A stretch of DNA of 41,038 nucleotides from Candidatus Hatepunaea meridiana (GTDB lineage: Bacteria; Electryoneota; AABM5-125-24; Hatepunaeales; Hatepunaeaceae). Below the pieces are notes generated by a model. That model was not told where the DNA came from, did not search any database, and was given only the letters and a program-made list of their open reading frames with translations. Below, piece by piece: positions 1-41,038 of this stretch. Location of the stretch: the NCBI GenBank assembly GCA_030765125.1, contig JAVCDD010000120.1:1-41038 (forward strand), written 5' to 3'. A program made the position numbers and the translations under genes. The stretch's first letter is position 1. Every line of letters begins with the position of its first letter.

Positions 1-7
1 TATTCAC

Positions 8-73
8 GATTCTGGCTCCTTTTTGGAATTTTGTTACAACTATATACAATATAACAAAATAGGAGCCGGAATC
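8..73. repeat. Long imperfect hairpin with internal bulge
   Basis: Bases 8-20 pair with 61-73 (13 bp with one G-T pair) and, after a one-sided bulge at 21-27, bases 28-36 pair perfectly with 52-60 around a 15-nt loop. It could be the terminator of a gene left of the window or the end of a mobile element. No T-tract directly follows the stem on the plus strand, so the terminator reading is uncertain. Confidence 0.6.
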
Positions 74-133
74 TATACTAATGAACCATTAAAAAAGCCC
101 TGTTTTATAGGTGCGAAACTTCAGTTAGTATAG
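73..133. repeat. 9-bp perfect inverted repeat in the S10 leader
   Basis: CTATACTAA at 73-81 is matched by TTAGTATAG at 125-133. It starts on the last base of the preceding hairpin, so 8-133 is almost entirely palindromic. The element lies about 210 bases upstream of rpsJ. It might be a leader structure of the ribosomal operon or part of a mobile-element remnant. Confidence 0.5.
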
Positions 134-146
134 TTGCGATTATTAT

Positions 147-317
147 ATGGGTATCGCAGGATTGATAACATCAATAATGGTTTTCATAATTGGCTTTGGC
201 TCAGGTTTAGGAAATAGCATAAATTTTAATAATTTTGAAAATAATACTGTTAATAGTGGTATTTTATATAAAAGACAATTATCTTTATATGATGTCATAA
301 TTAGTATATTATTGTGA
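147..317 (+). CDS. Possible 56-residue hydrophobic peptide (weak)
   Basis: An ATG at 147 opens a 56-codon frame ending in TGA at 315. The product would begin MGIAGLITSIMVFIIGFGSG, which could form one membrane segment, followed by an Asn-rich polar tail. The region is strongly AT-rich, no clear Shine-Dalgarno is seen, and I recognise no family. It may be a chance ORF in the leader of the ribosomal operon. Confidence 0.2.
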   Translation: MGIAGLITSIMVFIIGFGSGLGNSINFNNFENNTVNSGILYKRQLSLYDVIISILL

Positions 318-343
318 TTGACAAAAAGCTAAATAACTGAAAA

Positions 344-652
344 ATGGCAAGACAAACTATTCGTATTAAACTTAAGGCTTATGATCATAACCTGATTGAT
401 AAGTCTACCGAAAAAATCATCAGGACAGCCAGAGCGACTGGCGCGGCGATTTCAGGACCGATACCGTTACCGACCAAACGTCGTGTTTATACGGTATTGC
501 GCAGTCCTCATGTTGATAAAAAATCACGAGAGCAATTTGAGACTCGCGTTCATAAAAGGTTGATTGATATTCTTAATTCCTCAACACGTACTATTGATGC
601 TTTAATGCGTCTTGAATTACCTTCTGGTGTAGATATAGAGATTAAGACATGA
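344..652 (+). CDS. rpsJ: Ribosomal protein S10
   Basis: Small-subunit protein S10 (NusE), which binds 16S rRNA in the 30S head and pairs with NusB in antitermination. The 102-residue product begins [19 protein letters not shown] and contains [28 protein letters not shown], split here as [10 protein letters not shown] and [15 protein letters not shown], the family signature region. Length is typical. It is the first gene of the superoperon, and its stop overlaps the rplC start (ATGA at 649-652). tuf, fusA, rpsG and rpsL, often just upstream, are not in the window. Confidence 0.98.
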
Positions 653-1269
653 TCGGTTTGTTAGGAAGAAAAAAGGGTATGTCTTCCGTCTATAACAAGG
701 ATGGGAAGAATACAGCGGTTACCGTTCTGGAAGTAGGTCCTTGTCCTGTTATACAGGTTAAAACTATGAAGAACGACAAATATAATGCACTTCAGTTAGC
801 TTTTGAACCGATACGTCTGAAATTAGCTAATAAACCAAAGACCGGTCATTTCGAAAAAGCTAATAAGAAACCACATAGAGTTTTGGCGGAATTCAAAGAT
901 TTTGATGGTGATTATAAAACCGGCGATATTCTAAGTATTGATTTGTTTAAACCCGGCGATAAAATACACGTTACCGGGATCAGCAAAGGATGTGGATTTG
1001 CAGGTGTTATCAAACGACATAATTTTACTCGTCCTAATCAATCACACGGCACACACGAAGCCTTCAGAGGACCGGGTTCGATAGGAAATGCATCTTATCC
1101 AGCGCGGGTTTGGCCCGGTAAACGAATGCCGGGAAGAATGGGCAATGATAGGATTACTATTAAGAATCTCGACGTTATTAAGGTTGATTCTGAGAAAGGA
1201 TTAATGATAGTGAAGGGCGCTGTACCTGGTGCACCTGGTGGATTATTACGAATTCGTAAGGTGGGTTAA
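649..1269 (+). CDS. rplC: Ribosomal protein L3
   Basis: Large-subunit protein L3, an early assembly protein that reaches toward the peptidyl-transferase centre. 206 residues, beginning [15 protein letters not shown]. The central extension is clear: [13 protein letters not shown], then [11 protein letters not shown], the conserved loop near 23S rRNA. The start overlaps the S10 stop by four bases, so translation is probably coupled. Length fits bacterial L3. Confidence 0.98.
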
Positions 1270-1280
1270 GGGAAGGAATA

Positions 1281-1973
1281 ATGGCTGATAATACGACTAC
1301 TGATTCTAATCTGTCAACACCAGAAGAGAAGTCATCGCTAAAACTGCCGGTTAAGAGTATGGACGGCAAACCTACCGGAGAAGAAGTTGAATTGGATCCG
1401 CGGTTATTTGGATTGCCTCGCAATGATCATGTACTCTATTTAGCAGTAAAAACTGAGCTCACCAATCGCAGGCAGGGAACGCATGCAACGCTTACCCGCG
1501 CTATGGTTAGTGGTGGTGGGCGTAAACCTTGGAATCAAAAGGGACGTGGCGCAGCACGAGCTGGAACGTCAAGTTCACCTATATGGCGAAGTGGTGGAAT
1601 AACATTCGGACCACAACCGCAAATACACCAGATGAAGTTGCCTGCAAAAGTTAAAAAACTGGCAAGGAAAATTGCTCTTAGTATTAAAGCCAATTCAGGA
1701 GTTATCGATTTAGTGGAAGACTTTGATCTTGCAGAACCGAAGACAAAAGAAATCGCTTCGATGTTGAGTAGCTTTGATATTGCAGGAAAATCTATCCTTT
1801 TAATGGTTGGTGGTCATAAGCCAATGGTTGTAATGTCCTGTCGAAATATTCCTCGTCTCGAGGTCAAAGAGGCAATGAACGCTTCTGCTTATGATATTCT
1901 TCGTGCCCGACGCATAATTATAAGCCGCACAGCGCTCGACAGCTTAACAGGAGGCTTGACAGGTGAAAAGTAA
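1281..1973 (+). CDS. rplD: Ribosomal protein L4 with N-terminal extension
   Basis: Large-subunit protein L4, lining the exit tunnel; in Escherichia coli it also represses the S10 operon. 230 residues. The conserved core begins near residue 50 ([20 protein letters not shown]) and includes [20 protein letters not shown], the tunnel-loop region. The first 30 or so residues are an acidic Ser/Thr-rich extension absent from many L4 proteins. The end overlaps the rplW GTG start by 11 bases. Confidence 0.97.
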
Positions 1974-2253
1974 TCTGGAAATTATCCGTCGTCCTCTGGT
2001 TACTGAGAAAGTTACACGGCTTCAAGCGGAATATAATCAATATGTATTTGAAGTTGATCCACGATCTAATAAAATCGAGATTAAACGGGCTGTGGAAGAG
2101 CGATTTGATGTAAAGGTAACAAAAGTACGGACAATAAATGTATCTGGCAAAGTGAAGACACTTGGGAGATTTTCCGGACGCAGAACGAATTGGAAAAAGG
2201 CTATTGTTACCCTTGCAGAAGGTGACAATATTGAGCTTTTTGAGGGAGGTTAG
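1963..2253 (+). CDS. rplW: Ribosomal protein L23
   Basis: Large-subunit protein L23 at the tunnel exit, the docking site of signal recognition particle and trigger factor. 96 residues with the family pattern [20 protein letters not shown] near the start and [15 protein letters not shown] near the end. It starts at GTG 1963 inside the end of rplD, preceded by AGGAGG around 1949, which supports this start. Confidence 0.97.
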
Positions 2254-2257
2254 ATAA

Positions 2258-3091
2258 ATGCCCGTTATAAAAAGAAAACCAGTTACACCTTCTCAACGCC
2301 ATATGAGCGTTCTTGATTTCAGTGAGATTACAAAAAAGACACCGGAAAAGCAGCTCATTAGGGCGTTAAAGAAGACTGGTGGCAGAAACAATCTTGGTCG
2401 AAGAACATCACGTCACCGCGGTGGCGGTCATAAAAGACGTTATCGTATAATTGATTTCAAGCGTAATAAGTATGATATTCCAGCCAAGGTAGCCGCAATT
2501 GAGTATGACCCTAATCGTTCTGCTAATATTGCATTGCTTTTTTATGTTGATGGTGAAAAAAGATACATCATTGCTCCGAATGGACTGAAAGTCGGTGATC
2601 AGATTCAATCGGGTAACGGACTTGAGATACACCCAGGTAACGCAATGCCGCTCTACGAAATACCACTTGGGACGACCGTTCACAATGTTGAGATGAAACC
2701 GGGTAAGGGTGGTCAGATTGCACGCGGCGCTGGATCCGGTGTGCAAGTGATGGCTAAGGATGGACCTAATGTATTGTTGAGGATGCCTTCTGGTGAAATA
2801 CGTCTATTTCAGAAGAAGTGTTTGGCTACTATTGGTCAAGTGGGGAATCTCGATCACGAAAAGGTTATGCAAGGGAAAGCTGGAAGAAACAGGTGGCGCG
2901 GGCGAAGACCTCAATCGCGCGGTGTAGTTATGAATCCGGTTGATCATCCAATGGGTGGTGGTGAAGGTAAGTCGTCGGGAGGCAGACACCCTTGTACACC
3001 TTGGGGTAAACCCACAAAAGGCTATAAAACCCGGCATAAGAAGAAAGCTTCTGACCGTCTTATTGTTCAGCGACGGCGGACTAAAAGGTAA
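2258..3091 (+). CDS. rplB: Ribosomal protein L2
   Basis: Large-subunit protein L2, needed for subunit association and peptidyl transfer. 277 residues, normal length. Visible blocks are [20 protein letters not shown] in the N-terminal OB-type region and the C-terminal [20 protein letters not shown] stretch carrying the conserved His important for activity. It starts four bases after the rplW stop. Confidence 0.98.
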
Positions 3092-3124
3092 CTATTGTCA
3101 TTCTATATAAAACGAGGCTTATGA

Positions 3125-3412
3125 ATGGGAAGGTCTCTTAAAAAAGGACCGTATATTGACATTAAACTTCTTACACGAATTGAGGAGCTTAATAGAACCA
3201 GAAAGAAAAAGGTCGTTAAGACTTGGGCAAGGCGTTCGATGATTCCACCGGAATTTGTCGGTCATACGCTAGCTGTTCATAATGGACGTAAATTTCTTCC
3301 AGTGTATATTACGGAAAATATGGTTGGACATAAATTAGGGGAGTTCTCCCTAACGCGCACTTTCCGATCGCATAGCGGCAAGAAATCCGATCGTAAATCA
3401 AAGATTAAGTAA
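3125..3412 (+). CDS. rpsS: Ribosomal protein S19
   Basis: Small-subunit protein S19, which with S13 contacts the A-site region in the 30S head. 95 residues, beginning [12 protein letters not shown], with the signature [21 protein letters not shown] followed by [12 protein letters not shown] (written in two pieces: [16 protein letters not shown] and [13 protein letters not shown]). Length is typical. It lies between rplB and rplV as in other S10 operons. Confidence 0.98.
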
Positions 3413-3431
3413 CAGGTCACGGAGAGAAAAG

Positions 3432-3806
3432 ATGTTACAAGCAAGAGCTATCGCTCGCTGGGTAAGAATGTCTCCACGCAAGATGAGGTTAGTAGCCGAT
3501 ATGGTGCGTGGCACGAGTGTAAGAAGCGCTGTTAATGCCCTTCACTATTCGACAAAGCGTGCTAGTGAACCGGTTAGCAAGACCATTAACTCCGCCCTGG
3601 CAAACCTGATGGCGATGGAGGAAGCTGCCAAACTGGATCCAGCTAATGTTTATATAAAAGAAATATATGTTGATGAAGGGCCGACTCTTCGCCGCTGGAG
3701 ACCTCGAGCGATGGGAAGAGCGTCAAGAATTCGTAAGCGAACCAGTCATTTGACAGTAGTTGTGGAAGTTCATGAGATACCTATTAATAAGAAGAAGCGA
3801 GGATAA
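3432..3806 (+). CDS. rplV: Ribosomal protein L22
   Basis: Large-subunit protein L22, whose hairpin lines the exit tunnel and sets macrolide sensitivity. 124 residues. The conserved start is ARWVRMSPRKMRLVADMVRG, and the C-terminal hairpin contains RWRPRAMGRASRIRKRTSH. An AGAGAAAAG stretch precedes the ATG. Normal length and position. Confidence 0.98.
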   Translation: MLQARAIARWVRMSPRKMRLVADMVRGTSVRSAVNALHYSTKRASEPVSKTINSALANLMAMEEAAKLDPANVYIKEIYVDEGPTLRRWRPRAMGRASRIRKRTSHLTVVVEVHEIPINKKKRG

Positions 3807-3809
3807 AGT

Positions 3810-4481
3810 TTGGGACAGAAGACTAATCCGATAGGACTAAGACTAGGAATTAATCGTACCTGGTATTCCAACTGGTTCGATGAGCGACGCTTTGCAGAGA
3901 AACTTTCTGAAGACTTGATGCTGCGTCGTTATCTGGATCAACGATTGCATAATGCAAGTGTCGCTAAGATTGAGATAGAGAGGACGCTCAAGCAGGTTAC
4001 GGTGAATATTCATACGGCTCGCCCAGGTATCGTTATCGGACGAAAGGGCGCTGATGTTGAAAAGCTGCGGGCTGAGCTGAAGATATTAACCGGCAAAGAG
4101 ATACAGTTGAATATAGTGGAAGTCAAGCATCCGGAACTTGAAGCATCACTTGTGGCTGAGACACTTGCACAGCAGCTTCGAGGGCGTATCTCTTTTCGAA
4201 GAGCGATGAAACGAGCGTTGCAATCAACCCGGCGTATGGGGGCTGAGGGTGTCAAGATCACATGCAAGGGACGTCTCGGGGGAGCTGAAATGGCACGTAC
4301 TGAGACTTATAAGGATGGTCGTATACCGTTACATACATTACGTGCAAACATAGATTATGCTTTGAAAGTTGCTTATACGACTTATGGCGCTATTGGTGTT
4401 AAGGTTTGGATTTGCAAAGGTGAGGTGCTTGGAAAGGATGAAAATCAATTTAAACAACAACCTAAACAGCAACGTCGTTAG
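3810..4481 (+). CDS. rpsC: Ribosomal protein S3
   Basis: Small-subunit protein S3 at the mRNA entry channel. It starts at TTG 3810 because [20 protein letters not shown] is the conserved N terminus. 223 residues. The KH type-2 domain carries the GxxG loop in [18 protein letters not shown] near residue 73, and the C-terminal domain contains [20 protein letters not shown]. It follows rplV by three bases. Confidence 0.98.
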
Positions 4482-4498
4482 GTTTAATGGAATGAACA

Positions 4499-4909
4499 AT
4501 GTTATCACCTAAAAGAGTCCCACATAGAAAAGTGCATCGCGGACGAATGCGGGGCAAATCTTATCGTGGTTCAACCGTTGCTTTTGGTACTTATGGGCTC
4601 AAAGCGCTTGCACCAGCTTGGATTACAGCCCGTCAAATAGAAGCTGCTCGTATCGCGATCACACGGTATATTAAGCGTGGCGGAAAAGTGTGGATCCGGA
4701 TATTCCCGGATAAACCATATACAAAGAAACCGGCTGAAACAAGAATGGGGAAGGGAAAAGGAAATCCTGAATATTGGGTTGCAGTTGTTAAGCCAGGGCG
4801 TATAATGTTTGAGCTTGAAGGTGTTGATGAAGATATTGCACGTAAAGCAATGCGGCTTGCCATAGCTAAGCTGCCCATTCCCTGTCGTTTTGTAACACGT
4901 ATTGATTGA
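4499..4909 (+). CDS. rplP: Ribosomal protein L16
   Basis: Large-subunit protein L16, which organises the aminoacyl-tRNA site. 136 residues, beginning [19 protein letters not shown]. The conserved loop [20 protein letters not shown] contains the Arg that is hydroxylated in some bacteria. Size and order (rpsC-rplP-rpmC) are canonical. Confidence 0.98.
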
Positions 4910-4918
4910 GGTAACATA

Positions 4919-5158
4919 GTGAAACCGCGCGAAATACGAGAACTATCAATTCAAGAATTGGAAGATAACCTCTCTGATAAAGCTGAAGAACTGGCGAATC
5001 TTAAGTTTCAGCACGCTTTACATCAACTGGATAATACTGGTAAAGTGAGAATTGCCAAGCGTGAATTAGCCAGACTTAAAACTATATACAATGAGCATAA
5101 ATCAGGTATTCGTACCCTATCGGATGAAGAATCTGAGAACACCGGGGAGAAAATATAA
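4919..5158 (+). CDS. rpmC: Ribosomal protein L29
   Basis: Large-subunit protein L29 at the tunnel exit next to L23. It starts at GTG 4919. The 79 residues contain [20 protein letters not shown] and the two-helix core ending [17 protein letters not shown]. The last 15 or so residues form an extra acidic tail beyond the usual 60-70. It abuts rpsQ directly. Confidence 0.95.
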
Positions 5159-5416
5159 ATGGAACAGCGAGGAAACAGGAAAGTAAGGCTGGGCGTAGTA
5201 ACTTCTACAAAGATGGATAAAACAATCGCTGTAAAAGTAGAACGACGGATACCACACTATCGCTATAAGAAATACTATACGCTTTCCAAGAAATTATTGG
5301 CGCATGATCCGGAAAACACGTGCAATATTGGTGATAAGGTGAGAATTGTCGAGTGCAGACCAATTTCATTACGTAAGAAATGGCGGTTAATGGAGGTTGT
5401 TGAACGTTCAGTTTAA
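5159..5416 (+). CDS. rpsQ: Ribosomal protein S17
   Basis: Small-subunit protein S17, an OB-fold 16S rRNA binder needed for early 30S assembly. 85 residues with VVTSTKMDKTIAVKVERR and CNIGDKVRIVECRPISLRKKW, given here as GDKVRIVECRPISLRK, the family signature. It starts on the base after the rpmC stop. A roughly 100-base spacer with TTG/ACTT-rich repeats separates it from rplN, unusually long for this operon. Confidence 0.98.
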   Translation: MEQRGNRKVRLGVVTSTKMDKTIAVKVERRIPHYRYKKYYTLSKKLLAHDPENTCNIGDKVRIVECRPISLRKKWRLMEVVERSV

Positions 5417-5519
5417 TTGAGTTACAAGTTTACAATTTATCAAGAGAATCAGGACGATCTGTAATAACCTGAATTCTGATATCTGGTCGACTTGCCACTT
5501 GCTAACTTTCAAACTTATC

Positions 5520-5888
5520 ATGATACAGGAAGAAACAAAACTAATAGTTGCTGACAACAGTGGAGCCAAACGCGTTAAGTGTTTCCGTATTTTAGGTGGA
5601 ACACATCGCCGTTATGCATCTCTGGGAGATGTAGTTGTCGTTTCAGTACGCAGCGCAACACCCACCAGCCGGATCAAGAAGGGAGCTGTTTCAAAAGCGG
5701 TGATTGTCAGAGTTAAAAAAGAAGTCCGTCGTAAAGACGGATCATATATTCGATTTGATGAGAATGCTTGTGTACTACTTGACAACAATATGGAGATGAT
5801 CGGCAACCGAATTTTCGGACCGGTCGCTCGTGAATTGCGGGAAAAGAAGTATATGAAGATTGTTTCGTTAGCGCCGGAAGTGTTGTAA
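5520..5888 (+). CDS. rplN: Ribosomal protein L14
   Basis: Large-subunit protein L14 at the subunit interface. I chose ATG 5520 because [20 protein letters not shown] matches the conserved N terminus and gives the usual length (122 residues here); an in-frame ATG at 5499 would add seven unrelated residues. [20 protein letters not shown] and the C-terminal [20 protein letters not shown] are also family blocks. Confidence 0.97.
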
Positions 5889-5900
5889 AGGATATAGACT

Positions 5901-6260
5901 ATGATCAAACGAATAAAAAAAATCAAAGGAAACCGTCTTTTCGTGCGCAAGGATGATATGGTGTTAATCTTGTCAGGCAATGATAAGGGTAAGCGCGGTA
6001 AGGTTCTGAAGGTGTATCCTGAACGCAATCGAATTGTTGTGGAGGGTATAGCTTTTATGAAACGCCACTCGAAGCCATCGGTTAAAGTACCACAAGGCGG
6101 TATTATTGAACGGGAGCGAGCAATTAATGCTTCCAATGTTATGGTAATAGATCCTAAAACAGGCGAACCAACCCGTATCGGGCACAAAATCCTGAATGTT
6201 GAAGGTCGTAAACAACGGGTTAGGTATTCAAAAAAATCCGGTGAAACATTATCCGGATAG
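5901..6260 (+). CDS. rplX: Ribosomal protein L24
   Basis: Large-subunit protein L24, an assembly initiator carrying a KOW motif. 119 residues. The KOW region is [20 protein letters not shown] (residues about 18-37), followed by the conserved [19 protein letters not shown] and [15 protein letters not shown]. Slightly longer than the roughly 105-residue average. It sits between rplN and rplE as expected. Confidence 0.97.
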
Positions 6261-6268
6261 ATGGTATT

Positions 6269-6964
6269 ATGGCAAAAGAAGATAAAAAACAGAAAAAAGT
6301 AACAAATGCCGCTCAGGATAAGAAGGGTAAGTCTACTAAATCAGGTAAGAAGAAGGAAGCAGCTAAAGATAAAGCACAACCTGTACCCAAAGATTATATC
6401 CCCAGACTGAAAAAACTTTATAGCAAGCAGATAACGGCGGCGCTGCAAAAGAAATTCAATTTCAAGAATGAAAATCTACTACCATATCTGGATAAGATCG
6501 TCCTGAACGTAGGCATCGGAACGATGCATCAGGATAAAAAATTAGCTAAATCAATTGCTGATGAGCTTGCTCTTATTACAGGTCAAAAGCCGGTTTTCAC
6601 CAAAGCCAGAAAGTCAATATCGAATTTTAAACTACGTCAGGATATGATAATTGGCTGCAAGGTCACACTCAGAAAGGACAGGATGTATGAGTTTTTCGAC
6701 CGTTTGATTACTGTAGTAATACCACGTGTCAGGGACTTTCGTGGGCTCAACGACCGATCATTTGACGGTCGAGGCAACTATACTTTCGGTATCAAAGAAC
6801 AGATTATTTTCCCAGAGATAGATTATGATAAAGCGCTAAGGATTCATGGTATGGATATAACTATTGCCACTACGGCGCGTAATGATGAAGAAGCGCTGGA
6901 ATTATTAAAAGGATTTGGCTTCCCGTTTCGACGCCGCGAGGGTGAAGCTAAGGATGCTGCTTAA
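6269..6964 (+). CDS. rplE: Ribosomal protein L5 with Lys-rich N-terminal extension
   Basis: Large-subunit protein L5, a 5S rRNA binder that contacts P-site tRNA. The conserved domain starts near residue 45 ([19 protein letters not shown]) and includes [34 protein letters not shown] and [20 protein letters not shown]. The 231-residue length is about 50 more than usual because of a Lys/Ala-rich, probably disordered head. No internal start with a good ribosome site was evident, so I keep the ATG at 6269. Confidence 0.97.
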
Positions 6965-6983
6965 ATAACTCAGAAGAGGACAA

Positions 6984-7169
6984 ATGGCAAAAAAGGCATT
7001 AATTGCAAAGCAGAAACGCGAGCCGAAATTCAAGGTTCGTAAATATAATCGTTGCAGTCGCTGTGGTCGTCCGCGTGCTTATATGCGTCGATTTGGACTA
7101 TGCAGAATTTGTTTCCGGGAATTATCGCTGGCCGGTATGATCCCAGGCGTTACCAAGGCAAGTTGGTAA
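6984..7169 (+). CDS. rpsN: Ribosomal protein S14, zinc-binding short type
   Basis: Small-subunit protein S14 (type Z). 61 residues with two CxxC pairs, CSRC at 24-27 and CRIC at 40-43, that coordinate zinc, and the typical C terminus [11 protein letters not shown]. This zinc form lacks the long N-terminal segment of the E. coli type. It is preceded by AGAGGAC near the start. Confidence 0.98.
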
Positions 7170-7190
7170 GAAAAAGATGAGGACAAGATA

Positions 7191-7589
7191 ATGACAATGA
7201 CCGATCCTGTCGCTGATTTTCTGACGCGTATTCGAAATGCAGTTCATGCGGGACATAAATCCGTTGATATTCCCGAATCCCGTCTGAAGCGTGAAATATC
7301 ACGTGTTTTGGCAATTGAAAAATTTATTTCACATTATATCAGGATTCGAGATGGGAAACAAGGAATGATTAGAATCTACCTTAAATATACGTCAGAAGGT
7401 GAGAGTGTAATTGACGGCTTGAAGAGAGTATCTCGTCCCGGTCTGAGATTATACTATAGTGTGGATGAGATTCCTCGTGTACTGAATGGGCTTGGTGTAA
7501 TGATACTTACTACACCAAAGGGCGTTATGACTGATAAAAGAGCCCGTCAACTTAGAGTAGGTGGTGAACCTTTATGTACAGTATGGTAA
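7191..7589 (+). CDS. rpsH: Ribosomal protein S8
   Basis: Small-subunit protein S8, which binds helix 21 of 16S rRNA and represses the spc operon in E. coli. 132 residues. [20 protein letters not shown] at the start and [20 protein letters not shown] near the end are signatures; it ends in GGEPLCTVW, a usual S8 C terminus. The ATG at 7197 is an alternative start. Confidence 0.97.
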
Positions 7590-7594
7590 AACAA

Positions 7595-7626
7595 AACGGC
7601 TATTTTGTGCCGTTATTTCTTTTTTC
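7595..7626 (+). terminator. Terminator-like hairpin between rpsH and rplF
   Basis: AACGGC (7595-7600) and GCCGTT (7609-7614) form a 6-bp stem with an 8-nt loop, followed by ATTTCTTTTTT. It lies in the 49-base gap inside the operon, so it would be a partial terminator or attenuator setting the level of distal genes. The stem is short, so efficiency is uncertain. Confidence 0.5.
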
Positions 7627-7638
7627 AGGTGTTGACCA

Positions 7639-8178
7639 ATGTCAAGAGTAGGACGAGAACCAATACACATTCCGGATGGAGTAAAGGTTACAATAGATAG
7701 TAAATTAGTTAAGGTTAACGGTAAACTTGGTGAACTACAGCGAGAACTGCCCACTGGAATCACCGTTGCATTGGAAGAGAAATTACTGCGTGTTGGCAGA
7801 AAAGATGACAGCCGTAATCAGAAAGCCTTGCATGGTTTATCTCGTTCTTTGTTGGCTAATATGGTGACAGGTGTAGCATCAGGCTTTAAAAAAGAACTTG
7901 AAATCATCGGTGTAGGTTATCGTTGCGAAAAACGTGGAAAAGCGTTACAGCTTTCAGTAGGATTCTCCCACAAAGTAATTTTTATACCGCCGGAGGGAAT
8001 AGAAATTGAAGTTAAAGACACAACCAAATTTAGTGTTAACGGTATAAACAATGAGATTGTGGGCGATATTGCGGCAAAGATACGTGCTGTACGTCCACCC
8101 GAGCCTTATAAAGGCAAGGGGATAAAGTATGTGGGGGAATATATTCGGCGTAAAGCAGGGAAGTCTACAATTAAGTAG
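7639..8178 (+). CDS. rplF: Ribosomal protein L6
   Basis: Large-subunit protein L6 near the factor-binding site. 179 residues, the standard length. It begins MSRVGREPIHIPDGVKV and ends with the signature PPEPYKGKGIKYVGEYIRRK then AGKS. Two similar L6 domains are visible. It follows rpsH after a hairpin-containing spacer. Confidence 0.98.
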   Translation: MSRVGREPIHIPDGVKVTIDSKLVKVNGKLGELQRELPTGITVALEEKLLRVGRKDDSRNQKALHGLSRSLLANMVTGVASGFKKELEIIGVGYRCEKRGKALQLSVGFSHKVIFIPPEGIEIEVKDTTKFSVNGINNEIVGDIAAKIRAVRPPEPYKGKGIKYVGEYIRRKAGKSTIK

Positions 8179-8205
8179 TGAACGATACAATGCACGGAAG
8201 TAGAA

Positions 8206-8589
8206 ATGACAGATAACAGAGTAGCCCTTAAGGCTAAACATAAAAGATTACAAAGACGCAGGAAGCATGTTCACAAGCGGATTGTCGGTTTAACTGAACG
8301 ACCTCGTCTGGTTGTATTTCGCAGCAATCGTCATATATACGCTCAATTGGTTGATGATCAAACCAAACGAACAATTACTGGCTGTTCAACTTTAACCGAA
8401 GCAATACGAGAAAAGATGTCTACTGTTAAAGTAAAAACTGAACAAGCAAAGATCGTTGGTGTGCAACTGGCTGAACTGGCAAAGCAGAAAGGAATAAGCA
8501 CGGTTGCATTTGATCGTAATGGTCGAAAATACCAAGGTAGAGTAAAGGCTCTGGCGGATGGAGCCCGGACAGGTGGACTTAAATTCTGA
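8206..8589 (+). CDS. rplR: Ribosomal protein L18
   Basis: Large-subunit protein L18, which binds 5S rRNA with L5. 127 residues. Signatures are RRKHVHKRIVGLTERPRLVV, RSNRHIYAQLVDD and the C-terminal FDRNGRKYQGRVKALADGAR followed by GGLKF. Order rplF-rplR-rpsE is canonical. Confidence 0.98.
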   Translation: MTDNRVALKAKHKRLQRRRKHVHKRIVGLTERPRLVVFRSNRHIYAQLVDDQTKRTITGCSTLTEAIREKMSTVKVKTEQAKIVGVQLAELAKQKGISTVAFDRNGRKYQGRVKALADGARTGGLKF

Positions 8590-8651
8590 TACGTTATGCT
8601 GATCGAAATCAAGCATTTCGTTTTTCTGGACAATCACGTTACTAAAGAAAT

Positions 8652-9200
8652 ATGAGAGAACGAAAAACTTTTAATAAAGCAAATCCTGATGATCTGGCAC
8701 TAATAGAGAAGGTTGTCCATATTAACCGGGTTGCCAAGGTTGTCAAGGGTGGACGTAACTTCAGCTTCAACGCCATCGTAATTGTAGGTGATGGGAAGGG
8801 CAAAGTCGGGTTTGGTCTTGGTAAAGCGCGAGAAGTTGTTGATGCTATTGAAAAGGGAACTGAAATAGCTAAACGCGCAATGAAACGGTATCCTATTGTT
8901 GGTAAAACCCTTCCTCATGCAATCGTTGGCAAGTTCGGTGCAGGTAAGGTGGTTCTTAGACCTGCTTCTCCAGGAACGGGAATCATTGCCGGAGGCGCTG
9001 CCAGAGCAGTTTTGGAGTGTCTTGGTGTGCATGATGTATTATGTAAATCAATCGGCAGCAGTAATTCGGTTAATGTTATAAGAGCTACATTTAATGGATT
9101 GAGCAGACTTTATGATGCACCCAGAATGGCGCGAAAACGCGGGATTTCAGTAGCCAGATTGCTTGGATTAACACCAAGACCGGAGCCTGTAAATGAATGA
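8652..9200 (+). CDS. rpsE: Ribosomal protein S5
   Basis: Small-subunit protein S5, important for decoding fidelity. 182 residues. The N-terminal double-stranded RNA-binding-like domain has [20 protein letters not shown] and the C-terminal part has [19 protein letters not shown] and [15 protein letters not shown]. It overlaps rpmD by eight bases. Confidence 0.98.
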
Positions 9201-9495
9201 GTATGTCAAAATTACTTATGTCCGCAGTTCTATCGGACGTAGTTATCGTCAACACAGAGTACTTAAAGCGCTCGGTCTGAAACGTTTACACCAGAGCCGG
9301 GTTATGGTTGATTGTCCGTCGTTGCGGGGGATGATTAGGAAGATTGTTCATTTGTTGAAGGTTGAAGCGGTGGAACAGATTGATGTGAAAGAATTGATAA
9401 TTTCTGAAAAGACAAATACAACTACTAATAGCAGAGAGATAGTTGAATCGGTAAATAAAGCAAGCAGTGATTTGGAGAATGATAATAATGCATAA
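9193..9495 (+). CDS. rpmD: Ribosomal protein L30 with C-terminal extension
   Basis: Large-subunit protein L30. The core is residues 4-62 ([20 protein letters not shown], then [14 protein letters not shown] and [13 protein letters not shown]). Bacterial L30 is normally about 60 residues; this one has roughly 38 extra, Thr/Asn/Glu-rich residues at the C terminus, ending in DNNA. The start overlaps the end of rpsE (ATGAATGA). Confidence 0.93.
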
Positions 9496-10006
9496 TGATT
9501 CAGGCGATCTCGGCAATCTTAAACCCGCCCCGGGATCAATAAAAAAACCTAAGCGCATCGGTCGTGGCAGAGGATCCGGTCATGGCGATACGGCTACTAG
9601 GGGTCATAAAGGCGCCAAGTCGCGCGCTGGTTACTCGCGACCGATATGGTTCGAAGGTGGGCAGATGCCGATTCACCGTCAGTTGCCCAAGCGCGGATTT
9701 AACGTTCCAAACCGGACAAAGTACCTGGAAATAAAAATTTCCGACCTGGAAAAGATCGAAGGTGAGGTTGTTAATCCGGAATCAATACGCACTGCTAAAT
9801 TAGTAAAAGGTCACGGACCAATAGTGCTGTTAGGCAATGGTGAAACAGATAGAAATCTTAAGGTTTCGGTTCACCGGATCACGGAGAGCGCTCGTGAAAA
9901 GATTACAAAGGCTGGTGGATCAATAGATATACTCCCGCTTGATCCTGTTGATAGAAGAGTTAAAAAAGGACCGATTAAGAAAAGAAAGATGAAAAAGAAT
10001 GGATGA
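9488..10006 (+). CDS. rplO: Ribosomal protein L15
   Basis: Large-subunit protein L15. I chose ATG 9488, inside the end of rpmD, because the family N terminus (LGNLKPAPGSIKKPKRIGRG) follows at residue 8 and GGAG lies about ten bases upstream; an in-frame ATG at 9467 is less likely. 172 residues. GRGRGSGHGDTATRGHKGAK and FEGGQMPIHRQLPKRGFNV are signatures. Confidence 0.95.
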   Translation: MHNDSGDLGNLKPAPGSIKKPKRIGRGRGSGHGDTATRGHKGAKSRAGYSRPIWFEGGQMPIHRQLPKRGFNVPNRTKYLEIKISDLEKIEGEVVNPESIRTAKLVKGHGPIVLLGNGETDRNLKVSVHRITESAREKITKAGGSIDILPLDPVDRRVKKGPIKKRKMKKNG

Positions 10007-10113
10007 GGCACTTATCTACCGCCAAGTTACGTTTCACTTGAAACCTTGCAGTAACGAAATAGAATCGATTTGTTTTCATCCTTTATCCTTCATTCTTCAT
10101 CCTTAAGATTGCT

Positions 10114-11451
10114 ATGCTTGAAAAATTTCAAAATATATTTAAAATACCCGAACTCAAACGGAAAATTCTATTTACGCTGATGATATTTATTATTTACCGT
10201 ATTGGTGGACACGTGCCTATCCCAGGTGTAAATGCCTTCGCATTGGGTGAATTTCTTAAGATGCAGCAGAATACGCTGTTTGGACTATATGATATGTTTG
10301 CCGGGGGGAACTTTGGACGAGCTACTGTCTTTGCACTGGGTATTATGCCCTACATCAGCGCTTCCATTATCCTCCAGTTAATGGGAACCGTTATTCCTGC
10401 ATTGCAGAAATTACAGCAGGAAGGTGAAGAGGGACGTAAGAAGATAACGCAATGGACTCGTTATTTGACAGTAGGAATTTCAGCAATGCAGGCGTTGGGC
10501 GTCAGTTTATTTCTTACCCAGATCGGCACTACTGAAGGCGGGCTTAGAGTTGTACCTGCTCCTGGACTTGGTTTTATGTTATTAACGATGATTACCTTAA
10601 CTGCCGGAACAACCTTTATTATGTGGCTCGGTGAACAAATTACAGAAAAAGGTATCGGCAATGGGATCAGTCTGATTATTTTCATCGGTATTATTGACAG
10701 ACTGCCAATGGCTTTCCTGCAAGAGTTGCAGATGCTGGTTAAGGATTTACGTCAACCGCTTACGGAACTTTTCCTTATTGCCCTTCTATATTTCACAATA
10801 GTTGCTGTAGTTGCTTTAACCCAGGGACAGCGTAAGATAAATGTGCAGTACGCCAAGCGAGTCGTTGGACGAAAGGTCTATGGTGGGCAGTCAACGCACA
10901 TACCTTTGAAGATTAATCAAGCTGGTGTGATGCCAATTATCTTTGCCCAAACGCTTATGTTTCTACCCTCAACGCTTGCTACTTTTATGCCGGACGGTGG
11001 AATGAAAGACTGGATGACTTCAGCGTTTGCTTTTGACTCCTATATGTATATGTTCATTTATTTATTGATGATAGTATTTTTTACTTATTTTTACACGGCT
11101 GTAGCTTTCAATCCTGTTGATGTTGCGAGTAACTTGAAGAAACACGGCGGGTTGATTCCTTCGGTTAAACCAGGCAAGAAGACAGCCGAATATCTGGATA
11201 ATATATTGACAAGGATTACGCTGCCAGGTGCAATATTTCTTGGTCTTATTGCAATATTTCCCACATTAATAACAAAGCAGATTAATGTATCGTACAGTTT
11301 CGCATCTTTTTATGGTGGAACGGGACTTCTAATTATTGTCGGTGTATCACTGGATACACTACAGCAAATCGAAGCGCATCTGGTAATGCGCCATTATGAT
11401 GGCTTGATGAAATCAGGACGTATTCGGGGGCGTCGCGGGAGAGCATTTTAA
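10114..11451 (+). CDS. secY: SecY preprotein translocase channel subunit
   Basis: Pore subunit of the SecYEG translocon in the inner membrane. 445 residues with about ten hydrophobic segments. Signatures include RIGGHVPIPGVN near residue 30, FALGIMPYISASIILQLM, NGISLIIFIGI and the cytoplasmic loop KRVVGRKVYGGQSTHIPLKI. The C terminus is basic (GRIRGRRGRAF). It follows rplO after a 107-base spacer of TTCATCCTT-like short repeats, with no evident Shine-Dalgarno. Confidence 0.98.
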   Translation: MLEKFQNIFKIPELKRKILFTLMIFIIYRIGGHVPIPGVNAFALGEFLKMQQNTLFGLYDMFAGGNFGRATVFALGIMPYISASIILQLMGTVIPALQKLQQEGEEGRKKITQWTRYLTVGISAMQALGVSLFLTQIGTTEGGLRVVPAPGLGFMLLTMITLTAGTTFIMWLGEQITEKGIGNGISLIIFIGIIDRLPMAFLQELQMLVKDLRQPLTELFLIALLYFTIVAVVALTQGQRKINVQYAKRVVGRKVYGGQSTHIPLKINQAGVMPIIFAQTLMFLPSTLATFMPDGGMKDWMTSAFAFDSYMYMFIYLLMIVFFTYFYTAVAFNPVDVASNLKKHGGLIPSVKPGKKTAEYLDNILTRITLPGAIFLGLIAIFPTLITKQINVSYSFASFYGGTGLLIIVGVSLDTLQQIEAHLVMRHYDGLMKSGRIRGRRGRAF

Positions 11452-11474
11452 CTTTATTTATAAAGAGGTAACAA

Positions 11475-12104
11475 GTGATATTGATACTACTTGGAGCGCC
11501 TGGTGCAGGAAAAGGCACACAGGCAGAGATGGTTATTAAAGAATTCGATCTTCGTCATCTTTCAACTGGTGATTTATTACGCACTGCTGTTTCCAATGGA
11601 ACTAATTTAGGCAAGTTAGCAAAAGGATTTATGGATTCCGGGAAGTTAGTGCCGGACGATGTTATTATTGGTATTATTAGTGATTATATGAAGGAACACC
11701 CTGGCGAAGGTGTGCTATTTGATGGTTTCCCGCGTACAGTAGCTCAAGCTGTTGGGTTGGAAGAACTTCTTCAAGGTGATGAATTAAAAGTAGTTTCACT
11801 CGTTGTAGAAGATGAACAGGTTATCAAACGTCTTTCAGCGAGGAGAAGCTGCAGAAAATGCGGCAAGATATATAATCCTGCATTAGGCATAAATCCAGCC
11901 GAAGATGGCAAGTGCTTTTGTGGTGGTGAAATCTATCAGCGAGATGACGATAAAGCTAAGACGATTGCTAATAGACTGAATGTTTATCATTCACAGACTG
12001 AACCTGTTATAGAATTCTATCGTGGAAAGAAATTATTAGTAGAAGTTAACGGAACTGGCAGCCCTAATGAGGTTTTTGATCGTGTAAAGAACGCATTATC
12101 TTGA
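11475..12104 (+). CDS. adk: Adenylate kinase
   Basis: Catalyses ATP + AMP to 2 ADP in the cytoplasm. It starts at GTG 11475. 209 residues. The P-loop is GAPGAGKGTQ at residues 7-16, the AMP-binding region has HLSTGDLLR, and LFDGFPRTVAQA is the conserved NMP segment. The LID carries Cys residues (SCRKCGKIYN and KCFCGGEIYQRDDD), suggesting a zinc-stabilised lid. Its TGA overlaps the TTG start of map. Confidence 0.97.
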   Translation: MILILLGAPGAGKGTQAEMVIKEFDLRHLSTGDLLRTAVSNGTNLGKLAKGFMDSGKLVPDDVIIGIISDYMKEHPGEGVLFDGFPRTVAQAVGLEELLQGDELKVVSLVVEDEQVIKRLSARRSCRKCGKIYNPALGINPAEDGKCFCGGEIYQRDDDKAKTIANRLNVYHSQTEPVIEFYRGKKLLVEVNGTGSPNEVFDRVKNALS

Positions 12105-12913
12105 TTTCACTTAAAAGCAATAGCGAAATCAATAAGATGCGCCGGGCAGGGAGAATTTTATCATCAATTTTCCCTGAGATCTACGAACTCGTTAAACCAG
12201 GTGCAGTGACCCGGGATATTGACGATTTTGCAGAACAGAAAATACGACAGGCAGACGCTAAACCTGCTTTTAAGGGATATAAAGCAAACAATGGTAGAGC
12301 TTTCCCTGCCACAACTTGTATTTCGATAAATCAGGAAATCGTTCACGGAATACCATCCGGTCGTAAACTAAAGTCCGGACAGATCGTCGGGATTGACTGT
12401 GGTTGTGTAATTGATGGTTGGTATGCTGATATGGCTGGGAGTTTCCTGGTTGATGAGGTTGTTGATACTAATAAGAAGTTATGGTGGGTTACAAGAGAAG
12501 CTCTCTACAGAGGAATTCAAGCGGCTCGCCCTGGTAACAGGCTTAGCGATATAGGCAGGGCAATTCAAGATTGGGTCGAAAGTAACGGTTTTTCGGTAAT
12601 TAGAGACCTTGTCGGGCACGGTATTGGTACTAACCTGCACGAAGATCCTGCTGTGTATAATTACTATTCAAGTCAAGGTAACTGTATTCTTAAATCAGGT
12701 ATGACTATTGCTATTGAACCTATGGTATCAGCAGGAAGATGGAAAATAAAGACACTCCGTGATGGCTGGACGGCTGTAACGGTTGATGGATCGCATACAG
12801 GTCATTTTGAGCATACTGTTCATATCACGGATAATGAACCGGAAATATTAACACTACTTGAAGATGGGAGTGATCCCTGGTTAACGCTATTTAAAGATTC
12901 CGACGGAGAATAA
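12101..12913 (+). CDS. map: Methionine aminopeptidase, type I
   Basis: Removes N-terminal Met from nascent proteins using two divalent metals. 270 residues, starting at TTG 12101. Metal-ligand and active-site blocks are visible: [28 protein letters not shown] (two Asp), [19 protein letters not shown] (His), TIAIEPMVS (Glu) and HFEHTVHIT (Glu). The Asn-Leu in GIGTNLHE is a slight departure from the common GIGR pattern. Confidence 0.95.
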
Positions 12914-12917
12914 ACAT

Positions 12918-13136
12918 TTGCCTAAAGAAGAACCAATAAAAGTTGACGGCGTCATCCAGGAAACACTGCCTAATGCTTCATTTCGTGTTAAGCTTGAGCA
13001 TGGGCAAGTTGTATTAGCTCATATTTCGGGAAAGATGCGGATGCATTATATCAGGATACTGCCGGGTGACAAGGTTACCGTTGAGTTATCGCCCTATGAC
13101 TTGAAACGTGGTCGAATTGTTTATCGTTATAAGTAG
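12918..13136 (+). CDS. infA: Translation initiation factor IF-1
   Basis: S1-type OB-fold factor that binds the 30S A site during initiation. 72 residues, starting at TTG 12918. [20 protein letters not shown], then [20 protein letters not shown] and [20 protein letters not shown] cover the whole family. Placement between map and rpmJ is common in the FCB group and Firmicutes. Confidence 0.98.
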
Positions 13137-13198
13137 AAAAAGTACCGGTAGCATGGACGCTCCGGAGTAGGATGGCATTATTTTTCAAGGGAATTGAT

Positions 13199-13312
13199 AT
13201 GAAAGTACGCACTTCTGTAAAACGTTTCTGCGATAATTGTAAAATTATCCGTCGTAGAGGTGTAGTGAGAGTAATCTGTAAGAATCCCAAGCATAAGCAA
13301 CGACAAGGGTAG
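13199..13312 (+). CDS. rpmJ: Ribosomal protein L36
   Basis: The smallest large-subunit protein, a zinc ribbon. An ATG at 13199 opens 37 codons ending in [23 protein letters not shown], followed by [17 protein letters not shown]. The zinc ligands Cys11, Cys14, Cys27 and His32 are all present. Too short for routine ORF thresholds, but every family residue fits. Confidence 0.97.
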
Positions 13313-13313
13313 T

Positions 13314-13337
13314 TAGTGTCTTGACAGAAAGACACTA
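13314..13337. repeat. 9-bp hairpin between rpmJ and rpsM
   Basis: TAGTGTCTT (13314-13322) and AAGACACTA (13329-13337) pair perfectly around a six-base loop. A second small palindrome, GGGGACAGCCCC, lies just downstream at about 13353-13364. No T-tract follows, so this is more likely a repeat element or processing site than a terminator. Confidence 0.5.
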
Positions 13338-13400
13338 CTCTATAGTTGGGCATGGGGACAGCCCCGACTACGGGAAAAGGGAGTTATTTAAGGAGCAAGG

Positions 13401-13772
13401 ATGCCACGCATCTCAGGAGTTGATCTGCCGCGTAATAAGCGGATAGAATACGCATTAACCTATATTTTTGGGATTGGCTTGACGTCGTCCCAGAAGATTC
13501 TACAAAAAACAGGTATTAATCCGGATACAAAGTCGGATAATCTGACCGATGCGCAGGTTAAGAAGATTCGCGATCTTATCAACGATGAATACAAGGTTGA
13601 AGGTCCACTGCGCACCGAAGTGCAGATGAATATCAAGAGACTTGTTGATATCGGGAGTTACCGTGGTCTTCGTCATCGGCGTGGTTTACCGTGTCGTGGA
13701 CAGAATACTCGCAATAACTCACGCACCCGTCGTGGTAAGCGTAAGGCTTCACCATCGAAAAAGAAAAGCTAG
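13401..13772 (+). CDS. rpsM: Ribosomal protein S13
   Basis: Small-subunit protein S13 in the 30S head, making bridges to L5 and contacting P-site tRNA. 123 residues. [26 protein letters not shown] and the C-terminal [20 protein letters not shown] then NNSRTRRG are signatures. AAGGAGCAAGG just upstream of the ATG is a good ribosome site. Confidence 0.98.
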
Positions 13773-13802
13773 TCATAGTATAATTAAACATTAGGAAGCC
13801 AG

Positions 13803-14192
13803 TTGGCAAAAGGGGATAAGAAAAAATCGCGTAAAAGGGAAAAGGTTGATGCGACAGGCGTTGTCCATATAAAAGCCTCTTTCAATAATACAATAATTAC
13901 AATTACTGATATTTACGGAAATGTGATTGCTTGGGCATCCAGTGGGATAGTTGGATTTAAAGGATCACGAAAGAGCACACCTTATGCCGCGCAACAAGCA
14001 GCTAATCTGGTTGCGAAAACAGCTATGGATATGGGAATGGAGAAAGTATCCATTCTAATAAAGGGACCAGGTTCAGGACGAGAATCTGCTATAAGATCGC
14101 TACAGTCTACAGGACTTCAGATTACAGCTATTCGCGATGTAACCCCGCTACCCCATAATGGCTGCCGTCCAAGAAAGAAACGTCGAATTTAA
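13803..14192 (+). CDS. rpsK: Ribosomal protein S11
   Basis: Small-subunit protein S11 on the 30S platform. 129 residues, starting at TTG 13803 (AGGAAGCCAG upstream). [40 protein letters not shown] and the C terminus [15 protein letters not shown] are family signatures. A 75-base ACTTG-rich spacer separates it from rpsD. Confidence 0.98.
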
Positions 14193-14212
14193 TAAATAGT
14201 TTACAAGACGAA

Positions 14213-14256
14213 GACTTATAAACTTTAAACTTGTTAACTTGAGAACTTGTAACTTA
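14213..14256. repeat. AACTTG-type short repeats upstream of rpsD
   Basis: The spacer between rpsK and rpsD is made of loose tandem copies of AACTTG-like heptamers to octamers. The same unit occurs as a clean 7-bp tandem array at 27301-27333 and in degenerate form at 5421-5516 and 32568-32600. Confidence 0.55.
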
Positions 14257-14267
14257 ATGAGGTATAA

Positions 14268-14897
14268 ATGGCCCGCGATACGGGACCGGTTTGTAGACAA
14301 TGTCGTCGAGAGGGTATGAAACTTTTTTTAAAGGGTGATCGTTGTTATTCACCCAAGTGTTCATTTGAACGCAAAGGGTTTCCACCAGGACAACATGGTA
14401 TGAACCGTCGTTTTAAGGTATCAAACTACGGTATTCAGTTGCGCGAGAAACAGAAAATCCGCCGCAGTTACGGTCTATTGGAACGACAATTCAGGAACAT
14501 TTATAAAAAAGCATCTGCCGAGAAAGGTATTACAGGCGAAAACATGTTGATTAGACTTGAAAGTCGTCTTGATACCATTGTTTATCGACTTGGAATTGCG
14601 CCATCTTTGCGAGCTGCGCGTCAACTCGTAAATCATGGGCATTTCGAGATCAATAAACGCAAAGTAAATATCCCATCCTATACGCTTGTACCAGGTGACG
14701 TCATTCGTGTACGTGAACGCTCACGGAAAACGAATGTTATTCACGAAGCTATGCGTCATTTACATCAGGAGCGAGTAGTACCATATTTATCACTGGATAA
14801 AGCTAGGATGGAAGGTGTATTTCTCACACGACCGAAGCGGGAAGAAATTCCCATGACTATTAACGAACAGCTCGTTGTCGAGCTGTATTCGAGATAA
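14268..14897 (+). CDS. rpsD: Ribosomal protein S4
   Basis: Small-subunit assembly initiator S4, also a fidelity protein. 209 residues. An N-terminal zinc motif is present (CRQC at 9-12, then C26 and C31 in RCYSPKC), so this is the C+ form. The S4 RNA-binding domain shows RLESRLDTIVYRLGIAPSLR, ARQLVNHGHFEINKRKVNIP and SYTLVPGDVI. Followed directly by rpoA. Confidence 0.98.
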   Translation: MARDTGPVCRQCRREGMKLFLKGDRCYSPKCSFERKGFPPGQHGMNRRFKVSNYGIQLREKQKIRRSYGLLERQFRNIYKKASAEKGITGENMLIRLESRLDTIVYRLGIAPSLRAARQLVNHGHFEINKRKVNIPSYTLVPGDVIRVRERSRKTNVIHEAMRHLHQERVVPYLSLDKARMEGVFLTRPKREEIPMTINEQLVVELYSR

Positions 14898-14924
14898 GCG
14901 AATCTTTCAGGAGGCTATTCCTGT

Positions 14925-15950
14925 ATGAACGGACCAGGTTTCCAAATGCCTGAATCGATTGAAGTCGATCATACGAGTTATTCGATAAATTACGGTAAAT
15001 TCATAATACAACCGCTTGAAAGAGGATATGGTACAACCGTCGGTAATGCTATAAGGCGAGTATTACTGGCTTCCCTCCCCGGTTCAGCAATAACTTCATT
15101 GCGTATCAATGGTACATTGCATGAGTTTACAACTATTCCAGGAGTCAAGGAAGATGTTACCGAAATCATCCTGGCGTTAAAAGGCGTTAAACTAAAGATG
15201 TTGAAGAATCAGGTTGTAAAAACCAGATTACAACTTAAGGGACCACTCGTAGTTACTGCTGGATATTTACAAAGCAATACTAATGAGATCGAAGTACTAA
15301 ATCCAGATCACGTAGTTGCCAATTTAAACGAAGATGCAGACTTCAGCATAGAACTTTCTATGAAATGGGGTCGCGGATATGTTCCATCCGAGGATAGTAA
15401 TGAGAATGACATACCAATCGGTACAATCGCTTTAGACGCAATTTACACACCGATTGAGCGAGTTAACTATTCGATCGAGCATACAAGAGTAGGACATAAG
15501 ACCGATTATGAGAAACTTATACTCGAAGTATGGACAGATGGTTCTATTACTCCGGATGATGCTTTGACATACGCCGGAAAGATATTACGCGATCATATCC
15601 GTTTATTTATCAATTTCGAAGTAAAATCCTCTGAAGAAGAAACAGATATTGAAACGGATGAAGCAATACTTAAGATTAGAAGGTTATTGCGAAAACCGGT
15701 TGATGAGTTAGAGCTTTCGGTTAGATCAGCCAATTGTCTTAAAGAAGCTAAGATTCGCACTATAGCTGATCTGGTTTCAAAAGATGAACCGGAGATGCTG
15801 AAATTTAAGAACTTCGGAAGAAAATCACTCAACGAATTATCTTTAATCTTGCTTAATCATGACCTTCATTTTGGATTTGACATCGAAAAATATTTAGGTC
15901 CTGAAGTGAGGCAAAAGCCAGCATTAACAAATTTGAATCCAAAGGACTGA
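14925..15950 (+). CDS. rpoA: RNA polymerase alpha subunit
   Basis: Assembles core RNA polymerase and binds activators and UP elements. 341 residues. The N-terminal domain has QPLERGYGTTVGNAIRRVLL, LPGSAITSLRI and HEFTTIPGVKEDVTEIIL. The C-terminal domain (about 255-320) contains LELSVRSANCLKEAKIRTIA and FKNFGRKSLNEL. AGGAGG at about 14910 precedes the ATG. Confidence 0.98.
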   Translation: MNGPGFQMPESIEVDHTSYSINYGKFIIQPLERGYGTTVGNAIRRVLLASLPGSAITSLRINGTLHEFTTIPGVKEDVTEIILALKGVKLKMLKNQVVKTRLQLKGPLVVTAGYLQSNTNEIEVLNPDHVVANLNEDADFSIELSMKWGRGYVPSEDSNENDIPIGTIALDAIYTPIERVNYSIEHTRVGHKTDYEKLILEVWTDGSITPDDALTYAGKILRDHIRLFINFEVKSSEEETDIETDEAILKIRRLLRKPVDELELSVRSANCLKEAKIRTIADLVSKDEPEMLKFKNFGRKSLNELSLILLNHDLHFGFDIEKYLGPEVRQKPALTNLNPKD

Positions 15951-15951
15951 T

Positions 15952-16521
15952 ATGAGACACCGCTACGATAAAAAACATCTTAATCGAACCAAAAGTCACC
16001 GGAAAGCGCTTTTAAGTAATATGTCCGCTTCATTGTTTACAAGTAAGAGAATTATCACAACGCTTGCCAAGGCAAAATATGCTCGTCGGTTTGCAGAACG
16101 GATGATAACATTTGCACGTCGTGGTGAGAAGGATGTTAGCGCCCGTAGACATGTATTGCGTTATGTGCATAACAAGGATGCTGTTAAACTCTTATTTGAT
16201 GAACTTGGTCCACATTTTAAACATCGGAATGGTGGATACACGCGAATTATAAAGATAGGACCCCGCCGTGGTGATGCTGCACCGATGGCAATCCTAGAAC
16301 TTGTAGGATTTGATGATGTTATTGAGACTGCTGCTCCTAAGAAAGCCAAAGAGACTAAATCAAGACTTAAAGCAGCTCAAGAGGCGACCGTTGAAGAGAA
16401 GATGGAAATGAAGAAAGGTACAGAGGAAGCTGTTACCGAACCTGATGAAACAACCTCAGATGATAATTCTAAGGATGATGCTTCTGAAGATAAAATCCAA
16501 GAAAACAAAGAATCTAAATAG
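15952..16521 (+). CDS. rplQ: Ribosomal protein L17 with acidic C-terminal tail
   Basis: Large-subunit protein L17 near the tunnel exit. MRHRYDKKHLNRTKSHRKAL, LLSNMSASLFTSKRIITTLA and GGYTRIIKIGPRRGDAAPMA with ILELV are conserved. The 189-residue product has about 65 extra residues, Lys/Ala-rich then Glu/Asp/Ser-rich (DDNSKDDASEDKIQENKESK), a tail seen in several FCB lineages. Last gene of the superoperon. Confidence 0.97.
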   Translation: MRHRYDKKHLNRTKSHRKALLSNMSASLFTSKRIITTLAKAKYARRFAERMITFARRGEKDVSARRHVLRYVHNKDAVKLLFDELGPHFKHRNGGYTRIIKIGPRRGDAAPMAILELVGFDDVIETAAPKKAKETKSRLKAAQEATVEEKMEMKKGTEEAVTEPDETTSDDNSKDDASEDKIQENKESK

Positions 16522-16601
16522 TGTTTAATATTTGACACTTTACTTCGTTCAGAATGACTTAATAAACATTGATTTAAGACACCAATTATGTGAATTTATT
16601 C

Positions 16602-16632
16602 AAAGGCAACTCGTACTATGGGTTGCCTTTTT
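16602..16632 (+). terminator. Intrinsic terminator of the S10-spc-alpha superoperon
   Basis: AAAGGCAAC (16602-16610) pairs with GTTGCCTTT (16622-16630) around an 11-base loop and runs into further T residues. It lies 81 bases after the rplQ stop and no gene intervenes, so it most likely ends the ribosomal transcript. Confidence 0.8.
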
Positions 16633-16700
16633 AATGATCCACAAGTTGAAACTTGAATTCTAAATGCTTTTACTTTCGCCAGTAACATGAAAGGGCGTGA

Positions 16701-16729
16701 TAAATCAGCCCCTATACGGGGTTGATTTA
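16701..16729 (+). promoter_or_regulatory. 12-bp hairpin just upstream of hutU
   Basis: TAAATCAGCCCC (16701-16712) pairs with GGGGTTGATTTA (16718-16729) with one G-U, leaving a five-base loop. The hutU ribosome site (AAGGAG, 16737-16742) begins seven bases later. The position suits an mRNA-stabilising or translation-controlling leader hairpin. I see no match to a known riboswitch. Confidence 0.5.
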
Positions 16730-16747
16730 CTAAAAGAAGGAGATGAT

Positions 16748-18427
16748 ATGGATATTCGCAACTGGAAAATTCCTCACGGTAATAAGATTCAATGTCGCGG
16801 TTGGATCCAGGAAGCAGCGCTTCGGATGCTGCTGCATAACCTCGATCCTGAGGTTGCTGAGAATCGTGATGAACTGATCGTATATGGAGGCACCGGACGT
16901 GCAGCACGCAGTTGGGAAGCAGCGGGTGCTATAGCCGAAAGCCTTATAAACCTTGCCGATGATGAGACGCTCCTTGTGCAATCTGGTAAACCGGTTGGAA
17001 TTATTCCCACTCATACTGATGCGCCACGAGTAATAATAGCTAACTCAAATCTCGTTCCTAACTGGGCGAATTGGGATTATTTCAGAGAATTGGAACGTCA
17101 GGGATTGATTATGTTCGGGCAGATGACCGCCGGTTCCTGGATATATATTGGTACACAAGGCATCCTTCAAGGTACATATGAGACTCTTGCCGAGTTAGCA
17201 CGCCAGAATTTCAATAGCAGTCTGAGAGGAACTCTCACTGTCACAGCCGGATTAGGAGGAATGGGTGGCGCACAGCCTCTTTCGATTACTATGAATGAAG
17301 GAGTTGCACTGATTGCTGAAGTTGATCCTGAGCGTATTGAACGGCGTATTAAAACCAAATATCTGGATCACTGGACTGAGAATCTCAACGAAGCGATTGA
17401 TTGGGCGCTCGATGCGAAAGATAAAAAACAGCCTCTATCTGTAGGTGTACTTGCTAATGCTGTTGATTTATTAGACGAGTTGATCGAGCGTAATATTACA
17501 CCGGAAGTTCTCACTGATCAAACCTCTGCGCACGATGAACTAAATGGCTATGTTCCAGTGGGACTGAGCTATGCTGAAGCTTTAGATTTACGATTAAAGG
17601 ATCCTGATGAGTACAAAAAGCGTTCATATCAGACGATGGTCAGGCACGTCGAAGATATGGTTACGCTTCTTGATCGTGGCGCAATAACCTTTGACTATGG
17701 TAATAACCTGCGCGCTCAAGCTGAGAAGGGTGGAGCAAAGCGAGCCTTTGATTTTCCCGGTTTTGTACCTGCTTACATCAGACCGTTGTTCTGCAAAGGT
17801 AAGGGACCTTTCAGATGGGTTGCGCTTTCCGGTGATCCTGAAGATATTTACAAAACCGATCAGAAGGTACTGGAGCTATTCCCAGATGATGAGCCGCTTA
17901 ATCGCTGGATCCGATTAGCACGCGAGAAGGTTACTTTTCAAGGGCTTCCTTCGCGTATTTGCTGGCTTGGTTTGGGTGAGCGACATAAGTTAGGGCTTGC
18001 TTTTAATGATATGGTTGCATCTGGTGAATTGTCCGCCCCGATTGTCATTGGACGCGATCATCTCGATTGCGGATCCGTCGCTTCGCCGTATCGTGAAACC
18101 GAAGCGATGAAGGACGGCAGCGATGCCATTGCTGATTGGCCTATCCTTAATGTCATCTCAAATGCAGTTAGTGGAGCAAGCTGGGTGTCGTACCATCACG
18201 GTGGGGGTGTAGGCATTGGATATTCGTTGCATGCAGGGATGGTTATCGTATGCGATGGCACACCGGAAGCGGCTGTAAGACTGAAACGAGTGCTTTGGAA
18301 TGATCCGGCAACCGGAGTAATCCGTCATGCGGATGCCGGATACGAGGAAGCGATTGAGACTGCACAGGAATTGGGCGTTAAGATACCGATGTTGCCAGAC
18401 CATTCACAAAGGGGGGTCGAAAAATAG
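16748..18427 (+). CDS. hutU: Urocanate hydratase
   Basis: Converts urocanate to imidazolone-propionate in histidine degradation, using tightly bound NAD+. I chose ATG 16748 because AAGGAG lies five bases before it and the usual family start follows; this gives 559 residues, normal for HutU. Blocks seen: [36 protein letters not shown] (NAD-binding region), [20 protein letters not shown] and [20 protein letters not shown]. No hutH, hutI or hutG is in the window, so the rest of the pathway must be elsewhere. The stop codon lies inside the first copy of a palindromic repeat. Confidence 0.96.
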
Positions 18428-18508
18428 TAGAAGCGACACTCTTGTCGCTTGAGCAATGTCTTTTAAACACGAAATTTCAAGCGACAAGAGTGTCGCTTCT
18501 ACTATTTT
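18421..18508. repeat. Palindromic repeat family A, copy 1
   Basis: Two perfect 32-base inverted arms, 18421-18452 and 18477-18508, beginning AAAATAGTAGAAGCGACAC, flank a 24-base loop. Near-identical elements lie at 22695-22782 and 25986-26081. The left arm includes the last codons and the stop of hutU, so the element probably reshaped the end of that gene. Behaves like a REP/MITE family; no transposase is present nearby. Confidence 0.9.
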
Positions 18509-18524
18509 TTAAAGGAAATATCAA

Positions 18525-18950
18525 TTGAAAGTCCACACAGAAACTATTGAACTGAAAACAAATGGTTTCCCTGATATTATTGACCTTAGTCATCAAATAA
18601 ATGATGTGCTGTCCAAATCAGGCGTAATAAACGGTATAATGACGATCTTTGTACCGGGATCAACCGCTGGAATTACGACGATTGAATATGAACCCGGTCT
18701 GCTTAAAGACTTACCAGCATTATGCGAAAGACTTGCGCCACGAGGCGTCACTTACCAACATGATGAGAAATGGCATGATGGCAATGGATACTCGCATCTT
18801 TTAGCAGCATTATTCAAACCATCTTTGCAAGTACCTGTATTGAATAGCAAACTAACGCTCGGTACATGGCAGCAAGTAGCGCTGGTTGATTTTGACAACC
18901 GTCCTCGTCATCGTAAGTTAATTATTCAAGTAATGGGAGTAGAGGAGTAA
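18525..18950 (+). CDS. YjbQ/UPF0047 family protein
   Basis: A 141-residue protein of the YjbQ (UPF0047) family, annotated in some genomes as a secondary thiamine-phosphate synthase; physiological role is uncertain. Seen: VFVPGSTAGITTIEYEP-like segment (here IFVPGSTAGITTIEYEPG), the conserved EKWHDGNGYSHLLAALF with its His residues, and LTLGTWQQVALVDFDNRPR with RKLIIQVMG at the end. It starts at TTG 18525, after AAAGGAAA. It follows the palindromic repeat by 16 bases. Confidence 0.92.
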   Translation: MKVHTETIELKTNGFPDIIDLSHQINDVLSKSGVINGIMTIFVPGSTAGITTIEYEPGLLKDLPALCERLAPRGVTYQHDEKWHDGNGYSHLLAALFKPSLQVPVLNSKLTLGTWQQVALVDFDNRPRHRKLIIQVMGVEE

Positions 18951-18959
18951 CCTTTAATT

Positions 18960-19772
18960 GTGATATCTATGTTGAATTCTGAAACAACTGTTGAAAAAAA
19001 TCTTGCCAAATTTGACAAGAGGTTAATAACCTGGGGAAAACGTATAGGCAAGCGTGATAGTGAAGAAGGTATACTGCTCGAAGGCATCAAGCTGATCGAA
19101 GAAGCATTAAACATTGGACATCCTCTTACCAGAGTATGGTATACCATTGCTTTCAAATATGCAAATATGGGAGTGGTTGCACGAATAATAGATAGTGGAT
19201 GCGAGGTCAAGCCGGTTACTCAGCGCTTAATGAAATCTATCTCTGAAATGGATACTCCTCCCGGGATTGTTGCGGTAGCGCCGCAGCCCGGTTTCATTTA
19301 TCGTAAACCCGAAGATTCGTTTTCATTAGTAGTAGCGATATCGCGTATTCAAGATCCGGGCAATCTGGGAGGCGTCATCCGAACGGCGGATTATTTTGGT
19401 GTAGACGAAGTATGGCTTGGACCGGGATCGGTGGATCCGTATTCTCCAAAAGTGTTACGTGGTTCGATGGGTGCAGCATTTCGTATACCGGTCTTAAAGA
19501 GGGGTGATCTGTTAGAGCGGTTGAGACAATTTAGACAACAGGATACAGAGATATGGGCAGCAGTAGCTCACGGAGACAATGTTGAGACTAAAATCACAGG
19601 TTCGGGTTCGCGTATTTTGTTAATTGGTAGTGAGAGTGAGGGACTAAGTGAGAAATATCTAGAATTGGCAGATAAGCAGGTTTCAATCCCCGGTGCACGT
19701 CGTTCAGAATCGCTTAATTTGGCGGTGGCAGCGGGAATTCTGATATACAGCGCGACTACGGGTAGGTATTGA
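18960..19772 (+). CDS. SpoU/TrmH-family RNA 2'-O-methyltransferase
   Basis: An SPOUT methyltransferase that probably modifies rRNA or tRNA ribose with S-adenosylmethionine. 270 residues. The N-terminal substrate-binding region (about 20-105) resembles RlmB/TsnR proteins. The catalytic SPOUT domain has motif 1 SRIQDPGNLGGVIRTADYFG, motif 2 LLIGSESEGLS and motif 3 SIPGARRSESLNLAVAAGIL. GTG 18960 is the chosen start; ATG 18969 is an alternative. The exact target nucleotide cannot be read from sequence. Confidence 0.93.
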   Translation: MISMLNSETTVEKNLAKFDKRLITWGKRIGKRDSEEGILLEGIKLIEEALNIGHPLTRVWYTIAFKYANMGVVARIIDSGCEVKPVTQRLMKSISEMDTPPGIVAVAPQPGFIYRKPEDSFSLVVAISRIQDPGNLGGVIRTADYFGVDEVWLGPGSVDPYSPKVLRGSMGAAFRIPVLKRGDLLERLRQFRQQDTEIWAAVAHGDNVETKITGSGSRILLIGSESEGLSEKYLELADKQVSIPGARRSESLNLAVAAGILIYSATTGRY

Positions 19773-19804
19773 AAAGAGTTTAGAGTACGCGCTTCAGCGT
19801 GTTA

Positions 19805-19896
19805 AGTTCAGAGTCCAGCCTTTAGGCTGTTTTCCTTTCTCGAACTATCGGAGTGTGCATCAAGCTCAAAACAGCCTAAAGGCTAGACTCTGAACT
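19805..19896. repeat. 29-bp inverted repeat with AGCCTTTAGGCT core
   Basis: Arms 19805-19833 and 19868-19896 match over 29 bases with one mismatch; each arm also contains its own small palindrome, AGCCTTTAGGCT. It lies between the methyltransferase and the TPR lipoprotein. A related fragment, CCTGAAGG followed by TTGAACTCTGAACTC, is at about 32492-32514. Confidence 0.8.
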
Positions 19897-19918
19897 CCTC
19901 ATTAAAAAGAGCGATTTA

Positions 19919-20470
19919 TTGAAACAGACACTTCTTATATTCCTGTTACTGTTAATTTCCGGTTGCGGTATTTCTACAGAAAAAGCAATGGAAAAAGGAT
20001 TAATGCTCTTTGACGCTGACCAAAAGCGCGAAGCTTATCCTTACCTGGAAAAAGCGTATTCCGGAGGTACAGAAGATCCGGAACTGTTCTGTAAACTGGC
20101 ATTCTGTCGAATCGCAGTTACTGGAGATCCGTCAGGCGCTATTGATTTGTTACGCGATAATGTAGTTAAGTTCCCTGATTATGCGCCTACGTACCATCAA
20201 CTAGGTTTAATTGCCTACGAATTTGATCCTGTTGAAGACAATAAAAACCTGCATCAAGCGATTTTTTTCGCTCGTAAAGCTGTGAAGTTTGATCCTTACG
20301 AATGGAGCTACTGTGAAAACCTTGGTACATATCTGTATCTTATCGGTGAAAAGGATTCAGCTTTAGTATGGTTCAAGTCCGCCAGCGAATTAAATCTAAC
20401 AAATGATGAACTTGTAAAACATATTAACGAAATAGAGAAGATGTTAGAGGGAAAAAACAGTTCGGAGTAA
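19919..20470 (+). CDS. TPR-containing lipoprotein
   Basis: A 183-residue probable lipoprotein, starting at TTG 19919. The signal peptide MKQTLLIFLLLLISGCG has a lipobox LISGC with Cys16 as the lipidated residue. The mature part is helical with tetratricopeptide-like repeats at about 24-52, 86-120 and 125-152 (for example YAPTYHQLGLIAYEFDP and WSYCENLGTYLYLIGEKDSA). A scaffold role in the envelope is likely; the partner is unknown. Confidence 0.8.
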   Translation: MKQTLLIFLLLLISGCGISTEKAMEKGLMLFDADQKREAYPYLEKAYSGGTEDPELFCKLAFCRIAVTGDPSGAIDLLRDNVVKFPDYAPTYHQLGLIAYEFDPVEDNKNLHQAIFFARKAVKFDPYEWSYCENLGTYLYLIGEKDSALVWFKSASELNLTNDELVKHINEIEKMLEGKNSSE

Positions 20471-20635
20471 TTTGTCATTTTAAGTATTTTGAGTCCATAT
20501 ATATTGTCTTTATGTTTGATATAAGGGTGTAAATGTGTTATTATTATTAGTTATAAAGATAATGTAGCATACGTTTCTGCGCATGTGTGTTTTCGCAGAC
20601 GGAGACGCTTACGCTACTGAAAAAGGGGAGTATTA

Positions 20636-22573
20636 TTGCAATATAGAAATAGTTATACATTAAGGTCGTTTCTTGCACTAACGATAACGGCTTTGTTTAT
20701 CGTTGGCTGCGGTGGTGGTGGAAAACAGGAGCAGGAGACCGCTGCTGATATTATCATCATGCAGGAAACTGTTCCGCCTGGAGCATTGCCTGATGTTCCC
20801 GCCGAGCTTGGCGGTGAGGGTTTTACAGGTGAAGGCTGGTTGTCAAACAATGATTACGAATCCACTGCTGACCCGCGCGGAAAGATAGGTGGTTCGATCA
20901 CTTGGGCAATCAGTGAATTCCCTGCTACTCTACGATCCATCGGCAAGGACTCAAACAGCCAATTCATCAGCCTTATTAGTGATATGGTCTACGAAGGTCT
21001 TATTACCATTCATCCAACCACACTCGAATTTACACCCGTATTAGCCACACACTGGAAAATCTCAGACGACTACAAAACCTTCTCGTTCCGTATTAACCCG
21101 AACGCTCGCTTTGCAGACGGCAGCCGCGTTACATCAGAGGACGTTATTGCTTCGTGGAAATTGAGGGTTGATTCAGGTATACTCGCTCCATACACAAACA
21201 TCATCTGGAATAAGTTCGAAGAACCTGTCGCTGAAAGCCCATATATCGTCCGAGTTCAGGCTAAAGAACTTAACTGGAAATTCTTCCTTTATTTTGGAAG
21301 CGTTGCCATTTTGCCTGCAAAGTATATCGGCGGTATTACCGGCAGTGAATATATGAAGAAGTACCAGTTCGAATTGCTGCCCGGCACAGGACCATATCGA
21401 CTTGATAAAAAGAATATAATTAAAGGCAGGTCGTTGACGCTTAAGAGACGGGATGATTACTGGGATAAGGATAATCCCAAGCGTAAAGGGTATTTCAACT
21501 TTAAACGCATCAAATTCTCCATAGTTAATGATGAGCGTCTGCGTTTTGAGAAATTCAAAAAGGGTGAATTTGATTTCTATCTTGTTGGTCGTGCGCAGTG
21601 GTGGATGGAAGAGTGCAACTTTGAGAGCATAAAACGAGGCTTGATACAGAAGCGTAAGGTCTGGAACGATGACCCGCAGGGTGTTTCGGGCTTTGTTTTC
21701 AATATGCGTGTGCCGCCTTTCAACGATAAACGGATGCGGCAAGTATTCGCCTGCCTTATGAACCGTGAAAAACTCATATCACAGCTTTTCTTCAACGAAT
21801 ATACTTATATAGACAGTTACTATCCCGGCAGCGTCTACGAGAATCCAAACAACCCCAAGTACCGTTATAATCCCGAAAAAGCCGTTCAATTACTTAGCGA
21901 ATGTGGTTGGAAAGAGCGTAATTCGGATGGCTGGTTGGTCAATGATAAGGGGCAAATATTTGAACTGACAATCAGCTTCAGTGCGAAATCATTTGAGAGA
22001 ATCCTCACCGTTTACCAGGAAGACTTAAAGCGAGTCGGCATCAAGCTGAGTTTGAAGATGTCTCAAGGCAGTACGTTGTTCAAGATGGTAAACGAGCGAA
22101 AGTTCAATATCCACTTCCAGAGTTGGACGGGACTTTTGTTTCCCAATCCGGAGAACAGCGTATCATCCTGGACTGCCGATCCGCAAAATACTACTAATCT
22201 GGCAGGTATCAAGAATGATAGAATAGATGAGCTTATCAAGGAATATAACGTCTGCTTTGACCAGGAAAAACGTATCAAGATGATCCGGGAAATTGATTCT
22301 ATATTGATGGATATACAACATTACGCATTGGGTTGGTATGCGCCCTTCCAACGTATTCTCTACTGGAACAGGTTTGGTCATCCCGATTCATACCTCTCCA
22401 GAACGGGAGATTGGCTTGGAGTCCTTCAATATTGGTGGGTTGACGAGGCGAAAGAGAAGGAACTGAAAGAAGCCAAGAAGAGCAAATCAAAACAGCTTGA
22501 AGTGGGGGAAGTTCAGGTTAAGTATTGGGAAGAGTATAATAAACTGCATGGACGGGATTATACGCTGAAGTAA
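20636..22573 (+). CDS. Peptide-binding lipoprotein, family 5 (YejA/OppA-like), copy 1
   Basis: Extracytoplasmic substrate-binding subunit of a peptide ABC importer. 645 residues, starting at TTG 20636 after GGGGAG. Signal peptide with lipobox IVGC (Cys25) and a Gly linker. The family-5 fold is recognisable: LATHWKISDDYKTFSFRINP, FADGSRVTSEDVIASWKLRV, LKRRDDYWDKDNPK and GVSGFVFNMRVPPFNDKRMR. The pattern around RAQWWMEECNF and YIDSYYPGSVYENPNNPKYR resembles YejA. It is a close paralogue of the next gene and probably arose by tandem duplication. Confidence 0.92.
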   Translation: MQYRNSYTLRSFLALTITALFIVGCGGGGKQEQETAADIIIMQETVPPGALPDVPAELGGEGFTGEGWLSNNDYESTADPRGKIGGSITWAISEFPATLRSIGKDSNSQFISLISDMVYEGLITIHPTTLEFTPVLATHWKISDDYKTFSFRINPNARFADGSRVTSEDVIASWKLRVDSGILAPYTNIIWNKFEEPVAESPYIVRVQAKELNWKFFLYFGSVAILPAKYIGGITGSEYMKKYQFELLPGTGPYRLDKKNIIKGRSLTLKRRDDYWDKDNPKRKGYFNFKRIKFSIVNDERLRFEKFKKGEFDFYLVGRAQWWMEECNFESIKRGLIQKRKVWNDDPQGVSGFVFNMRVPPFNDKRMRQVFACLMNREKLISQLFFNEYTYIDSYYPGSVYENPNNPKYRYNPEKAVQLLSECGWKERNSDGWLVNDKGQIFELTISFSAKSFERILTVYQEDLKRVGIKLSLKMSQGSTLFKMVNERKFNIHFQSWTGLLFPNPENSVSSWTADPQNTTNLAGIKNDRIDELIKEYNVCFDQEKRIKMIREIDSILMDIQHYALGWYAPFQRILYWNRFGHPDSYLSRTGDWLGVLQYWWVDEAKEKELKEAKKSKSKQLEVGEVQVKYWEEYNKLHGRDYTLK

Positions 22574-22579
22574 AAAGTT

Positions 22580-22664
22580 CCGTCTTTGCGAGGAACGAAG
22601 TGACGAAGCAATCTACAGTGGTTAGGAGGAGATTACTTCGTCACTTCGTTCCTCGCAAAGACGG
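22580..22664. repeat. 35-bp inverted repeat, CGTCTTTGCGAGGAACGAAG type
   Basis: Arms 22580-22614 and 22630-22664 are complementary over 35 bases with one mismatch, separated by 15 bases. Similar sequences are widespread in unrelated bacteria as palindromic intergenic repeats. This copy starts six bases after the stop of the first binding-protein gene and could double as its 3-prime mRNA hairpin. Confidence 0.85.
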
Positions 22665-22694
22665 GATAGTTACTCCGCTGTCAACCAAGTATAA

Positions 22695-22782
22695 AAAATA
22701 GTAGAAGCGACACTCTTGTCGCTTGCTCAATGTCTTTGAAATACGAAAGTTCAAGCGACAAGAGTGTCGCTTCTACTATTTT
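22695..22782. repeat. Palindromic repeat family A, copy 2
   Basis: Perfect 31-base arms at 22695-22725 and 22752-22782, nearly identical to copies at 18421 and 25986; loops differ slightly. It lies 31 bases after the previous palindrome, between the two binding-protein genes. Confidence 0.9.
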
Positions 22783-22815
22783 AACAGGAATAACCAAAAC
22801 AGGAATCATAAATCT

Positions 22816-24768
22816 ATGAAACAAAAAAACAATCACCTATTCAAAGTATTTATTACAATAATAACATTCACCTGGTTAATCGCCGGTTGCGGCGGCAGTG
22901 GCGAGAAGGTGGAAGAGGAAGAATTACCGAAGTTTGAGGTTACACTGGAAAATGTTCCACCCGGAGCGCTGCCTGATCTTTCTGCCGAACTGGGCGGCGA
23001 GGGTTTCACTGGCGAAGGCTGGTTGACCAATGAAGATTATGAATCGCTTAAACCTCATCCTGACGCCAAACCCGGCGGAAGAATCACATGGGCTATCTTT
23101 GAATTTCCTGCCACGCTGCGAATAACCGGAAAGGATTCTAACAGCCAATTCGTTAGGTTATGTCAGAATATGGTTTATGAGAGCTTAATAGGCGTTAGTT
23201 CCATCGAGATGGAATTCGTTCCTTCGCTTGCCACACACTGGAAAGTATCCGAGGATTACCGCACATTCTGGTTTCGTATGGATCCAAATGCAAGATTTTC
23301 CGATGGCAGCCGCGTTACTACAGCGGATGTGATTGCTTCGTGGAAATTGCGTGTGGACGAGGGTATCCTTGCACCTTATGTGAATATGATCTGGGGTAAG
23401 TATGAGGAACCGGTTGCCGAAAGCCCTTACATCCTGCGTGTTCATACTACGGAACTTAACTGGAAGTTTTTCCTTTACTTTGGCGGTATGAGCGTTATGC
23501 CGGCAAAGTATATCGGACATCTTACAGGTAAGCAGTATATGAAAGTATTCCAGTTTGAAATGCCGCCCGGATCGGGATTATACACCCTGGTTAAGGAAGA
23601 TATCAAGAAGGGTAGATCTATAGCCATTAAACGACGCGATGATTACTGGGATAAAGACAACCCCAAAGGTAAAGGATTCGCGAATTTTGAAAAGATCAAG
23701 TTTACAGTAATTCACGATGAAATGATGACTTTTGAGAAGTTCAAGAAGGGTGAATTAGATTTTTATATGGTCGGTCGTGCACAATGGTGGAAGAAAGAAT
23801 GTGATTTCGAGAACATCAAGCGCGGTCTGATTAAGAAAAGGAAGATATTCAACGACGAACCGCAGGGAGTATCCGGTTTCGTCTTCAATATGCGTGAGGA
23901 ACCCTTCAAAGACATAAGGATGCGCCAGGCTTTCACTTATCTTTTCAATCGTAAAAAGCTAATGTCGCAACTCTTCTTTGATGAATATATATATTCCGAC
24001 AGTTATTATCCCGGTGGCGTTTACGAGAATCCGAATAATCCGAAGTATCGCTACGATCCTGAAAAAGCAGTTGACCTTCTTAAAGAATGCGGCTGGACTG
24101 AACGAAACGAGGAAGGCTGGCTGGTGAACGATAAAGGTGAAGCGCTTGAATTAGACCTCACCTTTGCAGCGGCTTCATTTGCGAGGATTCTTACTATATA
24201 TCAGGAAGACCTTGAAAAAGTCGGCATCAAGCTGAACCTCCGGCAGTCTCAAGGCGCCACGATGTTCAAGATGGTCAACGAGCGCAAATTCAAGATTCAC
24301 TGGCAGAGTTGGGGTGGACTGCTGTTCCCGAATCCGGAAAACGATGTATCTTCCTGGACGGCTGATCCACTTAACACGAATAATCTGTCAGGTGTAAAAA
24401 ACGACAGGATTGATGAACTTATCAAGGCATACAACGTTTGTTTCGATCAGGATAAACGAGTTGAGATGATTCGTGAGATTGACGGTATATTAATGGAGAT
24501 TCAACCGTTTGCACTGGGATGGTTTGCACCGCATCACCGTGTTTTATTCTGGAATAAATTCAATTATCCGGAGTGCATTTTCAGCCGAACCGGTGATTGG
24601 CGCGGAATTATGTCTCTATTCGCGTATGATGAAGATAAGGCAGCACGGCTTGAAGAAGCAAGGAAGGATCCATCCATCCAGCTTGAAGTCGGCAAAACGA
24701 TTCAAACTTATTGGCCAGAGTACAACAAGAAGCATGGGCGTAAGTATGAACTTAAGGGAATGAAGTAA
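22816..24768 (+). CDS. Peptide-binding lipoprotein, family 5 (YejA/OppA-like), copy 2
   Basis: Second substrate-binding subunit of the importer. I start at ATG 22816 because a normal signal peptide follows (MKQKNNHLFKVFITIITFTW with lipobox IAGC); an upstream start would read through the palindromic repeat. 650 residues. Most of the mature protein aligns with copy 1 (RAQWWKKECDFENIKRGLI, GVSGFVFNMREEPFKDIRMR, YYPGGVYENPNNPKYRYDPE). Differences gather in the signal peptide and the first 40 mature residues, plus scattered sites that may change ligand choice. Confidence 0.92.
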   Translation: MKQKNNHLFKVFITIITFTWLIAGCGGSGEKVEEEELPKFEVTLENVPPGALPDLSAELGGEGFTGEGWLTNEDYESLKPHPDAKPGGRITWAIFEFPATLRITGKDSNSQFVRLCQNMVYESLIGVSSIEMEFVPSLATHWKVSEDYRTFWFRMDPNARFSDGSRVTTADVIASWKLRVDEGILAPYVNMIWGKYEEPVAESPYILRVHTTELNWKFFLYFGGMSVMPAKYIGHLTGKQYMKVFQFEMPPGSGLYTLVKEDIKKGRSIAIKRRDDYWDKDNPKGKGFANFEKIKFTVIHDEMMTFEKFKKGELDFYMVGRAQWWKKECDFENIKRGLIKKRKIFNDEPQGVSGFVFNMREEPFKDIRMRQAFTYLFNRKKLMSQLFFDEYIYSDSYYPGGVYENPNNPKYRYDPEKAVDLLKECGWTERNEEGWLVNDKGEALELDLTFAAASFARILTIYQEDLEKVGIKLNLRQSQGATMFKMVNERKFKIHWQSWGGLLFPNPENDVSSWTADPLNTNNLSGVKNDRIDELIKAYNVCFDQDKRVEMIREIDGILMEIQPFALGWFAPHHRVLFWNKFNYPECIFSRTGDWRGIMSLFAYDEDKAARLEEARKDPSIQLEVGKTIQTYWPEYNKKHGRKYELKGMK

Positions 24769-24810
24769 AAAAATCCCATTCACAACAGATTAAACAGATT
24801 GAGAAGATAA

Positions 24811-24854
24811 CAATGAGACAATGAGACAATGAGACAATCAAACAATCAAACAAT
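24811..24854. repeat. 8-bp tandem repeat upstream of oppB-like gene
   Basis: Three CAATGAGA units (24811-24834), two CAATCAAA units (24835-24850) and a final CAAT. The array lies just after a CATTCACAACAGATTAAACAG element whose relative, inverted, is at about 40840-40870. It is 31 bases from the permease start, so copy-number change might alter spacing to the ribosome site. Confidence 0.8.
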
Positions 24855-24884
24855 ATTCAGAGGAAATATGCAGGAGATAAATAA

Positions 24885-25967
24885 ATGAGTGGTATGACGA
24901 GTTACTTCCTCCGTCGTATTCTGTTGATACTTCCAACTTTTATTGGAATCACCTTAATGGTATTTGTAATACTACAAATCACCCCTGGTGGTCCATTAGA
25001 GCAGGAAATAATGAAGCTCAAAGGCGGAATGGCTCAGATGGGCGGCGGTGGTATAATAGGCAGCGGTGCCGGTGTCATTGAAACCGCTGGCGGCAGCGGA
25101 AATGAATTTGGCTCTGTTGAAATTCCGGCAGAAGCCCTTGAAGAGATGAAAAGGTATTATAATCTCGATAAGCCTATACACATTCGCTACATCCTCTGGT
25201 TATGGGATATCTTTCATCTGGATTTTGGCAATTCCTATACTTATGCAGAACCGGTATGGAGTTTAATTGTAAGTCGTTTTCCAATTTCAATCTATTTTGG
25301 GCTTATCAGTTTCATTCTTACTTATGTTGTCTGCATACCGCTCGGTGTTGCTAAAGCGGTTAAGCACGGATCACCCTTCGATCTGGTCTCCAGTGTTTTG
25401 GTTTTTATCGGCTATTCTATTCCTGGATGGGCTTTAGGAGCGGTACTACTGGTTCTATTAGGAGGCGGCAGCTTTTGGGATATTTTCCCGTTAGGTGAAT
25501 TCCGCAGTGAATTCTGGGGTGATCTATCCTGGTGGGGAAAAATAACAGATCAGGTACATCACACAGTCCTGCCGGTGATTGCTTATATGGTCGCTGGATT
25601 TGCAGGTATGACAATATTGATGAAGAATTCATTGATGGAGAATCTGGGTCATGATTACGTCAGAACTGCATTTGCTAAGGGACTTACGGAAAAGCGAGTC
25701 GTTTTTACACATGCCCTGCGTAATTCACTCATCCCGATTGTCACTAATATTGGTGGATTATTAGGATTATTTTTCATGGGTTCTTATCTAATTGAAAAGA
25801 CCTTCAATATTAACGGTATGGGTTTACTAACCTTAAATGCGCTATTAGTCAGAGACTATCCGATAATGCTTACATTCCTCGTTATTGGCAGTGTAATCAA
25901 ATTGACCGGCGCTATAATCTCGGATATCATATATGCGGTTGTTGATCCGCGAATCCGTTTTAAATAG
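24885..25967 (+). CDS. Peptide ABC transporter permease, YejB/OppB-like
   Basis: Inner-membrane permease of the peptide importer. 360 residues with about six hydrophobic segments. The N terminus YFLRRILLILPTFIGITLMV and LQITPGGPLEQEIMKLKG strongly recall YejB. A Gly-rich periplasmic loop (about 44-84, GGGGIIGSGAGVIETAGG) is followed by LEEMKRYYNLDKPIHIRY. The EAA-type coupling loop is FAKGLTEKRVVFTHALRNSL. Starts at ATG 24885 after AGGAG. Confidence 0.94.
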   Translation: MSGMTSYFLRRILLILPTFIGITLMVFVILQITPGGPLEQEIMKLKGGMAQMGGGGIIGSGAGVIETAGGSGNEFGSVEIPAEALEEMKRYYNLDKPIHIRYILWLWDIFHLDFGNSYTYAEPVWSLIVSRFPISIYFGLISFILTYVVCIPLGVAKAVKHGSPFDLVSSVLVFIGYSIPGWALGAVLLVLLGGGSFWDIFPLGEFRSEFWGDLSWWGKITDQVHHTVLPVIAYMVAGFAGMTILMKNSLMENLGHDYVRTAFAKGLTEKRVVFTHALRNSLIPIVTNIGGLLGLFFMGSYLIEKTFNINGMGLLTLNALLVRDYPIMLTFLVIGSVIKLTGAIISDIIYAVVDPRIRFK

Positions 25968-25985
25968 TAACTATTTGTCATTCCC

Positions 25986-26081
25986 TTTAGAAATAGTAGA
26001 AGCGACACTCTTGTCGCTTGGGCAATGTCTTTGAAATATGGAAGTTCAAGCGACAAGAGTGTCGCTTCTACTATTTCTAAA
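25986..26081. repeat. Palindromic repeat family A, copy 3
   Basis: Arms 25986-26020 and 26047-26081 (35 bases, perfect) share the core of the copies at 18421 and 22695. It begins 18 bases after the stop of the first permease gene, in the gap before the second. Confidence 0.9.
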
Positions 26082-26130
26082 AAATGACAAAATAACGATT
26101 TGTTCAACAGGAACCAAATAAGGTATTTTA

Positions 26131-27192
26131 ATGGCTGAAAACATAAATCAAGAAGAATACAAATCCGTTTCGCTGTTTCGCAAGCGTATTAAGAGGTTTA
26201 AGAAGTTTAAGCGAGGTTATTATTCCTTTTACATCATATTGGTAATGTATATAGCCTCGTTTTTTGCTCCTTTTATAATGAGCAATAAGGCGTTGATTGT
26301 AAAATACGAAGGAGAGACATATTTCCCGGTTCTCAAGTATCATTCGGGAAAGGAATTCGGACAGGACGTTTTCGGTGAAGCTGACTATCGCGCTTTGAAG
26401 TTACAATTAAAACAAGAAAGACAAGGGAATTGGGTTCTTATGCCGCTGTATCCTTATGGACCTTATGAAAGTCTGACCGATCCAACCAAGGAGCCTCCAA
26501 ATCCACCTTCTCCTCAGCATTTGTTCGGAACTGATGATCGTGGACGTGACGTGTTTGTAAGATTGGCATACGGTTTTAATATCTCTATTTCCTTTGCACT
26601 GGTTTTAATAGCTGTTTGTTACTTTGTTGGTATTTGTATTGGCGCTGCATTGGGGTATTACGGAGGTTGGTTTGATATAGTCTTCCAACGAATTATCGAA
26701 ATATGGCAGGCAATGCCGTTCCTGTTTATTGTTATCATCATCAGCGCTATCATTCAACCGAATTTTTCACTTCTGGTTGGAATTGCAGCATTTTTTGGTT
26801 GGATGGGAATGACTTACTTTATGCGTGGTGAGTTTTATCGTGAAAAAGCAAAAGATTATGTCCAGGCTGCCGTCTCGATGGGAGCTTCAGATCGTATAGT
26901 CATCTTCAAGCATATTTTACCCAACGCACTGACGCCGGTCATCAGCTTTGCGCCGTTTACCATAGTAGGTTATATTGGTTTTCTGGTATCGTTGGATTAC
27001 CTTGGATTTGGACTGCCGCCGCCAACACCATCCTGGGGTGAATTAGTATCGCAGGGAATGGGCAATATCTTCTCTTGGTGGCTGGTTCTGTTCCCGTTGG
27101 GAGCGTTGTTCGTTACGTTGCTGTTGGTGGTTTTCATTGGTGAATCGGTAAGGAACGCCTTCGATCCGAGGGAGTATTCGCGGCTTAGGTAA
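26131..27192 (+). CDS. Peptide ABC transporter permease, YejE/OppC-like
   Basis: Second inner-membrane permease. 353 residues. The first membrane helix (30-50) is followed by a long periplasmic segment with KALIVKYEGETYFPVLKYHS and PSPQHLFGTDDRGRDVFVRL, a pattern typical of YejE. The coupling loop is VSMGASDRIVIFKHILPNAL. C terminus ends in NAFDPREYSRLR. The extended loop and partner gene support assignment to the Yej branch of peptide and microcin-C importers. Confidence 0.94.
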   Translation: MAENINQEEYKSVSLFRKRIKRFKKFKRGYYSFYIILVMYIASFFAPFIMSNKALIVKYEGETYFPVLKYHSGKEFGQDVFGEADYRALKLQLKQERQGNWVLMPLYPYGPYESLTDPTKEPPNPPSPQHLFGTDDRGRDVFVRLAYGFNISISFALVLIAVCYFVGICIGAALGYYGGWFDIVFQRIIEIWQAMPFLFIVIIISAIIQPNFSLLVGIAAFFGWMGMTYFMRGEFYREKAKDYVQAAVSMGASDRIVIFKHILPNALTPVISFAPFTIVGYIGFLVSLDYLGFGLPPPTPSWGELVSQGMGNIFSWWLVLFPLGALFVTLLLVVFIGESVRNAFDPREYSRLR

Positions 27193-27269
27193 GATTGTTT
27201 ATCGGTTTTCACGACGAAGACCACGAAGGAGATTCATTATTAAAGCTCTGAAAGAGCGAAGTAATTAAG

Positions 27270-27333
27270 CATAGGGCAACGCCCTATGAATTTGGCTTGC
27301 AACTTGAAACTTGAAACTTGTAACTTGAAACTT
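27270..27333. repeat. Small hairpin plus 7-bp tandem array before oppD
   Basis: CATAGGGC (27270-27277) and GCCCTATG (27281-27288) form a perfect 8-bp hairpin with loop AAC. Four and a half copies of AACTTGA/AACTTGT follow at 27301-27333, ending five bases before the oppD-like ATG. Confidence 0.75.
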
Positions 27334-27337
27334 ATAA

Positions 27338-28342
27338 ATGATTAAAGACGAAAAACTAATAGAAGTCAAAGGGCTTAAAACCCATTTCACTACCGAAGCC
27401 GGTTTAGGCAAAGCGGTAGATGGGGTTGACTTCCATATTAATAAAGGGGAAGTGCTGGGTATAGTTGGTGAGTCCGGTTCCGGTAAATCGGTAACGGCGC
27501 TATCGCTTATACGCCTCATTCCCAATCCACCCGGTGAGATTGTCGCCGGTGAGGTTTTATTCCAGGATCACGATCTGCTGAAAATTCCCCTCGAAGAGAT
27601 GTATAAGATACGCGGGCGCCAGATTGCTATGATCTTCCAGGAACCAATGACGTCGCTCAATCCGGTTTTCTCAATCGGATGGCAGGTTGAAGAGATCATC
27701 AGACATCACAACTTCGTTCCATCAAATGAGGTTCACGATCACGCGGTCAAGATGCTCGAGCAAGTCGGTATTCCGGATGCGGGTAAACGGATGAAGGATT
27801 ATCCTCACCAGTATTCCGGCGGGATGCGCCAGCGGGTGATGATTGCTATGGCGCTGTCGTGCGATCCGGCGCTGCTCATCGCTGATGAACCGACCACTGC
27901 CCTGGACGTAACTATCCAGGCGCAAATCCTCAATCTGATGATGGAACTTAAGGAACGGCGCACCGGCTCCGCAATTATAATTATCACACACGATCTGGCA
28001 GTTATTGCAGAAACCTGCCAGCGTGTGATAGTGATGTATGGAGGGATGATCCAGGAGACCGCTGACGTTGAACCGTTGTTTGAGGAACCTTTGCATCCAT
28101 ACACACTCGGGCTGTTGAAATCGCTTCCAAGACCGGATATCCAGAAGCAGCACAGGCTCTATAACATTCCCGGAACCGTGCCGAGTATAATCGAACTACC
28201 GCCGGGCTGCAAGTTTTCAAACCGTTGTGAAAAAGTGATGTCAATCTGCAATCGAGTTGAGCCGCGTCTGGAGGAAGTAAAACCGGGTCGCTGGGTGAGA
28301 TGTCATCTCTTCAGCAGCGCTGCTGATGAAGGAGGCAAATGA
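27338..28342 (+). CDS. oppD: Peptide ABC transporter ATPase, OppD/DppD-like
   Basis: Cytoplasmic ATPase of the importer. 334 residues. Walker A GESGSGKS (44-51), Q-loop IFQEPMTSLNPVF, signature YSGGMRQRVMIAMAL, Walker B LLIADEPTTALDV and H-loop ITHDLAVI are intact. The C-terminal oligopeptide-transporter domain has FSNRCEKVMSIC and RCHLF, Cys residues that in relatives bind an iron-sulfur cluster. The stop overlaps the next start. In E. coli YejF the two ATPases are fused; here they are separate. Confidence 0.95.
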   Translation: MIKDEKLIEVKGLKTHFTTEAGLGKAVDGVDFHINKGEVLGIVGESGSGKSVTALSLIRLIPNPPGEIVAGEVLFQDHDLLKIPLEEMYKIRGRQIAMIFQEPMTSLNPVFSIGWQVEEIIRHHNFVPSNEVHDHAVKMLEQVGIPDAGKRMKDYPHQYSGGMRQRVMIAMALSCDPALLIADEPTTALDVTIQAQILNLMMELKERRTGSAIIIITHDLAVIAETCQRVIVMYGGMIQETADVEPLFEEPLHPYTLGLLKSLPRPDIQKQHRLYNIPGTVPSIIELPPGCKFSNRCEKVMSICNRVEPRLEEVKPGRWVRCHLFSSAADEGGK

Positions 28343-29343
28343 TGGCGAATAACATAATTGAAGTAAAGAATCTGTGCGTTCGTTTCCCCATATTTGGCGG
28401 ATTGTTTCTGAGAAAGGTTGCTGAAGTTAAAGCTATAGATGGTATATCTTTCGATATGATAAGGGGTGAGACGCTGGGCATGGTTGGCGAATCCGGATGT
28501 GGGAAGACTACGGCAGGACGGGCGATTATCAACATCCTGCACACCATTGCGCCGGACGTCATTGTGGAAGGTGAGATATGGCTTAATACCGATGAGGGAC
28601 GCATAGAAGTTGCCAATTTGAAGAAAAAAACGATGAAGCCTTATCGCGCAGAGATACAGATGATCTTCCAGGACCCCTTTGCCTCGCTTAACCCACGCCT
28701 GACCGTTATGCGGATCGTCGAGGAGCCGATGTTGCTGCATACGAAAATGAGCAAGGCTGAAAGGACAGAGCACGTCGGTTGGCTGCTTGACAAGGTCGGC
28801 TTGAACCCAGAGCAGTCACAGCGTTACCCGCACGAGTTCTCAGGCGGTCAGCGCCAGCGTATCGGCATCGCCCGCGCCCTGGCAACCAACCCGAAGCTTA
28901 TCATAGCCGACGAGCCGGTCTCAGCGCTGGATGTATCCATTCAGGCGCAGGTGATAAATCTATTACAGGACCTTCAGGACGAATTTGGGTTGACATTCCT
29001 GTTCATAGCTCACGACATATCGGTAGTCGAGCACATCTCCAGCAGAATAGCGGTAATGTATCTCGGCAACCTGGTTGAGATCGGACTTGCGGATTCAATC
29101 TACAACGACCCCAAGCATCCGTATTCAAAGGCATTGCTATCCGCAGTCCCGCTGCCCGACCCAAAGGGAGTAGGCAAACGCGAGCGCATCATCCTGAAAG
29201 GCGACGTCCCCTCCCCGTTAGCCAAACCCTCCGGCTGCGGCTTCCGAACCCGCTGCCCAATAGCCAAAGAAAGCTGCGCCAAAGAGGTTCCCCCGCTCAG
29301 AGATTTCGGTGATGGCAGGAGTGTGGCTTGTCCGTGGGTGTAA
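28342..29343 (+). CDS. oppF: Peptide ABC transporter ATPase, OppF/DppF-like
   Basis: Second ATPase of the importer. Two adjacent ATGs exist at 28339 and 28342; I prefer the second, six bases after GGAGG, giving 333 residues. Walker A GESGCGKTT, Q-loop IFQDPFASLNPRL, signature FSGGQRQRIGIARAL, Walker B LIIADEPVSALDV and H-loop IAHDISVV are present. The C-terminal domain has FRTRCPIAKESCAKEVPPL. A strong terminator follows. Synonymous codon use is more GC-rich than in genes upstream, especially in the last 300 bases. Confidence 0.95.
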   Translation: MANNIIEVKNLCVRFPIFGGLFLRKVAEVKAIDGISFDMIRGETLGMVGESGCGKTTAGRAIINILHTIAPDVIVEGEIWLNTDEGRIEVANLKKKTMKPYRAEIQMIFQDPFASLNPRLTVMRIVEEPMLLHTKMSKAERTEHVGWLLDKVGLNPEQSQRYPHEFSGGQRQRIGIARALATNPKLIIADEPVSALDVSIQAQVINLLQDLQDEFGLTFLFIAHDISVVEHISSRIAVMYLGNLVEIGLADSIYNDPKHPYSKALLSAVPLPDPKGVGKRERIILKGDVPSPLAKPSGCGFRTRCPIAKESCAKEVPPLRDFGDGRSVACPWV

Positions 29344-29379
29344 AGTAGACGCGATGGGTCTTGTCGAGTGTTAATGACA

Positions 29380-29420
29380 CAAAAGGCACGAAGAAAAATC
29401 TTCGTGCCTTTTGTATTTTT
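29380..29420 (+). terminator. Strong intrinsic terminator after the peptide importer
   Basis: CAAAAGGCACGAAGA (29380-29394) pairs perfectly with 29399-29413 around AAAA and is followed by TATTTTT. It lies 37 bases after the oppF-like stop and is the clearest terminator in the window. Confidence 0.9.
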
Positions 29421-29424
29421 GTGG

Positions 29425-29453
29425 TACGTAGCCCGGTTTCTCCGAAACCGGGG
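29425..29453. repeat. Palindromic repeat family B, copy 1
   Basis: CCCGGTTTC-TCC-GAAACCGGG (29432-29452) preceded by TACGTAG. Related copies: inverted at 30911-30940 and degenerate at 32456-32478 and 35251-35278. Copies 1 and 2 flank the SDH-type protease locus in opposite orientation. Confidence 0.75.
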
Positions 29454-29545
29454 ATTGAATCCTGGAATGTCTCTAATATGCAAACCTATTTCAAGTATTG
29501 CGAGTCTTTCCAAATATTAAATATAAGAGCCAATTTAATGGCGCA

Positions 29546-29598
29546 GGAGTAGCGAAGCTTGCTTCGCATCACCACGCATAAGCAAGCTTATGCACTCC
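29546..29598. repeat. Three-way-junction-like repeat
   Basis: Outer arms GGAGT (29546-29550) and ACTCC (29594-29598) enclose two hairpins: GCGAAGC/GCTTCGC (29552-29567) and GCATAAGC/GCTTATGC (29576-29593), with loops TT and AA. The 389 bases between oppF and the next gene hold this element, a terminator and repeat family B copy 1; no gene is seen. Confidence 0.7.
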
Positions 29599-29731
29599 AG
29601 TTGAGCTAAAGGCATAACCGAAATATTTAAATATATAAACTGAACAGCATTATACTATTGCATTTTTCAAAAATTCCATACATATTGTAAACATTGGTAA
29701 TTATTATAAGTATTTCCAAAAAGAGAGTGAA

Positions 29732-29929
29732 ATGAATACAGAACCTTTAACAACCGAAGAAAAATTCCTTGAGGCTTACAAAATTGTTTTTGATACAACT
29801 GATGTTGTAAACAACAATTTTGATACAGGTTTATCGGAAATGCCATTAGATTGTGGATACCAGGAAAACCGTATGCCAGACGAGGATATGCCTTTGATTG
29901 ATGCTTGCCCCTTCTATGGGAGAGTTTAA
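29732..29929 (+). CDS. Small acidic protein coupled to the SDH-type protease
   Basis: A 65-residue ORF beginning MNTEPLTTEEKFLEAYKIVF, acidic, with two Cys and no membrane segment. I recognise no family. Its TAA overlaps the ATG of the protease gene (TAATG at 29927-29931), a classic coupling arrangement, and GAGAGTGAA precedes its ATG. It may be an adaptor, substrate or inhibitor of the protease, but that is only inferred from position. Confidence 0.65.
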   Translation: MNTEPLTTEEKFLEAYKIVFDTTDVVNNNFDTGLSEMPLDCGYQENRMPDEDMPLIDACPFYGRV

Positions 29930-30861
29930 TGCCTGATTGGAATACAATCCTAAACGATATTACAGAACAAATAAATAAAGCGGATGGAAAACTCGAAGTT
30001 GCAAAGGCTTTATTGCCTCGAATTAAGGATGTCGCCAAAATTGCAAAACGTAATGCTATTTTCTATTACTCAGCATTCCTTACAAAAAGTCCACCTTCAC
30101 AATTAGTAACAATACAAGATGCTGATATGACAGGCTTTATGACTGCTTGTCATGGACTTGACTACAGTAAAGGATTAGATTTGATTCTGCATACTCCAGG
30201 AGGTGTCGTATCTGCAACAGAATCAATTATATATTACTTACGCAGGATGTTTGGAACGAATATCCGCGTTATCGTTCCACATTTAGCGATGTCAGCCGGA
30301 ACAATGTTGGCTTTCTCCGCAAAGGAAATTGTGATGGGTAAGCAATCTAGCCTTGGTCCATTTGATCCCATGATTAGTGGTATTCCAGCAGATGGAGTGT
30401 TAAGGGAAATCGAAAAAATTCACAAGGAAGTCTCTGTAGATCCAAATCGTAGCTTTGTTTGGCGACCTATTCTTGAAAAGTATAGACCCACCTTAATTGG
30501 GAACTGTGAGAATGCTTGCAAAATGGCTCAGGATGTTTCCAGGAAAGCACTTAAAACTGGGATGTTTATCGAAGAACAGAATGTATCCCAGAAACTGAGA
30601 AAAATTATTACATATTTTAGCAGTCATATAAAAACCAAAATACATGACCGTCATATACCTATTGATAAATGTCAAGATTTGGGATTAAATGTAACACCAT
30701 TAGAAGATAATCAGGAGTTTCAAGATGCCATTCTGTCTTTTCATCATACAATCTTGATTCTTATTGATAGGTCTCCAATCGTAAAAGTGATAGGAAATCA
30801 AGCTGGGAAGATGTATATAAATAATGCTTCATTACAACAAATACCTCCTCCAAAAGTGTAA
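29929..30861 (+). CDS. SDH-type Clp-fold serine protease
   Basis: A member of the SDH (serine dehydrogenase proteinase) / SppA-like Clp-fold superfamily. I start at ATG 29929 (MPDWNTILNDITEQINKAD), coupled to the preceding ORF; 310 residues. The oxyanion region is LILHTPGGVVSATESIIYYL and the probable nucleophile Ser lies in HLAMSAGTMLAFSAKEIVMG, followed by QSSLGPFDPMISGIP. No signal peptide is evident; the first part is amphipathic. Function in bacteria is poorly known, perhaps membrane-associated proteolysis. Flanked by inverted repeat family B copies. Confidence 0.88.
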   Translation: MPDWNTILNDITEQINKADGKLEVAKALLPRIKDVAKIAKRNAIFYYSAFLTKSPPSQLVTIQDADMTGFMTACHGLDYSKGLDLILHTPGGVVSATESIIYYLRRMFGTNIRVIVPHLAMSAGTMLAFSAKEIVMGKQSSLGPFDPMISGIPADGVLREIEKIHKEVSVDPNRSFVWRPILEKYRPTLIGNCENACKMAQDVSRKALKTGMFIEEQNVSQKLRKIITYFSSHIKTKIHDRHIPIDKCQDLGLNVTPLEDNQEFQDAILSFHHTILILIDRSPIVKVIGNQAGKMYINNASLQQIPPPKV

Positions 30862-30910
30862 TTGCTTGTAGTTAGGATTCTGTCGAGGATTAAATGTCTG
30901 ATGACCAGGC

Positions 30911-30940
30911 TTCGGAGAAACGGGGCTATGTAACTACGTA
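30911..30940. repeat. Palindromic repeat family B, copy 2 (inverted)
   Basis: TTCGGAGAAACGGGGCTATG then TAACTACGTA is an inverted, partly decayed version of 29425-29453. The rest of the 330 bases between the protease and the coiled-coil gene shows no gene; a TATAAT hexamer at 31138-31143 could serve the next gene but has no well-spaced partner. Confidence 0.65.
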
Positions 30941-31191
30941 ACTGTTTATTACCACCATTTTCGAGCACTGTTTCAAATGTCTCACTGTATTCCTTAATTC
31001 TAATTACTACTTAAATAAACCACTTCAAACAACATACCAAATTAGATTATCCAAGTTAAATATTCCATTTTTTTCACAACAACACAAGATTCCCCGCTTC
31101 CACACTTGAAAATATGCGTTTAAGTATTTACTATTGTTATAATACAAAACCAGCGAAGCAATTCGCACAAAATCCATTAAAGGAGTGAACA

Positions 31192-32289
31192 ATGAATGAG
31201 CAATTCGATGTGTCGCAAAGCATGACTAAGAAAGAAATAATAGATAAGCATACAAAACTACTCGATGCTTTTAAACGAAAGGTCAAAGAAGCTGAACAAG
31301 CGCAAAAGCTCGCGAGTGAAGCTGAGAAGCATCAAAGAACTACTGCTGTTAAACTTGCACAGGAAGCCACGGTAGTAGGCGTTGTAGAGAATGTCGGTAA
31401 GCTAAGGATACAAATTGGCGAAGTTCTGAATGACTTGACCGATAAAATGAATAAACAGGCAGATACTTTAATTTCGTTAAATGCTGCCATTGAAATACAA
31501 GAGCAACGTCTGTCAGAACTTCATGATATCGAGGCAGCTTCCGATTCGCTTTCCAAAATTGTACAAACTTACGAGGAAAGAAAGGTATCGATGGAAAACG
31601 AATATTCTCAGCGTAAGGCAGAGCTTGAAACTGAATATCAGAATAAAGCGAAGACTCTGAAACAAGACAACGAAGAAAAAATAAATACTCTTAAGAAAGA
31701 GACCGAAATTACTCGCTTGGAATGGAAGGAAGAAAAAGAAAAAACTACGAAGGAACGCAAGCGTGAGGAAGCTGAGTATATTTACGAACGCAACCGAAAG
31801 AGGAAAATTGAAGAGGATGAATTTGAAGCGAAACGCATAACCTTAGAGAAGGAATTAAAGGAACTCAAAGAAACTCGCGAGAAAGAACTAACTGAGCGCG
31901 AAAAAACCATAAGCCTGCATGAATCTGAATTAGAGGAACTAAGAAAGCAGATTGATGAACTCCCCGATCAACTGGAAAATATCAAGGTTAGCACAGAGAA
32001 GGAGATTTCGGGATATCTTCAGAAGGAAATGGATCAAAAGCTTCAGTCGGCTAAGTCAGATCATTCCTGGGAGAAAAAAGTGTTTGATGAAAGGATAAAG
32101 CACCTGGAAGAGACTATATCAACTCAGAAGGAAAAAATTGAAGAATTGAAAAAAGATTTAGGATTGGCGCATAATCAGGTTGAAAAAATCGCGAACAAAG
32201 CAGTTGATGGCGCTTCACTTAACAAGGCATTCCAATCTGTTAACCAGATCGCACTCGAGCAGGCGCGAAAACCAGAGCAAAAAGAATAG
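31192..32289 (+). CDS. Long coiled-coil protein of unknown function
   Basis: 365 residues, starting at ATG 31192 after AAAGGAG. Residues from about 85 to 345 are highly charged with heptad patterns (EERKVSMENEYSQRKAELET, EELKKDLGLAHNQVEKIANK), so a long coiled coil is likely. No signal peptide, membrane segment, ATP-binding motif or Cys pair is seen. The last part, GASLNKAFQSVNQIALEQAR, may be a small helical cap. Cytoplasmic and structural by inference. I recognise no family. Confidence 0.8.
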   Translation: MNEQFDVSQSMTKKEIIDKHTKLLDAFKRKVKEAEQAQKLASEAEKHQRTTAVKLAQEATVVGVVENVGKLRIQIGEVLNDLTDKMNKQADTLISLNAAIEIQEQRLSELHDIEAASDSLSKIVQTYEERKVSMENEYSQRKAELETEYQNKAKTLKQDNEEKINTLKKETEITRLEWKEEKEKTTKERKREEAEYIYERNRKRKIEEDEFEAKRITLEKELKELKETREKELTEREKTISLHESELEELRKQIDELPDQLENIKVSTEKEISGYLQKEMDQKLQSAKSDHSWEKKVFDERIKHLEETISTQKEKIEELKKDLGLAHNQVEKIANKAVDGASLNKAFQSVNQIALEQARKPEQKE

Positions 32290-32405
32290 TAAGGTTCTTA
32301 TTCATAATTGAGCTGCAGATATCTTTTCATATCCCTTGACATTATCAATTTATATGATGAACTGTAACGCAGGGCGGGATGAGATTCCGTCCTACGTTAT
32401 TGGGC

Positions 32406-32448
32406 GTATCCATTCAGGCGCAGATGATAAATTTATTGCAGGACCTTC
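32406..32448 (+). pseudogene. 43-base remnant of an oppF-like ATPase gene
   Basis: These 43 bases match 28933-28975 in the oppF-like gene at 40 positions. They would encode VSIQAQMINLLQDL; two of three differences are synonymous and one is Val to Met. No ATPase sequence continues on either side. The surrounding 297-base spacer holds a hairpin repeat at about 32365-32400, a family B repeat at 32456-32478 and ACTTG-type repeats at 32568-32600. Confidence 0.75.
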
Positions 32449-32455
32449 GTATCAC

Positions 32456-32478
32456 AGCCCGATTTCTCTGAATCCGGA
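32456..32478. repeat. Palindromic repeat family B, copy 3 (degenerate)
   Basis: AGCCCGATTTCTCTGAATCC resembles AGCCCGGTTTCTCCGAAACC at 29430. It begins eight bases after the oppF-like remnant. Confidence 0.55.
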
Positions 32479-32586
32479 TCTGAACAAAACAACCTGAAGG
32501 TTGAACTCTGAACTCAATCATCCTGCTATTTGCGTCCTCATATTTCTCTTAATCCTGACTGGAACACACTTGCTACTTGTCACTTG

Positions 32587-34974
32587 TTACTTGCCACTTT
32601 TCCACGGCAAATTCCACTCAAATTCAACATGCTCACACTGCGTACAATCCATACATTTTATACAATTCTCCGAATTGATTTCTTTTCTGAAATCGAGATC
32701 CATTGGACATAGTTCCTTGCAACGACCACAGTCAACGCACGAATCCTTGACTTTAAGTGAAACAAGCGAAACTCGATTAAACATCGCATAAGTTGCCCCC
32801 AACGGGCAGATTGTGCGGCAGAATGGGCGTTTGATGAACAGGAAAAGCAATAGACAGACGGCTAATATCCATATCTTGATCCAGTACATCGTTCCTATGT
32901 CAAGCGGCGCTATGTACGGACTGCCGAAATCCGGGTCTATCGGGTTCCAGATTCCCCAGGGAATAGCGCCGATCAGCGCGCCACATGGGCAAAGCTTGCT
33001 GAACCAATGCTCATACGTGAAGTAAGGAATTATTATCACCAAGCCCACAAGCACAACATATTTGAAGTAATTAAACAATTTGGGGATATTAACCGGAATC
33101 CGTTTGAAGGCATTCGTTGCATCCTGAACTAAGCCGAAGGGACAGAGCCAGCCGCAGGTGAACCTCCCAGACAGCAGACCTATAATCCCGAGGAAACCGA
33201 TCAGAAACCAGGGAAAACGATGCGTGGCAGCGAAATGCTGCATCATGCCGATTGGACAGCCCATTAATGCCGTTGGGCAGGCATGGCAGTTCAAGCCAGG
33301 TACGCATATATTTCTGAGAGGTCCATCATATATCCTGGCAGTGCTCGCAACCGCAAAATAGCTGTTAAAGAGTATCGTACCAATACCCAACTGAGTGAAA
33401 CGGCGCAGCCAGAGCAACGGCGTAGCTTTCTTCTTGACGAAACTGGAACCACAACTGATGCAGCGGTTGGCTTCTGCGATGACTTCCTCGTCAGGCAGCG
33501 TGGATTTGATCTCTTCCCAAAGCGCTTTTTGCCTTTCCTTGACCGAGAGTTTGTGTCCTTCATGACGCGGGAGGGCAGCTATATGATTGAAATCAATATT
33601 ATCAGCCGTAACAATGGGTTGTTCAGCTTTCACGGGCAACTCAGAGCCGGACAAGCGTGCATGAATAGCTTCAGCGGCGCGGGTTCCTTGTGCAATGGCG
33701 TCGGTAACCAGACCTAATGTTGTTACATCACCTCCGGCAAAGACTTTCTCGCGGTTAGTTGATCCGTTTTCATCAGTCTTGATCCAGCCTCGTTGATCTA
33801 CTAACTCATCGGGACCAACCCAATCAGGAATCTGAGATATAGCAACGATAATGCTATCGGTTTCAATTGTAAACTCCTGTCCATCGATCGGAACAGGTCT
33901 TCGCCTTCCGGAATCATCCGGCACGCCCAATTCCATCCGCTGAACGATCATTGCAACCGCATTGCTGTTTTCGGTTATGATTTCCTTGGGTGCAACGAGG
34001 TATTGGATATCAATACCTTCCGCGATAGCTTCTTCAATCTCCTCGTTAATAGCCGGCATCTCTTTACGAGTGCGGCGGTAAAGGATGGTAACCTTCGATC
34101 CAAGACGATATGCGACGCGTGCAGCATCAATAGCGGTGTCGCCTCCACCGATTACGATGACGTTTTCCCAAGTGAAATCTGGGGACAGTATACCTATTTT
34201 ATGAGAAGTCTGAAGTTTTCCAGGGATATCGGATAAAATAGGTATACTGTCCCCAAATTTCCGGGTTAGATTCCCATCTACGACTCTCCGAAGAAATTCC
34301 ACCCCGCTGTAAACATTTGAAGCATCTTCACCCGGGCAGTAAAGCTTAGCTCCCTGATGAGCGCCAACACCGACAAATACTTCATCGTACCGAATATACA
34401 GGTCCTCGAAAGCAATATCCTTACCAACCATAATGTTTGTATGTAATTCAACGCCGAGATCAAGTATTTTCTGTACTTCAGCGTCAATTACCTTGCGAGG
34501 CAGACGGTAAGCGGGAATGCCATAGCGCAGCATCCCGCCGGTTTCAGAGAGAGCTTCAAAGATGGTAACTTTGTAACCATGTTGCACCAGGTGATAAGCA
34601 CATCCAAGTCCCGCCGGACCGGAACCGATTACGGCTATCTTTTCATCTCGTTCCTGCTCGGTGATCTTTGTATAAGCAAGATTATGTTCTATCGCCCAAT
34701 CACCGAGGAATCTTTCTATATCATTTATACCGACGCTGCAATCCTTTTCGCAACGATTACAGGCGGTCTCGCAGGGGTGAGGACAGACTCTGCCACAGAC
34801 AGCAGGGAGTGGGTTTGTCCTGGTAAGGATACGCCAGGCTTCCTCGAACGCTTCCTCTTTGGGTCGCTCCTTATGGTCAGCCTGGGATATAGCGGTAAGT
34901 ACAGCACGTATATCAGTACCCTGTGGGCAGGTAGCTATGCAAGGTGCGAGGGCTTTTGATTTATCTTTTATCAA
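32587..34974 (-). CDS. GltD-like flavoprotein fused to NapH-like membrane ferredoxin
   Basis: A 795-residue electron-transfer fusion. Residues 1-90 carry Cys clusters (PCIATCPQG; CGRVCPHPCETACNRC) of the GltD/DPYD Fe-S domain. FAD site IAVIGSGPAGLGCAYHL lies near 113-129, GGMLRYGIPAYRLPR near 146-160, the NAD(P) site VIVIGGGDTAIDAAR near 272-286 and VFAGGDVTTLGLVTDAIAQG near 411-430. From 520 on there are about four to five membrane helices with NapH-type Cys motifs (CHACPTALMGCPIG, CGWLCPFG, LCPCGAL, CRTICPLGA) and two Fe-S motifs, CVDCGRCKELCP and CIKCMDCTQC. It probably moves electrons between NAD(P)H and a membrane or envelope partner. Residues 240-265 come from a palindromic repeat. Confidence 0.92.
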   Translation of the reverse strand: MIKDKSKALAPCIATCPQGTDIRAVLTAISQADHKERPKEEAFEEAWRILTRTNPLPAVCGRVCPHPCETACNRCEKDCSVGINDIERFLGDWAIEHNLAYTKITEQERDEKIAVIGSGPAGLGCAYHLVQHGYKVTIFEALSETGGMLRYGIPAYRLPRKVIDAEVQKILDLGVELHTNIMVGKDIAFEDLYIRYDEVFVGVGAHQGAKLYCPGEDASNVYSGVEFLRRVVDGNLTRKFGDSIPILSDIPGKLQTSHKIGILSPDFTWENVIVIGGGDTAIDAARVAYRLGSKVTILYRRTRKEMPAINEEIEEAIAEGIDIQYLVAPKEIITENSNAVAMIVQRMELGVPDDSGRRRPVPIDGQEFTIETDSIIVAISQIPDWVGPDELVDQRGWIKTDENGSTNREKVFAGGDVTTLGLVTDAIAQGTRAAEAIHARLSGSELPVKAEQPIVTADNIDFNHIAALPRHEGHKLSVKERQKALWEEIKSTLPDEEVIAEANRCISCGSSFVKKKATPLLWLRRFTQLGIGTILFNSYFAVASTARIYDGPLRNICVPGLNCHACPTALMGCPIGMMQHFAATHRFPWFLIGFLGIIGLLSGRFTCGWLCPFGLVQDATNAFKRIPVNIPKLFNYFKYVVLVGLVIIIPYFTYEHWFSKLCPCGALIGAIPWGIWNPIDPDFGSPYIAPLDIGTMYWIKIWILAVCLLLFLFIKRPFCRTICPLGATYAMFNRVSLVSLKVKDSCVDCGRCKELCPMDLDFRKEINSENCIKCMDCTQCEHVEFEWNLPWKSGK
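34180..34255. repeat. Palindromic REP-like element inside the GltD/NapH gene
   Basis: Perfect 23-base arms, 34180-34202 and 34233-34255 (TGGGGACAGTATACCTATTT and complement), flank a 30-base centre. The element is read in frame by the minus-strand gene and encodes about 26 residues between the flavin and nucleotide-binding motifs. The GGGGACAGTATAC arm resembles REP sequences linked to REP-associated Y1 transposases; none is in the window. Confidence 0.92.
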
Positions 34975-34990
34975 TGTTTTATAAATTTAA

Positions 34991-35061
34991 GTGCGAAAGT
35001 GTGAAAGTATGAAAGTGCGAAAGAAAGACTTTCGCACTTTCATACTTTCACACTTTCGCAC
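34991..35061. repeat. Palindromic repeat family C, copy 1 (GTGCGAAAGTGTGAAAG)
   Basis: Perfect 33-base arms 34991-35023 and 35029-35061, themselves built from GTGCGAAA/GTATGAAA-like 8-9 base units. A degenerate copy lies at 37269-37358, so the exported-protein gene 35615-37258 is bracketed by the pair. It sits 16 bases upstream of the GltD/NapH gene start. The rest of this 640-base gap holds a small hairpin (35065-35084), a family B repeat, a promoter candidate and a MITE-like element. Confidence 0.9.
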
Positions 35062-35064
35062 TCG

Positions 35065-35084
35065 ATTCCAGCTTTCGCTGGAAT
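35065..35084. repeat. 8-bp hairpin ATTCCAGC/GCTGGAAT
   Basis: ATTCCAGC (35065-35072) and GCTGGAAT (35077-35084) pair perfectly around TTTC. This short palindrome type is common between genes in many bacteria. No function can be read. Confidence 0.6.
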
Positions 35085-35250
35085 GACAAAATGGGTAGGT
35101 AATTCTGAAACTATTGACTTTTCAACAGAATCTTTAATATTGGTAAAAAGATAATAAAAAATGACATCAAAAGCAACATGTTTGGAGTTTCAGGATACAA
35201 GTTGAAAGGTTAGACTTTACGTTGCGTCTGGTTTTAAGTATCAGTGATAT

Positions 35251-35278
35251 AGTAACACGTTTCTCTGAAACCGGGGAT
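35251..35278. repeat. Palindromic repeat family B, copy 4 (degenerate)
   Basis: AGTAACACGTTTCTCTGAAA then CCGGGGAT resembles the family B unit at 29425-29453 with decay in the left arm. Confidence 0.5.
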
Positions 35279-35320
35279 GATGCTGTTTTTCAAATATGAA
35301 ACAGAAAAAGTTTAATTGAC

Positions 35321-35349
35321 TTGACTTTTGAAATGAAAGTAATTATCAT
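35321..35349 (+). promoter_or_regulatory. Candidate sigma-70-type promoter
   Basis: TTGACT (35321-35326) and TATCAT (35344-35349) with a 17-base spacer. It points toward the exported-protein gene starting at 35615, with the MITE-like element lying between them, so the leader RNA would be strongly structured. No other promoter-like pair in this gap is as well spaced. Confidence 0.4.
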
Positions 35350-35356
35350 TAGACTA

Positions 35357-35487
35357 TCCTAAAACCCAAGTAAGCAATAGGGGTCTATCCCCTAAGTGCA
35401 TTACCGCACCATTTTCCTGGTTGCCTACTCATCCATGCAGGTTGATAGGCCTCTGGTTAAATGCGGTAATGTGCTTGGGTTTTAGGA
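35357..35487. mobile_element. 131-base MITE-like element
   Basis: 14-base perfect terminal inverted repeats TCCTAAAACCCAAG (35357-35370) and CTTGGGTTTTAGGA (35474-35487), with an inner pair GCATTACCGCA / TGCGGTAATG next to them. The centre has no ORF. Size and nested arms fit a non-autonomous element, though a long regulatory hairpin is possible. No second copy is in the window. Confidence 0.6.
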
Positions 35488-35614
35488 CACTAAAGTAGGT
35501 TGCCAGTCATGAAGCCAGAGGCTTTTTGTGTTTAAAAGTATTATGGCATACTGATGGCATAAAAACTCAAATAGTACGTTTCGTTTAACACAACCAATTT
35601 AATTGGAGTCTTTA

Positions 35615-37258
35615 ATGTTCTACTTTGTTCTATCACTTTTGCTTGTGCTTGCTCCTGCAGTCTTTGGACAGCAGAAATCAGAGCGCAGTTCTATTTCTTA
35701 TGTCAATGCCATTTGGCTTGCTGCACCGGAAGCCAAGGAAATCACACCCAGTGAAACCAACATCCTTCTATCGCAAATCAAAAACTACATCGAGATGGAA
35801 AGATTCGATTTTAATCCTTTACCTGATAAACTTCTCACGGAATTCACCGCTGCTGCGAATGAAAAAGAGAAGCTTAGTGTAAAGGAAATCGCTGAGTTAA
35901 TGAGCGAAAAGTTTACTCCGACAATCCTCGAAATACTCGAGGGGGCAATGGTAACTCGTGCAGGAGAGTTGGTCAGCCCGGCAAAGAAGCAATCCTTTTT
36001 GGCGACCAAAGCCAAAGAGTTGGGGATTACTCTTGAAGAGATTGAGAAAGTGATGAACTCTGCATACATTTATATGCCTATCCTTACCGAGTACGAACAT
36101 AAGGTTAGTAAAAAGGGGGTCCACTCTTACTCGCTAAAAGGAGGTATAATCTGGTTTCACGTTGATATGTCCAGCGGGGTTCCGGTGATAAAGAAGAAGG
36201 TTGCCAAGAAAACTTCAGCATCGGACAGCGATAAGGATAAGAATGAAGCTATGGATGCAACTGCCGAAGCATTTGCCCATAACCTGCAAATTGCAACTCG
36301 TGCAATAGACGAGTTCAAACTTACCGCTCCCATTGCTGAAGTGGATAACGGAGATATTCGCTTCCCACTTGGGAAAAAAGAAGGCATCTATATGGATGAC
36401 CCATATTGGGTCGGAGAATGGATGCTGAATGAAGATGGTGTTGAAGTGTTTGAAAAGTCCGGATGGGTAAGGGTTGGTGAGGTTGTTGACAATAAGACCA
36501 ATCCAATTGAGACTTCATCTGGTTGGGCTGTCAAGAAGAGTCAATGGAGTCGTGGGATGATGGTGCTCGAGCATCCTCGTTACAACGTTGACATTGCCAT
36601 TAAACCGAAAATGTTTCAAATGAAGATCAGCGAGGGGCTTATACCTGTTCCAGCCGGATTTACTCAAGTAAAAGAGGAATTCGACGGTTTTGCAACTGGT
36701 CTCGATTTTGATTTGCAGGTTTATCTTGCAAGTCTGATCGGGGTACGGCAAACATTCTTCATAATGGGTGGTAACTTTGCCTTCCCCGCGATAGAATTTG
36801 AGGGTGTTGGCGGTCTCACCGGTTGGACTAACACACCGCCATTCTGTTGGGGTTTTAATGGTGGAATTATGAAAAAGATGTATATGGGGCAGATGGCGTT
36901 TTCGGTTGAAGCTAAGGCAGGAATGCAATTCTTCTCCGTAGTCCAGAAATACGAACCAACTGATTATTCGATAACCATCAGTAACAGCACTATTGGTGGA
37001 CAGGTCAATGCCGGTCTGGATTACGCTTTTACACCTGACATAAACGTTGGTTTTTCAGCAGGATATCGCATTTATCCTACTTCAGATATCTGGACATATA
37101 CAGATTCAAACGATAACTCAGGTGATTTAACGAGTTCGGTTTTCCCGTTTCCTGAGGTCGACCATAGCGGATTAGCAGTTGGGCTCTATATTCACTATAC
37201 ACCTATGTCGATGCCATGGGATCCGGTACGCCAAGTGCGTAAGTTGCTCAATAAATAA
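35615..37258 (+). CDS. Exported protein with probable C-terminal outer-membrane barrel
   Basis: 547 residues from ATG 35615, which follows TTGGAG by six bases; the signal peptide MFYFVLSLLLVLAPAVFGQ is cleaved probably after FGQ. Residues 20-200 are helical and charged, with a Lys/Ser-rich linker near 190-215. From about 300 the pattern alternates aromatic and Gly residues (AGMQFFSVVQKYEPTDYSIT; NAGLDYAFTPDINVGFSAGY), as in eight- to twelve-strand barrels. The end, DPVRQVRKLLNK, is unusual for a barrel. Family not recognised. Convergent with the selenoprotein operon and bracketed by family C repeats. Confidence 0.75.
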   Translation: MFYFVLSLLLVLAPAVFGQQKSERSSISYVNAIWLAAPEAKEITPSETNILLSQIKNYIEMERFDFNPLPDKLLTEFTAAANEKEKLSVKEIAELMSEKFTPTILEILEGAMVTRAGELVSPAKKQSFLATKAKELGITLEEIEKVMNSAYIYMPILTEYEHKVSKKGVHSYSLKGGIIWFHVDMSSGVPVIKKKVAKKTSASDSDKDKNEAMDATAEAFAHNLQIATRAIDEFKLTAPIAEVDNGDIRFPLGKKEGIYMDDPYWVGEWMLNEDGVEVFEKSGWVRVGEVVDNKTNPIETSSGWAVKKSQWSRGMMVLEHPRYNVDIAIKPKMFQMKISEGLIPVPAGFTQVKEEFDGFATGLDFDLQVYLASLIGVRQTFFIMGGNFAFPAIEFEGVGGLTGWTNTPPFCWGFNGGIMKKMYMGQMAFSVEAKAGMQFFSVVQKYEPTDYSITISNSTIGGQVNAGLDYAFTPDINVGFSAGYRIYPTSDIWTYTDSNDNSGDLTSSVFPFPEVDHSGLAVGLYIHYTPMSMPWDPVRQVRKLLNK

Positions 37259-37268
37259 AGTATTGTCT

Positions 37269-37358
37269 AAGTGCGAAAGTGTAAAAGTATGAAAGTGTGA
37301 AAGTATGAAAGTAGAAGTTTTTCTTTCGCACTTTCGTACTTTCACACTTTCGAACTTG
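37269..37358. repeat. Palindromic repeat family C, copy 2
   Basis: AAGTGCGAAAGTGTAAAAGT and following bases pair imperfectly with CTTTCGCACTTTCGTACTTT and following bases, ending at 37358. It lies between two convergent transcription units (stop at 37258 plus strand, stop at 37373 minus strand) and could act as a bidirectional terminator. Confidence 0.75.
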
Positions 37359-37368
37359 ATTATATCTT

Positions 37369-37384
37369 GAGATCATCCGATCCC
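37369..37384 (-). promoter_or_regulatory. Candidate bacterial SECIS hairpin for U40 of the CD1871A-like protein
   Basis: On the minus strand, GGGATC (37384-37379) pairs with GATCTC (37374-37369) in six pairs including one G-U, with loop GGAT. The loop begins 19 bases after the UGA at 37399-37397 (18 bases between). Spacing, stem and the G residues at the loop start fit the bacterial SECIS consensus. The true stop codon lies partly inside the hairpin. Confidence 0.7.
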
Positions 37385-37516
37385 GATGCACTCCAGTCAA
37401 AGACCGGATGCTTCGATCCTCATTTCCTGAGGATCACCCAAGAATATTCCATAAACCAGGGAAGCTATTATTATAGCTGCCATAATTAGGAATGTAAGAA
37501 GTTTTTGTTTGTTCAT
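37373..37516 (-). CDS. Selenocysteine form of CD1871A-like small membrane protein (U40-L-E-C)
   Basis: ATG 37516 opens a 47-residue product if UGA at 37399-37397 is read as selenocysteine and the next UGA (37375-37373) as stop. It begins MNKQKLLTFLIMAAIIIASL, one membrane helix, then GDPQEMRIEASGL-U-LECIGIG. As I recall the CD1871A family of CXXC-containing small proteins, they have the same size, an N-terminal helix and an ICLECIGIG end; here the first Cys is UGA. The C-terminal UxxC would face a redox partner at the membrane. It lies 42 bases after the TlpA-like gene, last in the operon. Ending at the first UGA would remove the whole conserved motif. Confidence 0.75.
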
Positions 37517-37558
37517 AATCTTTTAATATTTGACAGGATAACAGGATATTCATGATCC

Positions 37559-38092
37559 TTACTCTTCGGCAGACTTATCCGTAGCCATCTCCTCATGAAG
37601 CTCGCTTAGTAACTTATCAATCTCCACTTTAAGTTCCGGCGTCTTCAGGAATAGAACGTCTTTATAGATAGTCTTGTCCGGTCTGATCAGGATAAGCCTG
37701 GGCAGCTTCAGCACTTTGAAATTCTTGTTGAGCTTCTGACCTTTGCCATAGTAGATAGGATAGGTCATTTTATACTTTTTTCTGAATTTCTTTATCTCGG
37801 CGTCAACCTGTCCTTTAGGGTTTTTAGTATTGATAGAGACCAGGCTGACCGGCTTGCCTTCATATTCCGGAAGCAGTTTTTGCAGGTGCGGAATCTCCGC
37901 ACGACACTGAGGTCAATTACATTTCCAGAGGTGGATAATAGTAACCTTGCCAAGCAGGTCGTGCAGTGCGAACTCTTTGCCGTCCTGAGACTTCAGCGTC
38001 GGATTGGGGAGAGTATCCCCTTCCTGCAAATCCGCCTGAAGCGATGCCGTGCAAAGAAGTAAAACGATTAGTAGAATTTTTAAGTATTGCAT
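37559..38092 (-). CDS. Exported TlpA-like thioredoxin selenoprotein (U60-P-Q-C)
   Basis: Without recoding this is a 5-prime piece stopping at UGA 37915-37913 and a downstream piece in the same frame. Read through, it is a 177-residue protein from ATG 38092: signal peptide MQYLKILLIVLLLCTASLQA, then EGDTLPNPTLKSQDGKEF and KVTIIHLWKCN-U-PQCRAEIPHL. The pattern W-x3-U-P-x-C-R-x-E-x-P aligns with WxxxCPPCRxExP of TlpA/ResA proteins, so Sec replaces the nucleophilic Cys. The cis-Pro region is KLPRLILIRPDK near 134-145. Likely a periplasmic disulfide reductase or peroxidase-like enzyme. An earlier in-frame ATG (38140) would put 16 polar residues before the signal peptide. Confidence 0.9.
37886..37902 (-). 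promoter_or_regulatory. Candidate bacterial SECIS hairpin for U60 of the TlpA-like protein
   Basis: GTGCGG (37902-37897, minus) pairs perfectly with CCGCAC (37891-37886) around loop AGATT. There are 16 bases between the UGA and the loop, the lower edge of the 16-37 range described for bacterial SECIS, and G is the second loop base. The loop encodes part of the conserved Glu-Ile-Pro. Confidence 0.75.
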
Positions 38093-38128
38093 TGTTGTGT
38101 TTGTTTGATTTGTTTTTACCACAAAGGT

Positions 38129-38177
38129 ACAAAGACACAAATTAGTTTAAAAACTCCGTACTTTTGTGTCTTTGTGT
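38129..38177. repeat. Inverted repeat between the two thioredoxin selenoprotein genes
   Basis: TACAAAGACACAAA (about 38129-38142) is complementary to TTTTGTGTCTTTGT (about 38163-38176). It occupies most of the 90-base gap and could be a 3-prime stabiliser for the upstream mRNA or another REP-like repeat. Confidence 0.6.
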
Positions 38178-38182
38178 TTAAC

Positions 38183-39520
38183 CTATTCTTCCCCTACCAA
38201 TTCCTCAACAATCCCCAATAGCATTTCAATCTTCTCCCGACCGTCCAGATCCCCGCTACGGCGTGCTCTGCGGTAACGGATGATGCCCTGCTTGTCGATC
38301 AGAATATACATCGGTGGCAACAGGTGATGGGCTCGTCCGAGATGGTAACGGTCGAAGGCGTCTTCTGCATTCTCCATTATCGGGATATTTATGCTGTGTT
38401 CAGTGCGAAAATTCTCCAACCAACCGTCTTCAATCCTGCTGTCGGCGTTTAGAGTCCATACCTCAACTACGGTGTCAGGGAATGCATCATATATCAATTC
38501 TTGCGCGGAAGGAATCTCCTCCCCGATGCAGATTTCTCACGTGTACTCGAAGAAGTAAAGATAAACGACCTCCCCCCAATGATCGGAGAGGCTGTGGCTG
38601 TTGCCGTCTATGTCTATGCAGTCTATGTCCGGTGCGTGAAAGCCTGAGTCAGGAGCTACAACCTGCATTTCAAAATCAACCCGCGTGGTCTCGGCAAGCG
38701 TCACTTCAATGTTGCACTGCCAGCCTTCATAGTCAATTTCGTCCACGGTTGTCCAAACGACTAACTTGTGCAATCCTTCGTCAACGTTTGGAAGGATCCG
38801 TGGGCTCACGTCGACACCGAGATCGTTACCGTCCAGTTTAAGCCCGAATTCTGTGAGCGGTTGACCGTCATATCCCGCATTAATGACCAGAATCCCTCCG
38901 GCAAACATACTGTAATTGACATCCGTGATCTGGTTAAATAATACATCGACATCTCGTTCAGGTCCTAAATAGTTTTTCCCATCATATAAACCATAAGTTG
39001 AGATTTGATGTACACCTTCCGGAATGTAGGTCAAGGTGTCGGGATTTAGTCGGACACCCAGCGAATCCCCATCCAAAATGATTCCAATTGTTTCAGGTGT
39101 TACTGAGTTGTCAGATGTGATTTCGATCTCGCTCAAAACTACAATCGTGCCGGTCTTCAACTCGACGTTTACTTCCGATACCTCGTTAAACCTAACAGTG
39201 GTATATACTACCGAACCGTGAATTGTTTTTGATTCAAGTGAGAAATAAACCAGTATTGGATAAAAACCGGTAAGAACATCGTTTATTGTAAACGGATTAC
39301 TATTGTAACCCAAATCTTCACCCGCAAGGATGATACCGATACTGTCCGGTGTTATCGTTTCATCAGGTGCAGCTTGGATAGAACCGCTTATGATAATCAA
39401 ACCAGCGTTCTCCACTGGAATTGGCAACTCAGAAGGTGCATCACCACAACCTGTTAACGCCACAACAAGCAACGCAAAGGCATTTATACTAATCCGGCAA
39501 TATTTGTTCTTAAGCATCAT
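38183..39520 (-). CDS. Lipoprotein with three repeats and a selenocysteine thioredoxin domain (U328-E-I-C)
   Basis: 445 residues if UGA 38539-38537 is read as selenocysteine. Signal peptide with lipobox VALTGC (Cys25). Residues 40-290 hold three similar modules of about 80 residues, each opening with GIILAGEDLG, GIILDGDSLG or GLKLDGNDLG and including a turn-rich EGxH motif; they resemble PEGA-type beta modules. From about 290 a thioredoxin/AhpC-like domain follows: APDIDCIDIDGNSHSLSDHW, GEVVYLYFFEYT-U-EICIGEEIPS, and LLPPMYILIDKQGIIRYRRA with the cis-Pro. Sec takes the place of the first catalytic Cys. The start overlaps the barrel gene stop (ATGA at 39520-39517). Probably anchored in the envelope and acting on an exposed disulfide or peroxide. 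Confidence 0.9.
38507..38523 (-). promoter_or_regulatory. Candidate bacterial SECIS hairpin for U328 of the lipoprotein-thioredoxin
   Basis: GGGAGG (38523-38518, minus) pairs with CCTTCC (38512-38507), six pairs with one G-U, around loop AGATT. Nineteen bases separate the UGA from the loop. Stem length and loop sequence are the same as in the hairpin at 37886-37902, though the stems differ completely in sequence. Confidence 0.72.
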
Positions 39521-40545
39521 AATTCATACTCGAAGCCTAACAGGTAAGTATTCATACGAATATCCTGGTTGCCCATATACTTACGGAGTTTAAAATGCAA
39601 TTTCATAGCCGCCCCGATCTGCCATTCGACGTAAGCACGAATGCTGTGTGACTTTATTGAATCTCCTTCGATAAAGTCCGGTATAGCATCATCTTCATAC
39701 TTATTCTGATAATAACGGTAAGTAAGCCGTCCAGTCAGATTCCAACGGATATATTGAGCTACTTCTATTGCCGGAGCAAATGACGTGATACCAATGTCGC
39801 TGAAGTAAAAACGAGAGAAAAGATGAACTGCTGTTTGAGTCGGAAAATAACGACTAACGAAAACCGTAAAGGCATCTGCGTTGAAAATACCCGAATCATT
39901 CTCGGCATAATAACCGTCCCAGCGCGCATTGAGAGCGGTTACCGAATTGACCGACCAGCGAATCTGCGCCATCGGCATAACAGTCTCCGTAAGGAAACCA
40001 TCAGGAGCCCGATTATGGTCATAACTTAAGCTCAATTCATATTTTATCCAACCGGAACGATCATGTTTCATTCCTGCTGACAACATATAACCGCCTGAAG
40101 CTGCCGAATCCGGTGAATTGTAGGCGATGTTCAAGTATTGATAAGCGCCATAGACGTTCGTCATATCGGTAACGTCCCTGTCTAAGCGACTGTAATATCG
40201 ACTCTGGTTTTTATCGCTGGTCAGATCTGAGGTTTCATATCGCAGTTCAAGGTTGGTAATAGGTCCTATCGACTGGATTACCTTTGCCAGTGACCGGTGT
40301 TCCGGGAAATTTGCGATATAAGGATCAACGTATTCATATCTTATCGAATCGCTGCGCTCGATGATTGGGTACTTATACTGGTTGTAATCGCTGTACTGAT
40401 ATTCAAATTTCACTCTAGTAGCGAACATACCGCTTGATCCGATGGCAGACAACCGGTTTGGCGTCATGCAGAACAGCAGGCATAGCATACATATTAAAGA
40501 TGCGCTTCGTCCGAAGCGTAAGTTGGGCGCTATCACGTAGGGCAT
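39517..40545 (-). CDS. Outer-membrane beta-barrel protein, possibly DUF3570-like
   Basis: 342 residues, starting at ATG 40545 inside the end of the DUF4266-like gene (AGGGGGAGG directly upstream). The N terminus has a hydrophobic segment (SASLICMLCLLFCMT) ending near LSAIG. The rest is rich in alternating aromatic/polar strands (VKFEYQYSDYNQYKY, GYMLSAGMKHDRSGWIKYEL, WNLTGRLTYRYYQNKYEDD) and ends in LLGFEYEL. DUF3570 barrels are commonly next to DUF4266 lipoproteins and thioredoxin-like genes, so I suggest that family from context; sequence evidence alone supports only a barrel. Confidence 0.75.
   Translation of the reverse strand: MPYVIAPNLRFGRSASLICMLCLLFCMTPNRLSAIGSSGMFATRVKFEYQYSDYNQYKYPIIERSDSIRYEYVDPYIANFPEHRSLAKVIQSIGPITNLELRYETSDLTSDKNQSRYYSRLDRDVTDMTNVYGAYQYLNIAYNSPDSAASGGYMLSAGMKHDRSGWIKYELSLSYDHNRAPDGFLTETVMPMAQIRWSVNSVTALNARWDGYYAENDSGIFNADAFTVFVSRYFPTQTAVHLFSRFYFSDIGITSFAPAIEVAQYIRWNLTGRLTYRYYQNKYEDDAIPDFIEGDSIKSHSIRAYVEWQIGAAMKLHFKLRKYMGNQDIRMNTYLLGFEYEL
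40503..40518 (-). promoter_or_regulatory. Hairpin downstream of the DUF4266-like UGA (possible SECIS)
   Basis: CGCTTC (40518-40513, minus) pairs with GAAGCG (40508-40503) around GGAC. Twenty bases lie between the UGA at 40535-40533 and the loop, and the loop starts with GG. Structure fits the SECIS pattern, but the downstream codon is UAG, so only one residue would be added. It may be coincidental or control translation of the barrel gene. Confidence 0.35.
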
Positions 40546-40730
40546 CCTCCCCCTGCGGACCCGCCTCCACCTTCCTCGACCTTAACCAGATCGCTGTCCT
40601 GCTGGTCGTCACAGGTCATAATCGGATCGTTCACCGGATCGTCAAGCATATACTTATTAGCAGTACACCCAGCCAGTAAAACCACCGTTAGAATCACAGC
40701 GATCAATGGGATAATTTTCTGAAATCTCAA
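40533..40730 (-). CDS. DUF4266-like small lipoprotein, ending C-P-T (UGA)
   Basis: 65 residues from TTG 40730. Signal peptide MRFQKIIPLIAVILTVVLLA with lipobox LLAGC (Cys22). The mature part is short: YMLDDPVNDPIM, then an acidic stretch and VEEGGGGSAGGGCPT. A DPxM-like motif and a Gly-rich, Cys-containing end fit DUF4266 as I recall it (family ends are often GGGGCGC-like). First gene of the operon; overlaps the barrel gene by 13 bases. If its UGA were read as Sec, the end would be C-P-T-U, immediately stopped by UAG. Weak AGAAG ribosome site. Confidence 0.75.
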   Translation of the reverse strand: MRFQKIIPLIAVILTVVLLAGCTANKYMLDDPVNDPIMTCDDQQDSDLVKVEEGGGGSAGGGCPT

Positions 40731-40768
40731 TATTCTTCTTTTATATTATTGTTGTTTGTACTAAATCC

Positions 40769-40794
40769 AGTAGATGCGACACTCCTGTCGCATG
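40769..40794. repeat. Degenerate relative of palindromic repeat family A
   Basis: AGTAGATGCGACACTCCTGT followed by CGCATG resembles the left arm of family A (AGTAGAAGCGACACTCTTGT). It is only a half element and lies in the 177-base gap before the operon, together with CAGATT/ATCTGTTT-type repeats at about 40805-40865. Confidence 0.55.
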
Positions 40795-40884
40795 TTTTTC
40801 TAACCGCAGATTACGTAGATTACGCAGATTTTTTTGATTATCTGTTTAATCTGTTTATCTGTTGTGAATGAAAAAGAGTACAAT

Positions 40885-40908
40885 CACGACACCACGACAC
40901 CACGACAC
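40885..40908. repeat. 8-bp tandem repeat CACGACAC x3
   Basis: Three exact copies of CACGACAC at 40885-40892, 40893-40900 and 40901-40908. It ends on the stop codon of the clipped gene at the right edge. Period matches the 8-bp array at 24811-24854, though unit sequence differs. Confidence 0.75.
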
Positions 40909-41038
40909 TACTTCACCAACGCAACCTTCACTTGTGAAACACATCCAAATGCCTCAAAACGAATCAAATAAATCCCACTTGCCAGGTGCAAACCATCTAA
41001 TAATGTCGTGTGCATACCAGCCTGATGATGACCGTTGA
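40908..41038 (-). CDS. C terminus of a type IX secretion cargo protein (partial)
   Basis: Only the last 42 residues are in the window; the gene runs off the right edge, reading toward 40908 (TAG). The residues include MHTTLLDGLHLASGIYLIRF followed by EAFGCVSQVKVALVK. The L-x2-G-x1-Y-x-I-x-F core and final K-x2-LVK are the pattern of the type A Por secretion (T9SS) sorting domain, which directs cargo across the outer membrane. It is strong evidence for an FCB-group host. What the missing N-terminal part does cannot be seen. Confidence 0.85.
   Translation of the reverse strand, partial: NGHHQAGMHTTLLDGLHLASGIYLIRFEAFGCVSQVKVALVK

Follow-up and report, generated by a model that had tools for sequence, protein, structure and literature searches.

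Four genes in a row on the minus strand of the window, the whole 41,038-nucleotide stretch of DNA from an uncultured bacterium that was analysed here, each contain an in-frame UGA (Table 1), which raises the question of whether these are selenocysteine (Sec) codons and what a set of neighbouring selenoproteins might do in the cell envelope. A preliminary description had picked out three consecutive genes with UGA in the motifs UEIC, UPQC and ULEC, all of which we recovered, and had allowed for a fourth selenoprotein, which proves to be real and is a small DUF4266-like lipoprotein: in 15 of the 15 loci read, its CPT-UGA is followed immediately by a stop codon.

Table 1. Genes and SECIS-like hairpins of the cluster, in window coordinates (hairpin loops in brackets)
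Feature	Position	Strand	Details
NfnL/GltD-like FAD/NAD(P) oxidoreductase fused to NapH-like membrane polyferredoxin, 795 aa	32587..34974	-	Pfam Pyr_redox_2, Fer4_20, Fer4_5
Small-gene hairpin	37369..37384	-	GGGATC[GGAT]GATCTC; pairing 97% across 12 loci; L034 has a compensatory A-T to C-G change
Small inner-membrane protein, 47 aa	37373..37516	-	ends ULECIGIG-stop; UGA 37399-37397; stop UGA 37375-37373
Periplasmic TlpA/ResA-like protein, 177 aa	37559..38092	-	UPQC; UGA 37915-37913; AhpC-TSA 75.6 bits; ResA 8e-21
UPQC-gene hairpin	37886..37902	-	GTGCGGA[GAT]TCCGCAC; 98.8% paired, compensatory changes
Lipoprotein with tandem repeats and C-terminal TlpA/AhpC-TSA domain, 445 aa	38183..39520	-	UEIC; UGA 38539-38537; AhpC-TSA 38.8 bits
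UEIC-gene hairpin	38507..38523	-	GGGAGGA[GAT]TCCTTCC; 18 double-change cells; 0/500 shuffles as high
Outer-membrane beta-barrel, 342 aa as annotated	39517..40545	-	16 predicted strands; AlphaFold2 pLDDT 81.5; Foldseek porin and barrel matches
Small-lipoprotein hairpin	40503..40518	-	CGCTTC[GGAC]GAAGCG; within start of barrel frame
Small DUF4266-like lipoprotein, 66 aa	40530..40730	-	ends GGGCPT-Sec-stop; UGA 40535-40533; TAG 40532-40530
3' end of upstream gene, cut by contig end	40908..41036	-	tail like that of relatives' T9SS-tailed FG-GAP selenoprotein at that place

Across the 15–16 loci compared, UGA occupies every readable site, with UxxC in 16 of 16 loci for the UEIC lipoprotein and in 12 of 12 for the UPQC protein, and each selenoprotein has only one internal UGA, always at the position of a redox-active cysteine. 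Fourteen other genomes or loci, all from the same candidate phylum, share this gene order, with split or second copies at L046/L080 (genome G006) and L029. The codons behind the UGAs are conserved, with pN well below pS, a sign of purifying selection. Standard-code gene callers cut each UGA gene of the window in two, as if the UGAs were ordinary stops in decayed or split genes; however, the recurrence of UGA at the Cys position across 12–16 loci, the conserved downstream coding sequence free of frameshifts, the covariation of the SECIS-like hairpins and the Sec genes next door in relatives already contradict that reading and leave it practically no chance of being right. The view that independent nonsense mutations are very unlikely is likewise borne out by the relatives, which have kept the UGAs along with the coding sequence that follows, instead of showing random stops with frameshifts and lost downstream parts. 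A scan of the genome contigs with the lipoprotein profile for a whole operon using Cys only found none; all 14 of the 14 loci belong to this phylum and have UGA.

Each of the four UGAs is followed by a SECIS-like hairpin. The preliminary description had given these as 6-bp stems with small G-containing loops 16–19 bases away; the hairpins are there, with stems of 6–7 bp, and the distance was only close, as the stems begin 10–14 nt after the UGA and the apical loop thus starts 20–23 nt from the first UGA base. Measured against 5,411 background TGAs from the same loci, each window hairpin is moderately rare (1–8%; Fisher combined p ~4e-4), and a lone hairpin was rejected as sufficient evidence of a SECIS, being too weak against this background. 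An Rfam scan of the region gave low-score chance matches only. Across 7–16 loci the hairpins are conserved and covary, the covariation being seen at three sites. It is this conservation and covariation, and not the rarity of any single hairpin, that is decisive, and at the level of comparative sequence analysis the UGAs are established as selenocysteine codons. The cluster is confirmed as encoding at least four neighbouring predicted selenoproteins.

The absence of selenocysteine machinery from the host would have spoken against these assignments, but selA, selB, selD and a tRNA-Sec with a UCA anticodon are all present; on its gene content the host is demonstrably equipped to make and insert selenocysteine. 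In-frame UGA in several neighbouring genes could also arise if UGA stood for an ordinary amino acid in the host genome. The barrel gene, however, terminates at UGA with nothing conserved beyond that stop, and this, together with the single UGA per selenoprotein at a redox-active Cys site and the presence of tRNA-Sec(UCA) and SelB, already contradicts reassignment, the probability of which we regard as negligible. In family f1 the two genomes without the operon are the same two without selA, a SelB above cut-off and selD, and in L041 and L042 a contiguous run on one strand comprises selB, selD, two T9SS-tailed surface selenoproteins, the relay genes, NfnL/NapH and selA.

One SelB clade and one SelA clade are common to all genomes with the relay genes, as is one tRNA-Sec clade wherever the relay-type copy was recovered, and in family f6 this relay-type Sec set stands beside a second, ordinary set, so that two deep clades occur together. 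The SECIS loops of SelD in the relay genomes and f1 are mostly AGAT, AGTT, GGAT, GGTC or GGAC, as against GGAG or GGTG in other families. The single SelD of f6 has a GGAG/GGTG-type loop yet adjoins the relay-type tRNA-Sec, and since it carries the second loop type, the difference in SECIS class between the two Sec sets is suggestive only. We raise tentatively, as a possibility that we consider somewhat unlikely, that the relay has its own decoding system, in which the deep-clade SelA, SelB and tRNA-Sec would read a SECIS class unread by the ordinary set; f6 would then hold two separate Sec codes, one of them serving a selenium wire from cytoplasm to surface.

The three UxxC/ULxC proteins had been taken for three unrelated folds, which does not hold: two have the TlpA/AhpC-TSA fold, both passing the Pfam AhpC-TSA cut-off of 26 bits, with UxxC at the active site where the ResA/TlpA families have CxxC. 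The third is the CD1871A-related 47-residue protein, whose stop UGA sits within its own SECIS hairpin. This small protein shares with the CD1871A family CXXC protein (NF040920) its length, a single membrane helix, a C-terminal C/U-L-x-C-I-G-x-G and a NapH-like neighbour, but differs in having Sec at the first Cys and scores 20.5 bits against a curated cut-off of 32. Its Cys relatives, found with the small-protein profile, score 33–47 bits with NF040920, several above the cut-off, and are encoded next to NapH-like proteins in other phyla. The small protein has TGA in 14 of the 39 genomes of the phylum, and it is here that the suggested alternation of UGA and Cys among relatives is seen (this phylum, G019 and G145 have UGA; eleven genomes from other families have Cys).

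A DUF4266-like lipoprotein and an outer-membrane barrel had also been proposed as partners; both are present, with scores for membership in DUF4266 and DUF3570 that lie below the curated cut-offs. At the profile level the lipoprotein is similar to DUF4266 and has a Gly-rich redox C-terminus (hhalign probability 96.9, E 1.7e-10, part of the score coming from the signal peptide), while the Pfam DUF4266 model (PF14086) has no match in any relay genome, the window lipoprotein included. The barrel scores 20.8 bits with DUF3570 (PF12094), less than the gathering cut-off of 25; DUF3570 matches weakly in 4 of the 14 relatives' barrels, and profile comparison is also weak. Translation of the barrel may in fact begin only after the overlap with the SECIS-like hairpin.

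The NfnL-NapH fusion, which matches the NfnI subunit in the PDB at 1e-90, is probably the inner-membrane point of electron entry. It adjoins the small gene in relatives, and in the host a plus-strand gene stands between them. The four predicted selenoproteins, the barrel and this fusion make up a conserved gene set. At the other end, relatives encode surface selenoproteins with a C-terminal T9SS type A sorting domain (TIGR04183; 41–45 bits against a cut-off of 23), one of which is found in the host beside selD. By position and tail, the gene cut by the contig end resembles a T9SS-tailed FG-GAP selenoprotein.

We consider it likely that the four selenoproteins, the 16-strand barrel and the NfnL-NapH fusion together make up a relay that carries electrons outward by selenol/thiol exchange. 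Electrons from NAD(P)H would enter the fusion at its flavin and iron-sulphur centres and pass to the membrane-anchored ULxC protein, from there to the periplasmic UxxC TlpA protein, the UxxC lipoprotein and the CPTU lipoprotein, which the barrel would hold, and finally to an external acceptor by way of surface proteins that have CPGU or GUC motifs. Selenocysteine would have the advantage of exchanging fast and of withstanding over-oxidation. In favour of this reading are the UGAs with their conserved downstream codons and covarying hairpins, the Sec genes of the host, the joint absence of operon and Sec genes from two f1 genomes, the contiguous run in L041 and L042 and the T9SS sorting domains. 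Cys-based relatives, namely clusters of DsbD, thioredoxin-like, DUF4266, DUF3570 and ApbE proteins, have moreover already been proposed to function in extracytosolic electron transfer (Meheust et al. 2021, PMC8238504), and the Cys homologues of the small protein adjoin NapH-like proteins in other phyla. Counting against it are the plus-strand gene between fusion and small gene in the host, the split or second copies at two loci, and the failure of the lipoprotein-profile scan to find a whole operon with Cys alone. The envelope-spanning selenium relay of the preliminary description thus gains an inner-membrane entry module and T9SS-tailed surface selenoproteins, while we infer the flow, its direction, the partners and the final acceptor, direction and partners from localisation and homology.

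Instead of exporting electrons, the same selenoproteins, fed by NfnL-NapH, could act on outer-membrane and T9SS-exported proteins, reductively repairing or isomerising their disulphides or over-oxidised Cys/Sec. Disulphide repair is common among TlpA/ResA-like proteins, the UxxC versions here could do likewise, and the surface selenoproteins could be clients rather than carriers, but this leaves the conserved barrel and Sec-terminal lipoprotein unexplained, and four serial Sec steps are easier to reconcile with a relay than with one reductase; we regard it as unlikely. A chain ending in a surface peroxidase or in detoxification of metalloids (mercury, arsenic or selenium oxyanion) would accord with the aptness of Sec for peroxide and soft-metal chemistry and with the SAO organometallic system among known selenoprotein operons (PMC13188914). 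That function is very unlikely given that no peroxidase, MerB-like or transport component was recognised in the cluster, the TsoA, TsoB and TsoC NCBIfam models have no match to the relay at E up to 10, and the SAO models have none to the cluster. The Tso operon was reportedly first described by Haft and Tolstoy in 2025.

The outward relay is most likely a relative of the DUF3570/DUF4266/thioredoxin system, with which it shares a small, C-terminally redox-active lipoprotein, an outer-membrane barrel and a TlpA-like protein encoded together. It differs in having Sec at four sites, CPTU in place of CxC, a barrel below the DUF3570 cut-off, entry via the NfnL-NapH fusion and the additional small ULxC protein; the [ST]GA[ST] flavinylation motif is absent from 13 of the 14 barrels, the other having an isolated SGAT. 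By reading alone, no ApbE or DsbD was recognised among the ORFs of L039–L052, and the classical Cys version occurs in the same phylum (G015, L231). The relay resembles the Tso and SAO operons cited in PMC13188914 in having several selenoprotein genes per operon, and TsoA, with its LULAxC motif, is a further point of likeness; the partners are different. Two complete sel operons are known from one genome of Photobacterium profundum 3TCK (PMC5330540), which is comparable to the two Sec-encoding sets of f6, except that in f6 these represent two deep clades, one of them tied to the relay.

In the searchable literature we found neither an all-selenoprotein envelope electron route nor T9SS-exported selenoproteins. 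To our knowledge, no electron route has been described that runs on selenoproteins at each step between the inner membrane and the cell surface, and we are aware of no selenoprotein for which type 9 export has been described. With the cluster come several selenoprotein families that no NCBIfam model names, and the poorly understood DUF3570/DUF4266 systems gain a new variant with a definite candidate electron donor. With the relay tied to one clade of Sec machinery and a second set present in f6, this family offers a natural test of whether two insertion systems can each stay specific in the same cell.

Near one end of the window, five consecutive minus-strand genes form what we term the relay; these genes and the surrounding features are listed in the table below. 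Three of the encoded proteins carry a UxxC motif; the preliminary description had assigned these to three unrelated folds, but two of the three are in fact AhpC-TSA fold proteins. It had also suspected a fourth selenocysteine (Sec) protein, and the small lipoprotein indeed terminates in a UGA followed by a stop codon.

Features of the relay and its surroundings (window coordinates unless a locus is named)
Feature	Position	Strand	Characteristics
Five relay genes, in gene order 5′ to 3′	40730 to 37373	-	small lipoprotein, outer-membrane barrel, C-terminal-TlpA-domain lipoprotein, TlpA/ResA-like protein, 47-residue membrane protein
Small lipoprotein	UGA 40535-40533	-	GGGCPT-UGA-UAG end
TlpA-lipoprotein	UGA 38539-38537	-	UEIC; single in-frame UGA, first position of CxxC motif
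TlpA/ResA-like protein	UGA 37915-37913	-	UPQC; single in-frame UGA, first position of CxxC motif
47-residue membrane protein	UGA 37399-37397	-	ULEC; single in-frame UGA, first position of CxxC motif
Small gene, stop UGA within its own SECIS	37369-37399
AT-rich inverted repeat	37260-37365		near-perfect; GAAAGTG-like units
Gene between fusion and small gene	35603-37258	+	551 aa; weak OMP beta-barrel match
NfnL-NapH fusion	32587-34974		795 aa
Ribosomal protein operon with secY, adk, map, rpoA; oligopeptide ABC transporter cluster	1-29343		ordinary by inspection
Urocanase-like gene	16697-18427		ordinary by inspection
FG-GAP-GUC protein	L039 8370-9932; L040 29-1576; L041 8691-9977; L253 about 5003; L029 2954 (- strand)
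CPGU protein, host	L251 3280	-	YCPGUGGG motif, T9SS-like tail, in-frame UGA, covarying hairpin

A protein search with the barrel recovered it in 14 of 118 relatives (host included), all from one phylum, while a lipoprotein profile scan of the contig collection yielded 14 loci, one of them new (L052). The five-gene order, whose retention in related genomes had been put forward as a check, is kept wherever the contigs are long enough. At the loci read, UGA occupies the site in 15/15 lipoproteins, 16/16 TlpA-lipoproteins, 12/12 TlpA proteins and 12/12 small proteins, and a phylum-wide search found the small protein in 14 of 39 genomes, each match with one TGA. In every lipoprotein read, the codon right after the UGA is a stop (UAG, UAA or UGA), the pattern to be expected of a sense UGA with termination one codon later. 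Codons 3′ of the UGAs show pN of 0.19–0.54 against pS of 0.62–0.87 (window against each relative), indicating that the coding sequence past the UGA evolves under constraint.

SECIS-like hairpins stand at fixed distances 3′ of the UGAs. That of the TlpA-lipoprotein is paired in 88% of cells and shows 18 double-change cells; its covariation score is 0.431, as compared to 0.116 in shuffles and at most 0.154 with a slid partner. Owing to the relatedness of the loci, shuffle counts cannot be read as probabilities; the slid controls preserve that relatedness. The TlpA hairpin is 98.8% paired, with an A-U/G-C exchange plus one C-G to A-U exchange. The host encodes the Sec machinery that the preliminary description had proposed to look for: selA with an adjoining tRNA-Sec (68.3 bits; ARAGORN call tRNA-SeC), selB (338 bits) and a selD that itself contains Sec (325 bits). 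Within family f1, the operon is absent from two genomes (G005 and G007), the same two that lack a selA or selD match and give no SelB match above cut-off. Conservation, constraint, covariation and the host Sec genes thus bear out the reading of the UGAs as Sec rather than chance stops, and on this comparative evidence we regard Sec coding at the operon UGAs as established. The small gene additionally ends in a UGA; since the sequence 3′ of it is not conserved, its Sec and stop UGAs, 24 nt apart, are apparently decoded differently. The inverted repeat between this gene and the convergent plus-strand gene is possibly a bidirectional terminator.

The alternation of UGA and Cys that had been put forward as a check is seen at the small-protein site: Sec forms occur in the phylum and, outside the relay, in G019 and G145, and other families have Cys forms (eleven genomes), mostly adjoining a NapH-like protein. 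All three Cys forms tested passed the CD1871A cut-off. A ULSCIGVG small selenoprotein lies outside the relay at loci L077 and L225; at L077 (G019) it is accompanied by NapH, multihaem cytochromes and a TlpA-like protein without CxxC (WATWSSRS).

The likeness of the lipoprotein to DUF4266 holds as a profile-level alignment, with Sec at the second Cys of a CxC, though signal-peptide similarity contributes to it. Structure prediction gives the barrel 16 strands (pLDDT 81.5; 14 sequences), and its fold matches porins generally, a match uninformative on function; its similarity to DUF3570 stays below cut-off, and it lacks the flavinylation motif. The stretch annotated as its N-terminus (MPYVIA...RFGRSA) shares DNA with the lipoprotein end and the SECIS there; only within f1 is it conserved, and the model gives it very low confidence. 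Hence, the true start is probably downstream. A classical Cys DUF4266 (CGCN) occurs with a TlpA-like protein and a DUF3570-type barrel in G015 of the same phylum (L231).

In relatives, the relay is also linked to the sel genes by contiguity. In G008 (L041) a single strand carries selB, selD, a T9SS-type protein, CPGU, FG-GAP-GUC, the five relay genes in order (lipoprotein, barrel, TlpA-lipoprotein, TlpA, small protein), NfnL-NapH and selA; G001 (L042) is nearly identical in arrangement, and the run in G004 (L040) ends in selA and tRNA-Sec. A 100/100 branch divides the phylum's SelBs into two groups, one of which (clade A) unites those of all 14 relay genomes with one from G012 (14/14 with the relay versus 1/25 without; Fisher p 1e-9, uncorrected for phylogeny). 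The same clade is seen in SelA (15 rows, 100/99) and tRNA-Sec (14 rows, 100/100); the sole tRNA-Sec recovered from G017, a 77%-complete genome, is of the ordinary type. The six f6 genomes (G013, G018, G021, G024, G027 and G030) have both sets, with two tRNA-Sec and a single SelD common to both; in G030 the second SelB was recovered only as a partial match below cut-off. In G017 and G012, SelA and SelB are each present twice, in separate clades. No relay was detected in G012 despite its relay-type set, and of its two selD genes one contains Sec and the other does not. The two sets may read different SECIS elements: SelD loop types differ between the relay and f1 genomes on one side and the other families on the other, but the SelD of f6 is of the second type. 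Photobacterium profundum 3TCK offers a precedent for a genome with two complete sel operons (PMC5330540).

Reading upstream in relatives recovered two further selenoprotein families, representatives of both scoring above cut-off for T9SS type A sorting domains. The FG-GAP-repeat family has an in-frame UGA in a U-C-x-G-A-x-P-Q-M (GUCxGAxPQM-type) motif. Its copies at L029, L039, L040 and L041 are encoded directly upstream of the lipoprotein or, for the second copy of G001, upstream of the barrel; G002 has a fifth (L253). In the host, the gene upstream of the lipoprotein is cut by the window end, and its tail looks like a protein of this kind. The CPGUGGG family adjoins selD in seven f1 genomes, including the host (L251, contig C374); its hairpin is 97.6% paired, with double changes at three pairs, and every slid control is far lower. 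At the other end, the set continues in relatives with the NfnL-NapH fusion, which combines an N-terminal NAD(P)H:ferredoxin/GltD-like flavoprotein (Fer4_20, Pyr_redox_2; NfnI subunit in PDB, 1e-90) with a C-terminal NapH-like membrane polyferredoxin. In the host, a plus-strand gene parts it from the small gene; no such gene lies between fusion and relay in the relatives examined. Loci L048, L049 and L052 have the polyferredoxin half alone in its place.

Sec operons with several selenoproteins, namely SAO and Tso, are already known (PMC13188914), but no Tso or SAO model matches the present operon. Given these precedents, the membership of its single parts in known superfamilies and a possible overlap with Tso, we do not call it a new category. 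The gene set and Sec sites are demonstrated from sequence; the function we propose for them is an outward electron relay, its main rival being disulphide repair of exported proteins. Location and the electron-transfer role proposed for a Cys-based relative (PMC8238504) suggest the order, direction and acceptor of the transfer: electrons would pass from NAD(P)H to the NfnL-NapH fusion, then via the ULxC membrane protein to TlpA, the TlpA-lipoprotein and the CPTU lipoprotein with the barrel, and finally to the surface selenoproteins.
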